From positions 1 through 64,000 of the forward strand of contig NZ_VOOR01000031.1 of assembly GCF_007993045.1 (NCBI RefSeq): a stretch of DNA of 64,000 bases, written 5' to 3'. Position 1 is the stretch's first letter. Every line of letters starts with the position of its first letter. Positions 1 to 64,000 of the stretch are shown piece after piece. The DNA is from Phaeodactylibacter luteus. GTDB taxonomy: Bacteria; Bacteroidota; Bacteroidia; Chitinophagales; Saprospiraceae. The position numbers were made by a program, and so were the translations under genes. The notes beneath the pieces were generated by a model that worked only from the letters and a program-made list of their open reading frames with translations, did no database searches and was not told the DNA's origin.

Positions 1-93
1 GTATTTTTTATTTTTAAATGCTTTGACCGAAAGGGCGTATGGCCTGGCCCGCCACAGCGGGTACAGCAGCTTGCAGCACGGTGCCGGCCAATC

Positions 94-1041
94 TCAGAAC
101 AGGCGCTTGCGCTGGAAGTACCAGGTTACCAAAAGGCTGAGCGAAATAGAGACGGCTACAATGACAGGGAGGGCATAGGGCTTGCCTTCCAGCGGCAGCG
201 GGATGTTCATGCCATAAAAGGAAGCCACCAGGGTGGGCACCATGAGGATGATAGTGATGAGCGTAAGGCGGCGGATGGTGATATTGAGGTTGTTGGAGAT
301 GATGGAGCCATAGGCGTCCATTGTACCATTGAGGATATTGGTGTAGATATTGGCCATTTCGAGCGCCTGACTGTTATCGATGATGATGTCTTCGAACAGG
401 TCGGCCTTATCTTCATCGTCCCGTATGCCCAAATAGTCGGTCCGCTTCATTTTCATCTTCAGCAGCTCGTTCGCGCTCAGGGAATTCACGAAGTAGACCA
501 GGCTTTTTTCTATGCTGAGCAGCTGTTTGAGCTCTTTGTTCCTGGAGGAATCGTAGAGCTCTTTTTCGATGAGGTTGCGCTTGAGGTTGAGCTTCTTAAG
601 GCAAGTCAGAAAGCGGTAGACATTCTGCTCCATGATCTGCAGCACAAAAGAACTGTCGTGGGCAGGCTCAAACCCCCGCACTTTCCCGTCCAGGAAAAGC
701 TGCAGCACAGGGCTCTCATAAGCAGTGATGGTGATGAAGTGGTCTGGGGTGAGGATGATACCGATAGGGACGGTAATATAAATGGCGTCGTTCTCTTCTT
801 CCCCCTCGTTGAGGATGGGGGTATTGACGACAATAAGCCGGATATCGTCCTCCCTTTCATAGCGGGAGCGCTCATCAATATCAAGGGAGTCGGTAAGGAA
901 GTCTAAGGGGATATCAAAGCTCTGAGCAATATCCTCCAGCTCTTCATGGCTGAATGGAGGGGAGATATTGATCCAACAGCCGGACTGAGGCTCTTCGAGC
1001 TCCTTGAGTTTTCGGTCCACCTTGGCGTAATACCGGATCAT
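94..1041 (-). CDS. corA: CorA-family divalent cation transporter
   Basis: This 315-residue protein is a CorA-type inner-membrane channel for Mg2+ (or Co2+/Ni2+). It has the long acidic cytoplasmic N-terminal region typical of the family and two C-terminal membrane segments (about 255-276 and 290-309). The selectivity motif YGMN lies at residues 276-279, followed by the short polar loop, and the chain ends in the basic tail QRKRLF. Length and architecture match normal CorA proteins. The ATG at the right end is the only sensible start. A TATGTTTG box lies about 60 bp upstream. The gene runs alone, with the minus-strand permease gene upstream of it. Family assignment is firm; the ion is not shown by sequence. 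Confidence 0.93.
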   Translation of the reverse strand: MIRYYAKVDRKLKELEEPQSGCWINISPPFSHEELEDIAQSFDIPLDFLTDSLDIDERSRYEREDDIRLIVVNTPILNEGEEENDAIYITVPIGIILTPDHFITITAYESPVLQLFLDGKVRGFEPAHDSSFVLQIMEQNVYRFLTCLKKLNLKRNLIEKELYDSSRNKELKQLLSIEKSLVYFVNSLSANELLKMKMKRTDYLGIRDDEDKADLFEDIIIDNSQALEMANIYTNILNGTMDAYGSIISNNLNITIRRLTLITIILMVPTLVASFYGMNIPLPLEGKPYALPVIVAVSISLSLLVTWYFQRKRLF

Positions 1042-1102
1042 ACATGTCGCTTAATGGGTAAATGACTCCGCCCGGGCAGGGCGCAGCCCCCCCTATGCAG
1101 GG

Positions 1103-1110
1103 CAAACATA
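1103..1110 (-). promoter_or_regulatory. Putative -7 box of the corA promoter
   Basis: On the minus strand this reads TATGTTTG, an exact match to the Bacteroidota -7 consensus TAnnTTTG. It lies about 60 bp before the corA ATG, giving a leader of roughly 55 nt. No clear -33 TTTG is visible. The 179 bp between corA and the permease gene contain no gene I can support. Confidence 0.45.
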
Positions 1111-1220
1111 CAACTTCTGACGGGCAACCACCACGCCGTTTTCTGTTAATTCCACGATAAATCTCCTCCCATCAGGAAGGCATAGCCAGCCGTGCCCGCA
1201 ATTGCGCAGGTGCGCCAGCC

Positions 1221-2528
1221 CTACTTAAACCGGATGGCTTTGACCGGGCTGATACGGGTAACGAGATACGAGGGGAGCACCAGAAAAACCAAGGTTATCA
1301 CGAAAGTCCCTACATTGATCAATGCAATAGGAGCCCAGCGCAGGGCGATAGGGGCAGTAGACAAGTAGTAGTTCTCCTCAGAAAGGCGGATGAACTCGAA
1401 TTGGTCCTGAAGCAAGCACAGCCCGATGCCAAAGCCATTGCCCCACAGCAGCCCCATCAGCAGGATGTAACCGGCATAGTACAAAAACATTTGGCGTATT
1501 TTCCAGTTGCCTGCGCCCAAGGCTTTCAGGGTGCCGATCATATTGGTCCGCTCCAGGATTAGGATGAGCAGGGCGGTGACCATATTGATGATGGCCACGA
1601 TGACCATCAGCGTCAAAATGACAACCTCGTTGATGTCCTGCAGGTCTAGCCAGTCGAATATCTCCGGCATTTTCTCCCGGATGGTCTCCGCATACAGGTC
1701 ACGGGGGAGCTCTTCAAAATAGATGTGCTCGGCCAGCGGTATGAGGTCGTCTATATCGTCTATAAAAACTTCAAAACCACTGACCTGATCTTCCCTCCAT
1801 CCCAGAAGGCGCTGAATCTGACGGATATCGACCAGGGCAAATTTCTGGTCGTACTCCTCCAGCCCGGTCCGGTACACCCCGCTCACGCGGAAACGGCGCT
1901 GCAGCTGCTCGCCTTTTTCCACAAAATGGGTAATAAAGGTATCCCCCGTATCCAGCTGCAGGCGGTTGGCCGTCTGCTGGGAAATCAGGATATCCCTAGA
2001 CATGCTGCTGTCGGGGTATTGGATGCGGGCGCCCCGCTTGATGTACTGATCCATAAAGGACCAATTAAAATCCTGGCCGACACCTTTGAGGATGATGCCC
2101 TCTATTTCCTTGCGCTCGCCCTGGCCGGCCTCGATGATCCCCGGCTTAATGGCAAATGCCTGAATATGGCTTACCCCGCCCTTCGTAAGCCGTTGCCGCT
2201 CTACCGGCTGCCCCATCCACATTTCCCGGGCCAGGTAGGGCACAGGCCCCAGCGTATCCAAATGCGGGTAAAAAGGCTGATCCGTGCTGATGGGGTAAGC
2301 CTCCAGCAAAGAGCGGTTGATGTCGGTATCTGTAATATGGATATGCCCCCAAAACCCGAAAATCTTGGAGCTGATCTCTTGCTTGAAGCCAGCTACAAGA
2401 GCCGTTGCAGCAATCATAACGGCCACGCTCAAAGCTACGGCAACGATGGCCACACGGATGATGAGGCGGGAAAAAGAGGCCTGCCCGGAGGCCGCCACTC
2501 GTCTGGCAATGAAGTATGGGAGATTCAT
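1221..2528 (-). CDS. LolC/LolE-type ABC transporter permease (FtsX/MacB fold)
   Basis: This is an integral membrane permease of the lipoprotein-releasing/FtsX family, about 435 residues. It has one N-terminal membrane helix, a large periplasmic MacB_PCD-like domain (about 50-250) and three C-terminal helices of the FtsX domain. The ending ISPVKAIRFK is typical of LolC/E proteins. Such permeases extract lipoproteins from the inner membrane with an ATPase partner, but no ATPase gene is adjacent here. I chose the ATG at 2526-2528 (MNLPYFIARR...) because the family starts this way. The upstream in-frame GTG at 2552 would place a perfect -7 promoter box inside the coding region. With this start the mRNA would be almost leaderless. 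Confidence 0.88.
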   Translation of the reverse strand: MNLPYFIARRVAASGQASFSRLIIRVAIVAVALSVAVMIAATALVAGFKQEISSKIFGFWGHIHITDTDINRSLLEAYPISTDQPFYPHLDTLGPVPYLAREMWMGQPVERQRLTKGGVSHIQAFAIKPGIIEAGQGERKEIEGIILKGVGQDFNWSFMDQYIKRGARIQYPDSSMSRDILISQQTANRLQLDTGDTFITHFVEKGEQLQRRFRVSGVYRTGLEEYDQKFALVDIRQIQRLLGWREDQVSGFEVFIDDIDDLIPLAEHIYFEELPRDLYAETIREKMPEIFDWLDLQDINEVVILTLMVIVAIINMVTALLILILERTNMIGTLKALGAGNWKIRQMFLYYAGYILLMGLLWGNGFGIGLCLLQDQFEFIRLSEENYYLSTAPIALRWAPIALINVGTFVITLVFLVLPSYLVTRISPVKAIRFK

Positions 2529-2534
2529 GTGGGG

Positions 2535-2542
2535 CAAATATA
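2535..2542 (-). promoter_or_regulatory. Putative -7 box directly before the permease start codon
   Basis: The minus strand reads TATATTTG, a perfect TAnnTTTG match, followed after only 6 nt by the ATG of the LolC/E-like gene. Transcription would begin at or next to the start codon. The box also argues against the longer GTG start. Confidence 0.5.
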
Positions 2543-2598
2543 CTGCCCACACACCAAATGGCTTAATATTACGGCCGGTAATGATGGGCGTTTCTCAT

Positions 2599-2734
2599 GG
2601 GCGCAGCCCGGGCAGCCATTTTGGGGGCTCCCCCCGCCTGAAGGCGTGGGGCGCTACGCTCCGGGGCTCGCTGCCCGCTCGGCCCTGACGGGCTTGACAC
2701 CCCTGCACATCGCTAGCCCGATGCCAGCAGGCTA
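2599..2734 (+). repeat. Family A repeat, copy A1 (right part interrupted by a family B element)
   Basis: The core at 2623-2720 matches the other family A copies. It has a GC-rich hairpin in which CCCC/GGGG and CGCC/GGCG pair, then the near-invariant CGGGGCTCGCT and GCTCGGCCCT blocks and the GCCC-TGAC-GGGC hairpin. The left end resembles the family terminal repeat (GGGCGCA...). A family B element follows from 2740, so the right end of A1 is displaced or lost. It might resume after 2906. Confidence 0.7.
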
Positions 2735-2739
2735 TGCCC

Positions 2740-2906
2740 TAGTGCCTCAAGCCATAAATCCTTGACACCCCAAGTTTCGTTATTTTCCGCCTACTCTTCG
2801 TTAAAGAACCGCTCCTTTAGCTCGGGCTAAAGTCGCGAACCTTCGCCTTGATTAGCCGGCAAATAACTTCAACTTAAGTATCAGAGATTTATGACTTAAG
2901 GCACTA
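2740..2906 (+). repeat. Family B MITE-like element, copy B1 (167 bp)
   Basis: The two ends are 21-bp inverted repeats: TAGTGCCTCAAGCCATAAAT on the left and the complement of a nearly identical sequence on the right, with two differences. The boundaries are CTAG on both sides. This fits insertion at TA within CTAG, as IS630/Tc1-mariner elements do. The interior contains the imperfect palindrome TTTAGCTCGGGCTAAA and no reading frame. It is nearly identical to the copies at 32153 and 40908. Confidence 0.8.
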
Positions 2907-2957
2907 GCCCGTTCTGGGATTTTGCCCCTCCGGCGGTGCACAGCACACACCGCTGCC

Positions 2958-3818
2958 TCAGCTCACAGGGGCAGCTTGCTCGCCCTCCCACACAGCAGCT
3001 TCCTGCTTCATGGCAGCGGCCTGATCCGCCCCAAGGTACCCGTCAATAAAGTGGTGGGCCAGGTAAATGAATGGGGTCAGCACAATAGCCATGATGAACT
3101 TATAAACGTACTGTACCGTACCTACGGCCAAGAGCTGATCCCAGGTCCAAGGCTCCACATTGCCTACCAGAGCGGGCCCAAACTTGAATGCCACAGCCAG
3201 CACCACAAAACTGTCAAACAGCTGTGAGATCAGGGTAGAGCCCGTGGCACGAAGCCAGACCAGCCGCTCCCCGGTCAGGCGCTTGATGCGATGGAAAGAC
3301 ACCACATCTACCAGCTGTGCAATCAGGAAAGCCGCCAGGGAGCCTACAATGATGAGGAGCCCCTGCCCGAGCACCACACTGAAGGCCTTCTGCATGTCCG
3401 GCACCCCCTTCGTGGTGTTCTGCCCTACCCACCAATCGGCCGGCGCCAGCTGTATAGCCGCAAAAATCATAACAAAGGCATAAGTGATCAGCCCAACGGC
3501 CATAAACGACAGCAGCCGTATCCCCCGCTTCCCATAATACTCATTGATGACGTCCGTCATCACAAATACAATCGGCCAGAGCAGTACCCCTGCTGAGAAT
3601 TGCAGCGCCCCCTCCTGCCCGAACAGGTTGAAGTTGAAGCGCTCCAGCCCCAAGGTGTCCTCAAATGCAAAAATCTTGACCCCGATAAACTCCGCGACCA
3701 GGGCATTGGCGACAAAGAAGCCGCCCAGGATGACAAACAAAAATGTTGGCCTGTGGCTGAGCACATTCACCGCCCTCAGCCCGCTCCACTTCCCCTGATT
3801 GGCCCCTGATTGATCCAT
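2958..3818 (-). CDS. yhhQ: Queuosine precursor transporter (VUT/YhhQ family, DUF165)
   Basis: This is a multi-pass inner-membrane protein of about 286 residues in the vitamin uptake transporter/YhhQ family, which imports 7-cyano-7-deazaguanine or related bases for tRNA queuosine synthesis. The diagnostic region FVMTDVINEYYGKRG follows the second or third membrane helix, and about six hydrophobic segments are visible. I chose the ATG giving MDQSGANQ. The longer frame adds 13 residues (MAKVITFFKVTNN) that overlap the divergent region. It is divergent from the SUI1-like gene. Function is by family; the substrate is not demonstrated. Confidence 0.87.
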   Translation of the reverse strand: MDQSGANQGKWSGLRAVNVLSHRPTFLFVILGGFFVANALVAEFIGVKIFAFEDTLGLERFNFNLFGQEGALQFSAGVLLWPIVFVMTDVINEYYGKRGIRLLSFMAVGLITYAFVMIFAAIQLAPADWWVGQNTTKGVPDMQKAFSVVLGQGLLIIVGSLAAFLIAQLVDVVSFHRIKRLTGERLVWLRATGSTLISQLFDSFVVLAVAFKFGPALVGNVEPWTWDQLLAVGTVQYVYKFIMAIVLTPFIYLAHHFIDGYLGADQAAAMKQEAAVWEGEQAAPVS

Positions 3819-3964
3819 ATTATTTGTTACTTTGAAAAAAGTAATAACTTTTGCCAAGCCTTTGTTTCCGGCCGGGCAGTATTATTTCCTCCCATTTTAC
3901 GAGGGCCAACCTTCAAACAATGCCGGCAGCCATGACGTTGGGCATGAAGAAAGACTTTAGGATC

Positions 3965-4315
3965 ATGAGCAAGAAAAACAAAAAGAAACGCATTGGGGTC
4001 GTCTACTCCACCAACCCTGATTTCGATTACAGCTTCGACGAAGGGGGCACGGAAGAAGCGCTGCCAGGCAGTCAGCAGCGGCTCCGTGTCCTGCTCGACC
4101 GCAAGCACAGAGGGGGCAAAGAGGTGACCCTCGTCACCGGCTTTAAAGGCCCGGAGGAAGACCTGAAAGCCCTCGGCAAAATGCTGAAGTCAAAATGTGG
4201 CGTGGGCGGCAGCGTGAAAGACGGCGAGATCATCGTTCAAGGCGACCACAGGGACCGCGTAGTGGAGCTGCTGAAAAAAGAAGGCTACCCGGATACCAAA
4301 AAATCTGGCGGCTAA
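3965..4315 (+). CDS. Translation initiation factor SUI1/eIF1-like protein (YciH family)
   Basis: This 116-residue protein has the SUI1 fold. The C-terminal half reads KEVTLVTGFKGPEEDLKALG, then a Lys-Cys-Gly-Val-Gly-Gly block, then a region matching the family's EIIVQGDHR signature. The bacterial YciH group binds the small ribosomal subunit and influences start-site selection. I selected the ATG before SKKNKKKRIG because this lysine-rich start is typical. The longer frame beginning at 3851 has an unconvincing N-terminus overlapping the divergent promoter region. It converges on the DUF3810 gene with 23 bp between stops. Confidence 0.9.
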   Translation: MSKKNKKKRIGVVYSTNPDFDYSFDEGGTEEALPGSQQRLRVLLDRKHRGGKEVTLVTGFKGPEEDLKALGKMLKSKCGVGGSVKDGEIIVQGDHRDRVVELLKKEGYPDTKKSGG

Positions 4316-4338
4316 CATCATGACGGCCGAACAGCCGC

Positions 4339-5451
4339 CTAAATCTGCTGCCCTTCTTTCCATGCTTTCACCAGCATGAGCACGCGGTTGTAATTCTGTA
4401 TGCCCTCTTCGATGCCCTGCGCTTTCAAATAAGAATTGTACAGCAGGTAACGGAAAGATGGCAGGATATCCGGATACGCCATCAAGTTAGCATTGATGGC
4501 GTCCAGGTCTGCCTGAATGCCCAAGGGCAGGCTCTCCCGGAAAGTGCGGTAGCCATCCCGGTCTACCCTCAGATAATTGGCAGCCAGGGTGCGCCAGTAG
4601 TCGAGGCGCCCTGCGTATGCTATAGCGGGGTCTGCAGCATGGAAACAGGTGACATAGGCCAGGAAGTTGCAGGTGCCCTCGTCCCCAAAACCAAACCCGT
4701 GCCCCATTTCATGGGCCATCACGCCCACCTGCTGTATAGGGTGCAAGCCTGCATCTACGTGCCCCTCCCCAGTCCAAGGGAAATACAGCCCCGCTGAGCT
4801 GAAGCGAAGGAATACCCCTTTCGGGTAAATCAGCTTGCCCCTGACACGGCCCGGGGCGGGGTAACCGTGGCTGTGCAGCCAAGCTTCCTGCTCGGCCCGC
4901 AGCACTTCCTCTAGGTTTTCCGGAAAATGTTCCCGCCCAAGGGCTTCAGTGCCCGCTCCCGGGATTTTGGCCCGGAGCACTTTGAGCGCATCGGCTTCTT
5001 GGTACATCGCCCGCCGGATCTCATCTGTAGACAACGGCTTCAACTGAAGCCCCAGTTCTTGCTCGATAGGCAGGCGGCTGTAGTTGTACCCCCAAAGCAG
5101 GAGGAACAAAAAAACGCCCCACCCCAAAAAGCCCAGCCACCATATCAGCAGCCCCTTTAACTTTTGCCCTATGTGGCCCTCGCCCGCCCGCCACCGGTAC
5201 ACGCCCTTCGCGGCCAGGTAGAGCAGCCAGCCTACAAACAGGTAAAGAGCAGGGAAGGGCAGCCACCCAAAGGTGTAGTCGATCAGGGAGCGCACCCCCA
5301 CAAAAAGGCCCCTGCTGTAAAACTGCTCTATCCAGAGCTCGGGCAGCAACAGCCGCCCTGCCCAGGCCAATAGGCCAAGTGCCAGCCCAACGTACGCCAA
5401 TGGGACAGAACGGAAACGGGCTTTCAGCGGTACAGCGTCTTGAAGGGCCAT
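4339..5451 (-). CDS. DUF3810 family membrane protein with HExxH zinc-protease motif
   Basis: The product (370 residues from the ATG at 5451) has two or three N-terminal hydrophobic segments and a C-terminal hydrolase-like domain. That domain contains MAHEMGHGFGFGDE, an HExxH metal-binding motif, followed by CNFLAYVTC. This is the signature of DUF3810, a Bacteroidota family of predicted membrane-bound zinc peptidases with no established substrate. The longer frame begins at a TTG 10 codons upstream, so the ATG (MALQDAV) is preferred. It is convergent with the SUI1-like gene and divergent from trxA. Confidence 0.85.
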   Translation of the reverse strand: MALQDAVPLKARFRSVPLAYVGLALGLLAWAGRLLLPELWIEQFYSRGLFVGVRSLIDYTFGWLPFPALYLFVGWLLYLAAKGVYRWRAGEGHIGQKLKGLLIWWLGFLGWGVFLFLLLWGYNYSRLPIEQELGLQLKPLSTDEIRRAMYQEADALKVLRAKIPGAGTEALGREHFPENLEEVLRAEQEAWLHSHGYPAPGRVRGKLIYPKGVFLRFSSAGLYFPWTGEGHVDAGLHPIQQVGVMAHEMGHGFGFGDEGTCNFLAYVTCFHAADPAIAYAGRLDYWRTLAANYLRVDRDGYRTFRESLPLGIQADLDAINANLMAYPDILPSFRYLLYNSYLKAQGIEEGIQNYNRVLMLVKAWKEGQQI

Positions 5452-5594
5452 ATCTGTGTTTTTCTGTTTTTCAAATGGCAAGGCCAGAGGTATAAACTTT
5501 TATTCCCGGCCCGTTGTTGTCCCGAAATGCAAAATTGATTGCACAAAACCTGCCCAAAAAGTCCGGGGCCGGACCTAAAAAGGCAGTGAATCTT

Positions 5595-5602
5595 TATCTT
5601 TG
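5595..5602 (+). promoter_or_regulatory. Putative -7 box of the trxA promoter
   Basis: TATCTTTG matches TAnnTTTG exactly and lies about 68 bp before the thioredoxin ATG, predicting a leader of about 60 nt. No clear -33 TTTG is visible. Confidence 0.5.
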
Positions 5603-5670
5603 CAACCCGGAAGCGCCCCCGGGCGTTAGTAGGTTGTTCTTTTTTCATAACCGATCCAAAATCATACACA

Positions 5671-5988
5671 ATGGCATTTGAATTCACGGATGCGAACTTC
5701 AAGGAAACTGTACTCGATACTGAAGGTGTAGCTGTCGTTGACTTTTGGGCAGAATGGTGTGGCCCATGCCGCATGATTGGCCCGATCATCGAAGAGCTTT
5801 CTGACGAATATAAAGACAAGGTGAAGGTGGGCAAGGTCAATGTCGACCACAACCCTGAAGTCTCTATGAAATACGGTATCCGCAGCATCCCTACCATACT
5901 CGTACTTAAAAATGGCGAAGTGGTGGAAAAACAGGTCGGCGTGACCACCAAAAAAGCATTGGCTGACAAAATCGAGGCTCACCTCTAA
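5671..5988 (+). CDS. trxA: Thioredoxin
   Basis: This is a 105-residue single-domain cytoplasmic thioredoxin. The redox site is WAEWCGPCRM, near residues 28-37, and the cis-proline loop is in SIPTILVLKNGE. It has no signal peptide, so it is a cytosolic protein-disulfide reductant recycled by thioredoxin reductase. The length is exactly typical. It has its own promoter box and is followed by a strong hairpin terminator, so it is probably monocistronic. Confidence 0.97.
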   Translation: MAFEFTDANFKETVLDTEGVAVVDFWAEWCGPCRMIGPIIEELSDEYKDKVKVGKVNVDHNPEVSMKYGIRSIPTILVLKNGEVVEKQVGVTTKKALADKIEAHL

Positions 5989-6012
5989 GCCGCCTCAGGC
6001 ATCAGCCCGGAG

Positions 6013-6048
6013 AAGCCCTTGTTCAGCGCACAGCTGTGCAAGGGCTTT
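6013..6048 (+). terminator. Rho-independent terminator after trxA
   Basis: A perfect 9-bp stem (AAGCCCTTG pairing with CAAGGGCTT) encloses a loop that itself contains the 12-bp palindrome GCACAGCTGTGC. A short T run follows. It lies 24 bp after the trxA stop and before the DUF58 gene. Confidence 0.7.
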
Positions 6049-6082
6049 CCCATAATCCCGACCCTTCCACAAAAAACAAGCC

Positions 6083-7015
6083 ATGAACCTCTCCGATAAT
6101 TATGATGTACGCGACCTCGACAAACTCGAACTCCTCGCCCGGCAGGTGGTGGAAGGCTTTATCATCGGGCTCCATAAAAGCCCCTTCCATGGCTTTTCAG
6201 TAGAGTTTGCAGAGCACCGCCTTTATAACCAAGGGGAGGACACCCGGAATATCGACTGGAAAGTATTCGCCCGGACGGACAAACTGTTCACCAAGCGGTT
6301 CGAGGAGGAGACCAACCTGCGCTGCCAGATCGTCATCGATACGTCCTCTTCCATGTACTTCCCCGAAGCAGATGGAAGGGCTTCCGGCAGCTATCTCAAC
6401 AAGCTGCGCTTCTCTGCCCTCGGAGCAGCAGCACTGATGAACCTCCTGCAACGGCAGCGGGATGCCTTCGGGCTTAGCATTTTTGACGAAGCCGTCCAAA
6501 CCCATACCCACTGCAAGAGCAGTACCTCCCACTACCGCCTCATGCTCACCCACCTCGAGCAGGCCATCAATTCGCCACAGCGCAACAAAACGACTTCAGC
6601 CGCACAGGCCCTACATCAAATCGCAGACAGCATCCACAAACGCTCCCTTGTCATCATCTTCAGCGATATGTTCGATCAGGCCGAAGACCCCGAAGCCCTG
6701 TTCTCTGCCCTGCAGCACCTCAAGCACAATAAGCACGAAGTTGTCCTTTTCCATGTAGTGGACAAAGCCATGGAGCTAGATTTTGAGTTCGAAAACCGCC
6801 CGTACCTCTTTGTGGATATGGAAACCGGGGAGGAGGTCAGGCTGCAGCCCAACCAAGTCAAAGATTACTATATCGACAAGATGAGGGGCTTTAAGGAAGC
6901 GCTCAAGTTCAAGTGCCTGCAATACAAAATCGACTTCATAGAAGCGGACATCAAAGAGGGCTTCAAGCCGGTACTGCAGTCTTACCTGGTCAAAAGAAGC
7001 CGGATGCGGGTGTGA
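6083..7015 (+). CDS. DUF58 domain protein (VWA-like)
   Basis: This 310-residue protein belongs to the DUF58 family. The hallmark block is RNIDWKVFARTDKLFTKRFE around residues 51-70. A von Willebrand A-like fold follows, with DTSSSMYF as the metal-adhesion-site-like motif. Family members usually sit beside MoxR AAA+ ATPases and act in complex assembly, but no moxR gene is nearby here. It has no signal peptide or membrane helix, so it is cytoplasmic. Its TGA stop abuts the stop of the convergent LytTR gene with no base between them. Confidence 0.9.
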   Translation: MNLSDNYDVRDLDKLELLARQVVEGFIIGLHKSPFHGFSVEFAEHRLYNQGEDTRNIDWKVFARTDKLFTKRFEEETNLRCQIVIDTSSSMYFPEADGRASGSYLNKLRFSALGAAALMNLLQRQRDAFGLSIFDEAVQTHTHCKSSTSHYRLMLTHLEQAINSPQRNKTTSAAQALHQIADSIHKRSLVIIFSDMFDQAEDPEALFSALQHLKHNKHEVVLFHVVDKAMELDFEFENRPYLFVDMETGEEVRLQPNQVKDYYIDKMRGFKEALKFKCLQYKIDFIEADIKEGFKPVLQSYLVKRSRMRV

Positions 7016-7768
7016 TCAGGCCTCACCGGTAAGCCACTTTTTGAACCCGGGCGAACGCTCTGTACTCACCACCACCTCGAAGGTGGGCTCAGGCCCCAAT
7101 GCTACTTTCACTCGTGATTTTGATACCGCGTACATCTCTGCTATGGCCTCCATAGCGAAAATCACCTGCCGGTTCGCCCGGAAATAGCGGCGGGGGTCGA
7201 GCGTTTCCTCCAGCTTGTCCAATGACAACTCTAAAGGGTAGCGCTTCCCTTCCTTGCTCATCATGAAGGTAGACTTGTTCTCGGTGTAGAAGTATGCCCC
7301 GTCCTCCAGGTCCACCACCTTGAGCTGCTGCCCGATACGGATGAGGAATCGTTTGCCCGGGCTGCTGCCCTGCACCGATTCCAGCAGGGCGGCCCAGTCG
7401 GGGGCAGCCTTTTTTTGTTGGTGCTCGTACCGCTGTAGCGCTTCCGACAGCTCCGCTTCTTTGACCGGCTTCAGCAGATAGTCTATTGCGTGTACCCGGA
7501 AAGCCTGAAGAGCGTATTGGTCGTAAGCCGTTATAAAAATGACAGGCGCCTCCACCCGGCCTAGCCGGAACAGCTCGAAACTAGCGCCATCAGCCAAATG
7601 TATATCCATCAGGATCAAGTCGGGCGAAGGATGTGCCGCTAGCCAGTTGAGCGTGCCCTCAATGCTTTCCAGCACTTGCAGCACCTCTGACTGCGGGGCT
7701 ATGCGCAATAACATTTTCTGTAGCCGCCGGGCAGCAGCCTCCTCGTCCTCAATAATTAGAATTTTCAT
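7016..7768 (-). CDS. LytTR-family response regulator
   Basis: This is a 250-residue response regulator. The receiver domain (1-120) has acidic residues near the start (IIEDEE), the phospho-acceptor Asp55 in LMDIHLADG, and the conserved Thr/Lys positions (FITAYD; LLKPVK). A LytTR DNA-binding domain occupies about 145-248, with the typical region YPLELSLDKLEETLDPRRYF. It is downstream of its sensor kinase with a 21-bp gap, so the pair is almost certainly co-transcribed and cognate. Target genes are unknown. Confidence 0.95.
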   Translation of the reverse strand: MKILIIEDEEAAARRLQKMLLRIAPQSEVLQVLESIEGTLNWLAAHPSPDLILMDIHLADGASFELFRLGRVEAPVIFITAYDQYALQAFRVHAIDYLLKPVKEAELSEALQRYEHQQKKAAPDWAALLESVQGSSPGKRFLIRIGQQLKVVDLEDGAYFYTENKSTFMMSKEGKRYPLELSLDKLEETLDPRRYFRANRQVIFAMEAIAEMYAVSKSRVKVALGPEPTFEVVVSTERSPGFKKWLTGEA

Positions 7769-7789
7769 GCCTCAGCTTTTATGGCCCGC

Positions 7790-10642
7790 TTATTTCAATA
7801 GCGGAATGACTACGGCAAACAGGCCAGGCTCGTCAATAATCCGTACCGGAGGGGCAGCAAGCAGCTGATAACGGCGTACCAAGCTTTGCAGCCCAAACCG
7901 GGTGGAAGGCTCAGCAGTCAGCTTTGGCTGTTTATTGTTGCTGACCTGTATTTGGCGGCCTTCTATTTTGATCTCAATTTGCAATGGCCGGGATTTTACG
8001 ATCACATTGTGCTTTACCGCATTTTCTACCAACAACTGCAAAGCCAGCGGCACTATCCGCAGATGCCCTTCGGGCTGCCCCACCATCTTGAGCTCCAGCC
8101 CCCGCCCATAGCGCTGATGCAGCAGAAAGGCATAATCTTCCAAAACCCTCAGCTCTTCGTCAAGCCCGATGAGCGGCTGCTCTCTGTATTGTAAGATATT
8201 CCGGTAAAAATCAGCAAGCCGCCCTACAAAGACGACTGCATCTTGGGGCGACTCTTCGATCACCCCCGCCAAGGTATTGAAGCTATTGAACAGGAAATGG
8301 GGGTTGATCTGGCTTTTTAGGGCTTCATATTGGCTCTCCACTTTTTCCTGATGCAGGGCGGCCAGCCGTTTCTGCCTCGTTTCCCGTAAGCTCACCGCAT
8401 ACCATACGCCCCCACTGATTAAAGCGCCCGCGAGCAGGATAAACCACCACCGCTGCCAAAAGGGCGGAGCAATCGCAAAAGCAAAAGCCGCTTCGGGCTC
8501 TCCATTAAAGGTGCCGTTTTCTGTAGAAGAAACACAAAACCGGTATCTGCCCGGCGGCAGATTGGAATAAAAAGCTTGCTGATCCCTGCTCTCGATCCAT
8601 CCAGGGTCCAGCCCCTCCAATTTGTAGCGGTAGCGTACCTTCTCCGGGCTCGTATACCAAAGCCCCACAAACTCAAAAGCCAGGTTGTTCTCATCGTGCC
8701 GAAGCCGTTTGCGGGGGCGGATATCGGATGGGGAAAGAAATACCGAAACCCGCTTTATAACTGTACTCGGATGGATCGAAAAATCCCCTCCTATGGCCGT
8801 GTAGCGGATGAGCTTTTGCTGAACCCCAAGCCAGGTTGTCCTCCCCTGCCCCTGCCCCACTGCATTTAGGTTGGGGTCTAAGCCTTTTACATCTGCCTCC
8901 TCATCGTAATAAATGAGGTGCTTGCTCACGGGGTCGAGCCGGTCAATACCCGAAGCGTGGATGATGAGGATGTTGCCCAGCGCATCCGTCGCCAGGCTCG
9001 ACACCGCCAGATCCCGTATGCCTTGCCGCATGGCCAAATGGTAAAACCGCTCTCCATCGTACTCAAATATGCCATTGCGTGCCGTACTGAACCAAATATG
9101 GCCGCGCTCATCTTCTGTTATGGAATATACGGCCTGAAAAGACACCGAGTCAGTGCCCTGAAAATTATAAAGCGAGGCTCCGTCCCACATGCTCAACCCT
9201 TCCCCATCTGTGCCCAGCCAAAGACGCCCTTTGCGGTCTGAGAATACGGTATACACAAAGTTGGTGCCCAAGGCAGAATGATGGCCAAACTGCGGGAGCA
9301 GTTGCAAAGGCTGCTGCCCTTTTGCCGGCACCAAACGGTTTACCCCGCCCAAAGTAGCAAGCCAGATTTCGCCACCCTGCCCTGTAATATCCAAAATGCT
9401 TTCATTGGAAAGCCCATCTTCCGCAGTAAGGTGGGCAACGGCAGCCCCTCCATCATCTAGGATATACAGCCCGCTGCCAAAAGTGCCAGCGTAAACTTTG
9501 CCATCAGCTCCATCGTAAAGAGACAGGAAATTGCCGTCTAATATTTTATTGAAATGCTGTCCCTGAGGGGTACGGGTGTACAGCCCTTCCTGACAGCCAA
9601 CCCAGACTTGCCCCTGCCCGGTTTCCATGACCGCCTGTATGGATTGGAATGGCCCCTCTACAAACTCAAACTGCCGGTTGGCTTTGAGCAGCCCGTCTGT
9701 CAGGCTACAAGCCCAAAGGTTGCCTTCCCTGTCTTTCAGCAGATTGCTCACGCGGCTGTCCGCTAATGCACGGCCAGCTGCCTCCGCTTCCAGCTGCCCA
9801 TTCTGCAAATGGTAACGCAGCAGCCCATCTCCTTCTGTCGCAATCCAAAGCTCTAGCCCTCCAAAAAGGGCGAGGCTGTTGATGGGCGCAAATGGCCAAT
9901 GTGCGAGCAGCGGCTCACAAGACCGGCTGCCAAGGTCAAAACGGGCGATCCCCCCACTGTGGGTACCCAGCCAAAGCACCTCGCCCTCCCCCGGCAAAAT
10001 CACCCGGACAATCTCGTCGGGCACCCCTTCCTTCCTTCCAAAATGTTGCAGCCGCTTCTGCCCTTGCTCAAAACGGCAAGCGCTGAGGCCGCCATCTGTC
10101 CCCACCCATGCCGTACCAGACGTATCTACGTGCAGCGTATAAATATCATTCCCGGGCAAGCCATCTGCCTCATCTATATTGTAAAGATGTTGCCCATTGT
10201 GCACATAAAGCCCTTCTCCGTAAGTCGCTATCCAAACTTGCCCGTCCGGGCCATCCGCTATACCGGTCACCGGCACAGCAGGCAGCCCTTCTTCGATATC
10301 CCACAAGGCAAAAACACCTTGGCTTTCACGGTAAACCCGCCCATCAGCATAACCGGCCCAAATCTGCCCCCTGCAAGCTCCAATCGCCGTTACTTTATTG
10401 TCCGTTTCGCTACTAGGCATCACGTACCACTCCGTACGCTGCCCATCAAAACGGCCAAGGCCCTGATCGGTCCCCAGCCAGATGAACCCATCGGGAGCCT
10501 CAAATGCCAGCCGGGGCCCTACCCCCTGAAGCTCCCGCTCCAATGATTGCGGCTTGAATTGAGGGACCTGAGCCTGCAAGACAGGCCAACCGGTCAAAAA
10601 CAGCACCGCACCGATGAGGTAGTAAGGCATAGTTTTTCGCAT
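7790..10642 (-). CDS. Reg_prop/Y_Y_Y two-component sensor with LytS-type histidine kinase
   Basis: This 950-residue sensor has a signal peptide (about 1-24) and then a periplasmic array of at least 11 Reg_prop repeats forming beta-propellers (forms such as IWLGTDQGLGRFDG). A Y_Y_Y domain follows at about 660-735 (YRYKLEGLDPGW...NLPPGRYRF), then one membrane helix (about 740-762). The cytoplasmic His_kinase domain (PF06580 type) has QINPHFLFNSFNTL, carrying the phospho-accepting histidine, and HATPase motifs (LVENAVKHN). The propeller ligand is unknown; polysaccharide-related ligands are common for the family. Unlike classical hybrid systems, the regulator is a separate LytTR protein encoded just downstream. 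Confidence 0.94.
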   Translation of the reverse strand: MRKTMPYYLIGAVLFLTGWPVLQAQVPQFKPQSLERELQGVGPRLAFEAPDGFIWLGTDQGLGRFDGQRTEWYVMPSSETDNKVTAIGACRGQIWAGYADGRVYRESQGVFALWDIEEGLPAVPVTGIADGPDGQVWIATYGEGLYVHNGQHLYNIDEADGLPGNDIYTLHVDTSGTAWVGTDGGLSACRFEQGQKRLQHFGRKEGVPDEIVRVILPGEGEVLWLGTHSGGIARFDLGSRSCEPLLAHWPFAPINSLALFGGLELWIATEGDGLLRYHLQNGQLEAEAAGRALADSRVSNLLKDREGNLWACSLTDGLLKANRQFEFVEGPFQSIQAVMETGQGQVWVGCQEGLYTRTPQGQHFNKILDGNFLSLYDGADGKVYAGTFGSGLYILDDGGAAVAHLTAEDGLSNESILDITGQGGEIWLATLGGVNRLVPAKGQQPLQLLPQFGHHSALGTNFVYTVFSDRKGRLWLGTDGEGLSMWDGASLYNFQGTDSVSFQAVYSITEDERGHIWFSTARNGIFEYDGERFYHLAMRQGIRDLAVSSLATDALGNILIIHASGIDRLDPVSKHLIYYDEEADVKGLDPNLNAVGQGQGRTTWLGVQQKLIRYTAIGGDFSIHPSTVIKRVSVFLSPSDIRPRKRLRHDENNLAFEFVGLWYTSPEKVRYRYKLEGLDPGWIESRDQQAFYSNLPPGRYRFCVSSTENGTFNGEPEAAFAFAIAPPFWQRWWFILLAGALISGGVWYAVSLRETRQKRLAALHQEKVESQYEALKSQINPHFLFNSFNTLAGVIEESPQDAVVFVGRLADFYRNILQYREQPLIGLDEELRVLEDYAFLLHQRYGRGLELKMVGQPEGHLRIVPLALQLLVENAVKHNVIVKSRPLQIEIKIEGRQIQVSNNKQPKLTAEPSTRFGLQSLVRRYQLLAAPPVRIIDEPGLFAVVIPLLK

Positions 10643-10712
10643 ACTTTTCCAGGCTCTCTAGCAACCTCGGCTTCCAAATTACTGCTTCAGCCATGCATAT
10701 CCAAATGCGCCT

Positions 10713-11005
10713 TGGGGCCTTCCCCTGCCTAACAGCAGGGGCCGCTATGCTACGGGGCTCGCTGCCCGCTCGGCCCTATCGGGCTGAGAGCTAGTTAGGA
10801 TTTTGCTTTTGGAGCGAACGCAGCCAAATTTTGCCCTGATCGAGGCGTGATATATTCAAGAATGGGACAAAGGGCCCCATTCTTGAATCCAATAGCCTTA
10901 GCTACGTGACCGAAGAACAACGAAGAGCAGGACAAAATTCGGCAAGAGCAGCCCGAAGGGTAAAATCCTAACCAGCTCTTACACCCCTCCGCAGCGCTAG
11001 TCCGG
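10713..11005 (+). repeat. Family A repeat, copy A2, split by a family C element
   Basis: The left half (10713-10785) and right half (10981-11005) together reconstruct one normal family A core. The join GGGCT + TACACCCC is exactly what is seen uninterrupted in the copy at 51812. The 10643-11026 gap between the histidine kinase and YceI genes contains only this composite and no gene. Confidence 0.8.
10787..10979 (+). repeat. Family C inverted-repeat element, copy C1 (193 bp), nested in A2
   Basis: The termini are 18-bp inverted repeats: AGAGCTAGTTAGGATTTT on the left, and on the right the complement with one difference. Inside, a second inverted pair (GCCAAATTTTGCCCTG facing CAGGACAAAATTCGGC) and a central hairpin (TTCAAGAATGGG/CCCATTCTTGAA) make almost the whole element self-complementary. 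No coding frame is present. A related end is found at 25591, and a TIR variant at 14976. Confidence 0.75.
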
Positions 11006-11026
11006 TCCCAGCTTGGGCTAAGCTCC

Positions 11027-11581
11027 TTACTGTGGGGCCAATGTGCCTTCTACCCGCACAGCAATCTCCTCCGCTATCTTCTGATAGACAATCTTCGGGA
11101 TGCTAATGCCATGCTCTTCTAGCAAAACGGTAAAGTCTGACTTCAAATGGACCCCGGAGCCATCTACCTTTAGCTCGCTCTTGATGATGCGCTCCTGCTC
11201 GATCCCATGTATATTCAGCTTCCCTTTTGCGCGCACAACATAGTCCCCTGGCACAGAAAAATCAACCTCTTCGATAATGCGGCCGCTGAAGGTAGCAACG
11301 GGGTAAACATCGCTTTCCAAGTAGTTCTCATTGAAGTGCTCCCGCTGCAATGGGCTGTTGAACCCCTCAAAACTAGACATCGGTACAGAAAAGGCAAATG
11401 CCCGGGCTTCAGGATCGATGACGCCCCGCAGCGCCTTCGACCGGGCCTCGATCAGCTCAAGGGGCGCATCGCTGCGGAAATAGGCCTCCCCTTCGTTCAA
11501 CAGGTAGCGCTGCGATAGCAGGGCTGCCGGTGCCGACAGGGAAATCATCCATAGCAGTAAGCGTACTTTAAACCACTTCAT
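11027..11581 (-). CDS. YceI family periplasmic protein (distal copy)
   Basis: This is a 184-residue secreted protein with an N-terminal signal peptide (MKWFKVRLLLWMISLSAPAA...LSQ) and a YceI-like lipocalin-type barrel. Signature segments are REHFNENYLESDVYPVATF and GKLNIHGIEQE. YceI proteins bind isoprenoids, including quinone-like ligands, in the periplasm. Its ATG shares one base with the TGA of the DUF5777 gene (TGATG), so the two are translationally coupled. It is the last gene of the six-gene operon that starts at 14839, and is a clear paralog of the YceI gene at 12552. Confidence 0.9.
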   Translation of the reverse strand: MKWFKVRLLLWMISLSAPAALLSQRYLLNEGEAYFRSDAPLELIEARSKALRGVIDPEARAFAFSVPMSSFEGFNSPLQREHFNENYLESDVYPVATFSGRIIEEVDFSVPGDYVVRAKGKLNIHGIEQERIIKSELKVDGSGVHLKSDFTVLLEEHGISIPKIVYQKIAEEIAVRVEGTLAPQ

Positions 11582-12462
11582 CAATCGAATTTTGGTTTCA
11601 CCACCGTAAACACTCTTGATACATTGAAACCGAAGTGAATGCCGCCGTTGCCCCAATCCTCCACCGTCTCAGTTACAAACCCGGGCTCGATCATAGACGT
11701 AGAATTGGTCAGGTGCAACTGGAAAACATGACCGCCGGTCTCAATATCCAGCCCCACAGAAAGAGCATTGCGGAACCCCGGCAGCAGTTGCCCCGGCTGT
11801 ACATAAATATACTCTGCATTGAGGGCCAACCGTTTGGTCAGCTTCACACGGCCTGCGACGGCCAGGGCAAATACATCATGCGCCTCGGCCCTGGTTTTTA
11901 CCAGATTGCGGTGTACTAGCGTTGGAGAGGCCTGAAGGGAGAACCCTTCGCTGAACTTCCGCCCAAGTATGAGCTGAAGGGTGTAGTACATCCGTGAGCT
12001 GAAGTAGTTCTCCCGGTCCGGGTTCGCCCACTTCATGGTTTGTATGGCTGTTGTGCCTAACAAAGCAGCTGAAACCGGCATTACCCTTTTGCCTTTGCTT
12101 TGCCTCAGAAATTTGTACTTCAAAAAACCGTCGTAAGTCTTTTGGTAACTGCTCCGGCCAACGCCCACGGTCAGCTGATCTGTCAGCCCATAATCGCCCC
12201 CAATACGGATAGAAGCGTTGTCTAGCCCAAAAAGCTCATAAGCCCCTCGGTTAAGGGTGCCAAAACGGTGGCTGATCTTGATGTCGAGCACACCTTGAGA
12301 TGTGCTTTCCAAGCTGTGCAAGTTGATGACCCGGTTCGTCTTAAAACTGGCCGCAACATATTCTGTGGTTGGCTCAGGCTCCCCCAATAAAGAGAGCAGA
12401 TCCTCTTCTTGAGCCTGCAAGCTGACTGGCAGAAAGAACAATAAAAACAGGTATGGTCTCAT
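11581..12462 (-). CDS. DUF5777 family outer-membrane beta-barrel protein
   Basis: This 293-residue protein has a signal peptide (MRPYLFLLFFLPVSLQAQ) and many alternating-hydrophobicity strands. It starts with SFKTNRVINLHSLE and continues LDIKISHRFGTLNRGAYELF, the opening signature of DUF5777 barrels. The family is restricted largely to Bacteroidota and has no known function. It lies between two YceI genes in the cytochrome operon and overlaps the following one by 1 nt. I infer an outer-membrane location from the signal peptide and strand pattern. Confidence 0.82.
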   Translation of the reverse strand: MRPYLFLLFFLPVSLQAQEEDLLSLLGEPEPTTEYVAASFKTNRVINLHSLESTSQGVLDIKISHRFGTLNRGAYELFGLDNASIRIGGDYGLTDQLTVGVGRSSYQKTYDGFLKYKFLRQSKGKRVMPVSAALLGTTAIQTMKWANPDRENYFSSRMYYTLQLILGRKFSEGFSLQASPTLVHRNLVKTRAEAHDVFALAVAGRVKLTKRLALNAEYIYVQPGQLLPGFRNALSVGLDIETGGHVFQLHLTNSTSMIEPGFVTETVEDWGNGGIHFGFNVSRVFTVVKPKFD

Positions 12463-12551
12463 AGGATGAAAGTTGCCGCCGGGCGATAGGCCCGGCGGAG
12501 CGTCTTTGAAAAGGTAGTATCCGTTATGCCACTTAGATGTGCTAGGCCAGC

Positions 12552-13112
12552 CTAACGGTTGAGCGGCTGCAGGTTGCAGTCTACCCTTATTTCTAATTCT
12601 TTAGCGATATTCTCCCGCACAACGGAGGGGATTGCTATGCCGTAGTCCTCCACTGCGATCTTAAAGGTGGAAACGGCCTGCACCTGCCCACCTTTAACCG
12701 TAAAAGTGCCATTGGCAGCCACCGGGTTCGTCACCCCATGAATGGTCATATCCCCTTTCACCTCCACAGGATAGGTGCCATCTTTGGCCAGATCTACACT
12801 GCCCCAGTCTGAGAACTGCCCTTTGAAGGTCGCTTTGGGGTAGGTGCCGCTCTCCATATAGTTTTCATTGAAATGCTCTTGCATCAGGGCTTTTTCAAAT
12901 TGAAAAGCTTTGATCAAGACCGCGAACTCAGTCCGCCCGGTCTCTGCATCTACCACGCTCGTGGCTTTGCTGTTGTGCGCCTCGATATCCTCAATGGGCG
13001 TGCTGGAAAAAAAGCTGACTTTGCCTTCACGGGTAAAGTACTTTTGCGCCTGCAAGGCGGGCATAGCCATCAAAAAGGCTGCCGCCGCAATCCAAATTTT
13101 CTGCTTAATCAT
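12552..13112 (-). CDS. YceI family periplasmic protein (proximal copy)
   Basis: This 186-residue secreted YceI-domain protein has signal peptide MIKQKIWIAAAAFLMAMPALQAQ and then KYFTREGKVSFFSSTPIED. The conserved block HFNENYMESGTYPKATFKG and the motif MTIHGVTNPV are typical of YceI. It is about 40% similar by eye to the product of the gene at 11027, indicating duplication within the operon. It is preceded by the OB-fold gene (43 bp gap) and followed by the DUF5777 gene (89 bp gap). Confidence 0.92.
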   Translation of the reverse strand: MIKQKIWIAAAAFLMAMPALQAQKYFTREGKVSFFSSTPIEDIEAHNSKATSVVDAETGRTEFAVLIKAFQFEKALMQEHFNENYMESGTYPKATFKGQFSDWGSVDLAKDGTYPVEVKGDMTIHGVTNPVAANGTFTVKGGQVQAVSTFKIAVEDYGIAIPSVVRENIAKELEIRVDCNLQPLNR

Positions 13113-13155
13113 GTTTTTTGAGTTTTGGTTATGAGCAACGCTAAGCTGCCCTGCT

Positions 13156-13566
13156 TTACATTTTCACACAGCGCACGAGCACCACGTCCATCAACATGCC
13201 CGTACATTTCCCTTTTAGGGTAAGCTTTTGCCCCGGCTCAGGGGAGAAGCCCTCATGATCTGTCAGCTCATCCATTTGGCAGATGACCCCAAACATATCG
13301 CTGCCGCTGTCCAAGGTTATGCTCAGCTGCCCGTTGTTGTCTTTGGATACCTCCCGGACCGTGCCCGAGACAGCCACAACCTTGTCCAGGTACTCTTCGT
13401 TGGCCTGTTGTTCATCTGCTTCGAATGAACCGAAGAGCGCTTCTGCTGAGACCGAAAACTCTGCGGCTGCACGCTCCATGTTTTGGTGCGGCTTATTAAA
13501 TTGGTAGTACCCAATGCCCGCTCCGGCTGCGGCAAGGATCAACACAGCAAAAATCACTTTTTTCAT
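13156..13566 (-). CDS. OB-fold (tRNA_anti-like) exported protein
   Basis: This 136-residue protein has an N-terminal membrane anchor or signal (MKKVIFAVLILAAAGAGIGY). The core matches the OB-fold family called tRNA_anti-like in Bacteroidota: YLDKVVAVSGTVREVSKDNN, then ITLDSGSDMFGVICQM, then PGQKLTLKGKCTGMLMDVVL. The family name is historical and the periplasmic members have no assigned function. It sits third in the cytochrome/YceI operon. Confidence 0.75.
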   Translation of the reverse strand: MKKVIFAVLILAAAGAGIGYYQFNKPHQNMERAAAEFSVSAEALFGSFEADEQQANEEYLDKVVAVSGTVREVSKDNNGQLSITLDSGSDMFGVICQMDELTDHEGFSPEPGQKLTLKGKCTGMLMDVVLVRCVKM

Positions 13567-13667
13567 TACACTAAGGTTTTGGTCGTTCTGTCGACTTGAT
13601 GCGCAGGGCCAGTGTAGCAGTAAAAATGAGCTGTTTCACCCCTGCAATCACCCCAAGCGCATCAGGC

Positions 13668-14042
13668 CTAATTATCAGGGGCGCCGTCAGCAACCCACGC
13701 TTCTATTTTGGCAATGGTACACTCTACCAGCTGCGGTGCCCCTTGTGGCATAGGAGCAAACCCATCTAGCCTGCGGAGCACCCCTATAAGCTGCCCATTC
13801 GTAGCGTATTGCTGAAGGTTGTCATGCCCCTCCAAGGTCACGTTCCCAAAATTTGAGGCCCTGTTGTGGCAGTTCAGGCAGTTATCGGCAATGATAGGGG
13901 CCACCGTTGTGGAATAGGCAACATTAGCTGTGTCACAGCCCGTATCGGGGTAGAGCTCCTCCTCTACATCGTAGTAGCAGCCCTGAAGGCTAAAAAGTAA
14001 CAGGGCTGCAAAAGCGAGCCCCTTGATACAAATCTTTTTCAT
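13668..14042 (-). CDS. Small c-type cytochrome-like lipoprotein
   Basis: This 124-residue lipoprotein has a lipobox ending at Cys22 (SLQGC). One heme-binding motif, CLNCH, lies in PIIADNCLNCHNR, and a later FAPMPQGAP could supply the axial methionine. It is closely similar to the second half of the product of the gene at 14051 (PVLNTNCLGCHN...YTPMPYGA), so it arose by duplication of that domain. The 8-bp gap to the upstream gene indicates co-translation. It is probably an outer-leaflet or periplasmic electron carrier; heme binding is inferred from the motif only. Confidence 0.8.
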   Translation of the reverse strand: MKKICIKGLAFAALLLFSLQGCYYDVEEELYPDTGCDTANVAYSTTVAPIIADNCLNCHNRASNFGNVTLEGHDNLQQYATNGQLIGVLRRLDGFAPMPQGAPQLVECTIAKIEAWVADGAPDN

Positions 14043-14050
14043 AGCATTGT

Positions 14051-14839
14051 TTAGTTGTTGGGGGCGCCAGCTTCAATCCAAGACTGGATCTGGCTGACCG
14101 TACATTCTGGCAAGGGGCTGGCAGCACCATAAGGCATAGGGGTATACCCCGCTGACCATGAGACGACTCCCAAAAGCAGCCCCGACTGTGCAAGTGCAGC
14201 GACATTACCGTGCCCTTCCACAGAGATGCCCGCAGAAGGCGCACTGTTGTTGTGGCAGCCCAGGCAATTCGTATTCAGCACTGGAGCGATCTGAGCAGCG
14301 TAGCTGACCTGCTCCGTATCGCAGCCCCCGGCATCCGGGTCACAAGTTTCATTGGTTGCCCCCTGCATTATCCAACGGGAAATGATGTTGATCTGGTCAG
14401 CGGTCAGACGGCTGTTGGGGACTGGCGGCATCCGGTCATCCGGGTCATTATCCGTAATGACTTCGTACAGGTCGCTCCCATCGAGGTCGTAGGGCTCAAC
14501 ATCTGCAGAATTCACGACGGAGGCATAGGTCGTCAGGTTGACCCCATCCTGGGCAGAAGCCGCATCATGGCAACCACTGAACGCACAGTTGGAGCGCAAG
14601 ATGGGCAAGACATCAAGTTCGAAATAAACGACATCCGGGTCGCAAGGGTCGCCTTGATTAACCGTCGTGTCCGTAGGGTTATCCGTACCGCCGCTGCCCC
14701 CACCACCGTTGCCGGTGGTATCTATAGGGGTAGCCCCGCCCTCGCTCATGGTCATGTCGTGCTGACAGCTGTAAGTACTCAGGATGAGCCCTGAGCCGAA
14801 TACCAAAAAAACTGGAAAATACTTTGTTAGCGCGTGCAT
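14051..14839 (-). CDS. Two-domain c-type cytochrome-like lipoprotein
   Basis: This 262-residue lipoprotein (lipobox Cys25, LSTYSC) has two heme-c-like sites. The first, SNCAFSGCHDA, is an unusual CX4CH spacing with RMPPVPNS as possible axial ligand. The second, NTNCLGCHNN, is a regular CXXCH with TPMPY. A glycine/threonine-rich linker (about 32-60) follows the lipobox. The domain style resembles planctomycete-type cytochrome c domains. It is the first gene of the operon 14839 to 11027. The noncanonical first site could still bind heme, as CX4CH sites are known in some cytochromes. Confidence 0.8.
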   Translation of the reverse strand: MHALTKYFPVFLVFGSGLILSTYSCQHDMTMSEGGATPIDTTGNGGGGSGGTDNPTDTTVNQGDPCDPDVVYFELDVLPILRSNCAFSGCHDAASAQDGVNLTTYASVVNSADVEPYDLDGSDLYEVITDNDPDDRMPPVPNSRLTADQINIISRWIMQGATNETCDPDAGGCDTEQVSYAAQIAPVLNTNCLGCHNNSAPSAGISVEGHGNVAALAQSGLLLGVVSWSAGYTPMPYGAASPLPECTVSQIQSWIEAGAPNN

Positions 14840-14975
14840 AGTTTTTAATTATGATGTAAAAGTAAGCCCCGCATACCCTATCAGCAACAAATAGGTGCTG
14901 AACGGGAAAAAGGAAGGGCTGAAATGGACTTTATGCCATCCTACAGCGTTCTTATTCCGAAACGGCTATGATGTA

Positions 14976-15116
14976 AGAGCGTGTTGGGACTTTAGCCCGA
15001 GCTAAAGGAGCGGTTCTTTAACGAAGAGTAGGCGGAAAAGAACGAAACTTGGGGTGGCAAGGATTTATGGCTTGAGGCACTAATTTTCGACTGGAAGGCC
15101 AAAATCCCAACACGCT
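14976..15116 (+). repeat. Family C-type inverted-repeat element (C2) carrying a truncated family B copy
   Basis: The ends AGCGTGTTGGGACTTT and AAAATCCCAACACGCT are inverted with one mismatch and resemble the family C ends. Between them, 14988-15082 is a 5'-truncated minus-orientation family B element that lacks about 70 bp and one terminal repeat. The 14840-15196 gap between the cytochrome operon and the CDF gene holds only this composite. Confidence 0.65.
14988..15082 (-). repeat. Truncated family B element (B2)
   Basis: The segment matches about 95 bp of the 167-bp family B element in reverse orientation. It includes the TTTAGCCCGAGCTAAA palindrome and one intact terminal repeat ending GGCACTA. 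The other end is missing at the junction with the family C-like left arm. Confidence 0.75.
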
Positions 15117-15196
15117 ATAAGGCAGGCTCGGCAGCCACCGTCCCATTGGCACGGCAACATCCATTAGCTTATTGAAGGCACAGCTAAACAACTGCT

Positions 15197-16195
15197 TTGC
15201 AAACAACAAGCATCCAAAACAACCCAAAGTCTCAGGCACAGGCCACAGCGCTCATGATGGGCCTATTGCTCATGGGCATAAAGTTCTGGGCGTGGTGGGC
15301 CACCAACTCCAATGCGATCCTGACCGATGCATTGGAAAGCATCATCAATGTGGTGGCCGCGGCATTCGGGCTCTACAGCATCTGGCTGGCAGCCCTCCCC
15401 CGCGACCGCAACCACCCTTATGGCCACGGCAAGATCGAATTCATCTCCGCAGGCTTCGAAGGGGCGCTCATTGCCATTGCCGGCATTACCATCATGGGCA
15501 AAGGGGTTTATAACCTCTTTCACCCTCAGCCCATACAACAGCTTACGCTGGGGCTGGCCCTCACGGCAGGTGCTGGGCTGGCCAACTACCTCTTAGGTGT
15601 TTATCTCCAGCGGGCCGGGCGGGAAAATAATGCCCTCATCCTTATCGCGAGCGGCGCCCACCTGAAGTCTGACGCTTATTCCTCAGCCGGGCTCGTGGCC
15701 GGGCTAGGGCTGGTCATGGCCACAGGCATCCCCATGCTGGACAACCTCCTCGCCTTGGGGTTTGGCGCGGTCATACTGATCACTGGCTACCGCCTGGTCC
15801 GTGAGTCCGTCGCTGGCATCATGGACGAAGCCGATTATCAGCTCATAGAGAAGATGGTACAGACCTTGAGGGAGAAAAGGCATACCGGCTGGATCGACAT
15901 ACACAACTTCCGGGTCATCAAATATGGGGCTACATTGCATATCGACTGCCACATGACCCTGCCCTGGTATTATGACCTGGAGCGCGGCCACGATGAGGTA
16001 AAAGCCTTTGAAGAGGTCATGAAGAATGCCTGCTCTGGGCCAGTAGAGCTTTTTGTGCACATCGACCCCTGCGAGCCGCCTGCCAATTGTGCGCTTTGCC
16101 CAGTACAGAATTGTATGTACCGGCAGCAAAAACAGGAAGCGGAAGTCATCTGGACGCTCGACAACATTATGAAGAACCAGAAGCACCAATTGTAA
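15197..16195 (+). CDS. Cation diffusion facilitator (CDF) family transporter
   Basis: This 332-residue CDF protein is predicted to export Zn2+, Fe2+ or a similar ion in exchange for protons. Metal-site motifs are TDALES in helix II and HLKSD in helix V (HxxxD). Six membrane segments span about 20-205, then a cytoplasmic domain carries HxDCH-like residues (ATLHIDCHM). The C-terminal tail has four cysteines in a CX5CX2CX4C pattern, a likely extra metal site. There is no ATG before helix I. The TTG at 15197 is the best start because ATGs at 15254/15257 would cut into the helix. Confidence 0.9.
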   Translation: MQTTSIQNNPKSQAQATALMMGLLLMGIKFWAWWATNSNAILTDALESIINVVAAAFGLYSIWLAALPRDRNHPYGHGKIEFISAGFEGALIAIAGITIMGKGVYNLFHPQPIQQLTLGLALTAGAGLANYLLGVYLQRAGRENNALILIASGAHLKSDAYSSAGLVAGLGLVMATGIPMLDNLLALGFGAVILITGYRLVRESVAGIMDEADYQLIEKMVQTLREKRHTGWIDIHNFRVIKYGATLHIDCHMTLPWYYDLERGHDEVKAFEEVMKNACSGPVELFVHIDPCEPPANCALCPVQNCMYRQQKQEAEVIWTLDNIMKNQKHQL

Positions 16196-16208
16196 GCCCG
16201 CTTTTCAA

Positions 16209-16216
16209 TATCTTTG
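16209..16216 (+). promoter_or_regulatory. Putative -7 box immediately upstream of recF
   Basis: TATCTTTG is an exact TAnnTTTG match located 13 nt after the CDF stop and only 5 nt before the recF ATG. It predicts an essentially leaderless recF transcript independent of the CDF gene. Confidence 0.5.
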
Positions 16217-16221
16217 GCCCA

Positions 16222-17346
16222 ATGGCCATATCACTACAACTTGAATCTTTCAAGCTCACACAGTTCAAGAATTATGAGTCGGAGCAGATCAGCTGCTCGC
16301 CGGCCCTGACCTGTTTCACTGGGGCCAACGGCATGGGCAAAACCAACCTGCTCGACGCCATCTACTACCTCTGCATGGGCAAAAGCGCTTTCAATACGCC
16401 CGATAGCCAAATTGCACGGCATGGCTCCGATTTCTTCCGGCTTGAAGGGGATTTCCAGCGGGCTGGAACACGAGAGCACATCGTTGCCAAAGTCGTGCCG
16501 CGCAAAAAGAAGGCCCTCGAGCGCAACCGCCTGCCCTACCCTAAACTGAGCGAGCACGTCGGCCTGCTGCCCGTCGTCATGATCGCCCCCGATGACACCA
16601 TGCTTGTCCAGGAAGGCAGCGAAGTGCGCAGGAGCCTCGTGGACAACACCCTGTCCCAGATAGACCCGGCTTACCTCAGCCATTTGATCGCTTACCAAAA
16701 GCTGCTGCAGCAGCGCAATGCCCTGCTCAAACAGTTTGCAGAACAGCGCATCTTTGATAAGGCCATGCTGGAGGTCTACGACCAGCAAATGCTGCGCCCG
16801 GCCCAAGTCCTCTATGAAGCCCGGTCGGCATTCATTGAAGGCTTCCGCCCAAAAGTCAATGCAGCTTACGCCCGGATATCCGGGCAAGCAGAAACTGTAG
16901 ACTGCACCTTTCAGTCTAGGCTGGCCCAAGCCCCTTTTGGGCAGCTGCTGGAAGAGAGGCGGGACAAAGACCGCATATTGCAGCGGACTACCGCCGGGCC
17001 TCATCGCGATGACCTCGTCTTTTCCATTGGGGGCTACCCGCTAAAACGGTTTGCTTCCCAGGGGCAGCTCAAATCTTTTGTGCTCGCGCTGAAACTTGCA
17101 CAATACCAAGTGCTGTTGGAAGAGAAAGGGCTGCCCCCAATACTGCTGCTCGATGACCTCTTCGATAAGCTTGACCCACAGCGGGTAGCGCAGCTGCTCG
17201 GTTTCCTCAGAGAACAGCCCTTTGGGCAGACTTTTATTACCGATACCGATCCGGAACGGATGAAAACCGTGGCTGGACAGAGCGATGCCCTTCACTACCA
17301 AATCACCAAAGGGAAAGCCGCCCGCTATCCCGAAAAACAGATCTAG
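16222..17346 (+). CDS. recF: DNA replication/repair protein RecF
   Basis: This 374-residue SMC-like ATPase acts in RecFOR gap repair, loading RecA at ssDNA gaps. The Walker A motif GANGMGKT is at 34-41. The ABC signature region is FASQGQLKSFVLALKLAQ, and Walker B is ILLLDDLFDKLD. The ATG giving MAISLQLESFKL is chosen. The open frame extends back into the CDF gene with no RecF-like sequence, and a promoter box lies just before this ATG. It is followed after 5 bp by the DUF721 gene, a common Bacteroidota pairing. Confidence 0.96.
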   Translation: MAISLQLESFKLTQFKNYESEQISCSPALTCFTGANGMGKTNLLDAIYYLCMGKSAFNTPDSQIARHGSDFFRLEGDFQRAGTREHIVAKVVPRKKKALERNRLPYPKLSEHVGLLPVVMIAPDDTMLVQEGSEVRRSLVDNTLSQIDPAYLSHLIAYQKLLQQRNALLKQFAEQRIFDKAMLEVYDQQMLRPAQVLYEARSAFIEGFRPKVNAAYARISGQAETVDCTFQSRLAQAPFGQLLEERRDKDRILQRTTAGPHRDDLVFSIGGYPLKRFASQGQLKSFVLALKLAQYQVLLEEKGLPPILLLDDLFDKLDPQRVAQLLGFLREQPFGQTFITDTDPERMKTVAGQSDALHYQITKGKAARYPEKQI

Positions 17347-17351
17347 CAGCT

Positions 17352-17648
17352 ATGGAAAAACGCGAAGCCAACGAAACGACCCTAAAAGATGCGCTCAAGG
17401 CTATGCTTGAACACTACCGGCTAAAAGGCAAACTGAACCAAAGCCGTATCCGCCACCTTTGGGAGGAAATGATGGGGCCTTCTATTGCCAGCTACACGCG
17501 AGACATCAAGCTGTACAACAAAAAGCTGTTCATCATCATCGAATCGGCCCCGCTGCGGCAGGAGCTCGCCTTTGGGAAGGAAAAGATTTGCCGCAACCTG
17601 AACGAAGCCCTTGGAGAAGAGGCCATTGAGGAAGTCATTATCCGATAG
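17352..17648 (+). CDS. DUF721 (DciA-like) protein
   Basis: This 98-residue protein matches DUF721. It starts with an alpha-helical segment, includes HLWEEMMGPSIASYTRDIKL, then IESAPLRQELAFGKEKICRNLNE. DciA, the best known DUF721 protein, recruits the replicative helicase DnaB in bacteria lacking DnaC. The short form with only the KH-like domain is typical in Bacteroidota. Its place directly after recF supports a replication/repair role. Only 12 bp separate its stop from a family A repeat. Confidence 0.88.
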   Translation: MEKREANETTLKDALKAMLEHYRLKGKLNQSRIRHLWEEMMGPSIASYTRDIKLYNKKLFIIIESAPLRQELAFGKEKICRNLNEALGEEAIEEVIIR

Positions 17649-17659
17649 CCAGTTGGCCA

Positions 17660-17847
17660 GGGCGCAAACCAGATAGTCGTTTTTTTTTGGAGGGGGCCTG
17701 CCCCTGCCAGCGGGCAGGTGCCGCTATGCTGCGGGGCTCGCTCTTCGCTCGGCCCTGTCGGGCCTGCCGCCCCTTCGCAGCGCTAGGCCAATGCCAGGCT
17801 ATAAAGCCCAGAAAAGAAGAACGCCTGCGACATTTTGGTTCACGCCA
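17660..17847 (+). repeat. Family A repeat, copy A3 (complete, with flanking direct repeats)
   Basis: The left end GGGCGCAAACCAGATAGTCG and the right end (complement begins GGCGTGAACCAAAATG) are imperfect inverted repeats. The element is flanked by direct repeats AGTTGGCCA (17651-17659 and 17847-17855), a 9-bp target duplication. The core at 17693-17789 has the hairpin CCTGCC/GGCAGG, the conserved CGGGGCTCGCT block and the GCCC-TGTC-GGGC hairpin. It lies 12 bp after the DUF721 stop. Confidence 0.85.
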
Positions 17848-17900
17848 GTTGGCCAGAACAAAATCTGGCTGCGCTCGCTCTAAAAGCCCCCCCAACAAGC

Positions 17901-17940
17901 CAACAAGGCCCGGCTGCAAGCTTGCAGCCGGGCCTTGTTG
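17901..17940. terminator. 40-bp perfect palindrome between convergent genes
   Basis: The 20-nt arm CAACAAGGCCCGGCTGCAAG is followed immediately by its exact complement, giving a 40-bp perfect palindrome with no spacer. It lies between the convergent DUF721 (+) and subtilase (-) genes, 30 bp from the latter's stop. It most likely works as a bidirectional terminator or mRNA 3' stabiliser. T runs are short (TTGTTG). Confidence 0.7.
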
Positions 17941-17969
17941 TTGGGCACCATGATCAGAACAGCCGCCGT

Positions 17970-19652
17970 TTATGGGCGCACGGCTTTCTTATCTTTAGCG
18001 TTCTCGGCATCAGTGCCAGGCCCGCCATCACGGCTTGCGCCCTTCTTTTTGCCTTTGGTCTGCTCTGCCAGCTTAGCTGCGTTGTAGGCATTCACAATGC
18101 CTCCGGTCACGCTCAGGGACTGGAAAGGGACCATATCGTCTTCAGAGCCTGGCTTGATAACCTTAATGGGCTCTTTTTCTACAGAGGCCATCAGGATCTC
18201 CTTCACCTGCGTGGCGGTAAGGTCTGGGTAATAAGAGCGGATCATAGCCGCTACGCCTGCAACAACCGGCGCGGCCATGCTCGTGCCTTGCAAGTTTTGG
18301 TACTCATTGTAAGGCGCAGTAGAGTAAATAGACATGCCCGGGGCGAACAGGTCTACATATCCCGGGCTATAGTTGGAGAAAGGAGCAGCCAGCTGCTCGC
18401 CCTCCTTCCAGTTCAGGGCACCTACCTCGATCCAGTTCTCTGCGTACTTAGCACCGAAGAGGTTGAGGAAGCCCCGCTTGGCAAACTTGTCGGTTGGGAA
18501 GTTGTTCCCTCCGTTGACTTCCTTGCCATCATTGCCCGCAGCGTGTACCAGGAGCACATCGTTCTTGAGGGCATAGCGAACGGCCTCATCCACCAGCTCT
18601 TTGCGGGGGGACGCCCCCTTTCCAAAGCTCATATTGATGACCGTAGCCCCGTTGTCCACAGCGTATACGATGGCAGCTGCTACGTCTTTGTCGCGCTCAT
18701 CGCCATCGGGCACTGTACGGATAGACATGATTTTGACGTTGTTGGCAACACCTTTCATCCCCAGCCCATTGTCGCGCTCAGCAGCGATAATGCCAGCCAC
18801 GTGCGTGCCGTGCAGCGCATCCGGCCCGCGCACATCGCTGTTGCCATAGTTGCGGTCGTAAGGGTCAGCGTAGTTGTCCCCTACCATTGGGCGGGGGTTG
18901 AAATCAGGGTTGTAATGGTACTCGTACTGCCCTTCCAAGTACTCAGCATATCCGCTCAGGTCGTCCAGGATACTTTCAAAAGACTCCCCCTTAGCCATCA
19001 ATGACTTGGTGATCTGCAGGGCGTAAGTCATCATAGGGTCTTCTGTTTCGAACGCCTCGACGTCTTCAGCCTTGATTTCAGCCTTGCCGATCTCCTCTTC
19101 CAAGGTTTTCATGGCTTCCGCGATTGCCGTATACGTGGCCACATTCTCCTGTAAGCCCTCGCGCTTCTCTTCCACCACTTTTTTGTACTCTTCGTACTTG
19201 GCGTACTTCTTTTTGTCCTTTTTAGATAGTTTTTCAGGGTCTTTGCCCTCAAACATATCCTTGTATTTTTTGTACAGCCGGGTCACCTCCAGGTTGTCGT
19301 GCAAAATATTTTCCCCGTCCTTGTTGCCGAGGAAATTCCAGCCGTGGATATCATCAATATAACCGTTGTTGTCGTCATCAATGCCATTGCCGGGTATCTC
19401 GTCCACATTGACCCACATCACATCATCCAGGTCCTCATGCTCGTAATCTACGCCAGAGTCGATCACCGCTACGATGACCTCCTGTCCTTTTTTGCCTTTG
19501 AGGATTTCCTGATAGGCTTTTTCGGTGCTCACACCGGGCACACCGGCAGAAGGGTCAAGGTTAAACCAGTTTTCCGGAGCACTGTCCTGCGCGTTGAGGG
19601 CAACAGAGCCTGCCAACAGCAAACCCAAACCCAGCCATTTTTTCTTAAACAT
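17970..19652 (-). CDS. S8 family serine peptidase (subtilase), secreted
   Basis: This 560-residue subtilisin-like protease has a signal peptide (1-21). The catalytic triad is Asp65 (VAVIDSGVDY), His281 (HGTHVAGIIA) and Ser458 (QGTSMAAPVV), with the oxyanion Asn in HAAGNDG. Between Asp and His there is a long, highly charged insertion (about 120-245) rich in Lys/Glu and predicted coiled. No T9SS tail is visible; the C-terminus is a basic/acidic low-complexity tail. It is convergent with DUF721. A -7 box lies about 90 bp upstream. Confidence 0.95.
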   Translation of the reverse strand: MFKKKWLGLGLLLAGSVALNAQDSAPENWFNLDPSAGVPGVSTEKAYQEILKGKKGQEVIVAVIDSGVDYEHEDLDDVMWVNVDEIPGNGIDDDNNGYIDDIHGWNFLGNKDGENILHDNLEVTRLYKKYKDMFEGKDPEKLSKKDKKKYAKYEEYKKVVEEKREGLQENVATYTAIAEAMKTLEEEIGKAEIKAEDVEAFETEDPMMTYALQITKSLMAKGESFESILDDLSGYAEYLEGQYEYHYNPDFNPRPMVGDNYADPYDRNYGNSDVRGPDALHGTHVAGIIAAERDNGLGMKGVANNVKIMSIRTVPDGDERDKDVAAAIVYAVDNGATVINMSFGKGASPRKELVDEAVRYALKNDVLLVHAAGNDGKEVNGGNNFPTDKFAKRGFLNLFGAKYAENWIEVGALNWKEGEQLAAPFSNYSPGYVDLFAPGMSIYSTAPYNEYQNLQGTSMAAPVVAGVAAMIRSYYPDLTATQVKEILMASVEKEPIKVIKPGSEDDMVPFQSLSVTGGIVNAYNAAKLAEQTKGKKKGASRDGGPGTDAENAKDKKAVRP

Positions 19653-19744
19653 GTATCAATTTTTTGTTTGATTCCAAGATGAGCGGACTTGGCGCATTGG
19701 CCAGGTTTTTTGCTGATCTTGTTGTATACTACCAATAAACGATG

Positions 19745-19752
19745 CAAAATTA
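19745..19752 (-). promoter_or_regulatory. Putative -7 box of the subtilase promoter
   Basis: The minus strand reads TAATTTTG, an exact TAnnTTTG match about 92 nt upstream of the subtilase ATG, implying an 80-90 nt leader. No matching -33 TTTG is seen. Confidence 0.45.
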
Positions 19753-19866
19753 CAGACGTTTCATTAAAGACCGGGTAAAAAATTGCCTTTTGCACAAGCG
19801 TAGCCGTATTAGCCCCCCTCAGCGTGGAATTAACCGCTCATCGGCCGTTAGCGCCAGCCATTTTTG

Positions 19867-19874
19867 CATCTTTG
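19867..19874 (+). promoter_or_regulatory. Possible -7 box of the methyltransferase gene
   Basis: CATCTTTG differs from TAnnTTTG at its first base only and lies 19 nt before the methyltransferase ATG. It is divergent from the subtilase promoter about 115 bp away. Confidence 0.3.
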
Positions 19875-19893
19875 TAGACTTTTACCCCAAGCC

Positions 19894-20739
19894 ATGCTCA
19901 ACATCAAGCTACATATCACGCTGCTGCGCCGCTACCTGGCCTACTACCTTCGGGCTAAGACCCGCTACGATGTGCACCCGCCCTTCCTGTTCCAGCTTAC
20001 CGAAGAGGTGCTCGAAGACGAACGCTTTTATTACGCCTTCCAGGATATTGCCCTGCTAAGAGCGCAACTGCAGCAAAACCACAGGTGGCTAGAATTGACA
20101 GATCATGGTGCCGGTTCGCTCATTAACGGCTCGAAGCGCAGGACTATTGCCGACTTGGCCCGGAATTCCGCCATCAGCAGGGAGAGCGGTGAGCTCCTCT
20201 TCCGGCTGGTCCGGTTTATGCAGCCCAAGCAGATGCTAGAGATGGGGGCTTCCCTAGGCATTTCCGCTGCATACCAGGCGGCAGCGGCGCCGCGCGGCGC
20301 AACGTTCATCACCCTCGAAGGCTGCCCACAGACTGCTGAGGAAGCCCGGTCGAACCTCCAACAGCTAGCTCCCGGCAAAATAGAAGTCCGCACCGGCCCT
20401 TTTGAAGTCTCCCTGCCCCTAGCTTTGAAAGACCTCGGCCGGCTCGACTACCTTTACCTCGATGGCGACCACCGGGAGGGGGCCAGCCTTTCTTATTTCA
20501 ACACCTGCCTTCCCTACGCACATGATGGCAGCGTTTTCGTAATTGCCGACATACATTGGTCTGCCCAAATGGAGCGCGCCTGGGAGCAGCTGAAACAGCA
20601 TCCTGAGGTGACGCTGTCGGTAGACCTATTCCACTTCGGGCTGCTTTTTTTCCGTAAGGCACAACTCGCCCCGCAGTCCGTTTCGCTCATCAAAGCCCGC
20701 TACAAACCCTGGCGCGCTGGCTTCTTTTCGGCTGGCTAG
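19894..20739 (+). CDS. Class I SAM-dependent O-methyltransferase-like protein
   Basis: This 281-residue Rossmann-fold methyltransferase is of the catechol-OMT-like type. SAM-binding motif I is MLEMGASLGISAAYQAAA, followed by FITLEGCPQTAEEARSNL. The metal/acidic site resembles DYLYLDGDHREG. An extra N-terminal helical region (1-90) precedes the domain. I start at ATG 19894 rather than the TTG at 19864. The substrate is unknown. It is a single gene followed by a family A repeat 21 bp after the stop. Confidence 0.88.
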   Translation: MLNIKLHITLLRRYLAYYLRAKTRYDVHPPFLFQLTEEVLEDERFYYAFQDIALLRAQLQQNHRWLELTDHGAGSLINGSKRRTIADLARNSAISRESGELLFRLVRFMQPKQMLEMGASLGISAAYQAAAAPRGATFITLEGCPQTAEEARSNLQQLAPGKIEVRTGPFEVSLPLALKDLGRLDYLYLDGDHREGASLSYFNTCLPYAHDGSVFVIADIHWSAQMERAWEQLKQHPEVTLSVDLFHFGLLFFRKAQLAPQSVSLIKARYKPWRAGFFSAG

Positions 20740-20760
20740 CGGGCGGAGCTGTATCAGGCT

Positions 20761-20961
20761 GGGCGTAAATCAATATGTCGCAGGCTTTGATGCTTTCCGG
20801 GCTTTCGGCTGGCATTGGCCTAGCGCTGCGGAGGGGTGGCCAGCCCGCTAGGGCCGAGCGGATAGCGAGCCCCGCAGCATAGCGGCACCTGCCATCCGGC
20901 AGGGGCAGGCCCCATCACATTGTACAGGGGCAGGCAAAAAACGACAACCGGGTTTGCGCCC
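20761..20961 (-). repeat. Family A repeat, copy A4 (complete, exact flanking direct repeats)
   Basis: This is a reverse-orientation 201-bp copy. Ends GGGCGTAAATCAATATGTCG and the complement of GGGCGCAAACCCGGTTGTCG match at 14 of 20 positions. Direct repeats ATCAGGCT flank it exactly (20753-20760 and 20962-20969). The core at 20818-20913 has hairpin CCTGCC/GGCAGG and loop variant GCCC-TAGC-GGGC. This is the clearest evidence that family A moves by transposition. Confidence 0.88.
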
Positions 20962-21072
20962 ATCAGGCTGGATGCACCAGGGGGCATTACAAGGTTAAAT
21001 GGAGAGCTTTCCCCTCTAGGCTCGCGCAAAACCAAAATTAAAGTTTGAGGGCTGAGCTGTAGCCTTGAAAGT

Positions 21073-21198
21073 ATGGCAGAAACTATTATTTTGTTTTTCG
21101 GGCCGGCGCCACAAGGCGAAGTCACAAAATTTGAGCTTAGCGGGCTAAATGAAAAATTAGTGAGGACGCCAGGTTCATGGAACGTTGATTTGCAATAG
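21073..21198 (+). CDS. Possible small protein (41 residues)
   Basis: This is an ATG-initiated frame of 41 codons beginning MAETIILFFGPAPQG and ending WNVDLQ. It lies in the AT-rich stretch after copy A4 and before the MBL gene. The peptide has a hydrophobic start and no family I recognise. Its TAG stop is embedded in a stem-loop (21195-21228). No convincing promoter box is seen. It could be chance; the AT-richness against a GC-rich background is the main reason to list it. The rest of the 20962-21293 gap holds nothing recognisable. Confidence 0.25.
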   Translation: MAETIILFFGPAPQGEVTKFELSGLNEKLVRTPGSWNVDLQ

Positions 21199-21228
21199 GA
21201 ACGAGCTTCAAATATGCTCGTATCCTAT
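21195..21228 (+). other. Stem-loop in the AT-rich intergenic region
   Basis: ATAGGAACGAGC pairs with GCTCGTATCCTAT (one bulged base) around a 9-nt loop. No T run follows directly, so it is not a standard terminator. It overlaps the stop of the candidate 41-residue frame. Confidence 0.4.
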
Positions 21229-21293
21229 GCCCAACTGGCTATCTGCTTCAATTTTTTTCTATTATTACGGATAAAATGTCTGGAAAATTTTAA

Positions 21294-22214
21294 ATGAGTA
21301 AAATATATTTTAATATGATTAAAGTGATTGATCTTAAATTCCTAGGGCACCCTGAAGCCATAGCCGCTTTTTTGTTGGAAACAGCAAACGGGCCCGTCCT
21401 CTTCGAAACAGGCCCCTACGCTACTTTTGGACAGCTCGAAGAAGGGCTGGCCAGGCATGGCTATGAGCCCGGAGATGTAAAACATGTTTTCATCACCCAT
21501 ATCCATCTGGACCATGCCGGTGCAGCATGGGCGCTTGCCCAATCCGGCGCCACCATCTATATGCACCCTTTCGGGGCAGCCCATCTGCACGACCCCAGCA
21601 AACTGATGGCCTCAGCCGCACGGATTTATGGAGATGACATGGAACGGTTGTGGAGCGATATGAAAGGCATACCTATGGAACAGATACGGGCCATGGAGCA
21701 TGAGGAAGCCATTGAAATTGGCGGGCAGCTGATAAAATCCTGGCACACCCCAGGGCATGCAGTGCACCATATTGCTTGGCAAGTAGCAGATAGCCTGATA
21801 GCCGGCGATGTAGCCGGTGTGGCCATAGCGGGCGGGCCGGTAGTGCCCCCCTGCCCGCCGCCAGATATCAACATCGAAGACTGGAAAGCCTCCATACAGC
21901 TGATGCGCAGCCTTCCACTTGCTCAGGTCTACCTGACCCACTTCGGGCGCATTGCGGGGCCTGCCCTGCCTGCCCACCTAGACGAGCTGGAGAAAGAGCT
22001 GGATGTATGGGCTGCATGGATAAAGCCCGAATTTGATCAACAGCACGACCCCGCAAGCATCACACCAAGGTTCCAAGCCTTTGTTGCGGCCCGCCTAAAG
22101 GGCAAGGGCGTGAGCGGGGAGCTGCTAGAAGTGTACGAAAGTGCCAACCCCAGCTGGATGAGCGTGGCGGGGCTGCTGAGGTATTGGAAGAAAAAGGCGG
22201 CATCTGGCCTGTAA
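21294..22214 (+). CDS. MBL fold metallo-hydrolase
   Basis: This 306-residue metallo-beta-lactamase-fold hydrolase has the zinc motif THIHLDHAG (HxHxDH). Further ligands are the His in WHTPGHAVHH, the Asp in SLIAGDVAG and the His in YLTHFGR. Length and the C-terminal helical extension fit glyoxalase-II-like or general MBL hydrolases; the substrate cannot be inferred. Two possible ATGs exist (21294 and 21315). The first is kept. It is convergent with the cyclotransferase-like gene across a hairpin. Confidence 0.92.
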   Translation: MSKIYFNMIKVIDLKFLGHPEAIAAFLLETANGPVLFETGPYATFGQLEEGLARHGYEPGDVKHVFITHIHLDHAGAAWALAQSGATIYMHPFGAAHLHDPSKLMASAARIYGDDMERLWSDMKGIPMEQIRAMEHEEAIEIGGQLIKSWHTPGHAVHHIAWQVADSLIAGDVAGVAIAGGPVVPPCPPPDINIEDWKASIQLMRSLPLAQVYLTHFGRIAGPALPAHLDELEKELDVWAAWIKPEFDQQHDPASITPRFQAFVAARLKGKGVSGELLEVYESANPSWMSVAGLLRYWKKKAASGL

Positions 22215-22333
22215 GCCCCACGCTGGTGGGGAAAAACTACTGATTTAAGAGGATTCCCATAATTCACATCATTTCTACTTGGCATCGGACAGCAGCAATG
22301 CTTACCTTCATGTTGTAGTAACGCTTAGTCCAG

Positions 22334-22377
22334 CCGCCACTGCATGGGAAAAGTCCCAAGCTGTGGCGGTTATTTTT
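22334..22377. terminator. Hairpin terminator between convergent genes
   Basis: Stem CCGCCAC/GTGGCGG with an inner GGGA/TCCC stem is followed on the plus strand by TTATTTTT. It serves the MBL gene on the plus strand and overlaps the end of the minus-strand cyclotransferase-like gene (stop at 22370). Confidence 0.65.
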
Positions 22378-22783
22378 GCTGCCTCCACCCTACATAGTCG
22401 CCTGAGACAATCCGCTCTAGCCCAATAACAGGCCAAGCGTACCAATAACAGGCTGCCATCAGGCGGCGCCCCCCGGCCAGCTCCACTTCTACGCAGCCCC
22501 TGCTGTACTCGTGGGGAACAGGAGACGAACCGTCGCACCCTTCATAAGCATCCAACAGCCGGTACAAACTAGCAGCTTCTTCTATCCGGTATACTTCTCC
22601 CCAGACCCATTCATCTTCCGCAGATGCGGGCAGCATACCAGGGTAATCCCCAACGCTGTAAAGCTGGCCCTGTGCCCGGCCCGGCCCAATACACCTTGCC
22701 CATTCCTGGAGGTAGCGGGCTGGCCCTGCCCCAATTTCAGAACGGAGCGTCCCATAAACAAAAAGGTGTTCAGGCTGGCTCAT
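22370..22783 (-). CDS. Gamma-glutamylcyclotransferase-like (AIG2 family) protein
   Basis: This 137-residue protein has the family-defining opening FVYGTLRSEIG (substrate loop YGTL) and the acidic YEGCDGSSPV segment near the expected catalytic Glu region. The enzymes release 5-oxoproline from gamma-glutamyl compounds. Its ATG lies inside proB, so the two genes overlap by 14 nt in different frames. It is the third gene of a proA-proB unit, suggesting a link with glutamate/5-oxoproline/proline metabolism. A longer frame starting 4 codons earlier (MATCM) is possible. Confidence 0.82.
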   Translation of the reverse strand: MSQPEHLFVYGTLRSEIGAGPARYLQEWARCIGPGRAQGQLYSVGDYPGMLPASAEDEWVWGEVYRIEEAASLYRLLDAYEGCDGSSPVPHEYSRGCVEVELAGGRRLMAACYWYAWPVIGLERIVSGDYVGWRQQK

Positions 22784-23558
22784 GCAGGTTGCCATTGAAG
22801 CGGGTGTGAGGGAACTGCCCGTTAAGGGCCCCGGAGATAAAATCCGGCTGATTGCCATTGACGATCCTCATCTCAAGCCCGTGCCTGAGGCAGAGCTCGG
22901 CGGCATACACTTTGGAGGTCATGCCACCTGTGCCCAGCCCATTCTCCCGCTCCTCAATGAAGGCCTTCACCTGCTCTACCTCTGCCACCTGCTCAATGAG
23001 CCTGGCTTCGGGGTGGAGGTGCGGGTTTTGGGTATAAATGCCATCGATATCGGTGACGAGCATCAAAATAGCTGCCCCACTGATGATCGCGACATAGGCT
23101 GAAAGCTTATCGTTGTCGCCAAATACGATTTCATCTACCGCCACCGTATCATTCTCGTTGATGATAGGGATATAGCCGAATTCCAAGAGCTTGTGCAGGG
23201 TATTTTTCACATTCTCCCGTGCGGTATCATTGTCAAAGTCCCTATAAGTCAATAGGCACTGCGCTACCTGAAGCCCCAAGCTGCCGAAAACCTCGTCGAA
23301 AATCCGGATCAGCTTAGGCTGCCCGATCGCGGCCAGTGCCTGCTTGGAATCGATCTGTGCTGTGGAGACCTGATGTATTTCTGCAAACTGCCGGGCGGTG
23401 GCAATCGCGCCAGATGCTACTAAGATGACATCATAGGCTCCCCTTACTGACAAGATCTGACGGGCCAGCTGCTCAATGACAGCGTACGAGATGCGGTTAC
23501 TGCCCTTGGTAAGCGTGGAAGTTCCGACTTTGATGACTAGCTTTTGCTTTTGCTCCAT
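22770..23558 (-). CDS. proB: Glutamate 5-kinase (short, without PUA domain)
   Basis: This 262-residue amino-acid-kinase-fold enzyme catalyses the first step of proline synthesis (glutamate to glutamyl-5-phosphate). Motifs are VIKVGTSTLT at the N-terminus, LVASGAIATA, PIINENDTVA, and the GTGGMTSK region. It lacks the C-terminal PUA domain found in the 367-residue E. coli enzyme, a form known in other bacteria. The ATG at MEQKQKL is chosen. It follows proA by 32 bp and overlaps the cyclotransferase-like gene by 14 nt. Confidence 0.95.
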   Translation of the reverse strand: MEQKQKLVIKVGTSTLTKGSNRISYAVIEQLARQILSVRGAYDVILVASGAIATARQFAEIHQVSTAQIDSKQALAAIGQPKLIRIFDEVFGSLGLQVAQCLLTYRDFDNDTARENVKNTLHKLLEFGYIPIINENDTVAVDEIVFGDNDKLSAYVAIISGAAILMLVTDIDGIYTQNPHLHPEARLIEQVAEVEQVKAFIEERENGLGTGGMTSKVYAAELCLRHGLEMRIVNGNQPDFISGALNGQFPHTRFNGNLHEPA

Positions 23559-23590
23559 TTTGTGTCCTTTCAACAAGCAGACAAGTGCAT

Positions 23591-24781
23591 TTAGCGGACC
23601 TGCCCATTGCCATAAACCATCCATTTGTTTGAAACCAGCTGCCCCGTGCTGACAGGCCCCCTTGCATGCAGCTTTTGGGTGCTGATGGCAATCTCTGCCC
23701 CCATGCCGAGCTGCCCGCCATCTGTGAACCGGGTAGATGCATTGTGGTAAACCGCTGCGCAGTCTGCCCCTTCTAAAAAGGACCGGGCCTCCTGCTCATC
23801 ATCAGAAACGATGCTGGCACTGTGCCCTCCGCTGTACTTGTTGATCATAGCTATGGCTTCTGCCATGCTGCCTACTACCTTGAGCACAATTTTATGCGAA
23901 AGGAACTCTTCGTAATACACCGATTCCGGGACAGGCTGCACAGCCGGGTGGGCGCCCGCCCATCCGGCTTCGTCGGCTACAACTTCCAGCCCTGCAGCCG
24001 ACAAGTCGCCCAGTAATTGCTGCAGTTTCCCCTCCAGGCCCTCCCATGAACGGTCGATAAGGACTTTGTCCAAGGCATTGCAGACACTGATGCGGCTCTT
24101 CCCGTTGCGGATGATGGAGAGTGCCATGCCATAGTCGGCTGCAGCACTTACGTAAAGGAAATTGTTGCCCCGCCCGCTCACGATGACCGGTATTTGGCTG
24201 TGCTCCCTGACAAAGTTGATCAGGCGCTCCCCCCCCCTTGGGATGATCAAGTCAAAGCGGTGTGGGTTTTCCCGGATCAGCTGTTGGGTAGCCCCTCTGT
24301 CCAACTGCAGGTAGTTGACAAAGCCGGGGCCGACATCATGAGCCGCTAGGGCTTCCTGCCAAAATTCAGCAAGCAGCAAGTTGGTGTTCAAGGCTTCCTT
24401 GCCCCCCTTGAGCCAGATCCGGTTGCCTGCTTTGAAAGCAGTGGCCGCGGCTTCGATAGTCACATCGGGGCGGGATTCGTAAATGATAAGGATTTTCCCA
24501 AAAGGGACCGTCTGATTGACCACCCGCATGCCATTGGGGTGGTCAAAACGGTAAAGCTCCCTCCCGACAGGGTCTGGCAGGGCTGCGGTCTGCAAGCAGG
24601 CTTCGGCCATACCCCTCACCTTCTCCGGCCCAGTCTTGAGGCGGTCGAACATCGACTCGTCCCCGCCCTTATAAGCGGCCAAGTCTTTGGCGTTGGCCGC
24701 AATAATAGCTTCCTCCTGTGCTGTAATTATACGGGCCAGGGCCTTCAGCACCTGATCCTTTTTGCTCCCGATATCCGTCAT
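23591..24781 (-). CDS. proA: Glutamate-5-semialdehyde dehydrogenase (gamma-glutamyl phosphate reductase)
   Basis: This is a 396-residue NADPH-dependent dehydrogenase for the second step of proline synthesis. The catalytic cysteine is Cys234 in SRISVCNALDK; IYESRPDVT and the PRGGERL motif are typical of ProA. The open frame continues 211 codons upstream, but that part is not ProA-like, so I start at the ATG of MTDIGSKKDQ. A promoter box inside a palindrome lies about 40 bp upstream. It heads the proA-proB-cyclotransferase operon. Confidence 0.96.
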   Translation of the reverse strand: MTDIGSKKDQVLKALARIITAQEEAIIAANAKDLAAYKGGDESMFDRLKTGPEKVRGMAEACLQTAALPDPVGRELYRFDHPNGMRVVNQTVPFGKILIIYESRPDVTIEAAATAFKAGNRIWLKGGKEALNTNLLLAEFWQEALAAHDVGPGFVNYLQLDRGATQQLIRENPHRFDLIIPRGGERLINFVREHSQIPVIVSGRGNNFLYVSAAADYGMALSIIRNGKSRISVCNALDKVLIDRSWEGLEGKLQQLLGDLSAAGLEVVADEAGWAGAHPAVQPVPESVYYEEFLSHKIVLKVVGSMAEAIAMINKYSGGHSASIVSDDEQEARSFLEGADCAAVYHNASTRFTDGGQLGMGAEIAISTQKLHARGPVSTGQLVSNKWMVYGNGQVR

Positions 24782-24790
24782 ATTGTGCCT

Positions 24791-24843
24791 GTTCTGGTCC
24801 TGGCCCAATCGCCAGAACGGCACAAATATAAACCTTTTGTGCC
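24791..24843 (-). promoter_or_regulatory. proA operon promoter with palindrome and leader hairpin
   Basis: On the minus strand a perfect -7 box TATATTTG (24829 to 24822) sits inside an inverted repeat GGCACAAA/TTTGTGCC (24819-24843). Just downstream GTTCTGG/CCAGAAC (24791-24818) forms a leader hairpin ending 10 nt before the ATG. The palindrome over the -7 box is a candidate operator; the leader hairpin could affect translation. No regulator is known. Confidence 0.5.
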
Positions 24844-24984
24844 CCCTGCCATAAGGGGCAGCTATAAGGGTGAGGCCGTAAAACCCTGTGTGCTGCCCCG
24901 CCCTAAAACAAAGGCCAGCTGCTGTGGTGGGGCATAGGGGTACCGGGGCCTGCACAATGGAAAATCCATCATTTTTTAGGAGGG

Positions 24985-25509
24985 CTACCAGTTTTCCCAA
25001 AAGCGCCAGCCGCCTTGGCCAGCCCGGTTGCCCCTTTTCAGCCATTTGCGCTTGACGACGACGTAGCGCAGGGAGATGCCCGTTTGCGAGTAAAAGGTGC
25101 GCGCCCCCCCAACCAGGTTCACTGCAGGCTTGAAGTCCCAAGACAAGTTGAGGCGGCCAAGGGAGAGCTCTATGCCCCCAATAAAAGTAAGCCCAAAAGG
25201 GTTGCGGTAGGGGCTGCCCTCCACATCGGCCGCTTCCCAGCCCCAACCTTTGTGCAGCCCTCCACCTGCGTACAGATTGAGGCGGCGGGTAAGGAAAGGC
25301 ATGTGCTGTTCCCCCAAGAGGGTGAGCAGCACCTCTTCCCGTTGCAGGCTGCTTTGGGCAATCAGCTCTGCTGTGGTTTTCTTGGCCAGCCGCTGCTTGA
25401 AAGTAAGCCCCCAATCTGTGCCCAAACGCACGCCAAAGGCAGAATCATAAGACTGGGCCGCAACCGGAAGGGCGCTCAGCAGGAGCAAGAAGGCATACAG
25501 TATTTTCAT
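24985..25509 (-). CDS. Secreted outer-membrane-like protein, unknown function
   Basis: This 174-residue protein has a clear signal peptide (MKILYAFLLLLSALPVAAQ). It then has a pattern of amphipathic strands (AFGVRLGTDWGLTFKQRL; RRLNLYAGGGLHKGWGW; SLRYVVVKRKW) resembling a small eight-stranded outer-membrane barrel. I do not recognise a family. It starts at the second ATG of the frame, before the signal peptide. It stands alone between proA and the coiled-coil gene. Confidence 0.7.
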   Translation of the reverse strand: MKILYAFLLLLSALPVAAQSYDSAFGVRLGTDWGLTFKQRLAKKTTAELIAQSSLQREEVLLTLLGEQHMPFLTRRLNLYAGGGLHKGWGWEAADVEGSPYRNPFGLTFIGGIELSLGRLNLSWDFKPAVNLVGGARTFYSQTGISLRYVVVKRKWLKRGNRAGQGGWRFWENW

Positions 25510-25590
25510 ATTGAGCCGCTTTTTAGTACACAGGAGAGCAGAACGCAAACCGGCACCGGGAAAGTATATCCCGGTGCCGGTTCTACAGCA

Positions 25591-25650
25591 AGTGCTTGTT
25601 GGGGTTTACCCTTCGGGCTGCTCTTGCCAAATTTTGTCCTGCGCTCCGTT
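25591..25650 (+). repeat. Partial family C element (C3)
   Basis: About 60 bp resemble the complement of the right end of C1, including the TTTACCCTTCGGGCTGCTCT block and the CAAATTTTGTCCTGC inner repeat. Only one end is present. It lies downstream of the coiled-coil membrane gene and just before the start of the barrel-like gene. Confidence 0.55.
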
Positions 25651-25685
25651 GTCCTCCCTCCTGCCAAAGCCTTGGCCAGGGAAGG

Positions 25686-26717
25686 CTAATCAAAAAAGCT
25701 GTCGTATTGGTTCTTATGGCCAGTTTCCCTGACCGGCTGCTTCAGGGGCGCGTTGAGGTCCAGTACTTCCGCATCGTTTTCTGCCTTGGACAAAAGGCTG
25801 TACTTTTCCTCCCCAAGGATAAGGGAAGTCCCTTCTTTTTCCCACTGCTCCAGCATCTTCATGCCCTCCTCCTCGAAAATCCCGTTCTGGAGGTCTATGC
25901 TGTTCATAAAATTGGAAGACAGCTCCATGAAGCGGTCCATCTCCCCTACCTTATTGGCCACATCGTCCGTAATGGCTTCCATGGCAGCGTCGAACATCGC
26001 CCGCCTGTCGGGGTCTCCTGAGATGATGCTCATAGCACTGTTCATGGCTCCGTGGCTGGCGTGTATCGCTTTGCGCTCTTGCTCCTTTATCATCACCTGA
26101 TCCTGAATATCTTCAGCCAGGATGAGGGAGTTCTCATGCATTTTAGTCAGTACCCGGTACAAGACTTCCATTTTTTTGTAGAGGTCTTCCAAGCGGACAT
26201 TAGACTCTTTCAACCTGCCGGCCTTTCTAGACTTCAAGATCATCACCGTCTGTTTGTTGCTCGCTTTGGCTTTGCTGGCCAGCTGCAAGTTGGCATGTAT
26301 CTCCTTTTTATTGTTGTGGATAAGCTCCTGCAGCTTGTGCATTTGCCCGCGGAGGATGTTGATCTGCTTTTCCATTTTCAGCACCTTGCCCTTGAGGTCG
26401 CTCACATAGTTCTTGAGTATGCCAATGGGGTCAAGCTCCACAAACAAGCCGGTGATCCAGCGCATGATGCTGCGGTACATATACCCCACGAGGTTGCGCA
26501 TCCGGGGGTCGAGCACCATATAAACGATGGCTGCCAGCACCGCCAGCATGCCCGCCAGGTAGAGTGTATTTTGGGCTAGATCGATTAGCACGGGCAGCGC
26601 ACTGGCAAAGAGATAGCCCCCGCCTAGAATGAGGGCACCTAAAAAGACAGCACCGGTCACGCCTTCTGGCCGCTTCCAAAAAGGCTTGCGCTTGGGCGCA
26701 TTATTCAGTTGGTCCAT
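25686..26717 (-). CDS. Membrane-anchored coiled-coil protein, unknown function
   Basis: This 343-residue protein has two N-terminal membrane segments (about 22-42 and 50-72). A long charged helical region (about 100-230, for example KVLKMEKQINILRGQMHK) with coiled-coil character follows, then a more variable acidic C-terminus ending YDSFFD. It has no enzymatic motif and only general similarity in layout to PspA/IM30-like helical proteins. The ATG of MDQLNNAPKR is chosen. It is divergent from the GT2 operon across about 150 bp. Confidence 0.75.
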   Translation of the reverse strand: MDQLNNAPKRKPFWKRPEGVTGAVFLGALILGGGYLFASALPVLIDLAQNTLYLAGMLAVLAAIVYMVLDPRMRNLVGYMYRSIMRWITGLFVELDPIGILKNYVSDLKGKVLKMEKQINILRGQMHKLQELIHNNKKEIHANLQLASKAKASNKQTVMILKSRKAGRLKESNVRLEDLYKKMEVLYRVLTKMHENSLILAEDIQDQVMIKEQERKAIHASHGAMNSAMSIISGDPDRRAMFDAAMEAITDDVANKVGEMDRFMELSSNFMNSIDLQNGIFEEEGMKMLEQWEKEGTSLILGEEKYSLLSKAENDAEVLDLNAPLKQPVRETGHKNQYDSFFD

Positions 26718-26841
26718 GAAAAATTCAATTCGGTTATCCGGAATGCCCGGCACACAAAGAAAACAATTTTAGCCGGGCTGTACAACCGGCTGCGCCCTCA
26801 AAGAAAAGCCTTCTTCTTTCCCCATTTCAAGCGCCGGGCAT

Positions 26842-26849
26842 TATCTTCG
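26842..26849 (+). promoter_or_regulatory. Possible -7 box of the GT2 operon
   Basis: TATCTTCG differs from TAnnTTTG at one base and lies 21 nt before the GT2 ATG, in the divergent region shared with the coiled-coil gene. Confidence 0.35.
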
Positions 26850-26870
26850 CCCGGAGCCAACCAAAGAGCC

Positions 26871-27590
26871 ATGACGACCTTCGACGTAACCATACCTGTG
26901 CTGAACGAAGAAGCCACCCTGCAGCAGCAGGTGCGCACCCTGCACCAGTTCCTCCAACTGCACTTCCCTACGCCCGGCCAATGGCGCATCGTCATTGCTG
27001 ACAACGGCTCGGCCGACCGCACCCCTTTGCTCGGGAAAGAACTGGCCGAAGCCTTGACGGAAGTCGTTTTCCTGAAAGTGCCGCGCAAAGGCGTTGGGCT
27101 GGCCCTTAAAACCTCCTGGTCTCAATCCACAGCCGATATCGTCGGTTATATGGACCTGGACCTCGCTACCGGCCTGCCCCATTTCCTGGAAGCCTTCCAA
27201 GCCTTGACGGAAGGCGGCTACGAGCTGGTCTACGCTTCCCGCCTCCACCCCAAGTCTAGAGTGATCAACCGCCCTTTCAAAAGGGAAGTGGCCAGCCGGG
27301 GCTTCAATTTGCTGCTCAAGGCTTACCTCGGGGTGAAATTCTCCGACGGCATGTGCGGCTTCAAATGGCTCAAACGGGATATTTTCCAAGACCTCTACGA
27401 GGCGGGCGCCCAAAACGATGGCTGGTTTTTCTCCACAGAGCTGCTGACAACTGCCGAATGGCTGGGCAAGCGCATCTTCGAGCTGCCCGTAACATGGACG
27501 GACGACGTGAGCAGCAGCCGGGTTGAAATCTTGCCCCTCGCCAAACGCTACATCAACGCTATGATCGCATTGAAAAAGAAACAACCATGA
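26871..27590 (+). CDS. Family 2 glycosyltransferase (dolichol-phosphate-sugar-synthase-like)
   Basis: This 239-residue GT-A enzyme has opening VTIPVLNEEATL, nucleotide-site VIADNGSADRT and metal-binding DLD at Asp95-Asp97 (VGYMDLDLATG). The acceptor region WTDDVSSSRV is near the end. The sequence resembles dolichyl-phosphate glucosyltransferases, and it lacks membrane helices. The ATG of MTTFDVTIPV is chosen; the upstream frame overlaps the divergent promoter. Its TGA overlaps the next ATG (ATGA). It is the first gene of a five-gene operon. Confidence 0.92.
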   Translation: MTTFDVTIPVLNEEATLQQQVRTLHQFLQLHFPTPGQWRIVIADNGSADRTPLLGKELAEALTEVVFLKVPRKGVGLALKTSWSQSTADIVGYMDLDLATGLPHFLEAFQALTEGGYELVYASRLHPKSRVINRPFKREVASRGFNLLLKAYLGVKFSDGMCGFKWLKRDIFQDLYEAGAQNDGWFFSTELLTTAEWLGKRIFELPVTWTDDVSSSRVEILPLAKRYINAMIALKKKQP

Positions 27591-28516
27591 CCTTAAACAC
27601 CCCTGAGCTCATCCTTGGCACGGCCATGTGGGGCTGGACCACCTCTAGGGAGAACGCCTTTGCCCTCCTCGACCGGTTCTACCAAAGAGGCGGGCGGGCT
27701 GTGGATGCCGCTACCAATTACCCCATCAACAAAAAACCGGAAGATTTCCGCAAAGCGGAACAAATCCTGCTCGAATGGGCCAAAGCGCACGGCGTGGAAG
27801 ACCTCCGCATCATGATGAAGGTCGGAAGCCTCAACAATATGCGCACCCCAGACCACAACCTCAGCATGAGCTTCCTCCTCATACTATTCGATGAGTACCG
27901 CAATGCTTTTGGGGACAACCTGCACACTATGATGGTGCATTGGGACAACCGCGACAGCCGGGCTGCCATCGCCCACACCATCAATGCCCTAAAACTGATG
28001 AACGACATGGGGGCTGAGGTAGGGCTCTCTGGCATACAGCACCCGGAGCACTACGCTGCTCTTGGAGAGGAAAAAGGGCTGGCGTTCCGCATTCAGATCA
28101 AGCACAACCTCCTCCACTCTGATTACAACCGCTACACCCCCTTCCATGGCCGGCCCCGGTTTATTGCCTATGGGGTCAATGCCGGCGGGCTCAAGCTCAA
28201 TGTAGCCGACTATGGCCCGGGCAGCTCGCTCACGGCCAGAGGCGGCAGCCCTAAAACTGCCGAGCCCATCGTGCAGCGCCTGCGGCAAGCTATTGCAGAA
28301 GCCAATACCGTGAAGGGCCGCCCTGCTGTACAGACCATGAACCACTGTGGTATGGCCTACGCCTGGCATAGCCCTGATATGGGCGGCATCCTGATCGGCC
28401 CTTCTAGCACTGGACAGCTCGATGCTTCTCTTGACTTTGCCCGTGCGCTACAAACCCATGATTATTCCGGGTTATACCAGCAATTGCGCCAGATCGCCCA
28501 ATCCTCAACACCATGA
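27587..28516 (+). CDS. Aldo/keto reductase family oxidoreductase
   Basis: This 309-residue (alpha/beta)8 barrel protein has the catalytic tetrad Asp40 and Tyr45 (AVDAATNYP), Lys78 (IMMKVG) and His118 (TMMVHWDNRD). These enzymes reduce carbonyls with NAD(P)H; here a sugar or nucleotide-sugar intermediate is plausible from the neighbours. ATGA overlaps at both ends show tight coupling with the GT2 and FAD oxidoreductase genes. Confidence 0.9.
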   Translation: MTLNTPELILGTAMWGWTTSRENAFALLDRFYQRGGRAVDAATNYPINKKPEDFRKAEQILLEWAKAHGVEDLRIMMKVGSLNNMRTPDHNLSMSFLLILFDEYRNAFGDNLHTMMVHWDNRDSRAAIAHTINALKLMNDMGAEVGLSGIQHPEHYAALGEEKGLAFRIQIKHNLLHSDYNRYTPFHGRPRFIAYGVNAGGLKLNVADYGPGSSLTARGGSPKTAEPIVQRLRQAIAEANTVKGRPAVQTMNHCGMAYAWHSPDMGGILIGPSSTGQLDASLDFARALQTHDYSGLYQQLRQIAQSSTP

Positions 28517-29655
28517 AGGCAGCGCCCGAACAGTACGACTTCCTCGTAGTAGGCGGCGGCATCTTCGGGATTTACGCTGCCCTGTACCTTTCCCGCAAGG
28601 GGATGAGGGTCCTGCTTGTAGAAAGGGAGAAAGAACTGCTCAAAAAAGCCTCCATCGTCAATCAGGCCAGGCTGCACAGTGGCTACCACTACCCCCGCAG
28701 CGTGGCTACCGCACTGATGTCTGATGACAATAAAGCCCGTTTCACCCAAGACCATAAAGATTTCATCAACTTCGAGTTCGAGAAATACTACGCCATTGAC
28801 CGCTTCGGCTCCTTTACGGATGCTGCACAGTTCGAGCGCTTCTGTGCCTTCATAGGCATACGGTGCGAACGCGTGCGGGAACACCCTTACTTCAACTTCC
28901 ACCGTTTGGAAGCCCTCTACGCCACCACCGAGTACACCTTCGACCCCATATTGATCGCCAACTATTACCGGGAGCAGCTGAAAAGCGCCCCAAAGGTGAA
29001 GGCTGCAATGTCTACCGAGGTACAGCGGGCAGAAGCCTACAGCACAGGGTGGGAAGTTGAGCTGTCGCCCAAAGGGGGTGCCCCTTACCTGATCCATGCA
29101 GCGCAAGTGGTCAACGCGACCTATGCCGGGAGCAATCTGATCAACCGCACCTTCGGGGCGAGGGACATCGACCTGATGCACGAAATCTCAGAGATGGCTT
29201 TTGTCAGCTCGCCCCAAATCAGAGATATCGGGCTGACCGTTATGGACGGGCCTTTTGGGTCTATCATGCCTTACGGCAAATCTGGCCTGCTCTCGCTATC
29301 GAGCGTAGCCTACACCCACCATAAAGTGTCGTACAACAACCTGCCGGCCTTCGACTGCCAGGCGCAGAACCCAGACTGCAGGCCGGGCGCGCTTTCAGTC
29401 TGCAACGCTTGCCCGGCCCGGCCAAAGAGCAATTACCAGAAAATGCTGGGGCAGATCCGGCATTACTTCAGCAGCCAAGTGGCCTTTCAGTACATGACCT
29501 CCATGTATACCGTCAAATCTAAGCTAAAAGCCAATTTCATTGACGATGGGCGGCCCACCGAGATTGCTCTCCTCCTAGAAAATCCGCCTTTTTATTGCAT
29601 ATTTGCTGGCAAAATCAACTCCATTTACGAAATCGAAAAAGTCTTGGCTATCTAA
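28513..29655 (+). CDS. FAD-dependent oxidoreductase with four-cysteine motif
   Basis: This 380-residue protein is of the D-amino-acid-oxidase (DAO) superfamily. The Rossmann motif is GGGIFGIYAAL (residues 14-24) with the acidic end of beta-2 in VLLVEREKE. A cysteine cluster Cys282, Cys289, Cys297, Cys300 (CX6CX7CX2C) lies in the C-terminal half. It could hold an Fe-S cluster or zinc, which is unusual for DAO proteins. The substrate is unknown. It overlaps the upstream aldo/keto reductase gene by ATGA and precedes the deiminase gene by 31 bp. Confidence 0.87.
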   Translation: MKAAPEQYDFLVVGGGIFGIYAALYLSRKGMRVLLVEREKELLKKASIVNQARLHSGYHYPRSVATALMSDDNKARFTQDHKDFINFEFEKYYAIDRFGSFTDAAQFERFCAFIGIRCERVREHPYFNFHRLEALYATTEYTFDPILIANYYREQLKSAPKVKAAMSTEVQRAEAYSTGWEVELSPKGGAPYLIHAAQVVNATYAGSNLINRTFGARDIDLMHEISEMAFVSSPQIRDIGLTVMDGPFGSIMPYGKSGLLSLSSVAYTHHKVSYNNLPAFDCQAQNPDCRPGALSVCNACPARPKSNYQKMLGQIRHYFSSQVAFQYMTSMYTVKSKLKANFIDDGRPTEIALLLENPPFYCIFAGKINSIYEIEKVLAI

Positions 29656-29686
29656 ATAGACTGTATAGCCAAAAAACCCTAACCAC

Positions 29687-30943
29687 ATGGCCAAAGTATC
29701 CGTCTCCTCTGAAATCGGTGCCCTGAAACGGGTCATCGTTCACCGGCCTGACGAAGGCATCGCGCGCATTTCCCCCAAACGGGCAGAAGAGCTGCTGTTC
29801 GACGATATTGTCTACCTGCCACAGATGCAGGAAGAGCATGACGTGTTTACCGAAGTCCTTGCCCACTTCCTAGGGGCAGGCAACGTCCTGGAAATCGAGC
29901 AGCTCCTGTATGAAGCCCTCGAAGCCGACGAAGGGGACAAGCTGGAAATGATCGCTAAAATCATCGACTACGAAGAACTGCCACAGTCTTATGGCGACCT
30001 CCTCATCCCCTTGGACAATAGGGCCCTTACCGAGACCCTCGTCACCGGCTACCTTGCGGAAAAAGACCTCATCCTCTTCGACCCCATCCCCAACTTCATT
30101 TTCACCCGCGATATCGCAGTGACCGTCAATGGCCACGTCATCATTACCAAAGCCGCCAAAGAAGCCCGCTTTCGCGAAAACTTCCTGACGCGCTTCATCT
30201 TTTGGGCCCACCCCATCTTCCGGGAACTGGGCAAAGCCGGCCGCATCATCAACCTCAACAACGTAGAGCATTTCCCTCCTTCCCCCAAAAGGGAAATGGT
30301 CAGTATCGAAGGCGGCGACGTGATGATCATCAATCAGGACTACCTCCTCATCGGCTGTAGTGAGCGTACTACCGCTCATGCTATCCGCAGCCTGCGCGAT
30401 GTCCTTTTCGAGAAAGGCGTGGTCAAGCATGTCGTGCAGGTCAACATCCCTACCGACCGCAGCTATATGCACATCGATACCATCTTCACGCAGATCAACC
30501 ATCACCATGTGGTCGCCTTCAAACCTATCGTGCTCGACGGGCTGGGCTCTTACGTGGAGGTCTTTGCGCAAAGCGGAGCTACCCGCCAATACCCTTCGAT
30601 CAAGGAGTTTTTCCTTTCTGAGATCAGCCCCAATATGACGTTCATCCTCAGCGGGGAAGGCGAATCGCCCTATCAAGACCGGGAGCAGTGGACCGACGGC
30701 TGCAACCTTGTAGCCATCAAGCCAGGGGTAGCCCTGACCTACGACCGCAACCCCTATACCGAAAAAGCTTTCCGAAAAGCCGGTTACCAGATCATTCATG
30801 CCCACACGCTGCTGCAGGCTTTCAAAGATGGCTCCCTCAAGCCTGAAGAGGTGGAGAACACCATCATCACCTTGCCGAGCAACGAGCTTTCGAGGGCCCG
30901 CGGTGGCTCCCACTGTATGACCTGCCCTATTGAACGGGGGTAA
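29687..30943 (+). CDS. Arginine deiminase family protein
   Basis: This 418-residue pentein-fold enzyme has the full catalytic set of arginine deiminase: Asp in FIFTRD (142), EGGD (208-211), His262 in MHIDT, and Cys410 in GGSHCMTCP. It also has the conserved GCSERT segment. The expected reaction is L-arginine to citrulline plus ammonia. No arcB, arcC or arcD is present nearby. Its place between an FAD oxidoreductase and a sugar kinase suggests it may act on a guanidino group of another compound. Confidence 0.88.
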   Translation: MAKVSVSSEIGALKRVIVHRPDEGIARISPKRAEELLFDDIVYLPQMQEEHDVFTEVLAHFLGAGNVLEIEQLLYEALEADEGDKLEMIAKIIDYEELPQSYGDLLIPLDNRALTETLVTGYLAEKDLILFDPIPNFIFTRDIAVTVNGHVIITKAAKEARFRENFLTRFIFWAHPIFRELGKAGRIINLNNVEHFPPSPKREMVSIEGGDVMIINQDYLLIGCSERTTAHAIRSLRDVLFEKGVVKHVVQVNIPTDRSYMHIDTIFTQINHHHVVAFKPIVLDGLGSYVEVFAQSGATRQYPSIKEFFLSEISPNMTFILSGEGESPYQDREQWTDGCNLVAIKPGVALTYDRNPYTEKAFRKAGYQIIHAHTLLQAFKDGSLKPEEVENTIITLPSNELSRARGGSHCMTCPIERG

Positions 30944-30964
30944 ACCATAAACCTTTTTGCGCAC

Positions 30965-31960
30965 ATGAGTATCAGCGACACCTTCAAAGCGTTCCGGGGA
31001 CTGAAAATCCTAATTGTAGGAGATGTAATGATCGACCGCTACCTTACGGGCTCGGCCGACCGCATCTCCCCGGAAGCCCCGGTGCCGGTTGTCCGGCTCC
31101 ATCAGCGGGACGACCGCCTCGGGGGCGCAGCCAATGTGGCGCTCAATATTGCAGCACTGGGCGCCAAGCCCTACCTGTGCACCGTCATTGGGCAAGATGC
31201 TGATGCCGCCAAGCTCGAAGCCCTCATGCCTGAGCAGCAGCTCTCTACCCGTGGGCTCGTCCGCTCTGCCCAACGCCGCACTACCGTCAAGACCCGCATA
31301 CTGGCCGGCAGTCAGCACCTGCTCAGGGTAGATACAGAAGATACACACCCCCTGAGCACCACAGAGGCAGAGCAGCTGTTGACGGCTGTGCGCAGCATCC
31401 TCGAAGCCAAAGCTATTGACGCTATCCTCTTTCAGGACTACAACAAAGGCGTGCTGTCCTACGAGGTCATCAATGCGATCACCCTGGAAGCCGTAAAACG
31501 GGACCTGCCCACTGCAGTTGACCCCAAATTCGACAACTTCTGGGCGTACAAGCACGTCACCCTGTTCAAGCCCAACCTGAAGGAAATTCGGGCTCAAGCC
31601 CCTTTTCCGGTAGACCACAGCCCTGCCTCCTTAGACCGGGCGGCCGCACACATCCGCAGCAAACTAGGCAACCCTTTTACCATCATCACCCTCAGCGAAA
31701 AAGGGGTTTACCTTAATGAGCAGGGGCAGGGGCAGACATTGCCGACCCACCCCCGCTCCATAACAGATGTCTGTGGTGCCGGAGATACCGTTTTTGCCGT
31801 AGCTGGCCTGGGGCTGGCATTGAAACTGCCGCTCCAAGAGATTGCACAGCTGGCCAACCTTGCCGGAGGGCAGGTCTGCGAAAAAGTAGGGGTAGTGCCC
31901 GTCGACCGGGAACAATTGGAAAAAGAATACCGCCTGCTCGGCGAAAAGGGGCGCCTCTGA
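30965..31960 (+). CDS. PfkB-family kinase, heptose-7-phosphate-kinase-like (HldE N-terminal domain type)
   Basis: This 331-residue ribokinase-fold protein has RLGGAANVALNIAALG near the N-terminus and the catalytic base motif GAGD at 271-274 (DVCGAGDTVFAVAG). It resembles the kinase half of HldE/RfaE (D-glycero-beta-D-manno-heptose 7-phosphate kinase) without the adenylyltransferase half. It is the last gene of the operon (21 bp after the deiminase). Role in ADP-heptose/LPS core synthesis is likely by similarity; a different sugar phosphate remains possible. Confidence 0.9.
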   Translation: MSISDTFKAFRGLKILIVGDVMIDRYLTGSADRISPEAPVPVVRLHQRDDRLGGAANVALNIAALGAKPYLCTVIGQDADAAKLEALMPEQQLSTRGLVRSAQRRTTVKTRILAGSQHLLRVDTEDTHPLSTTEAEQLLTAVRSILEAKAIDAILFQDYNKGVLSYEVINAITLEAVKRDLPTAVDPKFDNFWAYKHVTLFKPNLKEIRAQAPFPVDHSPASLDRAAAHIRSKLGNPFTIITLSEKGVYLNEQGQGQTLPTHPRSITDVCGAGDTVFAVAGLGLALKLPLQEIAQLANLAGGQVCEKVGVVPVDREQLEKEYRLLGEKGRL

Positions 31961-32021
31961 TCGGCTGTGTTGCCCCTACAGGCTAAGCGCTTGCCCGACC
32001 CAGCCTGGTGCTTACTTTTAT

Positions 32022-32112
32022 GGGGCCACCCCTGCCTGACGGCACGGGCCGCTACGCTACGGGGCTCGCTGCCCGCTCGGCCCTGACGGGCTTGACACCC
32101 CTCCGCATCGCT
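32022..32112 (+). repeat. Family A repeat, copy A5 (core)
   Basis: The core shows hairpin-type CCCCTGCC...GGCACGGG, the invariant CGGGGCTCGCTGCCCGCTCG block and the GCCC-TGAC-GGGC hairpin. The outer right part is displaced by the family B element starting at 32153. The 31961-32434 gap before the T9SS gene holds only A5 and B3. Confidence 0.75.
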
Positions 32113-32152
32113 TGTCCGGCACCGGCAAAAGAGCCAGCCGCCCCAATGCCTA

Positions 32153-32320
32153 TAGTGCCTCAAGCCATAAATACTTGACACCCCAAGTTTCGTTCTTTTC
32201 CGCCTACTCTTCGTTAAAGGACCGCTCCTTTAGCTCGGGCTAAAGCCGCGAACCTTCGCCTTGATTAGCCGGAAAATAACTTCAACTTAAGTATCAGAGA
32301 TTTATGACTTAAGCCTACTA
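32153..32320 (+). repeat. Family B MITE-like element, copy B3
   Basis: This 168-bp copy has the same orientation as B1. Its left terminal repeat is intact; the right end has a small change (AAGCCTACTA in place of AAGGCACTA) but keeps the CTAG boundary. It is associated with a family A core at the same relative position as B1 is with A1. Confidence 0.8.
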
Positions 32321-32434
32321 GGCTTTTTTGGTTTGCCAAATTGCCAAGTCCGCATCCGGGCTTGCGTTTGCAAATGATATCGCCTAAGTTATTGGATAAA
32401 GATTTCTACCTCTTCATACCCTATCTACTGAATT

Positions 32435-34915
32435 ATGAAATGGAGCACCACCGTATTTGCCCTTTGCGCATCTGTTGGATGGCTGAATGCAGCCCTGCCG
32501 TTCTGGGCGGCCGACTTTTCCAATGGCTTCCCAGATGGATGGTCTACTGCCGATGCGGCCGGGCAGGGCGTCTTCTGGGCCTATTGCCCACAATTTGACG
32601 CTTGCCTGCCTGCGGAGAGCCCCTTGCAGCAATTCCAATCCCCCTCCTCAGGCAATGGCTTCCTCTGGCTCGACTCCGATGGTGCTGGGCTGCTGCCCGG
32701 AGAAGGGCACATCAGCCGGCTGAGCTCCGCCGCAGTCGATTGCAGTGAACGCTCACAGGTCTTTCTGCAATTCTATACCGCCATCGCCACAGACAACGAG
32801 CCCGCCGCCGCGAAGGCCATAGTCCGGGTCACGACCCCAAATGGCAGCCAGGTATTCCAGCCCTTCCCCATGCTCACACAGGCCGATCAGCAAATCGCCC
32901 CCTTGCCTGCCCTCGGCTATGGCGCTTACCTGGTCACCCTCGACATCAGCCCTATTGCCGCTGGCGAAGCGGAAGTCACCTTAGAGTGGGAATGGGCCGC
33001 CAACCGGGAGTTCGCCTGGCTCATAGATGACATAACACTTACGGCTAGCAACCCTGCTGCGCCCGATAGCGCCATTTTTTTTGAGCCCTTTGCCGGGGGG
33101 GCTTCCGGATGGACAAGCCAAGTGCTGCCGCTGTCGGGCGGCGACTCCACCTGGGCCTGGTCTGCAGGGGGCGATGTAAGCCTGGGCCTTGGGGCGGTAG
33201 TCTCTGACTTCGGGCCCTACTTTTTCATTCATTCCCCTACCGCAGCAGATGGGGCCATGACCTTCCATGCAGACTTCTACACCACCGGCGGCGATACCCC
33301 GGGCCAAGAATTCTACCTTTGCGAGCTGGTTTCCCCCCCGATAGACCTCAGCGGGGTCACCACCCCACTCGCCCTTTCCTTCCATCAGTTGGCCTGGCTC
33401 GGCAATACCGCACCTGATGCCCCAGTCTCCAATGAAGGTGCGCGGTTTATCAATTCCTTCTCCTACAGTACCGATGGAGGGCAGACCTGGAGCAGCCCGG
33501 AGGCCGTCAACCCCTATCTGACTTCCATCACCAGCATCAACCGCAATGAAATCCCGCCTTTGGACAGCCGCGAACGTTTCCCTATACCCGGGGCAGCGGG
33601 CAGCAGCGCCTTCCGCATCAAGTTCACCTGGGCCGGCGACTTCTTCTTCTGGGCACTGGACGACATCGCGCTAGAGCTGCGCCCGGACAACGACCTAAGG
33701 ACAAACGCCAACTTCTTCGCCCGCGCCCCCAATGCCATTACCCCCGAAAGCCAACTGATGCCCCTTCCCCTACAGGCCGATGTGCAAAACATTGGCGCAC
33801 AGCCCGCCCATAGCCCGGTACAATCTTTTTATTTGTACGCCGAGCCCACCGGTGCGCCCATGGCCTACCTTGAACTCTCGGGCCTGCCCAGCCTGGAGGT
33901 CGATGCCCTTTTTGAGAATGTAGTTTTCCCCGCCGCCCTCTCCCCCAGCACCTTCGGGCTAGAAGGGCGGTACAGAGGCCAATACCAGATAGCACATCAG
34001 GAGCCCGATGAGCGCCCAGAAGACAATACCGTGGGCTGGTCGATGGAAGTGTCGAGCGGCACCTTCGCCAAAGAGTTCGGTTTCACTAGGGATGTTGCGC
34101 CCAACTCCGCATTTGATTACACCTACGGCAACTGCTTTTTTGTGCCCGAGGGAGCGGGGTTTTATGCCCAGCACCTATCTTTTGGAGTGAGCAATGCTGG
34201 CGCTCTGGCCAATAACGGCCGCACGGTCAACACCCTGCTCTACGAATGGCAAGGCGATCTGAACGGCGATGGCTTTGCCGGCCCGGAAGAGCTGGAGGAA
34301 ATCGCGATCAACCTTTATGCCTTCAACGGCACAGAGAGCGGGGAACAGATCATACTCCCGGCCTCTTTTGAAGGAGAAGGGGTACCGCTTAAAGACAATA
34401 CCTATTATCTGGCTTGTGTGAGGTACAACGACTTGACCGGCCCTCCCCTTTTCCTCCTCGCCAGCGATACCATAGACTATACCGCTACCCTATCTGCCAG
34501 CCTCGGTAGCGGAGGCGTACCCCAATACGCTAGTGTGCTGGATGTTGGCAATACGGGCGTGTTCAGCCTATTAGGCTTTGGGTACGACATCGTGCCCACC
34601 ATCCGCTTGCACATTGGCGACTCCCCCATCATCAATAGCAGCCGCAATGGGTTGGCGGAAGCCGCAACCCTGATAGCCTGGCCCAACCCTGCAACAAAAC
34701 AAGTCAGCATTGATTTCGATGGCCTGGCCCCACAACAGGGGGAATTAATTGTGAAAGACGCATTGGGCAGGCTGGTATTAAAAGAAAAAGTTGATGGAAT
34801 TCAGCACAAACCTGTTACATTTGACGTTCAAAATTGGGCAGCAGGCTATTATACGGCCGCTCTATACTGGCACTCAGGCCTCGCAACCACCCGCTTTTTG
34901 GTCGCACAGCCTTAA
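32435..34915 (+). CDS. Large secreted T9SS-targeted protein (two lectin/MAM-like domains)
   Basis: This 826-residue protein has a signal peptide (1-20). Two similar beta-sandwich regions follow (about 25-200 and 210-420), each ending in a DDI motif (WLIDDITL, WALDDIAL). Then comes a region shared with the next gene (FDYTYGNCFFVPEGAGFYAQ). The C-terminal type A sorting tail (about 750-826) has PNPATKQVSIDF, LIVKDALGRLVL and AAGYYTAALYW, marking secretion through T9SS and probable surface attachment. It has no catalytic motif. It is followed after 45 bp by its paralog. Confidence 0.85.
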   Translation: MKWSTTVFALCASVGWLNAALPFWAADFSNGFPDGWSTADAAGQGVFWAYCPQFDACLPAESPLQQFQSPSSGNGFLWLDSDGAGLLPGEGHISRLSSAAVDCSERSQVFLQFYTAIATDNEPAAAKAIVRVTTPNGSQVFQPFPMLTQADQQIAPLPALGYGAYLVTLDISPIAAGEAEVTLEWEWAANREFAWLIDDITLTASNPAAPDSAIFFEPFAGGASGWTSQVLPLSGGDSTWAWSAGGDVSLGLGAVVSDFGPYFFIHSPTAADGAMTFHADFYTTGGDTPGQEFYLCELVSPPIDLSGVTTPLALSFHQLAWLGNTAPDAPVSNEGARFINSFSYSTDGGQTWSSPEAVNPYLTSITSINRNEIPPLDSRERFPIPGAAGSSAFRIKFTWAGDFFFWALDDIALELRPDNDLRTNANFFARAPNAITPESQLMPLPLQADVQNIGAQPAHSPVQSFYLYAEPTGAPMAYLELSGLPSLEVDALFENVVFPAALSPSTFGLEGRYRGQYQIAHQEPDERPEDNTVGWSMEVSSGTFAKEFGFTRDVAPNSAFDYTYGNCFFVPEGAGFYAQHLSFGVSNAGALANNGRTVNTLLYEWQGDLNGDGFAGPEELEEIAINLYAFNGTESGEQIILPASFEGEGVPLKDNTYYLACVRYNDLTGPPLFLLASDTIDYTATLSASLGSGGVPQYASVLDVGNTGVFSLLGFGYDIVPTIRLHIGDSPIINSSRNGLAEAATLIAWPNPATKQVSIDFDGLAPQQGELIVKDALGRLVLKEKVDGIQHKPVTFDVQNWAAGYYTAALYWHSGLATTRFLVAQP

Positions 34916-34960
34916 CCATCGAGCCACCTTTACCCAAAAACACAATCATTTAATCAAACC

Positions 34961-36814
34961 ATGTATATGAAGTTATCTACAAAACTATTCGGAGCACTGC
35001 TCGCCGCTGGCCTTACCGCCGGTGCAGCACAGGCTCAGAACGTGATCCTCTCAGAAGATTTCGCCAATGGCATCCCCGCTGACTGGGGCAACGAAGACAC
35101 CTCAAACAACGGAGCGATCTGGACTTGGTGCAACGACCCGGCAACAGGCCAGGGCGATGGCTGCCCTGCAGTCTGGGGAGATGCCATCAACCAGCAAATG
35201 CCTTTCGCTTCTGCTACCGCTACCAACGGCTTTGTAACGGTAGACTCTGACGCAGCGGGCAACATCACACACACTAGCGAGCTGACCATCGCCTCTCAGG
35301 ACTTCTCGGCTGCTGCTGCCGTATGGATAGAGTTCCAAACGCACATCGGCGTGTTTACCTTTGGCGCAGACGACAACGCCATCTTGAGGGTGAGCGCAGA
35401 TGGGGGCACCAACTGGACCAACTACACCATTTTCCCAGGGCTGACGACCAGCGAGCGTTGGTCTGAAAACCCAGAAGAAGTGGTCATCAATATCTCTGAC
35501 GCAGCGGCAGGGCAGAGCGATGTCCTGATCCAATGGCAGTGGACTGGCAGCTTTGAGTACAACTGGAACCTCGACGATATCGTCGTTTATGATGGCGACC
35601 CCCGCCCAGCTAACGATATGCGCGTCAACTCTTTCTTTGCGGTAGCCCCTAACGCAGTGACCCCTGCTTCCCAAGTCACTCCTTTTGGCTTTATCGCCGA
35701 CATACAGAACCGCGGTGCTATGACACAGCAGAATGTAACCCTTGACGTCAGCATCAGCGATGCCAATGGCGAGGTGTTCTCTGACCAGGTGACTTACGCA
35801 AGTGTAGCTCCTGACTCTGTAGCCGAAAACGTATTCTTTGCTACGGAATTCTCTCCTGCCATGGAGCCTAACGCTTATATCGGCAATTATACCCTTACCC
35901 TCAGCGAAGACGACGCCGTGCCGGCAGACAACGTGCAGGAATTCCAGTTTGTGGTTTCTGATACGCTCTTCAGCCGCGACAATGGCGAATCGCTTGGCGG
36001 TACCCGCCCAGCAGATGACAACGACTTCACCTACGGCAACATCTACTATGTGCCTAACGGCGACGGGCTGTTCGCACGCTACGTGACCTTCGGCATCAGC
36101 AACCCGGAAGACCTGCCTGGGCAAAACGTTTCCGTTCTGCTTTACGAATGGGGCGGCGATGCTGACCTTGACGGGCAGGCCAACGCAGGGGAGTATGAAG
36201 GCCCTATCGCCTTCAACTTCTACACCATCACTGGAGAAGAAGAAGGCCTCGTTACGGTGCCTATCGACATCGACAACAACTTCCCTGAGCTGAAGGACGA
36301 TACCTACTACATCGTAGCCGTACAGTTCGCGCCAGAAGATGACGATACCGAGCTGTTCCTGAATACCACTACCAGCATCGACTACAATGCGACTCAGTTC
36401 TACCAAGACTCTGTGGAGAACAAAGCGGTCCCTTATGTAGCTCTTGACGTGAGCAACGTAGGCGATTTCAGCCTCAACGGCTTCGGGTTTGACAACGTGC
36501 CTGTTGTACGCCTCTCAATTGGCGACTCTGAAGTCAGCACACGTGAGAACCTGCTTCCTGAAGGTGCGGTCAAGGTACACCCAACACCTGCCAACGAGCA
36601 GTTCTGGGCAACCTTCGACCTTGAAGCCCCTGCCAGCCAAGCAGTAGTCAGCCTGATGAACGTAAAAGGCCAGATCGTGGAGACCCGTGACCTCGGCACG
36701 CTGCAGCAAGAAACGGTACGTTTTGATGTATCCGCACTGCCTGCTGGCCAGTACTTCCTGCGCCTGCAGACCAGCGAAGGGGTCAGCACCAAGCCTGTCG
36801 TAGTGCAGCACTAA
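34961..36814 (+). CDS. Secreted T9SS-targeted protein (one MAM-like domain), paralog of the upstream gene
   Basis: This 617-residue protein has a signal peptide and opening ILSEDFANGIPADWGNEDTS that parallels the upstream protein. It has a DDI motif (WNLDDIVV), the shared FTYGNIYYVPNGDGLFARYV region and a type A sorting tail (HPTPANEQFWATF, SLMNVKGQIVE, PAGQYFLRL). It has one domain where the upstream protein has two. Codons look more uniform (GAC, AAC, GCT) than in the neighbour, consistent with high expression. ATG at 34961 or 34967 is equally possible. A strong terminator follows. Confidence 0.87.
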   Translation: MYMKLSTKLFGALLAAGLTAGAAQAQNVILSEDFANGIPADWGNEDTSNNGAIWTWCNDPATGQGDGCPAVWGDAINQQMPFASATATNGFVTVDSDAAGNITHTSELTIASQDFSAAAAVWIEFQTHIGVFTFGADDNAILRVSADGGTNWTNYTIFPGLTTSERWSENPEEVVINISDAAAGQSDVLIQWQWTGSFEYNWNLDDIVVYDGDPRPANDMRVNSFFAVAPNAVTPASQVTPFGFIADIQNRGAMTQQNVTLDVSISDANGEVFSDQVTYASVAPDSVAENVFFATEFSPAMEPNAYIGNYTLTLSEDDAVPADNVQEFQFVVSDTLFSRDNGESLGGTRPADDNDFTYGNIYYVPNGDGLFARYVTFGISNPEDLPGQNVSVLLYEWGGDADLDGQANAGEYEGPIAFNFYTITGEEEGLVTVPIDIDNNFPELKDDTYYIVAVQFAPEDDDTELFLNTTTSIDYNATQFYQDSVENKAVPYVALDVSNVGDFSLNGFGFDNVPVVRLSIGDSEVSTRENLLPEGAVKVHPTPANEQFWATFDLEAPASQAVVSLMNVKGQIVETRDLGTLQQETVRFDVSALPAGQYFLRLQTSEGVSTKPVVVQH

Positions 36815-36846
36815 CCCCTGATGCCAGCCAAAAAGCTTGGCCATAC

Positions 36847-36880
36847 AAAAGCCCCGGGCGTAAAGCGCTCCGGGGCTTTT
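36847..36880 (+). terminator. Strong terminator after the T9SS pair
   Basis: AAAAGCCCCGG pairs with CCGGGGCTTTT around a short loop, giving a symmetric A-stem-T terminator 33 bp after the stop of the second T9SS gene. Confidence 0.85.
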
Positions 36881-36906
36881 GTCATTTCAAGAGAACAGCT
36901 GAAAAC

Positions 36907-37104
36907 ACCGAATTAAAACCAGATTGCTGTTTTTTTGCCCTTCCTGATAAGATGGGGGCTCCCCCTGCCTCACAGCAGGGGGCGCTATGCTACAGGGCTC
37001 GCTATCCGCTCGGCCCTATCGGGCTTCCCACCCTTCCGCAGCGCTAGCCCGGCCCTGCCTGAACCCGATAGGCTAGAACGCCTGTGGCATTCCGGTTGAT
37101 GCCC
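36907..37104 (+). repeat. Family A repeat, copy A6
   Basis: The core at 36954-37050 has hairpin CCCCTGC/GCAGGGG and loop variant GCCC-TATC-GGGC. The left end (AAAACCAGATTG followed by a T run) and right end (GGCATTCCGGTTGATGCC) resemble the family's inverted ends. The right end runs directly into the TAG of the minus-strand coiled-coil gene (stop at 37104-37106). Confidence 0.72.
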
Positions 37105-37793
37105 TAACCCTCCAGCCCCTTTGTCATTTCTTCCAGCTGAGTTTGCAGCTCCCGCACATGGTCCAAAGACAAATTATCCGGGACCTTTAGCGCCAGCTGA
37201 TCTATGGTATCGAGGTAAAGCGCCTCTAGCTCCATATCAGAGCGCAGCGCCTCCATGTCCGCCAGCTCTTCATACCGCTGTTCTTTAAGCTTTCTGAGCT
37301 CTGCCTCTTTTTGTGCCAGCGTGCGAGACAACTGATGATTGTGCAGCAGGCGCTCCAATTTGTGCCGGGCAGTACGGTAGAAAGAAACCTTGGCCTGCCC
37401 CAATTCATATTCCGCTTCAAATTCGCGGATGAGATATTGGGCATCTGTCCTATTCTTGATATTCAAAGCGCCCTCGTCCCGCAGCTCTCGCCTCAGCTCC
37501 CTTATGTTACCTTTGATAGCCTTCAGCTGCTCACTGTACTGCCGGATATGCTGATCCACTTCTTGCATCCGCTCTGCCACTTCAGCAGGCACATCGCCGC
37601 CCCGAGATTTTTTCAGCCGCTGCTGCCGCAGCACTTCATACACGAGGAAAATCAGGAACCCTACGCCCCCCAGCAAGACAAGCGTCAGCAGCATGAAGCG
37701 CAGCGGGCCTGCAAACCGGAGCAAAAGGATGATGCCAACGACGATCAGGCCAATTTTCCAGGGGCTAAAGTTCGTCTTATTTTCCTGCTGCAT
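37104..37793 (-). CDS. Small membrane-anchored coiled-coil protein, unknown function
   Basis: This 229-residue protein has two closely spaced N-terminal membrane segments (about 13-32 and 33-52). It then has a long charged helical region (60-229), rich in Glu, Arg, Gln and Leu, predicted to be coiled-coil (AERMQEVDQHIRQYSEQL). It has no family I recognise. Its layout is like that of the gene at 25686 but the sequence is different. A perfect -7 box lies 30 nt upstream of the ATG. Confidence 0.72.
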   Translation of the reverse strand: MQQENKTNFSPWKIGLIVVGIILLLRFAGPLRFMLLTLVLLGGVGFLIFLVYEVLRQQRLKKSRGGDVPAEVAERMQEVDQHIRQYSEQLKAIKGNIRELRRELRDEGALNIKNRTDAQYLIREFEAEYELGQAKVSFYRTARHKLERLLHNHQLSRTLAQKEAELRKLKEQRYEELADMEALRSDMELEALYLDTIDQLALKVPDNLSLDHVRELQTQLEEMTKGLEG

Positions 37794-37822
37794 AATTTTT
37801 CAAAATTTTTTGAACCCTTTTA

Positions 37823-37830
37823 CAAACGTA
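37823..37830 (-). promoter_or_regulatory. Putative -7 box of the 229-residue coiled-coil gene
   Basis: The minus strand reads TACGTTTG, an exact TAnnTTTG match 30 nt before the ATG, giving a leader of about 20 nt. Confidence 0.5.
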
Positions 37831-37888
37831 CTGTTAGGCATGCAGTTTTATGAATCGCTAATGTTTTTTGTTTGTTTATAGTTTATGC

Positions 37889-37918
37889 AGGTACCTCAGC
37901 CGGGGTACCTTTTTTTTT
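37889..37918 (+). terminator. Hairpin with nine-T tract, plus-strand orientation, between two minus-strand genes
   Basis: AGGTACC pairs with GGTACCT around an 8-nt loop and is followed by nine T on the plus strand, a textbook intrinsic terminator. No plus-strand gene precedes it. On the minus strand the hairpin follows the nucleoside hydrolase stop by about 15 nt but lacks a T run. Confidence 0.6.
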
Positions 37919-37932
37919 GCCTGCCACACAAG

Positions 37933-38865
37933 TTAGCGCCATTGGCTGAGGGTAAAAAGAAAATCCGCTGCAATCCTTTCCTCTTTGATAGCCATACACA
38001 CCCAGACCTTCCGGCGGCCGTTCTCCGGCGGCACCCTGGCTTTCTTCCATACCGCCCATTCCGGCTGCTTAATGGCACCGGCCAAAGCTACATCCCACAT
38101 TACCCAATCAGCTCCTGCGCCCACGCTTCGCCACCGCCATCGGAGCAGCTCAGCCAAAGCCGGCCGGCTTTCTTCCAAGGCCCCGAAAAAGCCTTCACGG
38201 CTCACACGTACCTTGCCGGCCACATTCGCCGGCATGATCCAGAGCTCGAGCGCTTCCTGCTCTAGCAGAAAATCAAATGCATTGAGGTCATTACGGATGT
38301 TGAACTCATTTTTGTTCCAGGCCTGGCTCTTGGCATCATAGTGCCCGCCCAAAAGGTAGACCCTAATGCGTGCGGCCAGTTCCGGGGCAGCAGCTATCGC
38401 CATGGCCACATTGGTCGTTGGGCCCGTACAGATGATGTTCAGCTTCTCCCCCTCCGGAGCCTTCCAAGCCTGATCTATGAGGTAACGGACAGCAGGCGCA
38501 GATTGTAGCGGCAAGGGCGATTCATAGCCCCAAGGCGGGCCGGCCGGCCGGGTACAGCCGCGCAGGGCAGGGAGGCCGAACTTCCCACAAGCTGCCAAAA
38601 TCCGCTCATTCCAATATTGGCTGATGGCCACGGTCGGCAGGCTGTCGGTAGGCAGGCCGTTCCATTTTTCGACAAAAAGGAGGTGCGGCGTGCTGTAATG
38701 GGCAGACTGCAAAGCCGCGACATCCAGCCCTCCGGGGCCGAGCAAATAGGCAATAGCGGCCCAATCGTCCATTTCATTGCCAGTATCCGCATCCAGGATG
38801 TAGGGCTGAGCGGCAAGCGTTGCCCCTCCCAAGGCCCAAAGCCACACACACAACAAAATCCTCAT
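37933..38865 (-). CDS. Nucleoside hydrolase family protein, secreted
   Basis: This 310-residue protein has a signal peptide (MRILLCVWLWALGGATLAAQ) and then the ribohydrolase metal-binding opening ILDADTGNEMDDWAAIAYLL, a variant of the usual DxDPGxDD. Other conserved parts are IICTGPTTNVAMA and YLLGGHYD. Enzymes of this fold hydrolyse N-glycosidic bonds of nucleosides. The export signal means it acts outside the cytoplasm. Start is the ATG at the signal peptide. It follows the patatin-like gene by 37 bp on the same strand. Confidence 0.87.
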   Translation of the reverse strand: MRILLCVWLWALGGATLAAQPYILDADTGNEMDDWAAIAYLLGPGGLDVAALQSAHYSTPHLLFVEKWNGLPTDSLPTVAISQYWNERILAACGKFGLPALRGCTRPAGPPWGYESPLPLQSAPAVRYLIDQAWKAPEGEKLNIICTGPTTNVAMAIAAAPELAARIRVYLLGGHYDAKSQAWNKNEFNIRNDLNAFDFLLEQEALELWIMPANVAGKVRVSREGFFGALEESRPALAELLRWRWRSVGAGADWVMWDVALAGAIKQPEWAVWKKARVPPENGRRKVWVCMAIKEERIAADFLFTLSQWR

Positions 38866-38902
38866 AGCCTTTTGACAGGAAAGATACAGGAAAATCCGGG
38901 CA

Positions 38903-40669
38903 TCAGCCGGCCTGCTCCCAAAACCGGGCCTCCCCACTAAGCGCTTTCAGGTAGGCTTTGGTCTGCTGATAGCCCCGCTCCCGGATTTCCTGCCACTTCC
39001 GGTCATCCAGAAAACCTATGCCCTTGAGGTCCAGCTCCAAGTATAACGAAGCCTTAGACTTGTTCTGCTCCTGGCGCTGTAGACTATTGAGCATGAGGGA
39101 ATTGATGATCAAAGAAGCCAAACCTGGGATTTTTATCTTGCGCCGGCCACGGGTCTTATCCCAAAGAATGCGCCAAGAAGAAGGCGGCTCCTCGTAATTG
39201 GCTTTGCGCTCGCTCAGCCCAGAGAGGGATACCGCAATGATGTGCCCCACCGGGTAACGGTACATGGGCTCGATAGGCACATTGTCCATTACCGCCCCGT
39301 CGACATGCAAATACTGATTGATGACCACCGGCGGGAATATGCCAGGGATCGCAATACTCGCCTGCACCTGCTTCCACAACAGCCCCTGCTCGTGTATCTC
39401 CGGGCGGGCTTTGGAAAAATTGGTAGATACACAATAAGAATTCACCCATAAGTCTTCTACATGGGCATCCCCGAAAACCCGCTGTATAAACCCCTTCACC
39501 TTCCTGCCTGTCATCATTGATACCATCGGCAGGGCAAAGTCGTTGGAAGTCAGCTTGCTCTTAGCAGATTCAGCACTGATGGCCTTCATTTTCTGAAAAT
39601 CAAAATCGGTATGCGAAAGCGCCATCCCATGTACCGCCCCGGCACTTGTACCGCCCAGAAAATCCACCTCGATCCCGGACTCGAACAGGGCCTCTGCTAC
39701 CCCCTGATGTGCATACCCCTTGGCGCCGCCACCGCCAAGTACCAGCCCTACTGCACGGTGGGAAATGATGCGGCAAAACCGCCTTATGTCCCTCCCATCC
39801 CCTGGGCGGGCATGAATATGTAGGTCTACCTTGCGGGGCTTCAGCCAACGGCGGGTATTTGCTGGCCGTACGGTTCCCGAGCCGTGCAGCAACAGGAGGT
39901 AAACGGGCTTGTGGAGCACGCCTTGCTCATACAAACGAAAAGCCCGCTCGGTTGGGGTCAATGCTGCCTCCCCAGCAAAATCAGCAGCGCAAACGATCAG
40001 GTCGGCATACAAAATACACTGTTGCGCCCAGGCCTCCTCATCTGGCCGGCATACCAAAATATTGAGGCCAGGCTCGGCCTCCAACTGCCCAAGCCCGGCC
40101 CGGCCATCAAGGCTGCCGGCTGCCCAAACCCTGATCGGCACCTGCAAAGGGCCCATAGCCTCTTCCACCTCCGCGATAAACTGACCGAGGTGCCTGCTCT
40201 CGGAGAGCTGCAAGAGCGCGATGTTGCGGGGCGGAGAAGATTTGTGCTGCTCGAAGGTATTGCGGCGCAGCCGTTTGATCACAAAGTTGGCCATTGCTGT
40301 CGCCAAGGCAGGCTGACGGGCAATCAGCGCTTCGTAGTCTTCGTAAGAAAAAGCCAGGACGGCTGATTCCCGGATAGCAAGGACATCTGCCATACGGGGC
40401 TCCTCCGTGAAGAGCGCGAACTCGCCTACGGGCTCTCCCTCGCCGATGTCGCCCAAAATGCGCGGCTGCCCGTCCACTTGCCGTACTGCGCGCAAACGCC
40501 CGCTCACGACAATATAGAAAGTGCGCTGCCGCTGCCCTTCCCGAAACAAATATTCGCCAGCTTTGAGGGCTATGGGGGCTCCCGTCTCAAAAATGTGCTG
40601 TAAAACGACCTCTTCCAGTTCTCCGAATAAGCGCCGGAAGTGATGCCGATAGGTTTTATACCCTTGCAT
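38903..40669 (-). CDS. cNMP-binding domain / patatin-like phospholipase fusion (NTE-like)
   Basis: This 588-residue protein has an N-terminal cyclic-nucleotide-binding domain (about 1-130, with GEPVGEFALFTEEPRMADVLA as the phosphate-binding cassette). A middle region (150-300) is like that of neuropathy-target-esterase proteins. A patatin domain starts near residue 310: oxyanion motif GGGGAKGYAHQG, nucleophile elbow GGTSAG, and catalytic Asp in VDGAVMDNVP. It is predicted to be a lipid acyl hydrolase controlled by cNMP or another ligand. It is first in a two-gene unit with the nucleoside hydrolase. Confidence 0.9.
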   Translation of the reverse strand: MQGYKTYRHHFRRLFGELEEVVLQHIFETGAPIALKAGEYLFREGQRQRTFYIVVSGRLRAVRQVDGQPRILGDIGEGEPVGEFALFTEEPRMADVLAIRESAVLAFSYEDYEALIARQPALATAMANFVIKRLRRNTFEQHKSSPPRNIALLQLSESRHLGQFIAEVEEAMGPLQVPIRVWAAGSLDGRAGLGQLEAEPGLNILVCRPDEEAWAQQCILYADLIVCAADFAGEAALTPTERAFRLYEQGVLHKPVYLLLLHGSGTVRPANTRRWLKPRKVDLHIHARPGDGRDIRRFCRIISHRAVGLVLGGGGAKGYAHQGVAEALFESGIEVDFLGGTSAGAVHGMALSHTDFDFQKMKAISAESAKSKLTSNDFALPMVSMMTGRKVKGFIQRVFGDAHVEDLWVNSYCVSTNFSKARPEIHEQGLLWKQVQASIAIPGIFPPVVINQYLHVDGAVMDNVPIEPMYRYPVGHIIAVSLSGLSERKANYEEPPSSWRILWDKTRGRRKIKIPGLASLIINSLMLNSLQRQEQNKSKASLYLELDLKGIGFLDDRKWQEIRERGYQQTKAYLKALSGEARFWEQAG

Positions 40670-40907
40670 GAAAGTACTTTTGTAGAAGTGAACAAAGAAG
40701 GCTACGGTACTGCAAGCACAGTACAATTGGCAGGAGCTAAGTTTGCAAGGAAGGAACCGGACCGCTCTAAGAAGGCTAATGCCAAGGGCAGCCCAGCTTG
40801 AGGCCGGGGCTGCTATTGCCGCCTCCTTTAGGCTGCGCCTCGAGCCATGACAGCACGGGCGTTGCGGGCCGATAAAGATAAAAAATAATATGTGCTGAGC
40901 TAAACGC
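40670..40907. other. Intergenic stretch upstream of the patatin-like gene
   Basis: This is the left part of the 407-bp gap before the DeoR-type gene. It contains no open frame with support and no family A core. The right part of the gap is the family B element B4. Confidence 0.5.
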
Positions 40908-41074
40908 TAGTGCCTTAAGTCATAAATCTCTGATACTTAAGTTGAAGTTGTTTTCCGGCTAATCAAGGCGAAGGTTCGCGACTTTAGCCCGAGCTAAAGG
41001 AGTGGTTCTTTAACGAAGAGTAGGCGGAAAAGAACGAAACTTGGGGTGGCAAGGATTGATGGCTTGAGGCACTA
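40908..41074 (-). repeat. Family B MITE-like element, copy B4 (167 bp)
   Basis: This is a complete copy in minus orientation with 21-bp inverted ends (TAGTGCCTTAAGTCATAAAT and the complement-related GGCTTGAGGCACTA) and CTAG at both boundaries. It ends 2 bp from the TGA of the DeoR-type gene, showing insertion right at a gene's 3' end. Confidence 0.85.
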
Positions 41075-41076
41075 GG

Positions 41077-41847
41077 TCAGGTTTTGCCCACCATCAATAA
41101 CTTGACGCCCGCAGCCTCCACTGCTTCCTGATAAAGCTCAGGCAAAGCCGCATCGGTGACGATGAGGTCCACTTCGGGCAGGCCACAAATGCGGCCAAAG
41201 CCTTTTTTGCCGAATTTGGAAGCATCTGCAAGTACCACTACCTGCTGTGCAGCCCGGCACATCTGAGCATTGAGGTGGGCTTCCATCATATTGGAAGTCG
41301 TCAGCCCAAAATCAGGGCTGATGCCATCTACGCTTAAAAAGAGGCGGTTGCAGGCAAAATGCCGCAGCATATCTTCGGCATAGGGCCCTACAGCAGACGC
41401 TGCGCTTTTCCGGACCACCCCCCCCAAGAGGACCAGCTCTAGGGCAGGATGTGCAGCCAAAGCCCCGGCTACGTTCAGGGCTGCAGTGAGCACCGTGCCC
41501 CTGAAGCTCCTTGGCAGGGCCCGTGCGAAAGCATCCACCGTAGTACCTGAACCAATGATAATGGCTTCGTCCGGTTGGAGCAGGCCCGCTGCTGCCTGTG
41601 CGATCAGCCGCTTCTCCTCCGCTCTGACATCCTGTTTTTCTGCTATCGGCCGGTCATTGACGAAAGCCGAAGGCAGGGAAGCCCCACCGTGGGAGCGCAA
41701 CAGCAGCCCCTGCTCTTCCAGCAGCTGAAGGTCTTTGCGCACCGTCACAACGCTCACGCCCATCTCTTCTGCAAGCGATGCCACGCTTACCGCCCCTGCC
41801 GAATGTAGCTTCTCTGTGATGTACCGGTGCCGCTCTGCTATCCGCAT
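41077..41847 (-). CDS. glpR: DeoR/GlpR family transcriptional regulator
   Basis: This 256-residue regulator has an N-terminal HTH (ITEKLHSAGAVSVASLAEEM, then VSVVTVRKDL) and a C-terminal sugar-phosphate-binding domain (DEAIIIGSGTTV; FLSVDGISPD). It is divergently transcribed from glpD-glpK across 116 bp, so by position it is the glycerol-3-phosphate-responsive repressor of these genes. The frame extends to a TTG at 41871; the ATG (MRIAERHRY) is preferred. The symbol is inferred from context. Confidence 0.88.
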   Translation of the reverse strand: MRIAERHRYITEKLHSAGAVSVASLAEEMGVSVVTVRKDLQLLEEQGLLLRSHGGASLPSAFVNDRPIAEKQDVRAEEKRLIAQAAAGLLQPDEAIIIGSGTTVDAFARALPRSFRGTVLTAALNVAGALAAHPALELVLLGGVVRKSAASAVGPYAEDMLRHFACNRLFLSVDGISPDFGLTTSNMMEAHLNAQMCRAAQQVVVLADASKFGKKGFGRICGLPEVDLIVTDAALPELYQEAVEAAGVKLLMVGKT

Positions 41848-41963
41848 GCTATTACTTTTTTGTGCCGCCAATATAGCAACACCCGATAAAAAAGGAAAAT
41901 TTAAACCCTAATCACTTTCTTTTATTTACCTTTTTAATACTTTTACACTTCAATTAGAAACAA
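41848..41963. promoter_or_regulatory. Divergent glpR / glpD promoter-operator region
   Basis: The 116 bp between the divergent starts are AT-rich. The minus strand has TATATTGG and the plus strand TACTTTTA, each one base off the TAnnTTTG box. GlpR-type operators are expected here but I cannot define one by eye. Confidence 0.45.
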
Positions 41964-43556
41964 ATGGACAGAAATAAAAACATATCGAAAGCCCAAGATG
42001 GCAATATAGAATGGGATATCGTTGTGATCGGCGGTGGGGCTTCAGGGCTGGGCATTGCGCTCGACGGGCTGTCGAGGGGGCTCTCCGTGCTGCTGCTGGA
42101 AAAGCATGATTTTGCGAAAGGCACTTCCAGCCGGAGTACCAAACTCTTGCATGGCGGGGTGCGCTACCTGGCGCAGGGGGACGTACAGCTCGTCTTGGAA
42201 GCCCTGCGCGAGCGAGGACGGATCATGAAAAACGCCCCGCATGTATCGCGCCGGCAAGCTTTCATCATCCCGCTGTACTCCTTATGGGGGCAGATCAAAT
42301 ACGGGCTGGGGCTAAAAATATACGATCTCATGGCCGGCAAGCTCCGGATCGGCCGTTCTACCCTCCTCTCCCGGAAAGCCACCTTAGAACAGCTCCCCAA
42401 TGTCAACCCCAAAGGGCTAAAAGGGGGCGTAAAATACTATGACGGGCAGTTCGATGATGCCCGGCTCGCCATCAATGTGGCTCAGACTTGCGACGAGATG
42501 GGCGGATGCCTCCTCAACTATGCCAGTGTGTCAGCACTGCTGAAAGATGCTGATGGCCAAGTCACCGGCTGCCGGGCTACGGATGAGCTGAGCGGGCAGC
42601 CGTTCGAGGTAAGGGGCAAAGCCATTGTCAATGCTACTGGAGTATTTGCAGACCAAGTGCTGCGGATGGACCAGCCTAGCGCCCGGAAAAGCATTGTGCC
42701 GAGCCAGGGCATCCACCTTACCCTAGACCTTAGCTTCCTTGGCGGCCAGCAAGCCCTTATGATACCACAGACTTCTGACGGGCGTGTACTGTTTGGCATA
42801 CCGTGGCATGGCCAGCTCATTGTGGGCACTACCGATACCTTGGTGGAGCAGCCCAGCCTGGAGCCAGAAGCACTGGAAAAGGAGATCAGGTTCATTCTGG
42901 ACACCTGCGCACAGTACCTCGTGCGCCCGCCTAAGCGCTCTGATGTAAAAGCTGTCTTTGCAGGGCTGCGCCCGTTGGCTGCGCCGAAAGCAGAAGGCGC
43001 TTCTACCAAAGAAATCTCCCGCAGCCACAAGATCACCCTTTCAGAGAGCGGGCTGTTCTCTCTCATAGGCGGCAAGTGGACCACCTTCCGGCAAATGGGG
43101 GAAGATACCATCGACCGCATCATCCAAGAGCGGGGCTGGAATGGAGCCGCAGGCAGCCAATCTGCCAGCCGTGCTATACATGGGCACACAACCGGAGATG
43201 GCCGCGTGCCTGATGGGCACTGGGCGGTTTATGGCAGCGATGCAGCACAGATCAAGGCCTTGTCTAAAGCCCTGCAGGATGGAGCCCAACTGCTTGCGCA
43301 TGGCTACCCGTATACCAAAGCAGAAGTGGTATGGATGGCCCGTCACGAGATGGCCATGCGGGTAGAAGATGTACTAGCCCGGCGCACCCGCCTGCTGTTC
43401 CTCGACGCGGCTGCCGCGCTATCTGCTGCACCTAAAGTAGCCCGCTGGCTGGCAGAGGAGCAGGGCCAAGGGCCTGTATGGGAAGAACAGGAAGTCCTCA
43501 GCTTTGCCCAGACCGCAGCCGCTTATCAGCTAAATGGGAGGGGCAAAACCAGCTGA
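41964..43556 (+). CDS. glpD: Glycerol-3-phosphate dehydrogenase (FAD, quinone-linked)
   Basis: This 530-residue flavoprotein oxidises glycerol-3-phosphate to dihydroxyacetone phosphate and feeds electrons to quinones at the inner membrane. The FAD-binding GGGASGLG is at 23-30, followed by VLLLEKHDFAKGTSSRSTK and LHGGVRYL, both characteristic of GlpD. The C-terminal DAO_C domain is present. It is the first gene after the divergent regulator, with glpK 67 bp downstream. Confidence 0.97.
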   Translation: MDRNKNISKAQDGNIEWDIVVIGGGASGLGIALDGLSRGLSVLLLEKHDFAKGTSSRSTKLLHGGVRYLAQGDVQLVLEALRERGRIMKNAPHVSRRQAFIIPLYSLWGQIKYGLGLKIYDLMAGKLRIGRSTLLSRKATLEQLPNVNPKGLKGGVKYYDGQFDDARLAINVAQTCDEMGGCLLNYASVSALLKDADGQVTGCRATDELSGQPFEVRGKAIVNATGVFADQVLRMDQPSARKSIVPSQGIHLTLDLSFLGGQQALMIPQTSDGRVLFGIPWHGQLIVGTTDTLVEQPSLEPEALEKEIRFILDTCAQYLVRPPKRSDVKAVFAGLRPLAAPKAEGASTKEISRSHKITLSESGLFSLIGGKWTTFRQMGEDTIDRIIQERGWNGAAGSQSASRAIHGHTTGDGRVPDGHWAVYGSDAAQIKALSKALQDGAQLLAHGYPYTKAEVVWMARHEMAMRVEDVLARRTRLLFLDAAAALSAAPKVARWLAEEQGQGPVWEEQEVLSFAQTAAAYQLNGRGKTS

Positions 43557-43623
43557 TCTGATTATTTTGCTATCGCCAAAGCGGGCCTGCCGCTAATTTT
43601 ACCGCAACAAAAACGATATCCGC

Positions 43624-45123
43624 ATGCATGGGAAAGAACAATACATCCTGGCGCTAGACCAAGGGACCACAAGCTCAAGGGCTATCCTTTTCGACCGGGA
43701 AGGCAAAATCACAGCCACTGCACAACGAGAATTTCAGCAGTTTTTCCCACAGCCCGGCTGGGTAGAGCACGACCCCATGGAGATCTGGTCTTCTCAGGCT
43801 GCTGTCGCCACCGAGGCCATTGCCAAAGCCAAGCTCAGCGCCAGCCAGATTGCTGCCATTGGGATCACCAATCAGCGGGAGACCACTATACTTTGGGACC
43901 GGCGCACCGGCGAGCCCCTCTACCCTGCTATCGTTTGGCAAGACCGCCGCACCGCTGCCCTGTGCAATGAATTGAAAGCACAGGGGCACAGCGAGATGAT
44001 ACGGGAAAAGACCGGGCTCCTCCCGGACGCCTACTTTTCAGGGACGAAAATCAAGTGGATACTGGACGAAGTGCCGGGCGCCAGGGAGAAAGCACAGCGG
44101 GGAGAGGCCTGCTTTGGCACCGTCGACAGCTGGCTCATCTGGAACCTGACTGGGGGCGCTTCCCACCTGACGGATATCACCAATGCCAGCCGGACACTGC
44201 TGTTCAATATACATACCCAGAAATGGGACAATGACCTGCTTGCCCTGCTCGGCATCCCCCCTTCCATCCTCCCGGAAGTCGTGCCAAGCAGCGGGCCTAT
44301 CGCAAAGACCTCCGGCGATATTTTTTCTGCCCGCATCCCTATCTCCGGGATAGCCGGAGACCAACAAGCTGCCCTGTTCGGCCAATTGTGCACCGAGCCC
44401 GGCATGGCCAAAACCACTTATGGCACCGGGTGCTTTCTGGTCATGAACACCGGGGCCAAGCCTGTTGCGTCGAGCAACCAACTGCTGACGACTGTGGCCT
44501 GGAAGATAGCGGACGAAGTATCCTACGCACTCGAAGGCAGTGTCTTTATCGGAGGGGCTGCCATCCAATGGCTGAGGGACGGCCTACAGCTGCTCAGCAA
44601 AGCATCAGACAGCGAAGGGCTGGCCAGCAGCTTGGACAGCAACGAAGGGGTTTATTTCGTGCCCGCCTTGACCGGGCTTGGCGCGCCTTACTGGGACCAA
44701 GATGCGAGAGGGGCATTTTTTGGGCTCACCCGCGGCACAACCCGTGCCCACATGGCACGCGCAGCTCTGGAGTCTATCGCCTACCAAGTGCATGATGTGC
44801 TGCGGGCTATGGAGAAAGACAGCGGGGCTTCTATCCGAGAGCTGCGGGTAGACGGAGGGGCGAGCAGCAACCCCTTCCTTATGCAGTTCCAGACCGACAT
44901 CCTGGGCAGCACCGTCCTCCGCCCTCAAGTGCTGGAGACGACCGCTCTAGGTGCCGCCTACCTTGCCGGGCTGGCGGTCGGCTTTTGGCGCAGCAAATCA
45001 GAACTCCAGTCGCTTTGGAAAGAAGACCGTGCATTCGAGCCGGCCATGAGCCGTGAAGCAGCGGAGCAGGCCCTGAAGTATTGGCAAAAGGCCGTAAACC
45101 GGGCCATGGGATGGGTTGAATAA
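43624..45123 (+). CDS. glpK: Glycerol kinase
   Basis: This 499-residue FGGY-family kinase makes glycerol-3-phosphate from glycerol and ATP. Signature motifs are [16 protein letters not shown] at the start, [14 protein letters not shown], and the FGGY signature region [13 protein letters not shown]. The length is exactly typical. It works with the upstream GlpD; no glycerol facilitator gene is present in the window. Its stop lies 2 bp from the stop of the convergent exonuclease gene, with no terminator between. Confidence 0.98.
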
Positions 45124-45125
45124 GG

Positions 45126-45866
45126 CTATTCCGCCTGAATGGCTTCCCGGACCATTTCCTTGGCGTCTTCGGGGAAGTCTGCGCTCAGAAACCAGGAAGC
45201 GTAGGAAGGGGTGTCCGCTACCGGCTGCCCCCTGTGCTTCCCGAAGTTCCAGCACAGCACCCCTTCCTGATAGCAAAGCCTTCCGCTGATGTCGGCCCTA
45301 GGCTGCCCGCCCTGTGTCAGTTCAGCTATCCCTTCAGGGCTAATGGGCAGGTTCGGGAATTTTTTTAGCTGGTGCTGCAATACGATCAAGGTAGCCCTGA
45401 TATCGGCCATCGCATCGTGCGCATCCTCCAATGCCGCTCCAGTGTAACGTTCGTAAGCCGCCTCCAGCCTATGGCTGTTGATGTGGCGCTCCAGCAGGAG
45501 GACATCCACAAAATGCACGCCCGGCTCGGGGAACCGCAGCCCGCACCGGCGGAATGCAGCAGCGAGCATGGGGATATCAAACTGCACTGCATTGTACCCA
45601 GCCAAGTCTGCACCACTGAACCAGTCGAACATGCTTTTAGCGTACTGCCGGAAAACTGGCTTGCCGGCCACCATTTCGTCGGAAATGCCATGCACAGCAC
45701 TGGCTTGGGGCGGTATGGGCATCTCAGGGTTGACCAAGATGTTCTTTTCTTCGGTTTCCCCATTAGGGGACATCTTGATGGCGCCGATTTGTACAATCCG
45801 GTCGTTTTCGGGGTGCACCCCTGTAGTCTCCAGGTCAAAGAAAATGATAGGGCGGGACAATTGCAT
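45126..45866 (-). CDS. DnaQ-like 3'-5' exonuclease with C-terminal DUF3820-like domain
   Basis: This 246-residue protein has the DEDDh exonuclease motifs: FFDLETTGVHPEN (Exo I), YNAVQFDIPML (Exo II) and AHDAMADIRAT (Exo III). The last 60 residues (FGKHRGQPVADTPSYASWFL) match the DUF3820 domain often joined to such exonucleases. It acts on DNA or RNA 3' ends. It follows the TPR lipoprotein gene by 43 bp and converges on glpK. Confidence 0.9.
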   Translation of the reverse strand: MQLSRPIIFFDLETTGVHPENDRIVQIGAIKMSPNGETEEKNILVNPEMPIPPQASAVHGISDEMVAGKPVFRQYAKSMFDWFSGADLAGYNAVQFDIPMLAAAFRRCGLRFPEPGVHFVDVLLLERHINSHRLEAAYERYTGAALEDAHDAMADIRATLIVLQHQLKKFPNLPISPEGIAELTQGGQPRADISGRLCYQEGVLCWNFGKHRGQPVADTPSYASWFLSADFPEDAKEMVREAIQAE

Positions 45867-45909
45867 AATGGTGTGGGGTTGGGCTATGGTTTCGGTTAAC
45901 TTATCAAGT

Positions 45910-46737
45910 TTAGCGCTCGCGCTCTTCCAAGAGGACTGCAGCGGACGCTGCCAGCTCGTGCCCTGGGTAGCGCTTTAGGAAAGCCTGGTAAAGGGCATGG
46001 GCGGTATCCTTACGGTTCAGATCGTTGCCCAAGGTGAACGCTTGCAGGAAAAGCGCCTGCGCAGCGGCGGGCCCTTCAGGATAAAGGGCTGCATAATCCT
46101 GCAGCAGCGCTGCTGCCTTTTCGTAGGCCCGGACGGAGCGGGCTATTTCGGCTGCAGAAAAAAGGATGCCCGGCCCATCATCCTCGTCCTTACAAATAGC
46201 CGTATACCAGCCGGCCTGCCGGATGTAGCGGTCTGCCAGCCGGAAATCGACCTGCATCAGGCTATCGTCAAAAACTTTGCCTTTGAGCTCTAGCAGCTGT
46301 TCCTCCGGGCTTTCCGCCATAGGAGCTTCCAGCCCATAAACCTTTTGCCCACAGGCCTGGAGGAAGACCGCAGTAGCTGAGTCCCTGAGCTCAACGGCAT
46401 AGACAGAAGCTGCCATTTCCAAGGCTTTGGGCGCTGCCGAGCTGCCGGGATAGCGCTGAAGCAGCTGCCTCAGGGGCGCAAGGCACTCACTGTAGGCTTC
46501 TTGGCGGAACATCAGCCCGGCTGCCCGGTAAAGGTAAGCGGGGGCGTGGGCTTCGTCTTCAGGGTAGGCTGCAGCATAGGCTTGGTAGTGCTGGCTCAGT
46601 GCATCGAGGGCGGGCCCTCCCCCTTTGGCAGAGGCCAAAAGGGCTTCTTGCTCTTCAATATCCGCCCGGGCTTGTTTCTGCTCTGCATGGCATGCCCAAA
46701 GTAATATCAGCAGCATAAAAAGTGCGGGCTTTCGCAT
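45910..46737 (-). CDS. TPR-repeat lipoprotein (YfgC/BamD-like architecture)
   Basis: This 275-residue protein has a lipobox ending at Cys16 (LILLWACHAE) and several TPR-like helical pairs (for example FRQEAYSECLAPLRQLLQRY and RAYEKAAALLQDYAALYPEG). TPR lipoproteins serve as scaffolds in outer-membrane assembly or cell-envelope complexes, but no specific role can be given. A perfect -7 box (46769-46776) lies about 32 nt before the ATG. Confidence 0.8.
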   Translation of the reverse strand: MRKPALFMLLILLWACHAEQKQARADIEEQEALLASAKGGGPALDALSQHYQAYAAAYPEDEAHAPAYLYRAAGLMFRQEAYSECLAPLRQLLQRYPGSSAAPKALEMAASVYAVELRDSATAVFLQACGQKVYGLEAPMAESPEEQLLELKGKVFDDSLMQVDFRLADRYIRQAGWYTAICKDEDDGPGILFSAAEIARSVRAYEKAAALLQDYAALYPEGPAAAQALFLQAFTLGNDLNRKDTAHALYQAFLKRYPGHELAASAAVLLEERER

Positions 46738-46768
46738 GGTGGTCCGGTTGACAGCGATTGAATGGGAC

Positions 46769-46776
46769 CAAACTTA
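46769..46776 (-). promoter_or_regulatory. Putative -7 box of the TPR lipoprotein gene
   Basis: The minus strand reads TAAGTTTG, an exact TAnnTTTG match 31 nt before the ATG. Confidence 0.5.
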
Positions 46777-46883
46777 CGAAATATGCCGGAATGCCGTGGG
46801 CGGGGCCCTCTGAATTTCCTGCTTGGGCAGCCAATTGTGGGGGCAAGCCGCCATGCAGCAGGTTGTAGGGCCAGGATGGGATC

Positions 46884-46979
46884 GGCCTAGCGCTGCGGAG
46901 GGGTTTAAGCCCGATAGGGCCGAGCGGACAGCGAGCCCCGGAGCATAGCGACCCCTGCTGACAGGCAGGGGTAGGCCCC
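46884..46979 (-). repeat. Family A repeat, copy A7 (core)
   Basis: This is a reverse-orientation core with hairpin CCCCTGC/GCAGGGG, the CGGGGCTCGCT block and loop variant GCCC-TATC-GGGC. The outer inverted ends are too diverged to place by eye. It fills most of the gap between the TPR lipoprotein and photolyase genes. A 7-bp hairpin (GCCTGCT/AGCAGGC) lies at 47064-47083. Confidence 0.75.
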
Positions 46980-47117
46980 TATCCTTGCGGAGGGGGCAGG
47001 GGCAGGCCCAAGGGAAGTACAACATAGCCTTGCCCGGCTGCCATCCTGGAAATGCGGCAGCACGCCTGCTGAACAAAGCAGGCCCTATGCTGTTTCCCCT
47101 TGCGAAACCAACGCGAT

Positions 47118-48467
47118 ATGCAGAAAATAGCCCTCTTCTGGTTCCGCAGGGACCTCCGCCTGCAGGACAATGCGGGCCTTTACCACGCCCTGAAATCGGG
47201 GCTGCCTGTGCTCCCGCTTTTCATTTTTGACCGAAACATCCTCGATGACCTTGACGACCGGGAAGATGCCCGTGTTGCTTTCCTGCATGAAAGGGTCGGG
47301 CACCTCAAATCAGCCTTGGAAGAGGGCTATGGCAGTAGTATGCTGGTCCGTTACGGATATCCGGAGGAAGTCTGGAAAGCACTGCTCGACGAATATGAGG
47401 TAGGGCAGGTCTACACCAACCGGGATTATGAGCCTTACGCTAAAAAGCGGGACGGTTCGGTTGCTCAGCTCGTGGAAGATGCCGGCGCGGGCTTCCATCA
47501 TTTTAAGGACCACGTCATATTTGAGGCGGAGGAAGTACAAAAAAAAGCTGGGGGCACCTACACCGTTTTCACCCCCTACAGCCGTACCTGGAAGAGCAAA
47601 TTGAAAGAGCGGATGTCTTCCTTTCAGACAGAAGATGGCGATCAGGAAGCCGTCTCTTATTATCTCAAACCCTACCCTACGCTAAAATATGCAAAGGCTT
47701 TTGCCACAGCAGCCCCCCTTCCCATGCCCTCGCTGAGCGATATGGGCTTTGCCCCTTCCGCGATAGAGATCCCTTCGGCTACCGTCAGCAGAAAGCTCAT
47801 CAAGCACTACGATCAGACCAGGGACATCCCTTCCATCAACGGCACCTCCCGCCTTGGCATACACTTCCGATTTGGCACCATCAGCATCCGGCAGAAGGCC
47901 TGGCGGGCTTCAAAGCTCAACGAGACTTTCCTCAATGAGCTCATCTGGAGGGATTTCTACGCTCAGATCCTAGACGAGAACCCGCATGTGGCCAACCGCT
48001 CTTTCAGGGAAGCCTACGACCACATAGAATGGCGCAATGATGAAACGGAGTTCAAAAAATGGTGCGAGGGGAAAACAGGCTATCCTATCGTAGACGCCGG
48101 CATGCGCGAGCTCAACCAAACCGGGTATATGCACAACCGGGTGCGCATGATCACGGCCTCCTTCCTCACCAAGCACCTGCTCATCGACTGGAGATGGGGC
48201 GAAGCCTACTTTGCTAAGAAGCTCTTAGACTACGACCTGGCCAGCAACAACGGCGGCTGGCAATGGGCTGCGGGCAGCGGCACAGACGCCGCCCCCTACT
48301 TCCGGGTCTTCAACCCAACTGCTCAGCAGCAGAAATTCGATAAGGAGTACAAGTACATCAAGCAATGGGTGCCTGAATTTGGGACGAGCCGGTACCCTAA
48401 GCCCATAGTGGACCACAAAATAGCCCGCGAACGGTGCCTGGAGACGTACAAGGCTGCCCTGGGCTAG
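47118..48467 (+). CDS. Deoxyribodipyrimidine photolyase / cryptochrome family protein
   Basis: This 449-residue flavoprotein has an N-terminal Rossmann antenna domain (WFRRDLRLQDNAGLYHAL) and a C-terminal FAD domain. The FAD-site signatures are WRDFYAQIL, GMRELNQTGYMHNRVRM, SNNGGWQWAAGSGTDA and YFRVFNP. It repairs UV pyrimidine dimers using blue light, or acts as a cryptochrome. Starting at ATG 47118 gives the normal N-terminus MQKIALFWFR. DASH versus class I type was not resolved. Confidence 0.93.
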   Translation: MQKIALFWFRRDLRLQDNAGLYHALKSGLPVLPLFIFDRNILDDLDDREDARVAFLHERVGHLKSALEEGYGSSMLVRYGYPEEVWKALLDEYEVGQVYTNRDYEPYAKKRDGSVAQLVEDAGAGFHHFKDHVIFEAEEVQKKAGGTYTVFTPYSRTWKSKLKERMSSFQTEDGDQEAVSYYLKPYPTLKYAKAFATAAPLPMPSLSDMGFAPSAIEIPSATVSRKLIKHYDQTRDIPSINGTSRLGIHFRFGTISIRQKAWRASKLNETFLNELIWRDFYAQILDENPHVANRSFREAYDHIEWRNDETEFKKWCEGKTGYPIVDAGMRELNQTGYMHNRVRMITASFLTKHLLIDWRWGEAYFAKKLLDYDLASNNGGWQWAAGSGTDAAPYFRVFNPTAQQQKFDKEYKYIKQWVPEFGTSRYPKPIVDHKIARERCLETYKAALG

Positions 48468-48541
48468 CCTTTAGCCGAGGCTAGAGCCCGGTGCATCTGG
48501 CATTTGCCAGCTTAAGCCCCCTGCCGCCCGGAGCATTGCCC

Positions 48542-49714
48542 TCATGTGCCGCTTACGATCTCCAATGCCTGCTGAACCTCCTTTGCATAAGCGATGGCCT
48601 GCTGCAAGTCTTTGTTGACCACGGTAGCGTGCCCCATTTTCCGGTAAGGCTTGGTTGTTGACTTGCCGTAAAGGTGCAGGTGGACCCCGGGCATAGCCAG
48701 GCATTTTTCAAGCCCTTTGTAGTAAGCAGGGCCCGTGTGGCCCGGAGCGCCAAGCAGGTTGACCATAACCGAAGGAGCTTTCATTTCCGTACTGCCGAGC
48801 GGCAGGTTGAGCACGGCGCGCAGGTGCTGCTCAAACTGAGAGGTGTAACAGCTGTCGATGGTATGGTGCCCGCTGTTGTGCGGCCGGGGCGCCACTTCGT
48901 TCACCAGCAGCTGCCCATCTTTATCAAGGAACAGCTCTACAGCCAGCAGGCCGCACAATCCAAAAGCTTCAATGACATCAACTGCGAGGGCTTCTGCTGC
49001 GGCTTCCTGCTCAGCACTGATGGCAGCTGGGCAGAAAAGGAATTCCACCAAATTGGCTACCGGGTTGAAGGCCATCTCCACCGCAGGGAAGCAGCGGGTC
49101 TCCCCTTGTTCGTTGCGGGCGACAATGACCGCAATTTCTTTTTCCATCTCCACCAGCTCTTCTGCCAGGCAAGGCCCGCTGAGCAGGCGGCTGTCGAGGT
49201 CCTCTTCGCTGCGGATGATGCTCACCCCTTTCCCATCGTAGCCTGCTGTGCGGGTTTTCTGCACAAAGGGCAAGGGCTGTCCCCCTTCAGCGACAGCCCG
49301 GCGCAAGGCGTTCTCATCTTCATACAAACGGAAGGGGGAAGTAGGGATGCCATGTGTTGCGTAGAACTCCTTTTGCAGGCCTTTGTCCTTGATGATATCC
49401 AGCTTATCTGGGGCCGGATGAATCTTCACCCCTTCTTCCTCTAAGCGATGGAGGGCTTCGGTATTGACGTGCTCGATCTCGATGGACAGCACGTTCATTT
49501 CGCGGCCAAAACGGTAGACATCATCGTAATTCTTAAAGTCGCCATGCTGCAAAAAAGGCGTGGCCCGGCCAGCGGGGAAACTATGGTCTTGCTCTAGGGC
49601 GTAGACCGGGAGGTGCCAGTTGGAAGCTGCCTGTGCCAGCATTTTGCCCAGCTGCCCGCCGCCGAGGATGCCCAGCTTGAAATCGGGGTGGAGGATGGAA
49701 TCCTGATAAGCCAT
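48542..49714 (-). CDS. purK: N5-carboxyaminoimidazole ribonucleotide synthase
   Basis: This 390-residue ATP-grasp enzyme acts in purine synthesis (AIR + ATP + bicarbonate to N5-CAIR). It opens with KLGILGGGQLGKMLAQAA, contains KTRTAGYDGKGV, and has the metal/ATP site NEVAPRPHNSGHHT that identifies PurK. The partner purE is not in the window. The ATG (MAYQDSIL) is preferred to the upstream TTG. A -7 box TAGTTTTG (49736-49743) lies about 22 nt upstream. Confidence 0.96.
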   Translation of the reverse strand: MAYQDSILHPDFKLGILGGGQLGKMLAQAASNWHLPVYALEQDHSFPAGRATPFLQHGDFKNYDDVYRFGREMNVLSIEIEHVNTEALHRLEEEGVKIHPAPDKLDIIKDKGLQKEFYATHGIPTSPFRLYEDENALRRAVAEGGQPLPFVQKTRTAGYDGKGVSIIRSEEDLDSRLLSGPCLAEELVEMEKEIAVIVARNEQGETRCFPAVEMAFNPVANLVEFLFCPAAISAEQEAAAEALAVDVIEAFGLCGLLAVELFLDKDGQLLVNEVAPRPHNSGHHTIDSCYTSQFEQHLRAVLNLPLGSTEMKAPSVMVNLLGAPGHTGPAYYKGLEKCLAMPGVHLHLYGKSTTKPYRKMGHATVVNKDLQQAIAYAKEVQQALEIVSGT

Positions 49715-49735
49715 GTCTGAAAGGGTATTTTGCTG

Positions 49736-49743
49736 CAAAACTA
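49736..49743 (-). promoter_or_regulatory. Putative -7 box of purK
   Basis: The minus strand reads TAGTTTTG, an exact TAnnTTTG match, 21 nt before the purK ATG. The longer TTG-started frame would overlap the box. Confidence 0.5.
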
Positions 49744-49877
49744 AGGATACCCGCTGGCAATTCCGACCGCAGCCTTGGCTTTGGCAGAAAATATGTGCGG
49801 ATCACAAGCCCGCTTTCAACCTCGGAGGGCTTACCTTGGTTTATTGGAAAGGCGGGGCGAAACTACAATTAAGCCCT

Positions 49878-49926
49878 TAACTTTGTATCTTGGGCGGCCA
49901 GTGCGGCGGCCAGCGCACTGGCCGCC
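49878..49926 (+). promoter_or_regulatory. -7 box and 5' stem-loop before the DUF1573 gene
   Basis: TAACTTTG (49878-49885) matches the -7 consensus. Starting 8 nt later, GGCGGCCAGTGCG pairs with CGCACTGGCCGCC (13 bp, 8-nt loop, 49893-49926). The predicted mRNA would therefore begin with this strong stem-loop, 32 nt before the ATG. Confidence 0.55.
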
Positions 49927-49958
49927 GATATTCTGGCCGACAACCAATCCAAAGACTT

Positions 49959-50459
49959 ATGCTTATCAAAAATGGGGCCTTGCTTGCTGTACTATTGCTG
50001 CTCAGTGCCTGCAGCGGCCAAAGCGGAGCGCCGGCTACGGAGAAGTCCATACAAGAAATCCGGAGCGAAGGGCCTATCCGCAATGCGGACATCATCCGCA
50101 ACCCCGTTTCTGCCAACGACCCTATCGATACGGTCAATGTAGCCAAGATCACTTTTGATGAAAAAGCTTACGAGTTTGGCGAAGTGGCCGAAGGCGAAGT
50201 AGTAGAGCACACTTTTTCGTTCACCAATACCGGCAAAGCCCCCCTCATCATACAGGGCGCCCGCTCTACTTGTGGCTGTACGGTGCCCAGCTGGCCCGAG
50301 GGGCCGATAGCGCCGGGCGAGACCGGTTCATTGCATGTACGTTTTGATACCAAGAATAAAAAAAGCAGGCAAGTGAAGCCGGTCACTGTGACGGCCAACA
50401 CCTACCCCGCTACTACACAAGTCTACCTGAGGGGCTTTGTAAAAGAGGAGGGGCGATAG
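49959..50459 (+). CDS. DUF1573 lipoprotein
   Basis: This 166-residue lipoprotein has lipobox LLLSAC (Cys18) and a DUF1573 Ig-like domain. The hallmark segment is FEFGEV-type (here YEFGEVAEGEVVEHTFSFTN) with GARSTCGCTVP, and the end is TTQVYLRGFV. The family is common in Bacteroidota and is usually next to yajC, as here (35-bp gap). It probably sits on the periplasmic side of a membrane. Its precise role is unknown. Confidence 0.9.
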   Translation: MLIKNGALLAVLLLLSACSGQSGAPATEKSIQEIRSEGPIRNADIIRNPVSANDPIDTVNVAKITFDEKAYEFGEVAEGEVVEHTFSFTNTGKAPLIIQGARSTCGCTVPSWPEGPIAPGETGSLHVRFDTKNKKSRQVKPVTVTANTYPATTQVYLRGFVKEEGR

Positions 50460-50494
50460 GTTTGGCATTACTTTTAAAAATTAGACTCTAAACA

Positions 50495-50833
50495 ATGATA
50501 ACAACAGATTTGATCCTCCTTCAAGCCGGGAACGCAGGCATGATGAACCTTATCTTCATCGGTGCCATGATCGTCATTTTCTGGCTTTTCATGATCCGCC
50601 CACAGCAAAAACGGCAGAAAGAGCAGCAAGCTTTCAGCGACAGCCTGCAAAAGGGCGATGAGGTGGTCACGGCCAGTGGGCTGATTGGCCGCATCAATAA
50701 ATTGGACGACTACGAGGCCACCCTTGAAGTATCCAATAAAACTTTCGTACGTGTTTTGCGCAGCGCCATTTCCAAGGAAATGACCGCCAGCCATGCCGGG
50801 GCCAACCAAAAAGATGCAGAGACCAAAGCTTAA
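50495..50833 (+). CDS. yajC: Preprotein translocase subunit YajC
   Basis: This 112-residue single-pass membrane protein is of the Sec accessory complex. One N-terminal helix (MNLIFIGAMIVIFWLFMI) is followed by RPQQKRQKEQQAF and the conserved KGDEVVTASGLIGRI. It assists SecYEG with SecDF. Its end overlaps the YbbR-domain gene by 41 nt (or 20 nt with the later start), so translation is coupled. Confidence 0.95.
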   Translation: MITTDLILLQAGNAGMMNLIFIGAMIVIFWLFMIRPQQKRQKEQQAFSDSLQKGDEVVTASGLIGRINKLDDYEATLEVSNKTFVRVLRSAISKEMTASHAGANQKDAETKA

Positions 50834-51800
50834 CCTGCAACGGTTCAAGATACAGGGAGACCGGGCAATACTCATGGCTTGCATGGGTATTGCGCTGGTT
50901 TTTTGGCTCTTGATCAAGCTTTCTCAGACCTACCGCGCAGAAAAACAGGTCGGGTTCGACATCGAGCTGCCCGATCACAAAACGCTGGCCCACCTCCCCC
51001 CAGCCGACTTTGTCGCCAGCCTCGAAGGGACCGGATGGGACCTCCTGCTCGATCACTTCCGGGCACGCCGCCTGACCCTCACCTACGATATGCAGGAGAC
51101 CAATCAGCTGGCCCTCGGCAGGGGGCAGCTGCGCACAGACATCAAAGCCCGGCTCTATTCCAATGACATCCGTATCATTGAAGTCAATTACGACAACCTC
51201 AACCTTATCGCCGAGCCCCTGGCTCAGAAGAAAGTGCCAGTACAGCTGCGCCAGCAGCTCAGCTTTGCCCCGGAGCATCAGCTCAAAGGCAACATCCTGC
51301 TCACGCCTGACTCCGTCTTGCTCACCGGCCCCAAATCGCTGATCGAGCAGTACGGGTCCTGGCCAACCGATTCCCTGGTTTTATCGGGCCTGGAGCAGTC
51401 TCAGGCACGGTCTTTACCCCTTGCGCGCCCGCCCGTAGAAGTATCCTGCAGCCCGGGCACCGTCACTGCGGAGATTGAGGTGGAGCCCTTTACGGAAAAA
51501 TCGGTCTATGTCCCGCTTGTCGTGCGCAATGCTCCGGACAGCCTGCGGGTTTTTCCAGATAAAGTGACCGTGACCTGCAAAATCGGGCTCAGTTATTACG
51601 ATCAGATCAACAGCAGCGGCTTCCAGGCAGAAATCGACCTGAAAGGGGTAGCCCTCAACAGCGCCGGCAACACCATCCCCATCAGGCTTACCCGCAAACC
51701 CGCTTTCGCCCTTTCCGTCTACTTCACGCCCAAGTCGGCCAAATTCTTTTTTGTAGAGCCAGCCGATACCCTCAGCTTGCCCGCTCAGCCTTCAGAATAG
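50793..51800 (+). CDS. YbbR-like domain protein
   Basis: This 335-residue protein has one N-terminal membrane helix (LMACMGIALVFWLLIKL) and then YbbR-type beta domains on the extracytoplasmic side (SVLLTGPKSLIEQYGSW; VYVPLVVRNAPDSLRVFPDKV). In firmicutes the related CdaR regulates a diadenylate cyclase; no cyclase gene is visible here. It overlaps yajC. A start at 50814 (MQRPKLNL) is possible. A family A repeat follows the stop by 11 bp. Confidence 0.88.
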   Translation: MPGPTKKMQRPKLNLQRFKIQGDRAILMACMGIALVFWLLIKLSQTYRAEKQVGFDIELPDHKTLAHLPPADFVASLEGTGWDLLLDHFRARRLTLTYDMQETNQLALGRGQLRTDIKARLYSNDIRIIEVNYDNLNLIAEPLAQKKVPVQLRQQLSFAPEHQLKGNILLTPDSVLLTGPKSLIEQYGSWPTDSLVLSGLEQSQARSLPLARPPVEVSCSPGTVTAEIEVEPFTEKSVYVPLVVRNAPDSLRVFPDKVTVTCKIGLSYYDQINSSGFQAEIDLKGVALNSAGNTIPIRLTRKPAFALSVYFTPKSAKFFFVEPADTLSLPAQPSE

Positions 51801-51811
51801 CCCAAGCTACT

Positions 51812-52007
51812 GGGCGCAAACCAGATTATCGATCTTCTTTGGACTGCCCCTGCCGCAATGTGAGGGGGCCTGCCCCTGCCAGTGGGCAGGTGCCGCTATG
51901 CTCCGGGGCTCGCTGTCCGCTCGGCCCTGTCGGGCTTACACCCCTGCGCAGCGCTAGGCCAATGCCAGGCTATCGTATAAACACCTCCTATATTTGGGTT
52001 TACGCCC
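51812..52007 (+). repeat. Family A repeat, copy A8 (complete)
   Basis: Ends GGGCGCAAACCAGATTATCG and the complement of GGGTTTACGCCC-type form inverted repeats. The flanks AAGCTACT and GAGCTATT are degenerate 8-bp direct repeats. The element fills the gap between the YbbR gene stop (11 bp away) and the TAG of the minus-strand membrane protein gene (3 bp away). The core has hairpin CCTGCC/GGCAGG and loop variant GCCC-TGTC-GGGC. Confidence 0.85.
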
Positions 52008-52010
52008 GAG

Positions 52011-53324
52011 CTATTCGTACCTCACGTCCAGCCGGAGTTCCCACATATAAGCCACCACTTCCTCCCACATATACCATTCATAATGCGGCCCTCTGAAGTG
52101 CACGGCCAGCATATAGCCATAATACAGGAGCACCAGCCATACCGCCACAAGGAAGATTTTTGGCAGCCACCACCGGCTGCCCATCACGTTGGAGAACAGC
52201 CAGGCCATTGGCACTGCCAGGAAAACATAGTATTCCACAAAATTGCGGTGGCCAAAAGCCCCCCCAAACCACCAGCACCACCAGCTCGCAGTAAGGTAGT
52301 AGGTCACCAGCCACATCAGCATGATCACGCCCATATTATAGCGGTTGCGCCACATGCCCAAAAAGCCGCCCAAAAGGGGCAAGGCCATCATCGGGCTGAA
52401 GAGCAGCCATCCATTTTTGATATCGAACAGGACCTTCCAAAACTCCGGCGCTGACCAGTTGAACCCCTCCTCCCCGTATGAGTAGATGAGCCAATCGCCC
52501 GAAAGGTATTTCCAATAGGCCAGCTGAGGCAGGAATACCAGGGCAGCGGCTAAGGGGGCCAGCCAAAGGTGGCGAGCTTCCCGGGCCACAAACTGCAACC
52601 GCACTACAAACCCTTGCCAACTGCGCACGTCGTATAGGCCCAAGAACAACAGCACCAGCATATTGGTAGGCCGGATGAGGGTGATCAGCCCCAACAGCAG
52701 CCCCATCCCGGCACTGCGCCAAGGGCCTGGCTTTTGGTAAAAGCCGGGCGCCAGCCAAAACCAGAGCGCAAACAAGAAGAAGGAATAGACGTGCGACATG
52801 CCCGGCTCCTGCAGCACATAATGGTATAGGTTGGTCCCTAAAAATAAGCCAGTGACAACCATCATGGCCACGCCGGGCTTAAAGTGCCGCAATAGCGACA
52901 GGTGCAACAGCCACAAGCCCAGAAATCCGTAAAAAATGCCTGCTGCCTGCAGACCGTAGAGGTAAACATCGCTGTAGCCGTCCGCTTTTCTGCCCGAAGC
53001 AAGGGCCAGCAGATGTGCTATGCCAAAGAAAGGGGCCTCTAGCATAGCTACCCCGCAGGTGTATTTGGTAAACCGCTTGTTGGTGCCTTCGTAATTGAAA
53101 AATTGGTCTGTAGTGCGGACATCAAGCCCTTCAAAACCATCGTCATGGACAAACAGAGCGCGCAGATAAAGGTAGTACCCCTCAGCGTCAGACCAGATCA
53201 TCCCCCGGTGGAAACGCCCGCCCAGGTTCAGGGCCCGGTAGCCTGCAAACAGCAGTAGGATGAGCAGGTAATACCGGGCAAGCCATTGCCCTCCATTTTT
53301 CAGCCCGGTCAACAATACATTCAT
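52011..53324 (-). CDS. Polytopic membrane protein, GT-C-glycosyltransferase-like
   Basis: This 437-residue protein has about ten membrane helices and a large first periplasmic loop containing GRFHRGMIWSDAEGYYLY. The DAEG acidic pair after helix I resembles the DD/DE metal site of GT-C glycosyltransferases such as PMT and ArnT. I do not recognise a closer family. It is the last gene of the DUF4956-CotH operon, 24 bp after the dehydrogenase gene. Function is a guess; membrane topology is firm. Confidence 0.72.
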   Translation of the reverse strand: MNVLLTGLKNGGQWLARYYLLILLLFAGYRALNLGGRFHRGMIWSDAEGYYLYLRALFVHDDGFEGLDVRTTDQFFNYEGTNKRFTKYTCGVAMLEAPFFGIAHLLALASGRKADGYSDVYLYGLQAAGIFYGFLGLWLLHLSLLRHFKPGVAMMVVTGLFLGTNLYHYVLQEPGMSHVYSFFLFALWFWLAPGFYQKPGPWRSAGMGLLLGLITLIRPTNMLVLLFLGLYDVRSWQGFVVRLQFVAREARHLWLAPLAAALVFLPQLAYWKYLSGDWLIYSYGEEGFNWSAPEFWKVLFDIKNGWLLFSPMMALPLLGGFLGMWRNRYNMGVIMLMWLVTYYLTASWWCWWFGGAFGHRNFVEYYVFLAVPMAWLFSNVMGSRWWLPKIFLVAVWLVLLYYGYMLAVHFRGPHYEWYMWEEVVAYMWELRLDVRYE

Positions 53325-53348
53325 AGGTCCAGGTGTTGTAAGCGCCCG

Positions 53349-56057
53349 TTATCGGGCAAGCACTAAGGTGCCCAGGTGTTCATTGGCACCATCCCAAATA
53401 CGGTAGTGGTAAACGCCGTTGGGGAGCTGCCCCGGCAGTACTTCTTTCTCGAAAGCTGCTCCCGGGCTGACCGGCCAGACTTGGCGCTGCACCACTTTCC
53501 CTAACATATCAATCAGCTCCAGCGCCAGCTCCTCTCCTGCCACCTCTTCTACACTGACCGTGAAAGAAGAGCGGACCGGGTTAGGGAAGACCTTCACCGG
53601 CAGGGGGCGGGGGAACCCCACCTTCAAGGTATTAGAAAAGCGGTAAGCCCCATTGGCAGTGACCGCTCTGACCCGATAGTTGTTTGTCCCTTTCCTGGGC
53701 CCATCATCGAAGAAATCATAACGGCCGGCACCGGTAGCCGCCACCTGCCCAATGGGCTCGAACTGATAGGGGTCGGGGCTGCGCTCCACCAGATAATACG
53801 CCATGCTGTCTTCCGCAGTAGTCTCCCAATGCAAAGCCACGCCTGCCCCCTCAGGCGCACCCTCAAGGGCGGCCCACGCTACGAAAGGCTCCCCGCAATA
53901 GGGATAGATGCGCTGCACTACGGTTGTGCTCAGCCCGCCAGGGTCAGCAACAGTCAGCTCGGTGCGGTACCAGTACAGCTCTTCCTGGCAGCCCAATGGG
54001 CTGATGAGGGCAAAACTCCTCGGGTTAAAATCGACGGGGTCGGGGTGGAAGTGGTCGTTGTGGTGCAGGAAAGTCCGCCATTGATAAGTCAGCTCTTCTG
54101 CTGAATGCTCAGCATCCGCCACATCAGCTATAAGGGGGAGCAGGGTCGTCCCTTGGTCAAGGGGATAGCGCCAGCCATCCTCAAAGCTGCTGATGCGCAC
54201 CTGAGGCGGGGTATTATCCAGGGAAACTACGGCTTCGTCAGCATCCTCAGCGCCCAGGCTGTCGGCGACGGTCAGCTTCACCGTATAGCTCCCGCTGCCG
54301 GTAAAAGTATGGCTTACGTTGACCCCTTCGGCGGTCTGCCCGTCCCCAAAGTCCCAGTGGTAAGCGACCAGGGGCAGGTTGGTATCATAAGAAGCGGAAG
54401 CATCAAAATCAACAGTAAGGGGGGCAGCCCCAAAGAACTGTTCCGCCCCGATGTCTGCCACCGGCGGGGGGTTGCCCCCGAAGCTGATTTGGTGCACCTT
54501 GCCGTCCAGGCCGATATAGTAGAGCTTGCCATCGGCAGGGTTAGCAGCAAGGTGGATGATGTCCCGGGCGTTGCCATGGAAAGGCTCGACGTGCAGCAAG
54601 CGTTGTTGTTCGTCAAAATCCGCCACCTTGATCCAGCCGCTAAAGTCTACCATAAAATACTTCCCACGGTACTGTTCCGGGAAATGCTCGTGCTCATAAA
54701 AGGCCCCGGCAAGAGAAGAGAAGCCATCGAACACCTCGGCCCCCTCCAGCCCGGATGCTGCCGTACCGAGGTTGGCACCGGTATAAAAGCCCTGTTCGTC
54801 AAAGACCGGCACCTGTGCCCGGGTTGGGGGGTTCCACTTGGCATTGCTCCAGAGCAGGGCCGGCATAGTGCCCACCATATAATCTTCTACAGGCACCTGA
54901 TCGTTGCAAGGGTTGGGGGGCACCGTATGCCCGCCCTGACGTGGGTTGACGTACAGGTCTTTGAAGTCGAAGAACTCCTCATCGCAGCCATTGCCATATA
55001 GCGGATTGGGGCGCAGCTGATTGGGCGGAGGCTCGGCCGTGAAATAAGGCCAGTGTGCGCCCAGCCCTTCCATGATGGGCCAGCCAAAGTTCTGGCCGGG
55101 CTGAGTAGCGATATTGAGCTCTTCCCAAGCACCGTTGCCGACATCGCCGATGTAAATGGCCCCCGGGTTGCCGTCTTCCGGGTAATGACTGCCCGTATTG
55201 GGCCGGATATGTATGCGGTAAGGGTTGCGGAGGCCCAAGGCCCAGGTCCGGGAAGCTGCAGAACGCGGGGCTTCCGCCTCGTAGTAAGGGTTGCTGCGCA
55301 GCCCCTCCCCAGTCTCAGCATCGATCCGCAAGATTTTGCCATTGAGGTTGCCCAAATACTGCGCCCGGTAAGACCCCAAGTCTTGATCGGGGGAGATCAC
55401 CCCAGCCGCAATCGCCTCTGATGCCATCGTGCCGAACTCATCCCCGCCTATGTCTATCCCCCCATTGCCGGTAGCATCTCCAGAACTGACGAGCAAGGTC
55501 CCATCGGCAGCCATGGCAAGGCTGCCCAGCCCGTGGAACTCGTACAACAGCGGGATGCCATCGGCCAAAGCCTCCCCCAGGAGCACCTTCCGGCTGCCCT
55601 CCAGCACACGCAGGTAGGCCGTCGTGGGGTCAGCCCGGTAGCGTACTACCCGGCCAATAGTGGGCGCCCAAGTGACGGTAGTGTCCGGGTGGTATGCCGG
55701 TGTCCCGAAATACGCATAATGGTGGAGGTCTAGTGCATACAAAAGATAAAAGTAGCCGTTTGCAAGAAAATCATTGTCCAGCGTAAAGCCCATCAAGCCA
55801 TGGTCTTTCCAGTTGCTGACTTCCTCCGAAATATCGATCAATGGCTCATCGTAGAGGTTGCCTTCTGCATCTGCAACCCGCACTACACCTTTCTTCTCCC
55901 AAATGTACATGCGGCCGTTGTCGTCGAATGTCAGGCCCACCGGGTAATCCAGCCCTTCCACATAGTCCACATCGTAGAAGCCTTCCGGGAGGTCCTGTGC
56001 CATAGCAGGGGCCAGTGCGAGCATCAGCAAGCAAACAAAGCTGGGGGTAATTTTCAT
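53349..56057 (-). CDS. PQQ-type sugar dehydrogenase with PKD domain and T9SS tail
   Basis: This 902-residue secreted protein has a signal peptide (MKITPSFVCLLMLALAPAMA). A soluble-glucose-dehydrogenase-like six-bladed propeller spans about 22-510 (EGLDYPVGLTFDDNGRMYIW; YEFHGLGSLAMAADG; SRTWALGLRNPYRI). A PKD domain follows (about 525-600, YHWDFGDGQTAEG), then an FnIII-like region and a T9SS type A tail (VFPNPVRSSFTV; LPNGVYHYRIW). The propeller family oxidises sugars or is a PQQ-like hydrolase/lectin; cofactor binding is not shown. It lies 11 bp after the CotH gene in one operon. Confidence 0.9.
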   Translation of the reverse strand: MKITPSFVCLLMLALAPAMAQDLPEGFYDVDYVEGLDYPVGLTFDDNGRMYIWEKKGVVRVADAEGNLYDEPLIDISEEVSNWKDHGLMGFTLDNDFLANGYFYLLYALDLHHYAYFGTPAYHPDTTVTWAPTIGRVVRYRADPTTAYLRVLEGSRKVLLGEALADGIPLLYEFHGLGSLAMAADGTLLVSSGDATGNGGIDIGGDEFGTMASEAIAAGVISPDQDLGSYRAQYLGNLNGKILRIDAETGEGLRSNPYYEAEAPRSAASRTWALGLRNPYRIHIRPNTGSHYPEDGNPGAIYIGDVGNGAWEELNIATQPGQNFGWPIMEGLGAHWPYFTAEPPPNQLRPNPLYGNGCDEEFFDFKDLYVNPRQGGHTVPPNPCNDQVPVEDYMVGTMPALLWSNAKWNPPTRAQVPVFDEQGFYTGANLGTAASGLEGAEVFDGFSSLAGAFYEHEHFPEQYRGKYFMVDFSGWIKVADFDEQQRLLHVEPFHGNARDIIHLAANPADGKLYYIGLDGKVHQISFGGNPPPVADIGAEQFFGAAPLTVDFDASASYDTNLPLVAYHWDFGDGQTAEGVNVSHTFTGSGSYTVKLTVADSLGAEDADEAVVSLDNTPPQVRISSFEDGWRYPLDQGTTLLPLIADVADAEHSAEELTYQWRTFLHHNDHFHPDPVDFNPRSFALISPLGCQEELYWYRTELTVADPGGLSTTVVQRIYPYCGEPFVAWAALEGAPEGAGVALHWETTAEDSMAYYLVERSPDPYQFEPIGQVAATGAGRYDFFDDGPRKGTNNYRVRAVTANGAYRFSNTLKVGFPRPLPVKVFPNPVRSSFTVSVEEVAGEELALELIDMLGKVVQRQVWPVSPGAAFEKEVLPGQLPNGVYHYRIWDGANEHLGTLVLAR

Positions 56058-56068
56058 GGTACGCTACG

Positions 56069-59041
56069 TTATAATCCTAAAATCTGACTGCCTTCTCCGG
56101 CACTGAAAAGCCTTCTGAGGCCTTGGCCCTGATAAGACTCCACTACGATGACCGCAGGGCCAAACTCAGGCTTCTTCTGATAGGCTGCAAAGCCCTGATC
56201 ACAATCGGCCAATTCACAATCTTTTACACGGAGCACGGACAAATCTTTGCTCGCCATCCCGATCACTGCGCCTTTGATGGCAGTGCCCACTACGGTAACG
56301 TCGCTTTCCTCCCCAACGCTGATTCCTTTGTCCCCGTTTTTTCGGAGCTGGCAATCCGAAATGGTGACCGTGCTGCCCGAAAAATCAAGCCCATCGTTGC
56401 CAGTCTGCTCCAGCCTACAGTTGCGGACGCCCCCTTTGCAGAAGTCTGCATCAAAACCATCGGAAAAGGTTTCGCCAATATAGGAGTCTGCCAGCTCAAA
56501 TTCAGAGCGGACCGTATTGAGGGCGTCCTCTGAGCGGTTCTTTATGATGGCGCAGTGGCTCAGGCTCACGGGGGCCTCATAAAAAGTGAGCGCCCCGGTC
56601 AGTTGCCAGCGCCCTTCACGCGGAGCCCCCAGCCCTTCCGCCATCAGGTAGCGGGCTGTGGAGGGGCCGCCGGGGGAAAGCACAGCCAGCCCACCGCCGT
56701 CTCTGGCCGGGGAAACAACCCGCACCGGCCGGCCGGCCGTGCCCATGGCCTGCAATGGGCTGAAGCTGATGAGGGATGCCCCGCGCGACAGCTCGATGAC
56801 AGCGCCCGCTTCCATGACCAATTGATAGCCCGGTGGCACAACGAGCGTTTCCCGCAGCTCATGCCGCCCTTCAGGGAAAAGGACGGCCCCCTCTTCTACA
56901 CGGTAGCTCTGCCCGGGCTTCAGCCCTGCAAGGCCCCTGAGGCGCTGCATATCCGTAGGAAAGCCGGGGGCTGCGTAAGGCAAAATGGGGGCCGAGAAAA
57001 GGGTGTCCAGGCCAGGCACTTTAAAAAACAAATGCGTGGCCGCTGCGCTGACCCTGACCTCCGTAAACTCCGGGGGGAGCTGCTCCTGCTGTACCTGCTC
57101 CTCTAGAAAGCCGCCCTGCTGAAGGGCGCTGTCCTTCCTCAGGCGCTCAGCGTAAGCGCGGGGGGGGCGTGCGGGCAGCAGTACATCTAGCCCGGCTGAT
57201 GGCTGCTCCTCCCGCAAGCCATACCCTACAAGCCTCAAAGGCAAATGATGCCGGTTGCATACCCAAAGCTGACGGTCTGGCCCTAAGACCGACTGCGTGT
57301 AAGCAGCCAGGCTGAAAGGCTCGAACGGGAGGAGCAAACTGTGCACGTAAGCGCCCTCCCGCTGATAGTCTTGCAGGGAGGGCTTGTACTCCGGGTATTC
57401 GGCCTGAATGGCCTGCAAGCGGGCGCTCCACTGCCCAGCCAGCGTATCGAGCTGTGCCCGCCAGGCGGCGGCAGAACTGAGCCGGTGCAGGGCTTCTAAG
57501 TAAGCCGCTGTGAAATCTTCTTCCTGGAAGAGCTGAGCGATCAGGGGGTGGCTGACCGGGGCAAAACCGGACAGCGCCCCACCGCCTAGCAAGCGGTAGA
57601 GCGGGGGCGGCTTGCCGCCGTACCCGTCAAAACCTATGGGCTCCAGCAGCCCGGTGATGGGGTTGTAGTAAAAACGCTGATTGTGCCAGGCCAGGCCGTG
57701 CCGGGCGTTCACCAAATCGCAATAAGCCAGGTAGACGGCCATCTTTGGCAAGTCGAATATGGCCCGGGCGGGCACCTCGCCGCGGCGGTACTGCTCCATG
57801 AGGCTGCGGGCTTCCAGGATCTGCTCGGCAACCGCAGGGTTCTCTTCTGAGGGCTTATCGTCAAAAGGCGCGATCTCAGCGCTATAGGCCGTACCCGTCC
57901 GGTAGGCAGCGCCAGGCTTTACATAGCCGTGGGCGGAAAGCTGCCGCCCGATCGTTGCCCAATAAGCATCCTCCTCAAACTTCATGATCGGCCCTTCTCT
58001 ACGGTTACGGGACTCAACCAGCTGTTTTTCAAAATGCTCTTCCCAAGCGTAAACCCCCAAAGATTCGCCATTCAGCAGCAGCTCGACAAAATCGTAGCGG
58101 GTGGTCAGGACATCGGCAGACTCCAGCAGCTGATGGAAAAGCCACTCGTGGAGGTGGTAGCGGGCGTGGGGGGCATGTAGGGAGAAGGTGCGCACCCGGT
58201 TCCAGGCCTGGCCGCTTTCCAGCTTCACCCGAAACGACCATTTGTCGCCCTGCAAGTGGTCTAGCCAATCGCCTTTGAGGCGGACCCTGGCAGGCAGCTC
58301 ACTGCCGTTTTCCGCAATAAAACCAGCAGCCACCCAATCGAGCCCATCACTGGAAAGGATGCCTCGCTGAAGGGCTTTTTCCCGGTTGGCCTGTAATGTT
58401 TTCATGCCCCCAGGCCCTATGCTCAGCTCCACCCTTGGGAGCTCAAAAGCTTCCGGTGCGGGCAGGGCTTCCAAGGTGAAGTCATCAAACCAGGCTTCCG
58501 ACTCCCCATTCCCATATACATATACCTTAACGCGCTCGGCCTGCCCACGGTAGGGGATGCTGAAGCGGACCTCCAGCCGTTCCCAGCCTTCGCCATCCCG
58601 CTCCAGTGCGATGTTCTCCTGCCAATACCGTGGCTGTGCCCCCCCTTCCAGGCTCACCGCCAAGTACGTATCCTGACGGCCCGACTGCTTACGCCAGATG
58701 CTGGCTTTCCAAGCAGTGCCCGGCTTTGGGCGCTCCTGTGTATAGCCCAGCCCATACTGCAGCCCCTCCCCTAAAGGCAAATGGCTGCTGTACTGCCCAT
58801 TGCGGGCAAAGGCTGCAGACTGTGTCGCCCCTCCGGCAAACTCCTGCCCACGGGAGCGGAAATTGCCCCCTTTCACCCGTTCGGCGCCACAATACAGCAC
58901 CCCTTCCGGAAGCTCCTCGTAAGGGGACGGCTCGGGCCAGAGCGCGGCCATGGCCAGCAGCAGGCAAGCTCCGCCCAGGATGATGAACAGCCGCCTTGCC
59001 GCAAGTGCCCTTGCCCGTTTGTGCTCGTCATGTATGATCAT
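56069..59041 (-). CDS. CotH kinase-family protein fused to a right-handed beta-helix
   Basis: This 990-residue protein has an N-terminal membrane anchor (about 16-34), a carbohydrate-binding-like jelly-roll (about 55-195) and a CotH kinase domain (about 230-620). CotH segments include WSFRVKLESGQAWN, EGPIMKFEEDAYWA and HNQRFYYNPITGLLEPIGFD. A parallel beta-helix (about 740-985) follows, with repeated N/S/G-rich rungs (EQTGNDGLDFSGSTVTISDC). CotH proteins phosphorylate extracellular proteins in Bacillus spores; here a periplasmic or surface kinase is inferred. It lies 3 bp after the DUF4956 gene. Confidence 0.87.
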   Translation of the reverse strand: MIIHDEHKRARALAARRLFIILGGACLLLAMAALWPEPSPYEELPEGVLYCGAERVKGGNFRSRGQEFAGGATQSAAFARNGQYSSHLPLGEGLQYGLGYTQERPKPGTAWKASIWRKQSGRQDTYLAVSLEGGAQPRYWQENIALERDGEGWERLEVRFSIPYRGQAERVKVYVYGNGESEAWFDDFTLEALPAPEAFELPRVELSIGPGGMKTLQANREKALQRGILSSDGLDWVAAGFIAENGSELPARVRLKGDWLDHLQGDKWSFRVKLESGQAWNRVRTFSLHAPHARYHLHEWLFHQLLESADVLTTRYDFVELLLNGESLGVYAWEEHFEKQLVESRNRREGPIMKFEEDAYWATIGRQLSAHGYVKPGAAYRTGTAYSAEIAPFDDKPSEENPAVAEQILEARSLMEQYRRGEVPARAIFDLPKMAVYLAYCDLVNARHGLAWHNQRFYYNPITGLLEPIGFDGYGGKPPPLYRLLGGGALSGFAPVSHPLIAQLFQEEDFTAAYLEALHRLSSAAAWRAQLDTLAGQWSARLQAIQAEYPEYKPSLQDYQREGAYVHSLLLPFEPFSLAAYTQSVLGPDRQLWVCNRHHLPLRLVGYGLREEQPSAGLDVLLPARPPRAYAERLRKDSALQQGGFLEEQVQQEQLPPEFTEVRVSAAATHLFFKVPGLDTLFSAPILPYAAPGFPTDMQRLRGLAGLKPGQSYRVEEGAVLFPEGRHELRETLVVPPGYQLVMEAGAVIELSRGASLISFSPLQAMGTAGRPVRVVSPARDGGGLAVLSPGGPSTARYLMAEGLGAPREGRWQLTGALTFYEAPVSLSHCAIIKNRSEDALNTVRSEFELADSYIGETFSDGFDADFCKGGVRNCRLEQTGNDGLDFSGSTVTISDCQLRKNGDKGISVGEESDVTVVGTAIKGAVIGMASKDLSVLRVKDCELADCDQGFAAYQKKPEFGPAVIVVESYQGQGLRRLFSAGEGSQILGL

Positions 59042-59044
59042 AGG

Positions 59045-59734
59045 CTAGACGATAAGTTCTGGCTGGTCAACAATCGAGAGCCGGGTAGAGGGCGACAGCG
59101 CTTTCACCTCTTCCTTGAGAGCAGCCAGGGACTTGAGGTCGCGGGCACGGGCGATGAAGGAAAGCTCCATCCCCTGCTCCAGGGTGTCCATGCGTTTGAG
59201 GGAGACAAAGGGCAGGTGAGAGGACAACAGCCGGGTGATTTTCTCCAGGTCTTCTATATCCGTAGTGAGCTGAATGAACAGGCGGCCCTCCTGCCGTTCC
59301 GGCTGCTGTTTCCAAATGAGCTTGCTGATGTAGAGGATGCCCAAAATCAAAGCCAATGCGACCACTGCCAAAACCGGTTGGTTGGCCCCGCCGGCCAGCC
59401 CCATGCCGATGGCGATAAAAAGGAAGGTCAGCTCCTCCGGGTCTTTGATGGCAGCCCGGTAGCGGACGATGGAGAGGGCGCCCACCAGGCCAAGGCTAAG
59501 CGCGATGGACGACTTCACGATCATGATGATGAGCAGGGTGCCTAGGGCCAGGGGCAGGAAGTTGTTGGCAAAACGCCGCCGGTTGGAGATGGCCTGCCCA
59601 AAATGAATGTAAAACAACCGCAGCAGTGAAACTAAAATGGCGGTCACCAAGATATTGAGCAGGAATTCATCCAAAGGGACATTATTCGAAAATTCCTGTA
59701 TGTACTGTTCTTGGAGCTGTTGTAGCAAATCCAT
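59045..59734 (-). CDS. DUF4956 membrane protein
   Basis: This 229-residue protein has four membrane segments (about 20-135). The loop between them holds SLGLVGALSIVRYRAAIKD, the family signature, and PEELTFLFIAIGMGLA. A cytoplasmic ferredoxin-like domain (about 150-229) follows. In other bacteria DUF4956 is encoded beside CotH and VTC-type polyphosphate polymerase domains. No VTC gene is in this window. It is the first gene of the operon and has a perfect promoter box 22 nt upstream of the ATG. Confidence 0.9.
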   Translation of the reverse strand: MDLLQQLQEQYIQEFSNNVPLDEFLLNILVTAILVSLLRLFYIHFGQAISNRRRFANNFLPLALGTLLIIMIVKSSIALSLGLVGALSIVRYRAAIKDPEELTFLFIAIGMGLAGGANQPVLAVVALALILGILYISKLIWKQQPERQEGRLFIQLTTDIEDLEKITRLLSSHLPFVSLKRMDTLEQGMELSFIARARDLKSLAALKEEVKALSPSTRLSIVDQPELIV

Positions 59735-59755
59735 AATGATGTGGCAGTTAGGCTG

Positions 59756-59763
59756 CAAATATA
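59756..59763 (-). promoter_or_regulatory. -7 box of the DUF4956-CotH operon
   Basis: The minus strand reads TATATTTG, an exact TAnnTTTG match 21 nt before the DUF4956 ATG. It marks the probable start of a transcript covering all four genes down to 52011. Confidence 0.55.
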
Positions 59764-59924
59764 AGCCAAATCCGCAGGGGCCAAAACCTTGCACGCTTCT
59801 TTGGCGGCCCACGGCAAACAACGGCTGGCTTTCCGGGACGGGTTCTCTCTCATCATCCGCTGTGAGCGCAACGCAGGCAGTTGGATGGAAAGGCCCTTCC
59901 TCCCCCGCCACCTGCTAGCCTGCC

Positions 59925-60080
59925 GGGCCAGCGATGCGAAGGGGTGGCCAGCCCGCAGGGCCGAGCGGGCAGCGAGCCCCGGAGCGTAGCGGCACCCGCA
60001 TTTAGAGATGCTAACATGGCATCTCTAAGCACTCCAAGGCGGGTGCGGCCCCCAAAAAAGAGGCCATCAGATTGGCGCAC
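59925..60080 (-). repeat. Family A repeat, copy A9 with extended hairpin
   Basis: This is a reverse copy whose first hairpin is enlarged: outer GCACCCGC/GCGGGTGC (59992-59999 with 60039-60046) encloses TTAGAGATGC/GCATCTCTAA (60002-60028). The core with CGGGGCTCGCTGCCCGCTCG is intact. The end facing the cNMP-AlbA_2 gene lies about 8 bp from that gene's stop. The 59735-60087 gap holds only this element. Confidence 0.8.
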
Positions 60081-60087
60081 AGGCGCA

Positions 60088-60975
60088 TTATTGCCCTGAA
60101 AAGCGGTAGCGGTCTTCTACATATTTGATGATCTCGCTGCTCTTTTTGATGCGGATATTGGCCGAGCCGGTGCGGATGTAGAAGACCTCTTGCTCGTTGC
60201 CCTTTTTGTCCACATCCCGGTAAAAAACAGGGGATTTGGCCGGAGGGGTATCTATGCGGAAGATCATATTGCCCTCGATCTCTTCGATGTCGAAAGACAA
60301 CTGTGTAGCGAAGAAGGAGCCGAGGTTGCGCTGTACCGCGCTGGTGATGCTGCGCTTGAAATTATCGATATCCGAAGTCGTAGCTTCCAGCCCTATGATC
60401 TTCCCTTCGTCATCGACACCGCAGAAGACGGTGCCCCCGTTGAGGTTCATAAATGCAGACAAGGTCTGTATGATTTTATCGCGGTGGTATTTGTCGATCG
60501 ACTCTTTGAACTCCACCATATCGCTTTCGCCCTTATCGATGATGCGCTTGCTGTTGGCCGATTCGTCTGCAACGAGGTAAGTGATGATTTTTTGGGTGAG
60601 CGCCCAGGAGAGCTTCATTTTCAGGCTATCAGAGAGTGTATCCGAGTCAAAAGTTTTGGCTTTGTCAAATACGATGAGCTGCGAAGGCTCGGTAGCCCTG
60701 ATGGTGCCAAGGCGGGAAGTTTTATTGAAGATGGCGATCTCGCCGAACAGCTGCCCCTTGATGTATTCTTTGGGCTCTTTGCGGGCCAGGTACAAAATAA
60801 GGCGGCCAAAATGGACGATGTAAAAGGACTCCCCTTTCTGTTCGATGGAGAACACTTCGTGCCCGGCCTGATAGTCTACAAGGCGTGCGACCTTGCTGAG
60901 GCCCTGTAGGTCTTCGGTGGAAAAGCCTTTCAGCTCAGGGCACCTGCTCAGGGTCTTTATTACCGCTTCATTCAT
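60088..60975 (-). CDS. Cyclic-nucleotide-binding domain fused to AlbA_2 (Schlafen-type) domain
   Basis: This 295-residue protein has a CNB domain (about 1-125) with phosphate-binding cassette FGEIAIFNKTSRLGTIRA, including the key Arg88. An AlbA_2/Schlafen-type domain (about 150-290) follows with the hallmark ESDMVEFKESI, then FMNLNGGTVFCGVDDEGKIIGL. AlbA_2 domains bind nucleic acid and occur in regulators and in anti-phage or toxin proteins. The pairing with a CNB domain suggests ligand-gated activity. No nucleotide cyclase gene is present in the window. Confidence 0.9.
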   Translation of the reverse strand: MNEAVIKTLSRCPELKGFSTEDLQGLSKVARLVDYQAGHEVFSIEQKGESFYIVHFGRLILYLARKEPKEYIKGQLFGEIAIFNKTSRLGTIRATEPSQLIVFDKAKTFDSDTLSDSLKMKLSWALTQKIITYLVADESANSKRIIDKGESDMVEFKESIDKYHRDKIIQTLSAFMNLNGGTVFCGVDDEGKIIGLEATTSDIDNFKRSITSAVQRNLGSFFATQLSFDIEEIEGNMIFRIDTPPAKSPVFYRDVDKKGNEQEVFYIRTGSANIRIKKSSEIIKYVEDRYRFSGQ

Positions 60976-61127
60976 GGTTGTTTATCGTTTTGTCCACGGC
61001 CTGCTGCATTGGCAAGGGTATGGCATTACTTGTTTTTTTTGGAAAGTGAAGCTAACAAAAAATGGCCAGACCGGGCGGTATGGGGAGCAAGGATTCTTTT
61101 GCCGGGGGGCAGGCTTTTGTGGCAGAT

Positions 61128-61225
61128 GGGGCCTGCCCCTGCCGCAACGGCAGGTGCCGCTATGCTACGGGGCTCGCTGCCCGCTCGGCCCTGACGGGCT
61201 GGCCACCCCTCCGCAGCGCTAGGCC
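61128..61225 (+). repeat. Family A repeat, copy A10 (core)
   Basis: The core has hairpin CCTGCC/GGCAGG, invariant CGGGGCTCGCTGCCCGCTCG and loop variant GCCC-TGAC-GGGC. The outer inverted ends are not clear. The 60976-61370 gap between the cNMP-AlbA_2 gene and the FnIII-like gene contains only this element. Confidence 0.78.
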
Positions 61226-61370
61226 GCTGCCATCTTAGTGCCGGTAGCGCCTGTGAAGCTTGCGATAGATTTGGCTTGCGGGGGGCGTGCCAATCCGCAC
61301 CTGCCCAGCCCATTGCCGGGCAGGCGGCCCCTGTAGCCCTTGCCTTATGAGCCTTGCCAGGGTTTGCCCG

Positions 61371-61904
61371 TCAAGGGCGGAGGACCTGCACAGCAGAACG
61401 GCCTGCCCAGGCAATGGCAGCGATCAAAAGGACGAGGTACAGCGCTTCGTCCCACCAATGGTCGACCTCAACACGGCCGGGGCTGGACCACCAGGTCTGC
61501 CCTTCGCTATTGGCGCTGCGCACCCGGTAATAATAGGCATGGCCTGCCTTCACTTGCGTATCCCAGAAGGAGTAGCCCTGGCCAATGGCGGGCAAGCTGA
61601 ACTGGGCGAGCGGCTCCCAGCCGCCGGGCTTGAGGGCGCGCTCTATGGTACACAGCACAGCCTCCCCGTCTGCCGAGCTGGGGCACTGCCAAGATAAAAG
61701 GACGGAAGCATGATGGCTCTCCAGCTTCAAATCGCCCAAGCGGCTTTGGGCATGGGCGCCACGGGCAGCAGCATGCCCGCTGGCCAGGGCAGCGGGGCTA
61801 TCATCTGACGGGCTTACGCTCGCGACCGTTTGCTGAAGCGGGAGCTGGGCATGGGCTGCAGCTCCAAGGAGGAGGAACAGCGGCAACAGGAATAGGCTTT
61901 TCAT
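61371..61904 (-). CDS. Small secreted FnIII-like protein, unknown function
   Basis: This 177-residue protein has a signal peptide (MKSLFLLPLFLLLGAAAHAQ) and a fibronectin-III-like fold (about 65-145; SVLLSWQCPSSADGEAVLCT, ending AYYYRVRSANSEGQ). A C-terminal hydrophobic segment (WWDEALYLVLLIAAIAWAG) probably anchors it in a membrane. No T9SS tail is visible. Function is unknown; it has no partner gene on the same strand nearby. Confidence 0.7.
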   Translation of the reverse strand: MKSLFLLPLFLLLGAAAHAQLPLQQTVASVSPSDDSPAALASGHAAARGAHAQSRLGDLKLESHHASVLLSWQCPSSADGEAVLCTIERALKPGGWEPLAQFSLPAIGQGYSFWDTQVKAGHAYYYRVRSANSEGQTWWSSPGRVEVDHWWDEALYLVLLIAAIAWAGRSAVQVLRP

Positions 61905-62241
61905 TGGGGTATACTATTATTCCATGAGATCAAACAAAACCGGTCTGGGGCAGAGCGGGCTGCTGATCAGCAGGCGGGCTGGCCCAAACCATTCCATTCT
62001 GAAAGGCTGTGCCCGGGCTACCACCTACCGAAGGGGCAGGGCCGCGATCAAATCCCAGTTTGTGTAGCAATGCTTAGTGAAGTCACCTTCTTGTGAAGCC
62101 AGAGGAAGGATTGGCAGGTTTGTTTTTGGCTGTTTGCCTGTGCGGAGAACCATAGCTGCGGCCAAATGTTAGGCTGTTGCCAAAATCCCCCGTCACAATT
62201 TTTGGCAAAATACACAATTCCTGTCACTCTAACGCATTGTC
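61905..62241. other. Gap before the EAD11-like gene, with an inverted repeat
   Basis: This 337-bp gap has no supported gene. At 62177-62208 there is an inverted repeat TTGCCAAAA/TTTTGGCAA with a 14-nt spacer, 33 bp upstream of the ATG of the small gene at 62242. It could be an operator or a hairpin. No TAnnTTTG box was found near it. Confidence 0.4.
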
Positions 62242-62493
62242 ATGCCAAAATCCGTCAAAAAGCAGCTTCAGGGCTACCTCCTCGCTGAAGATTACGAGCC
62301 GGTCATAAAAGCCTTGGCCACGCTGGCCGATCAGCTTGGCGACAATGCGCTGATGAACGAGGCGGTTCATGCCTTCACCCTGTACAGCAGCTGGCAAAAA
62401 GCCCAGGCAGGCGGGCAGCCGGAGGCGGCCGCCAAAACGCAGCTGCGGTTGAAGGAAACGCTGTGGCAGCTGACCGAGCGGCTGCCTGTCTGA
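62242..62493 (+). CDS. Stand-alone small helical protein resembling effector-associated domain EAD11
   Basis: This 83-residue helical protein has a pattern like that of the EAD11 death-like adaptor domain: EDYEPVIKALATLADQ, then DNALMNEAVHAFTLYSSWQK, then a long final helix TQLRLKETLWQLTERL. EAD domains normally sit as N- or C-terminal adaptors in conflict-system proteins, so a free-standing copy is unusual. Assignment is from pattern resemblance only. The start follows the inverted repeat at 62177-62208. It is a monocistronic gene. Confidence 0.65.
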   Translation: MPKSVKKQLQGYLLAEDYEPVIKALATLADQLGDNALMNEAVHAFTLYSSWQKAQAGGQPEAAAKTQLRLKETLWQLTERLPV

Positions 62494-62607
62494 CCGAACC
62501 GCGCAGGCCCGATGCCCCCTTGCCTATCCCAAACGCCTGTGGCCCTTGCAATCGGCCCATTTTTGGAGATAACCTTAAATATCCCAGCAGTTTAAGAAAA
62601 TAGTGCT

Positions 62608-62615
62608 TATCTTTG
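62608..62615 (+). promoter_or_regulatory. -7 box of the DEAD-box helicase gene
   Basis: TATCTTTG matches TAnnTTTG exactly and lies 123 nt before the helicase ATG, so the predicted leader is about 115 nt. Near its end a hairpin GCTGCAA/TTGCAGC (62706-62724, 5-nt loop) precedes the start codon by 14 nt. Confidence 0.5.
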
Positions 62616-62738
62616 CGCCCGAATTCCGGAGTAGCGGAAGCCTACCACTTTTCACTCGAGTACAACCGATAGGTCAAGGACGGGCTCAAATGCTACTCTG
62701 CACAAGCTGCAAGTGGGTTGCAGCAGCAACAACTAAAC

Positions 62739-64000
62739 ATGAGTACATTTGAGTCGCTGGGGCTGTCCCAGCAAATTACCGAAGCGGTGGGTGCCATCGG
62801 CTTCGAGACCCCTACTGCTATTCAGCAACAAGCCATCCCTCACCTGCTGAGCGGCGAAGAAGACTTTATCGGGCTGGCACAGACCGGGACCGGCAAGACC
62901 GCTGCTTTCGGGCTGCCGCTGATTCAGCGGACCGACACCATGCTGCCTTTCATCCAATCGTTGGTACTTGCCCCTACACGGGAGCTTTGCCTGCAGATCT
63001 GCCGGGAGCTGGAGTCCTTTGCCAGCAATCAGCCCGGGCTGAAGCTGCTCGCCGTCTATGGGGGGGCAGATATTGTCCGTCAGATGAAAGGGCTTGAGCG
63101 CGGGGTGCATATCCTGGTCGCTACGCCTGGCCGCCTGCGCGACCTGATGCGGCGCGGGAAGGTGGACTTTGCCCACCTGCAGCACGTTGTGCTGGACGAA
63201 GCCGACGAAATGCTGAACATGGGCTTCAAAGAAGAGATCGACGACATCCTGCAGAGTGTGCCGGAGAACCGCCGCACCTGGCTGTTTTCTGCTACTATGC
63301 CCAAGGAGGTCCGCCGGATTTCTGAGGACTATATGGAGAACCCCTTCGAGCTGTCCGTTGGGCAGCAGAACACTTCCAATGCAGACATCAGCCACCGCTT
63401 TGTCTTCCTCCGCCCGGCAGAGCGCTACGAAGCCCTGCGCCGCTTCATCGATTTCAATAGCGGGCTATTCGCCCTGGTCTTTGTCCGCACCCGCCGGGAC
63501 GCGGCAGAAGTAGCCGAGCGCCTTACTCAGGACGGCTACCGTGCAGACGCCCTACATGGCGACCTCAGTCAGCATCAGCGCGACCGGGTCATGGGGGCTT
63601 TCCGCAACCGCCACCTCCGTATCCTGGTAGCTACTGATGTAGCAGCCCGCGGTATTGATGTGGACGAAATCACCCACGTTTTCCACTTCAACATACCTGA
63701 TGATATCGCTTTCTACACCCACCGCTCTGGCCGTACCGGCCGGGCAGGGAAAAAGGGCGAGTCTATCATTTTGGCCCATCCCAAAGACAAGCACCTGCTG
63801 AAGAAGCTGGAGAAGACCGTAAAAATCAAGCTGGAGCCAACAGAAGTCCCCAATGGGGATGCCATTTTTGAACAGCGCTTGCTGGGCTTTTTTGCAAGGG
63901 CTGCACAGACCCCGCCCCACCCTGCCATTGAGAAATACCTGCCGCAGATTGTAGAAGAGCTGGGCGATATGAGCCGCGAAGAGCTCGCCTTGCGCCTGGC
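62739..64000 (+). CDS. DEAD-box ATP-dependent RNA helicase (partial, runs off the right edge)
   Basis: The first 420 codons are present. Helicase motifs in order: Q-motif FETPTAIQQQAIP, Walker A AQTGTGKT, PTRELC, TPGR, DEAD (LDEADEMLNMGF), SAT, then VFVRTRR, ATDVAARGID, and HRSGRTGRAGKKG. The C-terminal extension is cut by the window end. Such RNA helicases (CsdA/DeaD, RhlE types) unwind RNA in ribosome assembly and mRNA decay, often in the cold. The long leader with a hairpin suggests post-transcriptional control. Confidence 0.95.
   Translation, partial: MSTFESLGLSQQITEAVGAIGFETPTAIQQQAIPHLLSGEEDFIGLAQTGTGKTAAFGLPLIQRTDTMLPFIQSLVLAPTRELCLQICRELESFASNQPGLKLLAVYGGADIVRQMKGLERGVHILVATPGRLRDLMRRGKVDFAHLQHVVLDEADEMLNMGFKEEIDDILQSVPENRRTWLFSATMPKEVRRISEDYMENPFELSVGQQNTSNADISHRFVFLRPAERYEALRRFIDFNSGLFALVFVRTRRDAAEVAERLTQDGYRADALHGDLSQHQRDRVMGAFRNRHLRILVATDVAARGIDVDEITHVFHFNIPDDIAFYTHRSGRTGRAGKKGESIILAHPKDKHLLKKLEKTVKIKLEPTEVPNGDAIFEQRLLGFFARAAQTPPHPAIEKYLPQIVEELGDMSREELALRL

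Follow-up and report, generated by a model that had tools for sequence, protein, structure and literature searches.

In Phaeodactylibacter luteus, genes for a DUF4956 membrane protein, for a CotH-type protein with additional domains (CotHbeta) and for a protein of the glucose/sorbosone dehydrogenase family (GSDH) form a conserved operon, to which a gene for a GT-C-like membrane protein is added in this species and its close relatives. The same genomes keep a gene for a VTC-type polyphosphate polymerase, mostly beside ribBA. The operon is a variant of an already published gene trio, with a CotH protein that is built differently. It may supply the membrane and envelope components of a polyphosphate-linked system for glycan decoration whose genes lie at two loci, a tentative reading with an estimated probability of about 0.38.

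Operon layout and promoter

The window, i.e. the whole 64,000-nucleotide stretch of DNA that was analysed, carries on its minus strand the genes for DUF4956 (59045-59734, 229 aa, start ATG at 59734), CotHbeta (56069-59041, 990 aa), the GSDH protein with its PKD domain (GSDH-PKD; 53349-56057, 902 aa) and the GT-C-like membrane protein (52011-53324, 437 aa). The initial annotation had described four minus-strand genes with intergenic gaps of 3, 11 and 24 bp and a single -7 box, and this was correct on re-reading. The box, TATATTTG (59756..59763, minus strand), was read from the sequence and is of the type TAnnTTTG, the -7 consensus of Bacteroidota. This motif lies within 120 bp upstream of 37 of 59 DUF4956 genes, against 4.1 expected by shuffling, and of 18 of 83 CotHbeta genes (5.1 expected); the corresponding counts are 5 of 21 for GSDH, with weak GSDH matches counted (1.0 expected), and 3 of 29 for VTC (1.2 expected). 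With genes called by a simple ORF picker, Phaeodactylibacter xiamenensis (locus L114) has the identical gene quartet with gaps of 2, 10 and 24 bp. The four-gene operon is real, and the quartet, order and spacing common to the two species are beyond chance.

Gene neighbourhoods

A survey of gene neighbourhoods, as the initial annotation had suggested, revealed a conserved association and a non-random operon. It covered 79 loci with 81 blocks. Of at least 559 candidates the top 80 were retained, which biases the block tallies towards near relatives. Among these best candidates, DUF4956 was linked to CotHbeta in 60 of the 81 blocks, and DUF4956, VTC and CotHbeta stood together in 28. CotHbeta blocks contained VTC in 34/81 cases, GSDH in 17/81 and both in none, a mutual exclusion with a hypergeometric probability of 2e-5 when kinship is ignored. 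Of the 30 blocks with neither VTC nor GSDH, 14 lie at a contig end and 16 do not. GSDH was found on either side of CotHbeta and was duplicated in loci L104 and L121. L078 and L114 are near copies, as are L084 and L085, and several survey loci are the same contigs as loci in the separate sample of genomes from the order (e.g. L107 and G041:C94).

In a FastTree phylogeny of 78 rows, with hand-entered labels, 21 rows unlabelled and the broken GSDH locus L121 left out, all 17 GSDH rows fell into one clade that held no VTC-labelled row. GSDH extends over the deep branches of this clade, yet is missing from eight labelled rows. The notion that GSDH and the GT-C-like gene are confined to this genome was overturned by the presence of GSDH in 17 of the 81 blocks (top 80 of at least 559 candidates). 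In the order sample, judged by eye, this genome was the only one with a GSDH or GT-C homologue less than 10 kb from DUF4956 or CotHbeta; absences in that sample are weak for one homologue search, which scored only six candidates per genome out of as many as 164.

Location of the polyphosphate polymerase gene

The single VTC gene of this genome (C35:59718-60344; 84 bits, cut-off 23) lies inside a 122-kb contig other than that of the operon and adjoins ribBA. A crude scan of its 213-aa product found no membrane segment. No VTC gene occurs at the operon locus; the reported absence of VTC thus applies to this locus and not to the genome. The further proposal that secreted carbohydrate-active modules had replaced VTC failed, since VTC is kept here and in all 30 tested genomes with a VTC-less CotHbeta block (top 80 of at least 559 candidates). 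Loss and replacement are ruled out by this retention elsewhere, mostly beside ribBA, and VTC has mostly moved. In six of the loci that represent these 30 genomes, the contig stops inside GSDH or shortly after CotHbeta.

Taking the best VTC match per genome, with further matches in nine genomes outside the view, VTC adjoined ribBA in 21 of the 30 genomes (from the same top 80 of at least 559 candidates). Six of the other nine best matches were beside another DUF4956, two beside another CotHbeta and one beside neither; eight of the 30 are thus not clean cases of VTC standing apart. Locus L093 has a second block, VTC included. Seven of the 30 genomes, and this genome as well, have a single DUF4956, which is linked to CotHbeta, so their VTC has no other DUF4956 partner; it lies beside ribBA in six of the seven. 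Where the single DUF4956 and the single VTC of a genome lie apart, there is a clean genetic case, in which VTC is removable without touching the operon.

In the order sample, 73 of 77 VTC matches over the cut-off were within 6 kb of a DUF4956, a count that omits two rows below the cut-off. The remaining four were from this genome, from two genomes that lacked a DUF4956 match and from a contig break. VTC was present in 70 of the 81 DUF4956 genomes of that sample and absent from 11; the difference from 30/30 is modest (p = 0.03).

The CotHbeta protein

CotHbeta matched the CotH family PF08757 (E 2.2e-8, 34.4 bits, cut-off 23.8) and Beta_helix PF13229 (E 1.2e-7, 32 bits, cut-off 25.9); CBM_4_9, at 24.1 bits, was below its cut-off of 25.9. 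The genome encodes a single CotHbeta. Its AlphaFold model (pLDDT 90.2) has a transmembrane helix (6-34), a CBM-like beta-sandwich (49-193), a CotH fold (200-602) and an AlgG-like right-handed beta-helix (697-990), which bears out the description of a membrane-anchored CotH protein fused to a jelly-roll and a beta-helix. CBM-type Foldseek matches, listed with no residue ranges, appear to fall on residues 49-193. One set of alignment rows was filled by one or two domains, so that absences in those rows are uninformative. The best structural matches of the beta-helix were AlgG (4nk6, Z 27.6), AlgE4 and AlgE6, followed by many carbohydrate-active enzymes and phage tailspikes.

The fold is shared with the Bacillus spore-coat kinase CotH: Foldseek gave 2.1e-10 against the B. 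cereus protein, with Z 26.3 for 5jd9 (rmsd 3.5 over 328 residues) and 26.1 for 5jda. Position 449 and D472 were equated with D228 and D251 of B. subtilis CotH from the common 23-residue spacing, and D251 is taken to be the metal-binding Asp. D472 is Asp in 78/78 sequences, as in Bacillus CotH; in contrast, position 449, the site of the catalytic Asp in Bacillus, is G in 49, S in 17, A in nine, T in two and C in one, and never Asp. The extra domains and the membrane anchor also set CotHbeta apart. In B. subtilis both D228Q and D251A were inactive, according to the available part of the report (PMC7821199). An extracellular kinase, as proposed in the initial annotation, is doubtful because the catalytic-Asp position is never Asp, though the metal-binding Asp is kept throughout; the annotation itself had named a CotH domain without the ATP-site residues as evidence against its proposal. 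CotHbeta is kinase-shaped and probably binds sugar.

The DUF4956, GSDH and GT-C-like proteins

The DUF4956 protein matched PF16316 (E 1.5e-16, 61-62.5 bits, cut-off 30.6), and a profile search found no other copy in the genome. The signature GLVGALSIVR-R-AIK-PEEL is conserved among 59 sequences. In the structure model (pLDDT 80, pTM 0.54), helices up to residue 141 are followed by a beta-alpha-beta-beta-alpha-beta domain (151-223) with generic, ferredoxin-like structural matches (Z up to 10.1), and the model suggests that an MgtC-like membrane part is followed at the C-terminus by an ACT/ferredoxin-like domain. The MgtC profile (PF02308) was found at E < 1 in 52 of 59 members (best 1.1e-4); the operon protein reached 17.5 bits against the Pfam cut-off of 31.4, and no MgtC match at E 0.001 was found in this genome. 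Membrane helices followed by an ACT-like domain are also the layout of MgtC/SapB, in line with the available text of PMC12345266, but the profile likeness is weak and short of the Pfam MgtC cut-off. A search by sequence for a solved relative returned no more than one chance match (E 2.4). In the accessible parts of PMC10434189 and PMC6848847, DUF4956 is merely listed among regulated genes.

For the third protein, described initially as a PQQ-type sugar dehydrogenase with a PKD domain, secreted by the type IX system (T9SS), the GSDH, PKD and sorting-tail profiles were all over their cut-offs: PF07995 (E 1.1e-20, 74.6 bits, cut-off 25), PKD_4 (78.1 bits, cut-off 27) and, narrowly, the sorting-tail profiles Por_Secre_tail PF18962 (28.0/27) and TIGR04183 (26.9/23). 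The L085 and L114 orthologues also exceeded the PF18962 cut-off. The subfamily profile TIGR03606 gave 28.1 bits, its cut-off of 434.55 not being reached. The best solved sequence relatives of the GSDH part are structures of Hedgehog-interacting protein. H175 and R277 are found in 18/18 sequences and N278 in 17/18; judged by motif, these may correspond to the catalytic H144, R228 and N229 of soluble glucose dehydrogenase.

The name GT-C for the fourth protein reflects its appearance only, as no Pfam family was found in it or in two orthologues. It has four strong hydrophobic segments by a crude hydropathy scan and, read by eye, a D-x-E after the first. Comparison with solved structures gave two chance-level matches alone (E 1.8 and 2.2). 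Orthologues are at the same position in L078 and L114 (65-66% identical) and in L081, and a cut one directly follows CotHbeta in L083. The gene at this position in L080 and L082 belongs to another family; the L080 protein matched PMT_2 (26.6 bits, cut-off 26.1) and that of L082 is unalignable with the operon protein. Homologues, mostly longer, occur in 60 of 149 genomes of the order.

Relation to pel accessory genes

Accessory genes in the order cotH, polyphosphate polymerase, DUF4956 and DUF4832 have been described in Gram-positive pelDEADAFG clusters (PMC7112168, available part), and the streptococcal set SIR_1591-1594 lies beside pel (PMC12345266). The available text of the latter describes SIR_1592 as an MgtC-like transmembrane protein with an ACT domain and does not use the name DUF4956; SIR_1592 would be the DUF4956 counterpart. 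According to the same text, deletion of the likely counterparts altered Pel amount and aggregation, a polyphosphate-polymerase mutant is named without an aggregation change, and the three-gene arrangement is found nowhere but at the Pel locus. The statement of the initial annotation that the linkage of DUF4956, CotH and VTC has no established function is partly outdated by the streptococcal mutant phenotypes.

The blocks surveyed here share with the pel set the linkage of DUF4956, a CotH-type secreted protein and a VTC-type polymerase, which the mutants in PMC12345266 (text as available) tie to exopolysaccharide there. Unlike in that set, CotH carries a fused CBM-like domain and beta-helix, the VTC gene of this clade mostly lies elsewhere, and GSDH and a GT-C-like gene are added. 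A Pel link in this clade was rejected: PelG, the one Pel protein searched for, was found in 0 of 42 genomes, this one included, while the control search was positive in 1 of 14 (Thermotoga maritima). With its members together in 28 of 81 blocks (top 80 of at least 559 candidates), the trio extends beyond pel loci.

Proposed function and alternatives

In a polyphosphate-linked glycan-decoration system split over two loci, VTC would use ATP to make polyphosphate on the cytoplasmic side of the inner membrane, and DUF4956, with its ACT-like regulatory domain, would gate the polymer or move it across the membrane. The eukaryotic VTC complex likewise has a VTC-domain polymerase, and there couples synthesis to membrane translocation (PMC9911596, search listing); here the membrane partner would be DUF4956. 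Periplasm-anchored CotHbeta would grip an envelope polysaccharide via its CBM-like and AlgG-like parts, while its CotH fold, lacking the usual catalytic Asp, may add phosphate groups to it or sense them there. The GSDH protein, secreted through the T9SS, would oxidise sugar ends on the cell surface, and lipid-carried sugars may be added to the same glycan by the GT-C-like protein. A surface-glycan role had been anticipated, and an envelope glycan accords with the CBM-like, AlgG-like and GSDH parts. Also in favour of the two-locus reading are the operon order and spacing shared with P. xiamenensis, the tight pairing of VTC with DUF4956 in the order, the VTC genes kept in the 30 genomes, the streptococcal deletion phenotypes and, by hand count, a metallophosphoesterase gene within about five genes in 19 of the 79 survey loci (top 80 of at least 559 candidates). 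Against it stand the missing catalytic Asp, the 30 blocks with neither VTC nor GSDH, the nine best VTC matches away from ribBA, the second, VTC-bearing block of L093 and the DUF4956 genomes that lack VTC. It is improbable, though conceivable, that CotHbeta is a new periplasmic transferase moving phosphate or whole chains from VTC/DUF4956 polyphosphate onto envelope polysaccharide. If true, this would account for CotH-type enzymes outside the cytoplasm, where ATP is scarce; the ATP source for spore-coat CotH is called an unanswered question in the available part of PMC7821199.

CotHbeta could instead be a pseudokinase whose CotH fold only senses phosphate or a nucleotide and controls the beta-helix as an epimerase, lyase or hydrolase on a surface polysaccharide, with the MgtC-like DUF4956 tuning phosphate or ATP supply. 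Loss of the catalytic Asp in 78/78 sequences and the alginate-enzyme likeness of the beta-helix point this way, as do D861, D864, D866, D883 and S888 of the beta-helix, invariant in 78/78 and including two pairs (D861/D883 and D866/S888) 22 residues, or about one coil, apart. A pure scaffold would not, however, need the invariant D472, N454, H448, R271, E334 and E335 of the CotH domain, and this alternative is judged rather unlikely. DUF4956 need not serve polyphosphate, because it occurs without VTC in 11 of 81 DUF4956 genomes and with an HlyD-like adaptor, near class-B DUF4956, at 12 of the 17 CotHbeta-free loci examined. It might thus be the inner-membrane part of a trans-envelope exporter of another cargo, with CotH-type proteins and VTC acting on that cargo or its carrier. 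Eight of the 12 adaptor loci are in seven genomes without VTC, the HlyD match was seen in two members and in the family profile (E 3.4e-8), and a classic CotH gene is also present in L040 and L041. Such an exporter is nonetheless unlikely here: the third protein of those loci had no TolC-like match (OEP in 1/9, at E 0.49), and no HlyD gene was seen beside the P. luteus operon.

Under the two-locus glycan-decoration reading, GSDH and the GT-C-like protein act on the same glycan. A purely regulatory reason for their adjacency, with DUF4956-CotHbeta plus VTC in trans as the functional unit, would agree with the eight GSDH-clade rows that lack GSDH, with the few loci that have the GT-C-like gene (another family in L080/L082) and with the order sample, where this genome alone has such homologues nearby. 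Such a reason is quite unlikely given the 17 of 81 blocks with GSDH (top 80 of at least 559 candidates), on either side of CotHbeta, twice duplicated and kept over deep branches of one clade.

Organization of the operon

Four minus-strand genes at 52011–59734, separated by gaps of 3, 11 and 24 bp, encode in order DUF4956, CotHbeta (a TM anchor, CBM-like domain, CotH fold and beta-helix protein), GSDH (a glucose/sorbosone dehydrogenase-family protein) and a GT-C-like protein. This layout, recognized in the initial annotation, is borne out, and the operon is also whole in Phaeodactylibacter xiamenensis KD52, with gaps of 2, 10 and 24 bp. The KD52 proteins are 58% (CotHbeta), 69% (GSDH), 78% (DUF4956) and 65% (GT-C-like) identical to those in the window. 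These values are in keeping with a Phaeodactylibacter-like member of the Saprospiraceae as the source of the window. Rather than an independent system, the operon is a genuine and conserved variant of the module formed by DUF4956, CotH and VTC (VTC-type polyphosphate polymerase).

A -7 box, TATATTTG, is located at 59763–59756 (minus strand), upstream of the operon. The DUF4956 gene starts with the ATG at 59734 and encodes 229 aa; the start of the longer ORF in the ORF list lies upstream of the promoter. Of 59 DUF4956 genes, 37 have the motif TAnnTTTG in the 120 bp before the start (4.1 expected); it is rarer upstream of CotHbeta (18/83; 5.1 expected), GSDH (5/21; 1.0 expected) and VTC (3/29; 1.2 expected).

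Copies of a repeat family, with matches of about 35–160 bp that are 80–92% alike, flank the operon at 51801–52010 and 59900–60060. The family occupies about 10 places in the 64-kb window, the other eight or so being near 2.7k, 10.8k, 17.8k, 20.9k, 32.1k, 37.0k, 46.9k and 61.2k. The gene upstream of the operon (60088–60975, minus strand) encodes a cyclic-nucleotide-binding domain fused to a Schlafen AlbA_2 domain. It differs from a divergently transcribed gene found in 18 related loci (L078, L081, L085, L114 and 14 others), which lies two genes upstream of CotHbeta, or three or four in two loci; none adjoins the window operon. The product, about 230 aa, appears by eye to have one membrane segment and a coiled coil.

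Distribution of the module and location of VTC

Among 149 genomes of the order, DUF4956 was detected in 81 and VTC in 72. Of the 77 VTC matches over the cut-off, 73 have a DUF4956 within 6 kb, and 66 start less than 1.2 kb from one. CotHbeta was found in 15 of the 149 genomes at E 1e-10. A wider CotHbeta search, from which the best 80 of at least 559 matches were kept, yielded 79 named loci with 81 CotHbeta neighbourhoods (blocks). Within this best-80 set the association with DUF4956 proposed in the initial annotation is conserved (60/81 blocks). VTC is present in 34 of the 81 blocks and GSDH in 17, and no block contains both; 30 have neither, 14 of these at a contig end. GSDH is missing, for example, from the block of Lewinella cohaerens DSM 23179 (L116). 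DUF4956-CotHbeta-VTC and DUF4956-CotHbeta-GSDH are the usual gene orders, and some permuted orders also occur.

In a FastTree phylogeny of CotHbeta, all 17 GSDH rows, including that of the window, group together in a single supported clade. Of its 31 rows, none is labelled VTC, eight have neither gene and six are unlabelled. The GSDH label changes six times on the tree, versus 14.7 times when shuffled. The simplest history would be a single departure of VTC and a single arrival of GSDH, followed by several losses of GSDH; repeated gain of GSDH is a possible alternative.

The proposal that secreted modules take the place of VTC is true of the locus and false of the cell, because VTC is retained elsewhere in the genome. 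The single VTC gene of P. luteus (84 bits; cut-off 23) is inside a 122-kb contig and adjoins ribBA. Similarly, VTC was found in all 30 searched genomes having a CotHbeta block without VTC. The 30 best matches neighbour ribBA (21), another DUF4956 (6), another CotHbeta (2) or none of these (1); close to L093, one of the 30 loci, lies another CotHbeta block, which does contain VTC. Ignoring kinship, this frequency differs from that in the order (72/149; p = 6e-9) and from the fairer base of DUF4956 genomes (70/81; p = 0.03). Seven of the 30 genomes have exactly one DUF4956, linked to CotHbeta, and six of these seven have a VTC adjoining ribBA. The VTC-ribBA adjacency is conserved through the clade, in P. 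luteus (L002, on its contig G000:C35) and in 21 of the 30 loci L156–L185.

CotHbeta, GSDH and the GT-C-like protein

The confident CotHbeta model (pLDDT 90.2) predicts a TM helix, a CBM-like beta-sandwich, a CotH fold and a beta-helix. The beta-sandwich matches CBM_4_9 just under the cut-off, and CBMs are among the structure-search matches of the model. The CotH fold aligns to 5jd9 (Z 26.3, rmsd 3.5, 328 residues), and the nearest match of the beta-helix is AlgG, an alginate epimerase (Z 27.6, 268 residues).

CotH of B. subtilis is described as inactive with D228Q and D251A in PMC7821199. By alignment with B. cereus CotH, the catalytic Asp (D228) corresponds to G449 of CotHbeta, a position occupied by G, S, A, T or C in 78/78 relatives; the second Asp (D251) corresponds to D472, which is D in all 78. 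Also invariant in the 78 sequences are K256, R271, E334, E335, H448 and N454, and D861, D864, D866, D883 and S888 of the beta-helix. Because D472 and these other residues are invariant while the catalytic Asp is replaced, the site is strongly constrained, yet not a standard CotH kinase site. Thus, of the ATP-site residues expected for a CotH-type kinase, the metal Asp is kept and the catalytic Asp is missing throughout.

Three further CotH matches in the P. luteus genome are all far stronger than CotHbeta. A tandem pair of ordinary CotH genes lies directly upstream of DUF4956 in locus L088, and such a pair also occurs on another P. luteus contig (G000:C269:97169–99813). In L066, L071, L093 and L095, an extra CYTH-type protein is encoded between DUF4956 and CotHbeta. 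That of L066 has a likely signal sequence by eye, and this type may be an additional tunnel-enzyme-like protein that acts outside the cytoplasm.

GSDH carries a PKD domain and a T9SS sorting domain. The product of the fourth gene is a membrane protein, GT-C-like by appearance; profile searches gave no confirmation of GT-C. In L080 and L082 a different GT-C-like membrane protein follows GSDH: that of L080 matches PMT_2, and that of L082 is without a match and is unrelated to the window protein by BLASTP.

DUF4956 and the proposed mechanism

The window DUF4956 is the only one in the P. luteus genome. Its model (pLDDT 80, pTM 0.54) predicts helices to residue 141, followed by a beta-alpha-beta-beta-alpha-beta domain (151–223). 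Most residues of G82–L102, among them R91, R93 and K97, are invariant in 59 sequences, 52 of which weakly match the Pfam MgtC profile (best 1.1e-4).

Of the mechanisms considered, the likeliest is that an envelope glycan is decorated in a polyphosphate-linked way, VTC contributing from its other locus. DUF4956 would handle polyphosphate, CotHbeta would be active on the putative envelope glycan, GSDH and the GT-C-like protein may have roles in the same glycan system, and VTC would serve it from its separate locus. A transport role is favoured for DUF4956, with a cargo that is not polyphosphate in every case, because HlyD-like adaptors accompany some DUF4956 genes and VTC is missing from 11 of the 81 DUF4956 genomes of the order sample. 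An adaptor is encoded close behind DUF4956 in 12 of 17 fetched loci that have a divergent or class-B DUF4956 and lack CotHbeta, and seven genomes with such loci are without VTC. Ten of these 12 loci (L037–L041, L043, L044, L047–L051) encode a further protein of about 410 aa, for which no family was identified.

Comparison with Pel-linked genes

DUF4956 is named in three papers of the open-licence literature; no paper there names CotH together with sorbosone dehydrogenase, which is weak evidence of absence. Gram-positive pel clusters adjoin cotH, polyphosphate polymerase, DUF4956 and DUF4832, according to PMC7112168. In the part of PMC12345266 covered here, deletion of SIR_1592, an MgtC-like TM plus ACT protein, raises Pel, deletion of the CotH-like SIR_1594 lowers it, and both deletions reduce aggregation; the same part names no change in Pel or aggregation for the polymerase SIR_1593, and reports having found the gene arrangement only at the Pel locus. 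We take SIR_1592 to be the DUF4956 counterpart. In contrast to this streptococcal, Pel-linked trio, PelG was detected in 0 of 42 searched genomes of the CotHbeta group; therefore, a similar trio exists outside Pel.
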